A stretch of DNA of 22,106 bases from a virus: positions 1-22,106 of the IMG/VR virus record IMGVR_UViG_3300021373_001570; one strand, given 5' to 3'. Position 1 is the first letter of the stretch. Each line of letters opens with the position of its first letter. The notes below the pieces were generated by a model, which saw nothing but the letters and a program-made list of their open reading frames with translations, was not told where the DNA came from and searched no databases. Positions 1-22,106 of this stretch are shown here, piece after piece. The position numbers and the translations under genes were made by a program.

Positions 1-423
1 GCTATGTTCTAGCAATGCCTGTCGTAATTTGTCTGAACCGCCAACTCTAACATTTATAATTCCGTTGTAATATTCGTCGCTCTCTAATACACGGCGGTCA
101 AACTGTTCTCTTGCCTCTATGTAGGACATTTCGCCCCTACCTTTACATAGGTATAGTATTTCTCTTGTAAAGTTTTCTGAACCTAGTGCTTCAACGTCTG
201 CGTTTAGTCTATCAGATGATCCCCAATAGTCTTTCCAATCGCTTTCTTTGTAGCCTCTGCGTTTATTCTTTTTGCCTTTGAGAGGTGGCTTAGTGGTTTT
301 AAATTTTGCTAGTTTTTTGCCTACGTATTTTTGGCCTGTGGTCTTGTTTGTAATAAGATAAACAAAACCTTCGTACTCGTCTGGTATTGTATCAATTATT
401 TTGCCTTCATAAGTCCACTGCAT
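1..423 (-). CDS. GIY-YIG-type putative endonuclease (3' end outside window)
   Basis: My own translation from the ATG at 423 gives 141 codons with no stop before the window edge, so the C-terminus is missing. Near the N-terminus (residues about 19-37) lies GFVYLITN, then TTGQKYVGKK. This is the spaced VYL...YVG pair of the GIY-YIG nuclease fold, with VYL replacing GIY. Further on are a Lys/Arg-rich stretch, ESDWKDYWGSS, a conserved-looking glutamate region (GEMSYIEAREQF) and YYNGIIN. From memory, small proteins with this layout are common in marine T4-like phages and are annotated as putative Seg-like endonucleases. The gene starts 11 bases after the stop of the 69-residue gene and has no clear Shine-Dalgarno, so it is probably translated with the upstream operon. 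Cleavage activity and target are unknown. It may be a resident nuclease rather than a mobile homing enzyme. Confidence 0.8.
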   Translation of the reverse strand, partial: MQWTYEGKIIDTIPDEYEGFVYLITNKTTGQKYVGKKLAKFKTTKPPLKGKKNKRRGYKESDWKDYWGSSDRLNADVEALGSENFTREILYLCKGRGEMSYIEAREQFDRRVLESDEYYNGIINVRVGGSDKLRQALLEHS

Positions 424-434
424 AGTGATACTTA

Positions 435-644
435 TTAATTGCCTTTTTTATTTGCCTGCTTTTTGGTTTGATAGTCGTTATGTATCTCGTCCATACGTTC
501 TTTAGCAAGAACTCTAATGGTTCTTAACCATCTACGGCTTGCTAGGTGTGTACGATGCGACTTACGAGACATATACGCCTCGTTAGCCTTAAAATATTCC
601 ATATACGCTTTCGTTAGCTTGTCGTGTGTGTCATCTTCAATCAT
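435..644 (-). CDS. Small basic conserved-type protein, function unknown (69 aa)
   Basis: A 69-residue product that I do not recognise with certainty. It starts acidic (MIEDDTHDKL) and becomes strongly basic, with RKSHRTH, RRWLRTIRVLAKERMDEI and a lysine-rich end (KKQANKKGN). It has no signal peptide, membrane segment or cysteine, and most of it would form charged helices. Its ATG overlaps the TGA of gp46 by four bases (ATGA), which points to translational coupling with the recombination nuclease operon. That context and the basic character make a nucleic-acid-binding or nuclease-accessory role possible, but this is inference. Small basic Arg/Ala-rich proteins beside gene 46 occur in marine T4-like phages as far as I recall. 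Confidence 0.75.
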   Translation of the reverse strand: MIEDDTHDKLTKAYMEYFKANEAYMSRKSHRTHLASRRWLRTIRVLAKERMDEIHNDYQTKKQANKKGN

Positions 645-2413
645 TCTACTACATCAATATCATTCTCATAGCTTGTAAAGCCATTTTCCTTGATAACTTT
701 AAGTATGTGATTAACTCTTCCTACCAATTCGTCTTTATGTGAGATAAGGAAGATGTTTTTCTCACGTTCTCTAGTCATCTTCTTAAGAACACTCAGTGAG
801 CTTTCAACCCCTGCCGTGTCCATACCTGAATCAATTAACTCATCAATAAACAACAAGTTTATATTTTGATACAAACTCTCCCAAACATCTCTAAATGCAA
901 AGCTCAAACCAAGTATAAGTCTGTTACGTTCGCCTCTTGACAAGTTGTCAAAGTCTAAATCTTGTCCTAATTGTGTAATTTCAACTGCTAGGTCATTTTG
1001 GAACACAACCTGATGCGGCAATCCTAGTTTGTCAAGGTAATATGTAAGTCTATTGTTTAGATATGCTAAGTTTTGCTCAATAATTTTCTTACGAATAAAC
1101 GAATCTTTATTTGTAAGCAGTTTTAACAAGAACTCTTGGTGATCTTTATATTCTGTTAGGTCATTGACTGCCGCCCAGTCGATTTCTTGGATGGCACTAT
1201 TGTTTAATTCGTCAATTTGTGCTTGATATGGATCTTCTTCTTGCTGTTTAGTCTTCCACGCTTGCTTTAAACTGTCTACATTCTGTCTATGCTCGTATGC
1301 TTCTTTAGCAGTTTCATAAAACGTTGTAGGTTTACCGTTGATGTCACCAATTTCTTCAAGTGCTTTCGATACATCTAATACTTTATTGGACACTTCGGAC
1401 TGATATGCTAATGCATCTTCAAGTTCTTGGCTCTTGCGCTCTGCAATTTCTGCTTTTTTGTCTGCGTGTAGCTCTTGACCACAAGTGTAACACACTGCGT
1501 CTTCTAATTCTGCAATATCTTTATTAACTTTTGTTACAGACTTGTCAGCACGTTGTAATGCTGGCTCAAGGGTGCTAAGTTCTTTCCTAAGAGCATTGAT
1601 TGCATTGTTATGTTCATTCCAATTTTGCAGTTTTTCGTGTGCTTCTAGCTCTACTTCGATATCTAGATGCTCTAGTTCGTCAATTCCTTCTTTGAGCTTC
1701 ATAACATCGGTAGTACGTTTTGCTAACCACGCCTTCTGATTACTTTGTAAACTAGTAATGGTCGATTCGATCTTGCTATTTGCAGTTTGTATTGCTTCAA
1801 TCTTAAGTGTTTCTTGTGTAATAGATTCTTTTGTTTGCCTAATTTGCTCTTTTAGGGTGTCTGCCTTTTCGCTGAGGATAGTAATACCCAATAACTGCTC
1901 AATAATAGCACGTTGATCGTTTTGCCGCATACTAAGAAACGGTTCAGAGTAGGTATTAAGTGCTACAATATGCTTAAACATATCGTGACTCATACCTAAC
2001 AGTGTGTTAATTGTTTCCTGTGTTTTACGACTATCGCCTTGCGATTCGTCATCAGCTTCTTGTTCCTGATTGTTTACAAAAAATTTCAAAAAAGTAGGAG
2101 ACCGACCACGTTCAATACGATAGTCGACTCCATCTTTTTCAAAATCAAGCGAAACAACCATACCTTTAGAGTTCGTCTTGTTGATAAGGTTATTCCGCTT
2201 GATATTTGTTAGTGCTTGGCCGTACAAGGCATAGGATAATGCATTGATTATCGTGGTTTTACCTGTACCGTTTCGTGAGCCAGAATCGTCACCTCCTTGA
2301 TCGAGATTTTCACCTAACACTAACGTTAACCGTTCCTTGTTAAAGTCAACGGCTTGAGTCTGGTTGCCCACACTCATAAAGTTTTTTACTGTGAGATCTT
2401 TTACTTTTATCAT
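641..2413 (-). CDS. gp46: gp46 recombination endonuclease subunit (Rad50/SbcC-like ATPase)
   Basis: The 590-residue length is close to T4 gp46 (about 560). Visible parts, in order: an N-terminal P-loop SRNGTGKTT at residues 46-54 (Ser 46 sits where the usual first Gly would be); a long coiled-coil region of roughly residues 180-400; a zinc hook CYTC at 308-311; an ABC signature LSRGERNR at 491-498; a Walker B INLLFIDE at 518-525; and a switch histidine in ISHKDEL at 557-563. This is the SMC/Rad50 head-coil-hook plan. With gp47 it is expected to form the nuclease complex that resects DNA ends for recombination-dependent replication and degrades host DNA. The ATG at 2413 directly abuts the gp47 stop, and the end overlaps the next gene by four bases. 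Confidence 0.97.
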   Translation of the reverse strand: MIKVKDLTVKNFMSVGNQTQAVDFNKERLTLVLGENLDQGGDDSGSRNGTGKTTIINALSYALYGQALTNIKRNNLINKTNSKGMVVSLDFEKDGVDYRIERGRSPTFLKFFVNNQEQEADDESQGDSRKTQETINTLLGMSHDMFKHIVALNTYSEPFLSMRQNDQRAIIEQLLGITILSEKADTLKEQIRQTKESITQETLKIEAIQTANSKIESTITSLQSNQKAWLAKRTTDVMKLKEGIDELEHLDIEVELEAHEKLQNWNEHNNAINALRKELSTLEPALQRADKSVTKVNKDIAELEDAVCYTCGQELHADKKAEIAERKSQELEDALAYQSEVSNKVLDVSKALEEIGDINGKPTTFYETAKEAYEHRQNVDSLKQAWKTKQQEEDPYQAQIDELNNSAIQEIDWAAVNDLTEYKDHQEFLLKLLTNKDSFIRKKIIEQNLAYLNNRLTYYLDKLGLPHQVVFQNDLAVEITQLGQDLDFDNLSRGERNRLILGLSFAFRDVWESLYQNINLLFIDELIDSGMDTAGVESSLSVLKKMTREREKNIFLISHKDELVGRVNHILKVIKENGFTSYENDIDVVE

Positions 2414-3424
2414 TTATAGCTCATTGTAAATGTCTAACAACATTTTTTTGTTAAAGTTTTCTGAATCAATTGCAGTAATTTCTTTAGATACAATTTCGTC
2501 TACACTTTCGAATGCTGAAATATCTAAGTCTGTTGTAATTTCTTCGATTTGTTTTTGCGGAATTAGTGTAAGTTCGCGACAGTTGTGTTGACTAATGTAA
2601 GTTTCTTTGATAAACTGTGCTTCTTCGTAACTGATGGGTACATCAATAGTAACACGCAAATACATTTTAGGTTTAATAATATCGTTTTCAGGATCTAATA
2701 GTTTGCTTAATGTGGTTGTTCGATACTTAGGACAATTCCACCAATTGATGTACTCGGGCTCTTTATTATTTTCTCGGTCTAGTATCATCATACCACGCTC
2801 GTCGTCCCAAGCGTCAGCATAGTTGTGAGGGAAAGCATTACCAATATAGTGAATCTTACCTTGTACTTGTCTTTTATGAAAATGCCCACTAAAGACATAC
2901 TCTTGATTCTTAAAGTGTTCTGCTTTTAAGTCTCCGTGATCTGGCATTTGTACCATTGCATTCATATAAAAACTAGGAAGTTCAAAATGACCAAACATAT
3001 ATTTGGATTTGATCTTTTCTATTTTCTTCCATTCGTCGCCTACTAACCAAGGAATAAGACAAACGTCTTCTTCTTCGTAGATTTCGTCGACTAGTGTAAT
3101 ACCTGGAATGTGTCTGCCAAAGATTGTAGAACTTACATCACGCTTATCTTTGTAGTATAAGTCGTGATTGCCTACAAACATATAAAACTTATCAAATGCT
3201 TTGCCTAATTTTTCTAAACAACGGATAGTAGCATCCATAGTTGTTAGATTAAGGCTATTTCGATTATGATGCCAATCACCGCAAAAGATTCCGGTTTCGC
3301 ATCCGTTGTCTTTGGCCTGTTCAATAAACCAATCAACAAATTCTTCACAATCGTCGTTGTGTACTTTACTATTGCCTTTTAAACCAAAGTGAATATCGGT
3401 AAAGACCGCTGCTTTCTTAAACAA
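2414..3424 (-). CDS. gp47: gp47 recombination endonuclease subunit (Mre11/SbcD-like)
   Basis: The 336-residue length nearly equals T4 gp47 (339). It shows the ordered metallophosphatase motifs of Mre11: DIH at residues 10-12, GDWHH at 49-53, GNHD at 85-88, GHFE at 145-148 and GHFH at 180-183. These residues bind the two catalytic metals. The protein should be the nuclease partner of gp46, encoded immediately downstream with no gap. The start is TTG at 3424-3422: the second codon upstream is an in-frame stop, and the first catalytic motif begins only nine residues in, so no later ATG can serve. A GGAGA lies six bases before it. A host-type promoter sits just upstream, so gp47-gp46 and the two small genes after them can be expressed apart from gp55. 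Confidence 0.97.
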   Translation of the reverse strand: MFKKAAVFTDIHFGLKGNSKVHNDDCEEFVDWFIEQAKDNGCETGIFCGDWHHNRNSLNLTTMDATIRCLEKLGKAFDKFYMFVGNHDLYYKDKRDVSSTIFGRHIPGITLVDEIYEEEDVCLIPWLVGDEWKKIEKIKSKYMFGHFELPSFYMNAMVQMPDHGDLKAEHFKNQEYVFSGHFHKRQVQGKIHYIGNAFPHNYADAWDDERGMMILDRENNKEPEYINWWNCPKYRTTTLSKLLDPENDIIKPKMYLRVTIDVPISYEEAQFIKETYISQHNCRELTLIPQKQIEEITTDLDISAFESVDEIVSKEITAIDSENFNKKMLLDIYNEL

Positions 3425-3430
3425 AAATTA

Positions 3431-3435
3431 TCTCC
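3431..3435 (-). promoter_or_regulatory. Ribosome binding site supporting the TTG start of gp47
   Basis: GGAGA on the minus strand lies six bases before TTG at 3424-3422. An in-frame TAA (3430-3428) falls between this site and the TTG, so the site and the TTG together fix the start. Confidence 0.75.
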
Positions 3436-3451
3436 ATACTTAGTGTGTATT

Positions 3452-3480
3452 AGTATAACGTCTTTTATAACAGAGGTCAA
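3452..3480 (-). promoter_or_regulatory. Sigma70-type promoter for gp47-gp46 operon
   Basis: On the minus strand TTGACC (3480-3475) is followed by exactly 17 bases and then TATACT (3457-3452). Each box is one base from the consensus and the spacing is ideal. The -35 box starts four bases after the gp55 stop codon. The expected start of transcription is near 3445, giving a leader of about 20 bases with the GGAGA site before the gp47 TTG. This resembles an early or middle promoter read by the host polymerase. It is predicted from sequence only. Confidence 0.75.
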
Positions 3481-3483
3481 CCT

Positions 3484-4302
3484 TTATTTTTCACTTTCTC
3501 TTTTCACAGCAGCTTCCCATTCACCCTGTGCTTGTCTTGTATAGCTTGGAGTTAAGTCATTCATCTCAAGGATGTCGTCTCTAATGTTTTGATTGCGTTT
3601 TTCAATGTTGATAATACGTACAAATGAGTTTGTGACTGCCGCTGTGTAGTAAGCAAACGGGTTGTTACTCTTAGATTCATCAAATTGTAGACCAATTTGA
3701 GCAAGTTGCAGTATCGCTTGTCCTCGCATTTCATCATTATAGGTATATCCTCTCACATTTCCTCGTGTTGCGTATCTTTCACACAACTTCATCCACATTC
3801 TTGCAAGTTTATCAGTGGCTTGTCCCTTTTTAAGAACAAAATTGCCATTTTCCATACCACCTTCCCAGTGACTTTTGCCTACACAAACAATTTTGTCATT
3901 TTCGTCAAACTTGTAATGTTGAAAAGGGGGAAAATTTAGTTTTGTTTTTGTATCTGCTACTGTTTTAGGGTTCTTCTTGCGTCCTGGTTCTTCTGGAATA
4001 TGATCATATGTCATAATACGGAAGATTAGTTCTTCTTTTGTGATTTTTTTGTAGTCAACTTCGCAATCTGCTTGTTTTACTCGCTTGCCTGCTTCTTTTG
4101 CAGCCTGATATGCTTCTTGCGAAAGCCGTTTTGCCTTATTTCTCTTAGCTTCTGCAATAGTTCTAATGTTTATCTTGTCTACGCTCGGTAAAATTATGTC
4201 ATAATTGGCATACTCGTCATCGACAAAACTTGAAAACGACGATTTAGACTTATGTATCTCTAATAAAAGGTCTTTATTGTTAAGGTAATTAACTTTTCTC
4301 AT
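3484..4302 (-). CDS. gp55: gp55 late-transcription sigma factor, long marine form
   Basis: A 272-residue protein compared with about 185 in T4. Its N-terminus (NYLNNKDLLLEI, residues 5-16) matches the start of T4 gp55 (NYVNNKELLQAI). Residues about 162-247 match the sigma region 2-like core: GYTYNDEMRGQAILQL, GLQFDESKSNNPFAYYT, and a basic IEKRNQNIRDD. T4 has corresponding GYT...EM, FDETKYKNPHAYIT and KKERKE. Between the two blocks, residues about 22-160 carry an insertion absent from T4, partly a charged helix and partly an HYKFDENDKIVCVGKSHW-type segment. gp55 replaces the host sigma factor to read late promoters. The hydrophobic sliding-clamp-binding tail I know from T4 gp55 is not evident; the protein ends KRESEK. 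AGGAG lies five bases before ATG, behind a near-consensus host promoter. The core assignment is firm; the insert's role is unknown. Confidence 0.9.
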   Translation of the reverse strand: MRKVNYLNNKDLLLEIHKSKSSFSSFVDDEYANYDIILPSVDKINIRTIAEAKRNKAKRLSQEAYQAAKEAGKRVKQADCEVDYKKITKEELIFRIMTYDHIPEEPGRKKNPKTVADTKTKLNFPPFQHYKFDENDKIVCVGKSHWEGGMENGNFVLKKGQATDKLARMWMKLCERYATRGNVRGYTYNDEMRGQAILQLAQIGLQFDESKSNNPFAYYTAAVTNSFVRIINIEKRNQNIRDDILEMNDLTPSYTRQAQGEWEAAVKRESEK

Positions 4303-4325
4303 TTGGGCTCCTAAATGTTATATAC

Positions 4326-4354
4326 ATTATAATATACTCTGTTTAAAAAGTCAA
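4326..4354 (-). promoter_or_regulatory. Sigma70-type promoter for gp55
   Basis: Minus-strand TTGACT (4354-4349), 17-base spacer, then TATAAT (4331-4326), an exact -10 consensus. The expected start is near 4319, leaving a leader of about 17 bases that contains AGGAG (4312-4308) before the gp55 ATG at 4302. The first base of the -35 box coincides with the first base of a late-type motif on the other strand. Predicted from sequence only. Confidence 0.8.
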
Positions 4355-4361
4355 CTAAATA
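4354..4361 (+). promoter_or_regulatory. Candidate late promoter element before gp48-like gene
   Basis: ACTAAATA matches six of eight bases of the T4 late element TATAAATA, and seven of eight bases of the motif before gp6. It ends 19 bases before the ATG at 4381, with AGGAGAG (4369-4375) between. A start of transcription six or so bases downstream would leave a very short leader. In such AT-rich DNA the match alone is weak. The support comes from its position in the only gap at the head of the plus-strand block. Confidence 0.45.
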
Positions 4362-4380
4362 ATAGCATAGGAGAGTAATT

Positions 4381-5151
4381 ATGAGCTTTTTAAAAAATTT
4401 AGGCAACAAAGTTGTTAACAAGGCAAAGCAAAATCTTATAGACGAAGTATCAGATACAAACTTTGGTCGTGTGTTAAGAACATTTAATCTTTTGCCAGGA
4501 GCCAATCCAAATAATGACGGATCGTTCACTGCTGGATCTTGGGATACAGGTACTAATGCAGATTGGCGTGTTAGGATTTCATTACCTCCTGGAGGTGCAT
4601 ATGCTAGTAGTTCGTTGTTAGCGCCGCTGAAAGAAACACAAAATTCTATGGTGTTTCCGTATACGCCGCAAGTATTTATTACTCATAGTGCAAATTATAA
4701 TGCACTACAGCCTACACATAGTAATTATCCCTTCCACATTTACACTAGTTCACAAGTGGATCAGTTTACTATCACAGGTGAATTTACAGTTGAAAATTCT
4801 AAAGAAGCAGAATATTGGGTTGCAGCAGTGCATTTTTTAAAATCAGTTACAAAAATGGCATATGGGGAAAGTGCTAACAAAGGTTCTCCACCGCCTGTTG
4901 TAAAACTAAATGGATACGGGGACTATGTTTTTAATCAAGTACCTGTTGTTGTACAAAACTTTAACGTAACACTTCCGTCAGATGTAGATTATATTCCAGC
5001 AGGCGTAGGGTTTAACGGATCTTATGCGCCAGCAAGGTCAGAAATATCTGTTGCACTAATGCCACAATACAGCAGAGATAAAGTTAACAAATTTAGTCTT
5101 GATAAGTTTGTAAGCGGTGGATACATTCTAGGCGGAGATGGATATTTATAA
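4381..5151 (+). CDS. gp48: Probable baseplate tail-tube cap/initiator protein (gp48-like)
   Basis: A 256-residue protein heading the baseplate cluster. After a short basic N-terminal helix (MSFLKNLGNKVVNKAKQ) come DWRVRISLPPGG (61-72), MVFPYTPQ (90-97), THSANYNALQPTHSNYPFHI (101-120), a tube-like beta stretch FTITGEFTVEN (129-139) and EAEYWVAAVHFLKSVTKMAYG (142-162). I associate this combination with the gp48 family of marine T4-like phages. T4 gp48 sits on the baseplate hub and, with gp54, starts tail-tube polymerisation. The next gene is gp53, and the stop overlaps its ATG (TAATG). The protein is shorter than T4 gp48 (about 364), and gp54 shares a related tube fold, so a gp54-type label is the main alternative. 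AGGAGAG precedes the ATG by about five bases. Confidence 0.72.
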   Translation: MSFLKNLGNKVVNKAKQNLIDEVSDTNFGRVLRTFNLLPGANPNNDGSFTAGSWDTGTNADWRVRISLPPGGAYASSSLLAPLKETQNSMVFPYTPQVFITHSANYNALQPTHSNYPFHIYTSSQVDQFTITGEFTVENSKEAEYWVAAVHFLKSVTKMAYGESANKGSPPPVVKLNGYGDYVFNQVPVVVQNFNVTLPSDVDYIPAGVGFNGSYAPARSEISVALMPQYSRDKVNKFSLDKFVSGGYILGGDGYL

Positions 5152-5453
5152 TGGCAAACTATGATGATAGAAGTCTTTACAAAGACACTAGAGAAGTAAA
5201 CGGGCAATATCTTGGAATTTTAAATATCAGACCAGTGCCTGCTGAAAACGATGATATTGTTTATGAAATTGAACCGCAATATACTTACAGACCAGATTTA
5301 TTAGCATACGACTTGTACGGGGATAGAAGATATTGGTGGGTATTTGCACAGCGCAATATGAATGTTTTAAAAGATCCTGTTTATGATTTTGTACCAGGAA
5401 CAAAAATATATCTACCAAAAGAAAGAAACATAACAGCACAATTAGGAGGATAA
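5151..5453 (+). CDS. gp53: gp53 baseplate wedge subunit
   Basis: A 100-residue protein, about half the length of T4 gp53 (196). Residues about 41-82 hold the typical segment: YTYRPDLLAYDLYGDRRYWW, then FAQRN, DPVYDF and VPGTKIYLP. The last part resembles a LysM-like fold seen at the C-terminus of gp53 relatives. gp53 helps join neighbouring wedges around the hub in the baseplate. The ATG overlaps the TAA of the preceding gene by one base, and the gene ends flush with the next start, so translation is probably coupled. The short length probably reflects a compact marine version rather than truncation, because both the start and the C-terminal motif are intact. Confidence 0.9.
   Translation: MANYDDRSLYKDTREVNGQYLGILNIRPVPAENDDIVYEIEPQYTYRPDLLAYDLYGDRRYWWVFAQRNMNVLKDPVYDFVPGTKIYLPKERNITAQLGG
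5444..5449 (+). promoter_or_regulatory. Strong Shine-Dalgarno inside the end of gp53
   Basis: AGGAGG lies within the last codons of gp53, four bases before the ATG at 5454. It is the strongest ribosome binding site on the plus strand here and drives the 926-residue hub-like gene. The gp53 stop directly abuts that ATG. Confidence 0.7.
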
Positions 5454-8234
5454 ATGCCTGAACCGCAAAATTTACAAGCTAGACTAAGTCAAGCTGGTCA
5501 GGACTTTCAAGATGGTGCTGATCAGTTAGGTAACGACATAACCAATGCGTTGTCTTCTCCGTTAGCAACATCAGCAAACATAACTGTCAATCCAATAGGT
5601 GCAGCGTTATCAGGGCCTGTTGCTGATGTTAAAGGTGCAGTAAACGACATTTCAGCAGCGTTGGCAAATCCAACCGGATTTGCAGAAAATGCAATTAGTA
5701 GTGCGTTAGCATCGTCTCCTGTAGGCGGACTGTTAGGAGGTTTGCTTGGCGGTGGCGGTTTTGGCGGCGGCCTTCAAAAAAATCCTCTAAACAAATTTGC
5801 AAGTTACAACTATGTTTTTACTTTTGGAGCAATTAAAAAAGATTCATTTAATTCACCTGACACAACTTACAGACTTTATGGTCCTGATGTCATTGTATTA
5901 CAAACTGGAGGAACTGGCAATAGACAAGTTAGAACTCAACTAGAACGTGCAGCAGGGATAACTGGCGAATACTTTATGGATAACCTAGAAGTAAAAAGTC
6001 TTATTACACCTTCGGACACTACAAAACAAACTAATGCAACAAATATAAGTTTTGAAGTATTAGAACCATACAGTATGGGATTATTTTTACAGACATTGCA
6101 TATTGCAGCCGCAAAAGCAGGTTATGTAAACTATCTGGAAGCAGTGTATTTGTTACAAATTGATTTTATTGGTTGGGACGACAACGGCAGATCATTTAAA
6201 GATACACGCTCTAAAAGAATGATTCCAATGCAACTTTCAAATGTTACATTTGATGTATCTGAAGGAGGTAGCACATACCAAGTAACTGCTGTACCTTACA
6301 ATGAAATTGCACTTGCTGACGAAGTACAGCAAACACAAGTAGCAGTTGACATAAAAGGTTCTACACTTGTAGAGTTTCTACAAACAGGTCCAGAAAGTCT
6401 TGCAACAATTCTAAACACTAGAGAACAAGAACAAGTAAAGTCTGGTAACAAAAAAGTTGCAGACGAATATGTTATAATGTTCCCTACAGATCTTACAAGT
6501 GCTACAAGTGCAGGCACAGGTGCAACTGATAATAATAAAGGTGCTACAACTCAAAGTTCAAAAGATAGCAGCGGAGCAGGCGGATTAAGCGAAGAGAAAA
6601 AACAAGAATTATTTGAGCAACTGTCGGGTATAGAAGGCGGCGAAGTTCCTGCAGACTTTGATGCTGAATTAAGTAAGATTTTAGGTATTGTAGTTAAACG
6701 TAGTCAAATTGGTGAGTCAATTAGAGAAGCTGCTGAAAAGGAAGAAAATGTAAATGATATAGGTAAATCCAAAATTGTAAAAAGTTTTCTAGACGAAGGA
6801 AAGCAATACTTTGGAAAACCTGCATTTACAGAAAATAAAGAAAAAGCACCAGGAGTATTTCAGAGAGGAAATATTAAAGTAAGTGACGAAGGTAGAAGAA
6901 TTAATTTTGCATCTGGTACAAAGATACAAACAATTATTGAAGAAGTAATATTGCTTTCGGATTATGCTAGAAAATTTGTTACAGAGCAACCAGATAGTAA
7001 TGGAATGAAAACTTGGTTTAAGATCGAAACAGATGTATATCTTATTCCTGGAAATGACAATGTTGCACAAACTGGTGAAGGAGCAAAAGTTTTTGTTTAC
7101 AAAATTGTACCTTACAAAACACACGTTGCTAGAATTTCATCGCCTACTGTTGCTCCTCCGGGTTATCAAAATCTAAGAAAGAATGCAGTAAAAAAATATG
7201 ATTATATGTACACTGGTGAAAATGACGATATTATAAATTTTGAAATTGATATTAACACAGCATTCTTCAACGCACTAGCGCAAGATATGGGACAATTAGG
7301 AAAGGCTCAAAAAACACAAGGTGCAAACGCAATTACAGCAGCAGTACAAGCGCCTGTACACGGCGTAGGAGACGGCGATACTACAAATTCTTCAACAGCA
7401 GGTGTTTCAAAAAGCAAAGGTGTTTCTAAGACAAACACTGGCGAATCAGGTTCCGGAGTTCAATCCCATCCAGAGAATCAAATTGCAAGATCTTTTAATG
7501 ATGCTATCGTAAACAGTGAAACTGATTTAGTAACAATTGAATTAGAAATATGGGGAGATCCATATTATATTGCAGACAGTGGATTTGGAAATTATAACGG
7601 TAAGAGTGCAGGCTTAAACATAACAACAGACGGCACAATGGATTATCAAACTTCTGAAGTAGATATTATTGTTAACTTTAGAACACCTGTAGATACACGA
7701 GATCCAGGATTTATGAAGTTTCCAGCAGGTGGTCAAAAAGCAGTTGGTGCATTTAGTGGATTATATCAAGTTACACAAGTTACACATACTTTTAGTGGAA
7801 ATCAATTTTCACAAAAACTTAAAACAATTAGACGTAGAAATCAACCAGAGGATACTGGAGCGCAGCCATTAGATATTGCAATCGAAGCAGTAATTGAAAA
7901 AGGACTTGATGCTATAATTTCACCTCTAGCAAGCAAAGCTGCTGCACCTTTGGCTAAGTTAGAGGGAGACATTCAAGGTGCAATTAACGAAATAGGTGCA
8001 GCTCTTGCATCTAATCCTATTAGTAGTGCATTAAATAACGGTGTTGCTGCACTTGATGCAGGAATAGCAGAAGCTGGAAATGCAATATCCTCAGCGTTAT
8101 CAACCCCAATTATTCCGCCAAAACTAGTAGACAATGCTATAACATCGGCCTTAAATACTCAAACAGTTGCTTCAACCTCAGCAACACAAGAAGCTAATGA
8201 TATATCATCTGCACTAACAGGAGATTCTACATAA
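5454..8234 (+). CDS. Large structural protein, probable baseplate hub component (926 aa)
   Basis: I do not recognise a T4 gene product in this 926-residue protein, but large proteins in this slot between gp53 and gp5 are usual in marine T4-like phages. Layout: residues 28-89 carry four NxI[STG]xAL repeats, then a glycine-rich linker (about 91-106). A first folded region follows at about 115-300 (YNYVFTFGAI, FEVLEPYSMGLFLQTLHIAA, LQIDFIGWDDNGR). Then come a Ser/Thr/Gly-rich linker, a second region at about 490-610 (WFKIETDVYLIPG, FVYKIVPYKTHVARI, INFEIDINTAFFNALAQDMG), another low-complexity linker, and a third at about 680-805 (VTIELEIWGDPYYIAD, GLYQVTQVTHTFSGNQFSQKL). Five more repeats close the protein. 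The beta-rich segments and position beside gp5 suggest a hub role like T4 gp27, which has no other candidate in this window. That role is inference. AGGAGG precedes the start. Confidence 0.7.
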   Translation: MPEPQNLQARLSQAGQDFQDGADQLGNDITNALSSPLATSANITVNPIGAALSGPVADVKGAVNDISAALANPTGFAENAISSALASSPVGGLLGGLLGGGGFGGGLQKNPLNKFASYNYVFTFGAIKKDSFNSPDTTYRLYGPDVIVLQTGGTGNRQVRTQLERAAGITGEYFMDNLEVKSLITPSDTTKQTNATNISFEVLEPYSMGLFLQTLHIAAAKAGYVNYLEAVYLLQIDFIGWDDNGRSFKDTRSKRMIPMQLSNVTFDVSEGGSTYQVTAVPYNEIALADEVQQTQVAVDIKGSTLVEFLQTGPESLATILNTREQEQVKSGNKKVADEYVIMFPTDLTSATSAGTGATDNNKGATTQSSKDSSGAGGLSEEKKQELFEQLSGIEGGEVPADFDAELSKILGIVVKRSQIGESIREAAEKEENVNDIGKSKIVKSFLDEGKQYFGKPAFTENKEKAPGVFQRGNIKVSDEGRRINFASGTKIQTIIEEVILLSDYARKFVTEQPDSNGMKTWFKIETDVYLIPGNDNVAQTGEGAKVFVYKIVPYKTHVARISSPTVAPPGYQNLRKNAVKKYDYMYTGENDDIINFEIDINTAFFNALAQDMGQLGKAQKTQGANAITAAVQAPVHGVGDGDTTNSSTAGVSKSKGVSKTNTGESGSGVQSHPENQIARSFNDAIVNSETDLVTIELEIWGDPYYIADSGFGNYNGKSAGLNITTDGTMDYQTSEVDIIVNFRTPVDTRDPGFMKFPAGGQKAVGAFSGLYQVTQVTHTFSGNQFSQKLKTIRRRNQPEDTGAQPLDIAIEAVIEKGLDAIISPLASKAAAPLAKLEGDIQGAINEIGAALASNPISSALNNGVAALDAGIAEAGNAISSALSTPIIPPKLVDNAITSALNTQTVASTSATQEANDISSALTGDST
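5535..5720 (+). repeat. N-terminal NxI[STG]xAL protein repeats (4 copies)
   Basis: Residues 28-37, 46-55, 64-73 and 79-89 of the 926-residue protein read NDITNALSSP, NPIGAALSGP, NDISAALANP and NAISSALASSP. The first three are spaced 18 residues apart. The same motif returns at the C-terminus of the protein. Confidence 0.85.
7986..8225 (+). repeat. C-terminal NxI[STG]xAL protein repeats (5 copies)
   Basis: Motifs begin at residues 845 (NEIGAALASNP), 854 (NPISSALNNG), 876 (NAISSALSTP), 894 (NAITSALNTQ) and 915 (NDISSALTGD). Spacing varies from 9 to 22 residues. The codons differ between copies, so the repetition is kept at the protein level rather than being a recent DNA duplication. Confidence 0.85.
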
Positions 8235-8235
8235 G

Positions 8236-10257
8236 ATGGATAAAGTTAATAAGAATCAAATAGAACGTACAACTAACGCCGGATTTAAAGAAAAATTTCC
8301 ATCTCAACCAGTAATTGCAATAGTTAGAAATCACCTTGACAGTACATATATGGGTAATTTAGAAGTAGAAATTCTAACTGCAAGTAATTCAGGACAATCT
8401 ACAAATGCACCAGGTCAAATTTTACCTGTTAGATACCTTACTCCTTTTCACGGAGTAACATCATTAGAAGGAACTTCAAAAAATGAAGGTGCAGCCAACA
8501 GTCAACGCAGTTACGGATGGTGGGGTGTGCCACCGGATATTGGATCAAAAGTTTTAGTTATATTTTCTGAAGGTGGAGAAGGTTTTTGGCTAGGATGTAT
8601 TCCGGAAGATCATACAAATATTATGACACCTGACCCTTGGGTTTCTAGTACATTTAACAGCAAAGATAAAACAAAAAAACTACCTGTTGTTGAATATAAC
8701 AAAAAGTTAGAAGACGGCAAGGGGCGAGATAGTACACAATTTATTAAACCTGTTAATGAAGATGCAGTTAATGCATTAACAGAACAGGGTTTGATTGAAG
8801 ACGAAATACGAGGTCTAACAAGCACTAGTGCAAGGAGAGAATTGCCAAGTGCTGTAATGGGTTTTAGTAGTCCAGGACCTCAGGATAAAAGACCAGGAGC
8901 ACCAAGAGTAAACTATGGTGAAAATTTTGCACAGACACCTGTACCTCAGAATCGTTTGGGCGGATCTAGTCTTGTGTTTGATGACGGTGATGCAACACTA
9001 ATACGTAAAACTCCTGCTAAAGAAGGACCACCAGTTTATATAAATGTTGAAGGTGGTGAAAAAGGCGGTGATCCTACATTGCCACATAATGAACTTGTGC
9101 GTTTAAGAACTCGCACAGGGCATCAAATTTTGCTGCACAATACAGAAGACTTAATTTACATTGCTAATGCAAGAGGTACAACTTGGATAGAATTAACAAG
9201 TAATGGAAAAATTGATATCTATGCACAAGACAGTATTAGCGTACACACAGAAAACGACTTAAACTTCAAAGCAGACAGAGATATTAACTTTGAAGCAGGG
9301 AGAGATATTCATACAACAGCTGGCAACAGTATCTTTACTAACGCAACAGCAGATATACACACTAATGCAGGCAAGAACATTTACGAAACCGCTGCAACAA
9401 ATTGGGAAATTAAAGCAGGTACTGATGGCAAAATTACAGTAGGAGGATCGAGCAATATTAGTGCAACAGGCAATCACGTAGAAACCGCAGCAAATATTCA
9501 TATGAACGGACCAGCTGCTGCAACAGCAACGGCTGCAACAGAAGCAAATATACCTTCTAGAGTTCCGCAACACGAACCGTGGGACGGCCACGAAAATTTA
9601 GATCCTACATCATTTACTCCTGAAAAAACAGATAGTAAAGAAGAAGAACAAACTAAAGCAACTCCTGCAAAAACACCAGATACATTTAAGAAAAATACAA
9701 AACGAGATGTGAGAGAAACGCCCAACACTCAACCTCCAGAAGCAGAAGAAGCACCGACCACAACTGATAAGGGCGTAGTTAAAAAGCCAGAAGTAAAAAA
9801 AGGATTACCTACAGATATAGCAAATGCAGTTTCGGCTGTAAAAGAATCAATAAACTCATCAAGTGTTGGTGGCCTTATTAATGCTGTAGTTGATGCAGGA
9901 AAACAAGTTACGTTTGGTTTAGGACAAAGCATTGTAGGTGCAATAGATAGTATAGCAGGACCCGGTACTTTAAATTCGATCAAACAAGTAGGGGGAGGAG
10001 CTATTTCTGACTTAACAGCGTCAACAACAAATTTACTTGATTTAAGAACTACTCTTGCTAAAGGAAATTTACCTACAGCAATTCCGGCATCTAGTAATAC
10101 AGGACAATACGGAAATTCTACAGATAGACAAATTGTTGCAGACGTAGGTTCGGGAAAATATAAAGCAAATGAAACTGTTACAATGTCAGATGGTTCTAAA
10201 TTACGAGTACAAGAAGTAGATGGTAAACGACAATTAGTCAATTTTAACGTAGGGTAA
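8236..10257 (+). CDS. gp5: gp5-like baseplate hub/tail needle protein, no lysozyme domain
   Basis: A 673-residue protein. Residues about 22-125 form the gp5/VgrG OB-fold (VIAIVRNHLDSTYMGNLEVE, YGWWGVPPDIGSKVLVIF, GFWLGCIPED). Residues about 286-425 form the needle: NELVRLRTRTGHQILLHNTE and IELTSNGKIDIYAQ, followed by short repeats with a period of about eight (DINFEAGRD, DIHTTAGNS, DIHTNAGKN) typical of the triple-stranded beta-helix. T4 gp5 has a lysozyme domain between these parts. Here that stretch (about 130-285) is a Pro/Gly-rich linker without the expected catalytic motif. The spike should trimerise and pierce the outer membrane mechanically. Unusually, about 250 residues follow the needle: HEPWDGHENLDP, a Pro/Thr/Glu/Lys-rich linker, a Ser/Gly/Ala-rich segment (523-600) and a compact end. 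The gene starts one base after the preceding stop, with AGGAGA 11 bases upstream. Confidence 0.9.
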   Translation: MDKVNKNQIERTTNAGFKEKFPSQPVIAIVRNHLDSTYMGNLEVEILTASNSGQSTNAPGQILPVRYLTPFHGVTSLEGTSKNEGAANSQRSYGWWGVPPDIGSKVLVIFSEGGEGFWLGCIPEDHTNIMTPDPWVSSTFNSKDKTKKLPVVEYNKKLEDGKGRDSTQFIKPVNEDAVNALTEQGLIEDEIRGLTSTSARRELPSAVMGFSSPGPQDKRPGAPRVNYGENFAQTPVPQNRLGGSSLVFDDGDATLIRKTPAKEGPPVYINVEGGEKGGDPTLPHNELVRLRTRTGHQILLHNTEDLIYIANARGTTWIELTSNGKIDIYAQDSISVHTENDLNFKADRDINFEAGRDIHTTAGNSIFTNATADIHTNAGKNIYETAATNWEIKAGTDGKITVGGSSNISATGNHVETAANIHMNGPAAATATAATEANIPSRVPQHEPWDGHENLDPTSFTPEKTDSKEEEQTKATPAKTPDTFKKNTKRDVRETPNTQPPEAEEAPTTTDKGVVKKPEVKKGLPTDIANAVSAVKESINSSSVGGLINAVVDAGKQVTFGLGQSIVGAIDSIAGPGTLNSIKQVGGGAISDLTASTTNLLDLRTTLAKGNLPTAIPASSNTGQYGNSTDRQIVADVGSGKYKANETVTMSDGSKLRVQEVDGKRQLVNFNVG

Positions 10258-10264
10258 ATACAGT

Positions 10265-10711
10265 ATGAGCACACAAGAAAAAAACATATATAAGCAAATT
10301 GTTGTTCCTAGCAATCAGAAACAAGAAGTTGTTCCCGAGTCAAGAGCTTACAGAGGTATTAGTACCGTTAACCCTGATGCATCTGAATGGGTATTATATG
10401 ACATTGAACTAATCAAACAGGATATTATTAATAATTTTCATATTAGACAAGGTGAAAAATTAAGCGATCCTGAGTTTGGAACTATTATTTGGGATATATT
10501 GTTTGAACCACTCACTGATCAATTGAGAGATGCAATTATTAAAAATGTATCTAGGATAATCAATTACGATCCTAGAGCAAATGTTGATGACATTACAGTA
10601 TCGACATATGAAAGCGGAATACAAATTGAATGTACATTAACTTATTTGCCTTACAATATATCAGAAACAATGCGATTAAAGTTTGATGAAGATGCTGGCT
10701 TCCTTGCATAA
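10265..10711 (+). CDS. gp25: gp25 baseplate wedge subunit
   Basis: A 148-residue protein, near the size of T4 gp25 (132). It carries the gp25 / GPW-family signature: WVLYDIELIKQDIINNFHIR (57-76), GEKLSDPEFGTIIWDILFEP (78-97), LRDAIIKNVSRIINYDPR (102-119), then a beta strand pair ending FDEDAGFL. The family is related to lysozyme by fold name only. In contractile tails it is a sheath-initiating wedge protein that binds gp6 and gp53 around the hub. It starts seven bases after the gp5 stop, without a good Shine-Dalgarno, so coupling to gp5 translation is likely. Next comes gp6, its structural partner. The roughly 40-residue N-terminal part before the core is longer than in T4. Confidence 0.95.
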   Translation: MSTQEKNIYKQIVVPSNQKQEVVPESRAYRGISTVNPDASEWVLYDIELIKQDIINNFHIRQGEKLSDPEFGTIIWDILFEPLTDQLRDAIIKNVSRIINYDPRANVDDITVSTYESGIQIECTLTYLPYNISETMRLKFDEDAGFLA

Positions 10712-10737
10712 GATAAAGTACGCACTTAATCAAAGCG

Positions 10738-10745
10738 AATAAATA
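10738..10745 (+). promoter_or_regulatory. Candidate late promoter element before gp6
   Basis: AATAAATA, one base from the T4 late element TATAAATA, lies in the 57-base gap between gp25 and gp6. It ends 23 bases before the gp6 ATG, with GAGGA (10755-10759) as ribosome binding site. The only other such motif in a real gap lies before the gp48-like gene at a similar distance. A second internal late promoter for gp6 and the giant gene would make sense, but chance matches are common in DNA this AT-rich. Confidence 0.5.
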
Positions 10746-10768
10746 CATTATAACGAGGAAAGCACAAA

Positions 10769-13700
10769 ATGTCATCCACAGATAGACAAAATAGATTACT
10801 ACTTGCAGAAGACTGGAAAAAAGTTTATCAATCCTTTCGAAATGCAGATTTTAAGTCTTATGATTTTGATAATCTAAGACGTACAATGATCTCTTATTTA
10901 AGAGAAAATTACCCAGAAGATTTTAACGACTATATTGAATCAAGTGAATATCTAGCATTAATAGATATGATTGCATTTTTAGGTCAAAATATTGCTTTCC
11001 GTATTGACTTAAATGCAAGAGAAAACTTCTTAGAACTAGCAGAACGCCGTGAAAGTGTACTACGTTTAGCAAGATTGCTTTCCTATAATCCTAAACGTAA
11101 TCAAGCATCAAACGGCCTTTTAAAAATTGAAGCAGTTAGTACAACAGAAGAAATTACTGACAGCAACGGATTAAATTTATCAGAACAAACAATCCAATGG
11201 AACGATCCTAGCAATCCAGATTGGTACGAACAATTTATTCGTGTAATGAATGCTGCATTGCCAGTAAATGGAACATTCGGTCGTCCTGTTAAAACAGAAA
11301 CAATTAGTGGAATTCCTACTGAACAGTATCGTATGAATTCTACAAACACAGAAGTTCCTGTGTATAGTTTTTCAAAAACAGTTGACGGTAAAACTGTTGC
11401 ATTCGAAGTAGTTAGTACAGACATTACAGATACGGACATTGTTGAAGAAGCTCCGTTCCCTGGTAATAATTTTGCTTTTCTTTACAGGGATGATGGCCGA
11501 GGCGTAGCAAGCTCTAACTCCGGTTTCTTTACTCACTTTAGACAAGGAACTATGGACCAAGGACAGTTTAACGTAGACAGCCCGTCTACAAGCCAAGTAG
11601 TTGCAGTTGATGCACGTAATGTAAACAACACCGACATATGGTTATATAAATTAGATAGCTTAGGCAACGAGCAAGAACTTTGGACTAAAGTTGAAGCAGT
11701 AGAAGGCAACAATGTTATCTATAATAGTTTAAACAAAGGTATTCGAAATATCTATAGTGTGCTAACACGCATTGAAGATAGAATTAGTTTAATTTTTGCC
11801 GACGGTGTGTTTGGCAATTTACCTCAAGGTAATTTCCGTGTGTATTATAGAACAAGTAAAAATCAAAGATTAATTGTTTCACCTGATAATTTAAGAGGAA
11901 TTGCAGTTCGTATTCCTTATGTGTCTAGAGCTGGTACAGCAGAAACAATTACCATTACACTTGAACTAAAAAACACTGTTGATAATGCAACTATTTCTGA
12001 AACAAATGCAAGTATTAAGAAAAATGCTCCTGCTTCATATTATACACAAAACAGAATGGTAACAGCCGAAGATTATCAAATTGGACCATTAACAACAAGC
12101 CAAGAAATTGTAAAAGCAAAAAGCGTAAACAGAACATCTAGCGGTATAAGTAGAAACTTTGACTTAGTCGATGCAACTGGCAAATATTCTACTACAAATT
12201 TATTTGGAACAGATGGTGCAGTTTATAAAAATTACCTATCAACAAAAACAAGTTTTGATTTCGAAACACTGACAGATATTGAAGGACAAATTGTAAACAC
12301 AATCGAACCAATTTTATCCAGTATTAAAGTAAGAAACTATTATTATGACCAATTTCCTAAATTACTAGTAGAAGATTTAGGTGCTACTTGGGAACAGTTT
12401 ACAGCAGATACAAACAACTTTACAGGTAGAATGACTAATTCTGCAGGTGTTCTAATTAAAGTAGGCACATTTACTGGTTCAAATATGAAGTTTGTAAAAC
12501 CAAATTCTTTACTTAAATTTATTCCACCAGAAGGGTTTCATTTCCTTAACGGTAAGTTAGAATCAGGTGTACCTGATTTTAGAGGAGGTACTAGTTACAA
12601 ATGGGTTAAAGTTATAAGTGTTGTAAGAGACGGCACAGAAATACAAGATGATGGTTCAGGACCAATTGTATTCAATGACAGTATTCCAACAGGTTCTAGA
12701 CTTACAGAAATTAGAACTGCTTTACCGTCTTCTCTTACAGACGATGTAAAAGCTCAACTTACTGCACAAATATTTTCATATAGAACATTTGGTTTAAGAT
12801 TTTCTAGGAATGACGGTGAGTGGAGACTTATTACCGAAAATAACTTATCTGCAAACAGTGAGTTTAGTACAGGTAAAACAGGCGATACAACTAACCAGCA
12901 ACTAGATGCAAGTTGGCTATTAAAGTTTAATACAGACGGCGAAAAATATACTATTACGTATCGTGCTATGAGATATGTTTTTGAAAGTGATAAAGACATT
13001 AGATTTTATTACGACAGTAGTGACAAAATTTACAATAATAAAACCGGTAAAATTGTTAAAGACAAAATTAATATTTTAAATATTAATAATAAACCTAATT
13101 CAGAATATCCATTTAATATAGATTATCTATGGGAGATAGTTGAAGAGTACAGAGATGCTGAAGGTTATGTAGATTCAAAAAAAATACAAGTTAGTTTCTT
13201 TGATGACGATGACGACGGTGTTGTTGATAATCCAGAAATATTTGATGATATTGTAGATGAAGAAACTTCGCCACTAACTAAGTTAGTATTTTTACAAAAA
13301 AGCACAACAACTGACGGTGTAGAAGACTACAAATATGTAGATAGAAATACTATTTTTAGAGATCCTACACAACTTATTTTACAGTCAGTGTCTAATAGAG
13401 CACCGTTAAGCACATACCAAGACGGAGATCTTCTTTATTATCTAGAAGAAGATATCTTTGAAGTTTTTAATGCTGCAACTACTACGTTAACTATCTCGAC
13501 AAATTATAAAGCAGCAGTTGGACGAGACGGATTAAAATTCCAGTATGTACACGCTGCTGATCAAAACAGTAGAATTGATCCTAGTGCAAGTAATATTATT
13601 GATACTTATTTGTTGACTAGAGGATATGACACATCGTTTAGACAATGGTTAGATGGAAATCTTGAAAATAAACCATTGCCGCCTAGCAGCGATAACTTGT

Positions 13701-14248
13701 TTATTTCTTATGGTGCCACATTAAACAAGATTAAATCACTTAGTGATGAAATCATTTATCATCCAGTTAAGTACAAAGTATTATTTGGTAACAAGGCTAA
13801 AGAAGATTTGCAAGCAACATTTAAAATTGTAAAAAACCCGGGACTAGTATTAAACGACAACGAAATTAAATCAGGTGTAGTCAGTGCAATCAATAAATTT
13901 TTTGCACTTGATAACTGGGATTTTGGAGAAAAGTTTTACTTTTCTGAATTATCAAATTACGTAATGAGTTCAATGTCTCCGAATCTTGTTACTTTTGTAA
14001 TTGTTCCTGTGCAAGACAATCAAGCATATGGTTCGTTACAAGAAATTAAGTCAGAGTCAGATGAAATTTTTATCAGTGGTGCAACTGTTGAAGATATAGA
14101 AATAATTGACGCAATTACTGCTAGTAGATTAAAGTCAAGTGGTGCTGTAGTAACAAGCATTACTTCGACATCTACAGGCATACAAAGCAGCACAAACGTA
14201 AATTCAAGCACAACGACCGGATCAACTAGTGGAGGCCTTAGCTACTAA
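10769..14248 (+). CDS. gp6: gp6 baseplate wedge subunit
   Basis: A 1159-residue protein, far longer than T4 gp6 (660). The N-terminus is the typical gp6 / gpJ-family start: ADFKSYDFDNLRRTMISYLR (26-45), then DYIESSEYLALIDMIAFLGQ, FRIDLNARENFLELAERRES and LARLLSYNPKR. A core motif QNRMVTAEDYQIGPL lies at about 430-444. A typical C-terminal part starts near residue 990 (YHPVKYKVLFG, FALDNWDFGEKFYFSELSNY). The middle, about residues 540-970, holds extra sequence, including an EF-hand-like loop at 812-823. gp6 forms the heterodimer ring that links the six wedges and drives the switch of the baseplate on contact. The last 35 or so residues are low-complexity Ser/Thr/Gly. The stop overlaps the next ATG (TAATG). 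Confidence 0.93.
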   Translation: MSSTDRQNRLLLAEDWKKVYQSFRNADFKSYDFDNLRRTMISYLRENYPEDFNDYIESSEYLALIDMIAFLGQNIAFRIDLNARENFLELAERRESVLRLARLLSYNPKRNQASNGLLKIEAVSTTEEITDSNGLNLSEQTIQWNDPSNPDWYEQFIRVMNAALPVNGTFGRPVKTETISGIPTEQYRMNSTNTEVPVYSFSKTVDGKTVAFEVVSTDITDTDIVEEAPFPGNNFAFLYRDDGRGVASSNSGFFTHFRQGTMDQGQFNVDSPSTSQVVAVDARNVNNTDIWLYKLDSLGNEQELWTKVEAVEGNNVIYNSLNKGIRNIYSVLTRIEDRISLIFADGVFGNLPQGNFRVYYRTSKNQRLIVSPDNLRGIAVRIPYVSRAGTAETITITLELKNTVDNATISETNASIKKNAPASYYTQNRMVTAEDYQIGPLTTSQEIVKAKSVNRTSSGISRNFDLVDATGKYSTTNLFGTDGAVYKNYLSTKTSFDFETLTDIEGQIVNTIEPILSSIKVRNYYYDQFPKLLVEDLGATWEQFTADTNNFTGRMTNSAGVLIKVGTFTGSNMKFVKPNSLLKFIPPEGFHFLNGKLESGVPDFRGGTSYKWVKVISVVRDGTEIQDDGSGPIVFNDSIPTGSRLTEIRTALPSSLTDDVKAQLTAQIFSYRTFGLRFSRNDGEWRLITENNLSANSEFSTGKTGDTTNQQLDASWLLKFNTDGEKYTITYRAMRYVFESDKDIRFYYDSSDKIYNNKTGKIVKDKINILNINNKPNSEYPFNIDYLWEIVEEYRDAEGYVDSKKIQVSFFDDDDDGVVDNPEIFDDIVDEETSPLTKLVFLQKSTTTDGVEDYKYVDRNTIFRDPTQLILQSVSNRAPLSTYQDGDLLYYLEEDIFEVFNAATTTLTISTNYKAAVGRDGLKFQYVHAADQNSRIDPSASNIIDTYLLTRGYDTSFRQWLDGNLENKPLPPSSDNLFISYGATLNKIKSLSDEIIYHPVKYKVLFGNKAKEDLQATFKIVKNPGLVLNDNEIKSGVVSAINKFFALDNWDFGEKFYFSELSNYVMSSMSPNLVTFVIVPVQDNQAYGSLQEIKSESDEIFISGATVEDIEIIDAITASRLKSSGAVVTSITSTSTGIQSSTNVNSSTTTGSTSGGLSY

Positions 14249-17200
14249 TGGCATATAATGACGATCAAAACCCTACTAATTTGCCAGCAGGGAAACCTGA
14301 AAAAAGAAAAAGTGCAGACCATTTACCTAGGTATTTTAGAACACAGGTTAATAACAAATTTCTTTCAAGCACAATTGACCAGTTAATACAACCTGGCATT
14401 GCAGAAAAGTTAAATGGTTACTTTGGTCAAAAAGAAGCCAAAGGTTATCAGAAAGACGACTTTTATGTTGGCGATGTTTCTAAAAGCAGAGAAGATTATC
14501 AGTTTGAACCGTCGGTTGTAATCAAAGACGATCTTAATAATATAAACTTTTATGCAGACTACAATGATTATATTAATCAGTTACGTTCTCTCGGTTCGAG
14601 TGTAAAAGATCATAGTTTGCTTAATAGACAAGAGTATTATGCTTGGAATCCAAATATTGATTGGGATAAGTTTGTAAACTTCAGAGAATACTATTGGTTA
14701 CCTAATGGACCTCGCCCTGTGCAAATTGCTGGCGAAAAGGATAATGTAGTAAAAACTATTAAAGTAACAGCAGTAGATAACGGAGAACACTATGGCTATG
14801 TTTTTACTCCAGACGGACTGACACAAAATCCTGTATTAACTTTATTCAGAGGCATTAAGTATATTTTTGAAATTGACGCACCTGGTAATCCGTTATCGTT
14901 TAGAACTAGAAAAGATACAGCACCTATTTTTAAACCTAATGTACTCTACTTAGTTGGCGATAAAGTAAATTATCAAGGCGGAATCTACATTTGTACAAAT
15001 GAACACGTTGCAAATGATACACTAAATTTAGATTTCTGGGACTTAGATACAACATTTAATTTAAAAAATTCAGTTAGTCAACAAAGTGTAGAAAGCGGTA
15101 CAATTGAAGTAGAACTAGCAGCAGATACTCCTGACTTAATTTATTATATGTCAGACAACGACTTATTTGCAAGTGGAACTATTAATGTACTTGATATAGT
15201 TGAAGCAACATCAATAGATGTTGAACAAGAAATTTTAGGAACAAAGACTTATACAAGTGAATCGGGTGTAGAATTATCTAACGGTATGAAGCTAGAATTT
15301 GTAGGCAAAGTTACTCCGGAAAAATATGGAGAAGGATTTTGGTACGTTGAAGGAGTAGGAGACAAAATTGTCCTTATGTCGGAGACAGATTTAAATGTTC
15401 CTAGTTCTTATACAACAGATTTAGCAGTCGATTTTGATGTAGAAGGATTTGACGAACTACCATTTTCTGAAGCTATAGGTTATCCTGTTAATAAAGATTA
15501 TATTACTATTAACAGAGCTAGCCAAGACGGTAATTTATGGTCAAAGTATAATAGATGGTTTCATAAAACAGTAATTGAAAAAAGTGCAGAAATTAACAAG
15601 CAGCCAATTGATCTTGATCAAACTTCTCGTGCAACGAGACCTATTATAGAATTTGAGGCAAATTTAAAACTATTTAATTATGGTACACAAATAAAGAAAA
15701 GTGTAGATGTTGTAGATAATTTTACTACAGATGTTTTTAGTACAGTTGAAGGATCGCAGGGTTATAACATTGACGATGTTGATTTAACAAATGGAATGAG
15801 AGTGCTGTTTACAGCAGATACTGATCCATTAGTTACTGGAAAAATATTTGAAGTAGAATTTATTAATTTTAGAAACACACGACAGATTACTTTAAAAGAA
15901 ACCAACGACACAAAACCTTTAGAAAATGAAGTTTTACTTTGTAAACAAGGCACAATATTCAAAGGTAATATGCTTTGGTTTGATGGAAGCGTTTGGAAAA
16001 CTGCACAACAAAAAACAACACTAAATCAGCAGCCTTTGTTTGATGCGTTCGACGTTAGGGGTTATAGTTATTCTGATAAAGAATATTTTGATTCATCGAC
16101 CTTTACTGGTACAGAGTTATTTTCGTATAAAAGAGGAAATGCTAATACTGATGTAGAATTAGGATTTCCATTATCCTATAGAAGTATTGAAAACGTAGGT
16201 GATATTGTATTTAAGTGTAATTTTTTACAAGATACAGTTTCATATGCAATTGATAATCAATTACCTAGGTCTGTAAATATCAGTGAAGGATATATTAGAA
16301 AATATACAGACAGAAATACGTGGGAAGTTTTAAATGGTTGGACTACTGCAAAACGGTTAAGTTCACAACCTGTAATTAGACAATATGTAAATGATAACAC
16401 AAGAACTTTTTATACAGTAGATGTATATGAAAATAGTGCATTATTAGATGACCTGTGGCTACGTGTTTATTTGAATAACAGTTTAAAGTTTAAAGATATA
16501 GATTATACAACTTCACAGGATGCTAATTCTAATCTTACAATTAAATTTAACAGGCCATTGGAAATCGGCGACAATATTATTATTAAAACAAATTCTGTTG
16601 CTGAAAAAACTGAAAACGGCAAATATGAGATAGCAAGTAATCTTGAAAAAAATCCTCTCAATAAAAATATTAACGAATTTACATTAGGCGAAGTTAACGA
16701 TCACGTAAGTACTATTGTAGAGGAACTTGATAATTTTGCTGGCGCATTCCCTGGTACAAGTAATTTAAGAGATTTAGGTCCACTTTCTCAATATGGTAAG
16801 AGAATTGTAAAACATTCGGCACCTCTTAATATTCCTATGTATCACATTGTAAATAGAGAAGCAAATGTTATTAAGGCTCTTAAATTTGCAAGAAGAGAAT
16901 ACGGAAAATTTAAAAGATCATTTATACAGATCGCTACAAGTTTAGGATTTAGTGGACCTGTAAAAAAACACGTTGACGCAATTCTTAACGAAATGGCAAA
17001 AGATAAAGTCAGCACTATGCCTTATTACTTTAGTGATATGGTTCCATTCACTGGTGCAGTTCGCAATACTACAGAAATATTTGATCCCGATAATAATTTC
17101 TTTGCACTTAACCGAGTGTTTGATATTGACAGTTTAAGTGATACTGCGGTTCAAGTATATCTTAATGAAACGCAATTAGTTTATGGAAAAGATTATACAT

Positions 17201-20200
17201 TTAACAATCAAGGATTTGTAATTGTAACAGCTACAAAGGCACAAGGAGATGTCCTAGATATTTACGAATATGAAACTACTAATGGTTCTTATATTCCCCC
17301 TACTCCTACTAAACTAGGATTATATCCTAAGTATGAGCCACAACTAATGACGGACGATACTTACTTAGAACCACAAACAGTAATTCAAGGACACGACGGC
17401 AGTATTACTATTGCATACGGAGACTTCCGTGATGACTTATTATTAGAATTAGAAAAAAGAATTTTCAACAATATAAAAATAAAATATGATCCTAAGGTGT
17501 TTTGTATTGAAGACTATGTACCAGGATATTCTAGAGAAACAGGATTAACAGAACAGCAAATAAATGACAGTACAATTAGTGACTTTGTGCAGTGGTTGCA
17601 ACTTGTTGATGATGATTATACCAAGAATCCTTCTTACCTAAGAGAAAATCAGTTTACCTTTAACCACACAGGTATGGTAGATGTAGGTGAGAAACCTGTA
17701 CACGGTTATTGGCGAGCAGTTTACAAATATGCATACGATACAGATCGTCCGCATACTCATCCTTGGGAAATGCTAGGATTTACAATCAAGCCAAGTTGGT
17801 GGGACGAGCAATACGGCGAAGCTCCGTATACTAGTAATAACTTGTTAATGTGGGAAGATATCGAAGCAGGTATGATTAGAGACCCTAGCACGTCTGGTGT
17901 CATTTATAAAAAGTATGCTCGTAAATTTATTACAACTCACATTCCTGTTGACGAAGACGGCAATCTGGTAAGTCCTATTTTAAGTAGTTTTATAAAATCT
18001 TACAACACAACAGATCTCGATGCAAATTTTGAGTTTGGTGATCACAGCCCGGTTGAAACAGCGTGGCGTAGAAGTTCTGAATATCCATTTTCATTAATCA
18101 CATCTATTGTTTTAAATCAGCCAGCCAGGGCGTTTGCTACAATATTTGATAGACAAAGACAATTTAGAGGAACGTCTAATCAAATTAATTATGCAAAGAA
18201 CAATACTAATATAAACTTAGACGATATTGTTTTTCCTAATAGTGTAAATGAAGAAACAAGAATTTATTCAGCAGGATTAATTAATTACGTTTTTGATTAT
18301 ATTTCTGCAAGTGTAGAATTACCATTTAAAGAATATAAAAATAACTTAAAAAGCATTAATAATTTAATTAGTTTTAAAGTTGGAGGATATACTAACAAAG
18401 ATAAATTTAAATTAATTCTTGATAGTAGAACGCCAACAAATAAAGGAAACGTTTTTATTCCTGAAGAAAATTATAAGATTGCATTAAACACAAGTGCGCC
18501 TGTTAAAAATATTACTTATAGTGGTGTAATTGTAGAAAAACAAAGTAACGGATTTATTGTAAAAGGGTACGATAGAGAAACACCATACTTTAATATAAAT
18601 CGTGCTATTCCTCTTCAAAATGATCCTGTGATTAGAATTGGCGGAATAACTGCAAGTTTTGTTAATTGGGATCAAGAAAAAACTTATACTACTGGATTAA
18701 TAGTTGAACACCAAAACTCTTATTACAGAGTATTAGAATCACATAAAAGTGGTACACAGTTTGATGAAAGTAAATTTGCTAAAATTCCTGAGCTACCAAC
18801 AGAAGGCGGCCGCGAAGCGTATTTTAGAAAAGCCTTTAAAAATAATGTAGAAAGAGTTCCTTACGGAACAGTATTAGATTCTATACAAGATGTAGTTGAT
18901 TTCTTATTATCTTATGGACATTATTTAGAAGCAGAAGGATTTGTATTTGATTATTTTTCTCCTGAAAGTGAATTTATATCTAATTGGGAAACAAGTGCAA
19001 AAGAATTTATGTTCTGGAGCACACAAAACTGGGGCGCAGGCAGTGTTATTACTCTAAGTCCTGGAGCATTTAAAATTAAGTTCAAGTCAGAATACGCTAT
19101 AGTTGACGACATTTATGATACGTTCTATGGTTATAGTATTTTAAAAGCAGACGGAAAAAAACTAAAACCGCAAAACGTTTCACTTACCAGAGAAAATCCA
19201 CAAGAGTTTTGTGTAAGACCTAAAGCAACTGAAGATGGAATTTTTGCTGTTAGATTATCCCTAGTTCAAAAAGAACACGTTGTTATTATTGACAACAAAA
19301 CAGTGTTCGGTGACATCATATACGATCAAGAACCAGGATACAGACAGCAACGTATCAAAGTCTTAGGCTATAGAACAGGTAACTGGGACGGTAGTTTAAA
19401 TATTCCTGGCTTTATATTTGATAATGCAACAATAAGTGAATGGGAACCGTGGAAGGATTATGCAATCGGCGAGATTGTAAAATATAAAGAATTTTATTAT
19501 AGTTCTATTAACAAAGTACCAGGTACAGAAAACTTTGAATCTCGTAATTGGTCATTGTTAAAAGACTCGCCTGAGATGAAACTTATACCAAACTTTGAGT
19601 ATAAAGTAAATCAGTTTGCAGATTTTTATGATCTAGATACTGACAATTTTGATACAGAACAGCAAAAATTTGCACAGCATTTAATCGGATATCAAAATAG
19701 AGATTATCTAGCAAATATTATTAATGATGATGTAAGTCAGTATAAATTTTATCAAGGTATGATCCAAGATAAAGGTACAAAGAATGCACTTACAAAATTG
19801 TTTGATGTTCTAGGTAGTGCTGACAAAGATAGTTTAGAGTTTTATGAAGAGTGGGCAATTAAAGCAGGACAGTATGGAGCAGCTGAAGGATTTGACGAAG
19901 TTGAGTTTATATTAGACGAATCTAAATTTAAATTACAACCACAAAGTGTTGAACTAGTTAATAGTACAACTGGTGACGAAACTGATTTAGTTTATAGAAT
20001 AAAACCATTTGAAGTTTTCTTACGTCCAGAAGGATATGACCATAAGCCGTTTCCTACAAAATATGTCAAAGAAACATTTATAAAAAACAGCGGTTATGTC
20101 AATAACGAAGATGTGCAGTTTGTAATTGACGAGTATGATTCGATAGCTAATATAGAATATTCTGAAATACGTCATAAAGATTTTGTCTGGGTAGGAAATG

Positions 20201-22106
20201 TAGGACAAGATTGGAATGTGTACACATTCCTTCAAGAAGAAATTAGATTAGAAGCAGTACTAGAGGACGGTGATACTAGACAACTGCAATTTGCTACTAT
20301 TCCTAATGGTTTAACAGTAGGCGAAATAATTGGCGTTGAATATAAAAATGACGAAGGTCAAGATATTGCAATCTTTACTAAGGTTACAAAAATCCTCAAT
20401 AACATAGTAACAATTGATAACGCAGAAATTAGCGAAAGTGCAACTGTTACTAATGATATTATATCTAAATTTGTAAGTGTAAGGGTAGATGGTTATGAAG
20501 CTGCTAGTGATCTTATACAAAATTACAAGCAAGGTATTTCTAGACTTTGGATTGATGAAGATGCTAGTGAACGTTGGAGAGTAATAGAAACAAGAGAAGG
20601 TTTTAATCAACACCAAGTAATAGAAAACTCAGATACCGGAGTTGATCAAGGATACGGATATGCACTAGCTGCCAACGAAAATAATACATTGTTGTGTATA
20701 GGCGCACCTAATAACGGTGATGGTAAAGTTTTTGTATTTGTAAGAGCCGGAAGTTCGGGATCATTCCAGCTTAACCAAGTTGTTGAACCTTTAGATAATC
20801 TTGCAGATCCTGGACAAGAATTTGGCAGAAGTATTGCAGTTTCAACAGACGGCAGATACTTAATTGTTGGCTCTCCTAAAGCATCAAATGTGAAAAGCAC
20901 ATATAAGAATGATTATGTAGAAGAGTCTAATTATGATTCGGGGGCTATTGTTGAATATAAAAATAATTTGTGGAAAGCAAATAAAGATATCGACGGTGCA
21001 GTAAATGCAATTACGTTTGGTAGCTTTGAATCAGTTCCGCAAATTATGGTCGATCTTTTACAAACAGAAGAAGATGATAATGTTAGACCTGTTTTATTAA
21101 CAGGAGATTATCCATTCACAAGCGACGAAGTACAGTCTGATTTCTTTACTGACCACTATATTATTAAAGCACCAAAAGATATGTATGAAGGTTCAGGAAT
21201 TGGTGATAGTATTAAATTAAAATGGAACACACTAACATATGCTAATCAAAATAGTGTAACACCTGTTGTTGTAACACCGTTTGGTGGTGAAATTCCAGAA
21301 CTTAGTGAAACCTTTATTACAGGTAAACACGTTATTGCAGAAAAAATTGACAGCATTTTATACGTTGAAAATTCTAATACTATTCCTTTAGTAGGACAAA
21401 TAGTTGAAACACTTACAGGTTTTGGTACAGTTGCGTATACATTTAATTTTGGTGCTAAAGCAACAGTTTATATTAAGGATCAAAACGGTACATTTGGTAC
21501 TGTAGGTTCATTAACGACTAGCATTGGTGAGTTCGTAGGCGAATACGTAACAGTAGCACCTGATGATACTCAAGCAAATGCAGACGACTATTGGGGAGGC
21601 TATTGGAGAATTAATACAGGGACATATATAGTTCCTAATTCAACTAATGCAGATGTAGCAAGAGGTTTAGTATTTGTTGATGTGACACCAACAACAGCAG
21701 TAGGAGGGGATCAAGATCGTTTTTACTACAACAACCTTGATTATCCTAACAGCATAATTAATAGTAGAGACACATCTTATAACCAGCTTATAACATTAAG
21801 TTATCGAGGAAGTCCAGGACCGCTTGGAGTAGTTGGTGATTTTGAATCTCCGTTATTTGTATTTAAAGCACCTAAGCCGTTAACTGATGAGCTAAGTTCT
21901 GAAATTATTACAGAAGGCGACCCTGCTAACCCTACACTAAATGTGTTTTATAATTCAATGCCGCCGTTCCTTACAGGAGATTTAGAAGATAGAGATCTAA
22001 CAAAGATCGGGCTATCACCAGGACAGGTCAACAAGCAACATACAGTATACGACATATGGGACGGATGGATTGATTTTAGAATTACAAAGCAATTTGCAGG
22101 TGATCC
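14248..22106 (+). CDS. Giant baseplate/virion structural protein in the gp7 position (3' end outside window)
   Basis: My own translation from ATG at 14248 stays open for 2619 codons to the window edge, so the protein exceeds 2600 residues. T4 gp7, the wedge initiator that follows gp6, has about 1030. Near the N-terminus are LPRYFRTQVNNKFL (26-39) and AWNPNIDWDKFVNFREYYWL (132-151), and HPWEMLGFTIKPSWW lies at about 1171-1185. I recall these from huge structural proteins after gp6 in marine T4-like phages, sometimes labelled VrlC-like or gp7-like. Four modules resembling chitin/cellulose-binding CBM5/12 repeats occur near residues 234, 1474, 1735 and 2229. Two FG-GAP-like blades lie at about 2132-2211. 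The ATG shares a base with the gp6 stop, and GGAGG lies 12 bases upstream. A wedge or peripheral baseplate role, perhaps with surface binding, is inference. Confidence 0.8.
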   Translation, partial: MAYNDDQNPTNLPAGKPEKRKSADHLPRYFRTQVNNKFLSSTIDQLIQPGIAEKLNGYFGQKEAKGYQKDDFYVGDVSKSREDYQFEPSVVIKDDLNNINFYADYNDYINQLRSLGSSVKDHSLLNRQEYYAWNPNIDWDKFVNFREYYWLPNGPRPVQIAGEKDNVVKTIKVTAVDNGEHYGYVFTPDGLTQNPVLTLFRGIKYIFEIDAPGNPLSFRTRKDTAPIFKPNVLYLVGDKVNYQGGIYICTNEHVANDTLNLDFWDLDTTFNLKNSVSQQSVESGTIEVELAADTPDLIYYMSDNDLFASGTINVLDIVEATSIDVEQEILGTKTYTSESGVELSNGMKLEFVGKVTPEKYGEGFWYVEGVGDKIVLMSETDLNVPSSYTTDLAVDFDVEGFDELPFSEAIGYPVNKDYITINRASQDGNLWSKYNRWFHKTVIEKSAEINKQPIDLDQTSRATRPIIEFEANLKLFNYGTQIKKSVDVVDNFTTDVFSTVEGSQGYNIDDVDLTNGMRVLFTADTDPLVTGKIFEVEFINFRNTRQITLKETNDTKPLENEVLLCKQGTIFKGNMLWFDGSVWKTAQQKTTLNQQPLFDAFDVRGYSYSDKEYFDSSTFTGTELFSYKRGNANTDVELGFPLSYRSIENVGDIVFKCNFLQDTVSYAIDNQLPRSVNISEGYIRKYTDRNTWEVLNGWTTAKRLSSQPVIRQYVNDNTRTFYTVDVYENSALLDDLWLRVYLNNSLKFKDIDYTTSQDANSNLTIKFNRPLEIGDNIIIKTNSVAEKTENGKYEIASNLEKNPLNKNINEFTLGEVNDHVSTIVEELDNFAGAFPGTSNLRDLGPLSQYGKRIVKHSAPLNIPMYHIVNREANVIKALKFARREYGKFKRSFIQIATSLGFSGPVKKHVDAILNEMAKDKVSTMPYYFSDMVPFTGAVRNTTEIFDPDNNFFALNRVFDIDSLSDTAVQVYLNETQLVYGKDYTFNNQGFVIVTATKAQGDVLDIYEYETTNGSYIPPTPTKLGLYPKYEPQLMTDDTYLEPQTVIQGHDGSITIAYGDFRDDLLLELEKRIFNNIKIKYDPKVFCIEDYVPGYSRETGLTEQQINDSTISDFVQWLQLVDDDYTKNPSYLRENQFTFNHTGMVDVGEKPVHGYWRAVYKYAYDTDRPHTHPWEMLGFTIKPSWWDEQYGEAPYTSNNLLMWEDIEAGMIRDPSTSGVIYKKYARKFITTHIPVDEDGNLVSPILSSFIKSYNTTDLDANFEFGDHSPVETAWRRSSEYPFSLITSIVLNQPARAFATIFDRQRQFRGTSNQINYAKNNTNINLDDIVFPNSVNEETRIYSAGLINYVFDYISASVELPFKEYKNNLKSINNLISFKVGGYTNKDKFKLILDSRTPTNKGNVFIPEENYKIALNTSAPVKNITYSGVIVEKQSNGFIVKGYDRETPYFNINRAIPLQNDPVIRIGGITASFVNWDQEKTYTTGLIVEHQNSYYRVLESHKSGTQFDESKFAKIPELPTEGGREAYFRKAFKNNVERVPYGTVLDSIQDVVDFLLSYGHYLEAEGFVFDYFSPESEFISNWETSAKEFMFWSTQNWGAGSVITLSPGAFKIKFKSEYAIVDDIYDTFYGYSILKADGKKLKPQNVSLTRENPQEFCVRPKATEDGIFAVRLSLVQKEHVVIIDNKTVFGDIIYDQEPGYRQQRIKVLGYRTGNWDGSLNIPGFIFDNATISEWEPWKDYAIGEIVKYKEFYYSSINKVPGTENFESRNWSLLKDSPEMKLIPNFEYKVNQFADFYDLDTDNFDTEQQKFAQHLIGYQNRDYLANIINDDVSQYKFYQGMIQDKGTKNALTKLFDVLGSADKDSLEFYEEWAIKAGQYGAAEGFDEVEFILDESKFKLQPQSVELVNSTTGDETDLVYRIKPFEVFLRPEGYDHKPFPTKYVKETFIKNSGYVNNEDVQFVIDEYDSIANIEYSEIRHKDFVWVGNVGQDWNVYTFLQEEIRLEAVLEDGDTRQLQFATIPNGLTVGEIIGVEYKNDEGQDIAIFTKVTKILNNIVTIDNAEISESATVTNDIISKFVSVRVDGYEAASDLIQNYKQGISRLWIDEDASERWRVIETREGFNQHQVIENSDTGVDQGYGYALAANENNTLLCIGAPNNGDGKVFVFVRAGSSGSFQLNQVVEPLDNLADPGQEFGRSIAVSTDGRYLIVGSPKASNVKSTYKNDYVEESNYDSGAIVEYKNNLWKANKDIDGAVNAITFGSFESVPQIMVDLLQTEEDDNVRPVLLTGDYPFTSDEVQSDFFTDHYIIKAPKDMYEGSGIGDSIKLKWNTLTYANQNSVTPVVVTPFGGEIPELSETFITGKHVIAEKIDSILYVENSNTIPLVGQIVETLTGFGTVAYTFNFGAKATVYIKDQNGTFGTVGSLTTSIGEFVGEYVTVAPDDTQANADDYWGGYWRINTGTYIVPNSTNADVARGLVFVDVTPTTAVGGDQDRFYYNNLDYPNSIINSRDTSYNQLITLSYRGSPGPLGVVGDFESPLFVFKAPKPLTDELSSEIITEGDPANPTLNVFYNSMPPFLTGDLEDRDLTKIGLSPGQVNKQHTVYDIWDGWIDFRITKQFAGD
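14947..15045 (+). repeat. CBM5/12-like module 1 in giant protein
   Basis: Residues 234-266 fit Y-x2-G-x2-V-x-[YH] followed by an aromatic near position 14 and a closing aromatic about 30 residues in: YLVGDKVNYQGGIYICT ... FWDL. Confidence 0.55.
18667..18786 (+). repeat. CBM5/12-like module 2 in giant protein
   Basis: Residues 1474-1513: a leading Trp, then YTTGLIVEHQNSYYRVL, and a closing FAKI. It has the same spacing as the other three modules. Confidence 0.55.
19450..19560 (+). repeat. CBM5/12-like module 3 in giant protein
   Basis: Residues 1735-1771: a leading Trp, then YAIGEIVKYKEFYYSSI, GTENFESRNWSLL. This is the most typical of the four, with Trp-x-x-Tyr at the front and Trp-x-Leu at the end. 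Confidence 0.65.
20641..20880 (+). repeat. Two FG-GAP-like beta-propeller blades in giant protein
   Basis: Residues about 2132-2211 hold two copies of the pattern [YF]G-x-[SA]-[IL]-A followed about 10 residues later by [CV]-[IG]-[AS]-P: GYGYALAANENNTLLCIGAP with a following GKVFVFV strand, then FGRSIAVSTDGRYLIVGSP. This is the integrin-alpha type FG-GAP signature. Only two blades are obvious here. Confidence 0.6.
20932..21027 (+). repeat. CBM5/12-like module 4 in giant protein
   Basis: Residues 2229-2260: YDSGAIVEYKNNLWKAN, closing with a Phe pair. It follows directly on the FG-GAP-like blades. The closing Trp of the family is replaced by Phe. Confidence 0.5.

Follow-up and report, generated by a model that had tools for sequence, protein, structure and literature searches.

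An early gp55 promoter nested in a facing late promoter: a possible self-limiting late-sigma switch among relatives of jumbo phages

Organization of the gp55 locus

The DNA analysed here (the window) is the 22,106-base IMG/VR viral fragment IMGVR_UViG_3300021373_001570. Its leftward block encodes segE-type GIY-YIG, gp46-like, gp47-like and gp55-like proteins, and its rightward block encodes baseplate and virion proteins. As the first-pass annotation described, the divergent blocks are separated by a 78-base gap (4303-4380) between the gp55-like gene and ORF 4381-5151 (Table 1). The latter encodes a virion structural protein and is the first gene of its block, a gene order shared with PA5oct, RaK2, 121Q, CBB and XaC1. 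The wider arrangement, gp46-gp47-gp55 facing the virion gene and gp53, is retained in the same five phages and in Vibrio 2.275. The closest named relatives of the gp55-like protein belong to jumbo phages: PA5oct/MIJ3 (~46% identity), Atu_ph07 (42%) and the RaK2, 121Q and CBB groups (36-39%).

The identification of the leftward gene as gp55 was borne out, as gp55-like, by profile matches to PHROG 12791 (E 1.4e-78) and to T4 gp55 (7d7c chain F, hmmsearch, E 3.4e-8). The T4 gp55 core lies in the C-terminal half of the protein, which carries about 120 extra residues. The AlphaFold model (pLDDT 88) superimposes on 7d7c_F with a Z score of 14.2 over 96 residues and an rmsd of 1.7. Both the sequence and the fold of this sigma-2-like core place the protein in the gp55 late sigma family. 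In fold searches the matches were filled by the sigma-2 core, so the ~120 extra residues were barely probed.

Table 1. Coordinates of the features discussed, in the window unless another record is named
Feature	Position	Strand	Basis or remark
gp55-like late sigma factor gene, 272 aa	3484..4302	-	PHROG 12791 E 1.4e-78; also PHROG 234
gp55 promoter -10 box TATAAT	4326..4331	-	(nearly) invariant in 57 relatives
gp55 promoter -35 box TTGACT, 17-base spacer; G(-36) at 4355	4349..4354	-	sequence scan
gp47 sigma70-type promoter TTGACC-N17-TATACT, without late element (comparison site)	3452..3480	-	sequence scan
Late promoter -10-like box ACTAAATA, positions -13 to -6	4354..4361	+	predicted transcript start 4367
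Late promoter upstream element, TACGYASTTAAT-type (TACTCTGTTTAA at 4335-4346)	4330..4346	+	column conservation; inside sigma70 spacer
Shine-Dalgarno GGAG of late baseplate-block gene	4370..4373	+	sequence
Virion structural protein gene, first of rightward baseplate/virion block	4381..5151	+	PHROG 12050 E 3.5e-46
Second bipartite late promoter TACGCACTTAAT-N9-TAAATA before ORF 10769-14248	10719..10745	+	PWM 16.9 bits; no divergent gene
gp55 leader hairpin in related phages	CBB L134:2426-2476; 121Q L133:2417-2476; Munch L218:523-576; Hallingskeid L220:520-573; XaC1 L136:2425-2476

Two promoters on opposite strands of the gap

A near-perfect minus-strand sigma70 promoter had been noted for gp55 (TTGACT-N17-TATAAT, 4354-4326). 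It is present, matches the consensus at 11/12 positions in the window and 12/12 in several relatives, and ranks in the top two sigma70 matches over the 20 kb scanned; the other begins within the start of an unrelated gene. Its transcript is predicted to start near 4319, seven bases beyond the -10 box. TTGACA-N17-TATAAT-type sites also precede gp47 and other leftward genes, which makes the early promoter class genuine, and the gp55 promoter, with the TTGACA-N16-18-TATAAT layout before an early-type gene, belongs to it.

On the plus strand, the late-like element does begin on the first base of the -35 box (4354), as had been pointed out: ACTAAATA spans 4354-4361, with its TAAATA core at 4356-4361 preceded by an Aeh1-type AC prefix. 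The core lies 25 bases before the start of the virion structural gene, with the Shine-Dalgarno sequence in between. Taking A4361 as position -6, by analogy with T4 late promoters, puts the late start at 4367 and gives a 14-nt leader.

TAAATA is a recurrent word in this group of phages. Counted over the window and five long contigs of relatives, with ORFs called in this analysis, it is the top-enriched hexamer 8-45 bases upstream of called ORFs (74 genes against 7.3 expected, 10-fold). The enrichment is strand-specific (74 on the forward strand vs 17 on the reverse), and the positions peak 21-35 bases ahead of start codons. Since it is the most enriched upstream word, with a 10-fold and strand-specific excess, we regard TAAATA as a genuine T4-type late box. 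The usual prefix in relatives is GA, AA or TA, mostly giving (G/A/T)ATAAATA, and the AC prefix of the gp55-locus box is uncommon at other late boxes. The longer word CTAAATA, which is the late consensus of Aeh1 beginning at -12 (PMC1524935), occurs twice in the window against 7.6 expected and is therefore not a common word.

The gp55-gap box is thus a T4-type late promoter in its TATAAATA-like sequence, its TAAATA core and its leader distance to a virion gene. In T4-type late promoters the sequence ahead of the -10-like box is not conserved, whereas TACGYASTTAAT is conserved here and at ORF 10769. Because this element is conserved nine bases upstream, we call the promoter a variant of the T4 type. 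The two promoters are nested on opposite strands of a ~36-bp stretch (about 4326-4361). There is good support for the two promoters described in the first-pass annotation, for their overlap and for the conservation of that overlap. The extent of the overlap was understated there, as the late upstream element runs across the sigma70 spacer as far as the -10 box.

Conservation of the junction among marine relatives

Relatives were fetched by gp55 protein rather than by promoter sequence and hence were not selected for the motif. The non-redundant marine set comprises 66 rows including the window (<95% gp55 nucleotide identity). An alignment of this gap had been proposed as a check on the overlap: both elements occur in 66/66 rows and overlap or abut in 64/66. 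Relatives that keep the sigma70 boxes without a late-type box, which had been named as the counter-case, were not seen, the box being retained in 66/66. The junction reads GTCAACTAAATA in 57/66 rows and GTCAATAAATA in 7/66; GTCAA and TAAATA are separated by a single base in 57 rows, directly adjoin in 7 and lie 56-57 bases apart in the other 2. Invariance of the twelve GTCAACTAAATA columns across the 57 follows from how that set was defined, and the informative part is that 57/66 have the motif and 7 more are one base shorter.

The leaders on either side vary far more on the gp55 gene tree. The sigma70 spacer is 17 in 65/66 rows, whereas the gp55 leader measures 24-35 bases, and TAAATA and the Shine-Dalgarno sequence are 4-17 bases apart. 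The least numbers of changes required are 37 for the leader, 31 for the interval between late box and Shine-Dalgarno, 1 for the sigma70 spacer and about 6 for the junction. The shared promoter DNA is therefore conserved among relatives as an overlapping divergent pair, given its presence in 64/66 rows and the ~6 junction changes, with the caveat that elements which abut leave no neutral base between them, so that most deletions would harm one of the two while insertions would not. Insertions between the -35 and late boxes are confined to one lineage among the 66 rows.

The junction is specific to gp55. Among 139 sigma70-like sites in ten records, it is present at the gp55 promoter in 10/10 contigs and at 0/129 other sites, and exact GTCAACTAAATA occurs a single time in each searched marine record having the motif. 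At a frequency of 0.00053 per base per strand in relatives, any one -35 box should have about 0.0016 TAAATA boxes within 0-2 bases of it; chance thus fails to account for a junction seen in 64/66 non-redundant relatives.

Arguably, the overlap is 2 bp instead of 1, with C4355 in both elements. This base may serve as the early G(-36) and as the late C(-12), because the early promoters of RB49, RB43 and Aeh1 favour GTTGAC at -36 to -31 and the late consensus of Aeh1 is CTAAATA (PMC1524935). In the two relatives whose promoters are separated (L023 and L072; -35 and late box 56-57 bp apart), the late boxes read TATAAATA. The form taken by a freed late box suggests that the AC prefix could be a compromise forced by base sharing.

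An upstream element belonging to the late promoter

The TACGYASTTAAT element sits nine bases before TAAATA, and TAC-nnn-(G/C)TTAA(T) is conserved in the sigma70 spacer of the 57 relatives. A second bipartite late promoter precedes ORF 10769 in the window. Its homologues in 39 relatives carry AATTAAGTACGCACTTwAy-N9-TAAATA, with no divergent gene to account for the conservation. In L023/L072, the only relatives with separated promoters, TGCGYASTTAAT-N9-TAAATA lies beside the late gene, and the element is gone from the spacer of the now separate sigma70 promoter. Since it is present at the ORF 10769 promoter and moved with the late box in L023/L072, the element is part of the late promoter. The same grounds, together with the lack of the element at other early promoters, rule out reading the conserved spacer as a component of the early promoter.

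The distribution of the element was examined with a matrix built from gp55-locus sites and applied to other TAAATA boxes followed by a Shine-Dalgarno sequence and a start, leaving out the gp55 locus. Matches at exactly nine bases were found for 9/148 boxes, against at most 2 at any other spacing, and these 9 mostly precede ORF 10769 homologues. A role as a genome-wide late-promoter feature is unsupported by 9/148 sites, mostly from one gene family. The strict palindrome form is rare, and some copies are nearly palindromic. The freshwater clade has ATAAAA-N7-TTTAT at a similar position. That the ~120-residue extra part of the gp55-like protein reads the element is only a guess. The window site at 10719-10745 and its homologues, AATTAAGTACGCACTTAAT-N9-TAAATA, carry the element free of any facing promoter and so suit its study in isolation.

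The pairing in more distant phages

In enterobacterial-type jumbo phages (RaK2, KP13-7, Muenster, 121Q, Munch, fENko-Kae01, CBB, GAP32, BF, Hallingskeid and XaC1), the gp55 -35 box is only 3-7 bases from TAAATA, in gaps of 115-134 bp with gp55 leaders of 47-57 nt. Their -10 boxes are of TATAAT or TATACT type, and their -35 boxes differ (TTGAAT, GGGACA, TGGAAC, TGAAAC). Space does not force the pairing in these phages, because leaders of 47-57 nt leave room to separate the promoters. The close pairing is retained while the boxes change and space allows separation. The gp55 mRNA leaders of this group also fold into a hairpin that carries A(A/C)GGAU in its loop and has a covarying stem (AAAAC/GUUUU, GGUAC/GUACC, GGGAC/GUCUC, AGAAC/GUUCU); fold energies alone are not unusual. 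We take this hairpin to resemble a CsrA/RsmA site. The window's short gp55 leader has no room for it.

Wider spacings are found elsewhere. The gp55 -35 box is 23 bp from the late box in PA5oct and mostly 36 bp from TAAATA in freshwater relatives (L137-L179), exactly 36 in 18 distinct sequences. Polymerase footprints probably overlap or touch even at these spacings. Direct overlap is nevertheless not essential, as PA5oct, the freshwater relatives and one marine lineage manage without it. Conserved TTTC, ATAAAA and TTTAT blocks lie between the -35 box and TAAATA in the freshwater gap, and represent another late promoter form with upstream conservation. Across the whole PA5oct genome, TAAATA boxes stand before genes with GA as the commonest prefix; the enrichment is mild by a crude filter (42 vs 24 on the other strand). 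In Atu_ph07, whose gp55 is 42% identical, GTCAACTAAATA is present again; the gp55 -35/-10 pair is not convincing there, with an unclear -10. No clear pairing was found at gp55 of Sinorhizobium phage Phosso, where the neighbouring gene is another one and the gap is 215 bp. Stenotrophomonas phage RAS14 (L224), from another phage group, has a shorter gp55 (209 aa) opposite a large, divergently transcribed gene. TTGACA-N16-TATCAT is present there, its -35 box 47 bases from a TAAATA; the divergent placing of gp55 may therefore extend beyond this family.

A composite switch and its alternatives

We propose that the gap acts as a composite switch, in which a near-consensus sigma70 early promoter of gp55 faces a late promoter of T4 type that carries an additional upstream element. 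The late promoter would be read by RNA polymerase carrying gp55. A polymerase footprint covers roughly -55 to +20, and the two starts lie only about 48 bp apart; we infer from these distances that the two complexes could not bind together. Early in infection, host polymerase on the strong gp55 promoter would make gp55 and help to silence the baseplate operon. Later, gp55, with clamp and coactivator as in T4, would fill the late promoter and block the -35 box, spacer and -10 box of the gp55 promoter. As a consequence, gp55 synthesis would fall and late genes would rise. Judged from footprint sizes and promoter anatomy, the self-limiting switch of the first-pass annotation, in which gp55-polymerase limits gp55, is plausible. 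It would form one half of the proposal, since mutual exclusion would also run the other way and keep the baseplate operon off early, a point beyond that annotation. The T4 clamp and gp33 occupy the DNA that precedes the late promoter (PMC7892883); in the window this DNA is the gp55 promoter, which the same position would cover. Activation by a clamp is uncertain in the jumbo-phage group, because the CBB study found neither a gp33 nor a gp45 homologue in that phage (PMC5259590).

We consider mutual exclusion by this composite switch the probable explanation of the locus. Simple compaction is an unlikely one: two independent promoters, active at different times, would be squeezed into a minimal gap, the overlap being a by-product of genome economy. 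The marine-clade gap does equal almost exactly two promoters plus leaders, the abutting pair would need no added selection to be conserved, and PA5oct, the freshwater relatives and L023/L072 do without overlap. Compaction is at odds, however, with the enterobacterial-type phages, which have room in both gap and leader and still keep 3-7 bases between the boxes. It also sits poorly with the single lineage of insertions among the 66 rows, although insertions are harmless to both boxes and the adjacent intervals underwent 37 and 31 length changes. A quite improbable reading is that a separate phage regulator binds the partly palindromic element (AASTACGYASTT type, centred near -29 of the late start), activating the late promoter from a class II or MotA position and, from its place in the sigma70 spacer, repressing gp55. 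The near-dyad symmetry (TTAAGT-N4-ACTTAA before ORF 10769; AACTACGTAGTT at gp55 in several relatives), the fixed nine-base spacing at both promoters, the joint movement with the late box in L023/L072 and the similarly placed freshwater element would all suit such a protein, as would the absence of conservation at the -35 position of T4 late promoters (PMC2988020). Against it, no candidate protein was identified, the element is clear at few late promoters, its copy in the window is degenerate, and the ~120-residue insertion in the gp55-like protein could read it instead.

Finally, upstream bases can strengthen sigma70 promoters, and TATTTAG lies immediately upstream of the -35 box, so that it might be a conserved UP-like extension of the gp55 promoter with no late promoter present. 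This is highly improbable. As a general early-promoter extension TATTTAG is ruled out by its absence from all 129 other sigma70-like sites, while TAAATA is a genome-wide, strand-specific upstream word, is placed with a Shine-Dalgarno sequence ahead of the divergent gene, and stayed with that gene in the separated L023/L072. Returning to the composite switch, its fullest form is advanced more tentatively, at somewhat short of an even chance: a dyad-like late promoter would lie antiparallel over the whole early gp55 promoter, the late sigma would limit itself without a repressor, and close divergent pairing would be ancestral to a broad jumbo-phage group.

Relation to known systems

At lambda PR/PRM, a dedicated repressor or activator decides which promoter is used. 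There, as in pLS20 according to the accessible portion of its description (PMC4207663), opposing promoters share DNA and use of one hinders the other. The pLS20 pair likewise depends on a dedicated repressor or activator, whereas here two RNA polymerase forms would compete and, unlike in either system, one promoter makes the sigma factor needed by the other. Compared with gp55-dependent T4-type late promoters (TATAAATA), the window has the same -10-like box, its ACTAAATA form corresponding to the CTAAATA consensus of Aeh1 (PMC1524935), but here it is opposed to the late sigma gene's own promoter and shares bases with it. T4 late promoters also lack conservation at -35 (PMC2988020), whereas two late promoters here share a conserved element nine bases ahead of TAAATA. 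Promoter predictions for CBB and GAP32 (PMC5259590) place an ATAAATA late motif ahead of structural genes and give the gp55-like CBB_244 a separate promoter immediately before it, in the same gene order; the accessible portion of that report lists the promoter classes separately and does not note their tight divergent pairing (5 bases apart, as measured here).

The literature searched yielded nothing relevant on autoregulation of gp55 or on late promoters in divergent arrangement, although this does not prove that none exists; it also yielded no gp55-type sigma gene paired with a facing late promoter across jumbo phages and no late promoter with a conserved upstream element. Overlapping divergent promoters are known; the conserved pairing of late sigma gene and late promoter, and the upstream element, appear to be new. 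To our knowledge, little is known, except in T4, about how phages control the amount and timing of a gp55-type late sigma. A promoter pair with shared bases would give direct, repressor-free control of the level and timing of the late sigma. The close pairing occurs in cultured relatives (RaK2, 121Q and CBB-like phages) and is thus amenable to testing. These findings also suggest that some late promoters in the jumbo-phage group carry sequence information missing from those of T4, perhaps read by the extra part of gp55.

Other genes in the window

Two ORFs reach the window edges. On the minus strand, the SegE-type GIY-YIG endonuclease gene (1-423), near the gp46-like gene, is cut off. On the plus strand, ORF 14248-22104 encodes 2619 aa, with a CBM_5_12 chitin-binding-type module near residue 1473 (E 1.2e-12) and weak FG-GAP repeats; its product is probably a tail or adhesion protein.
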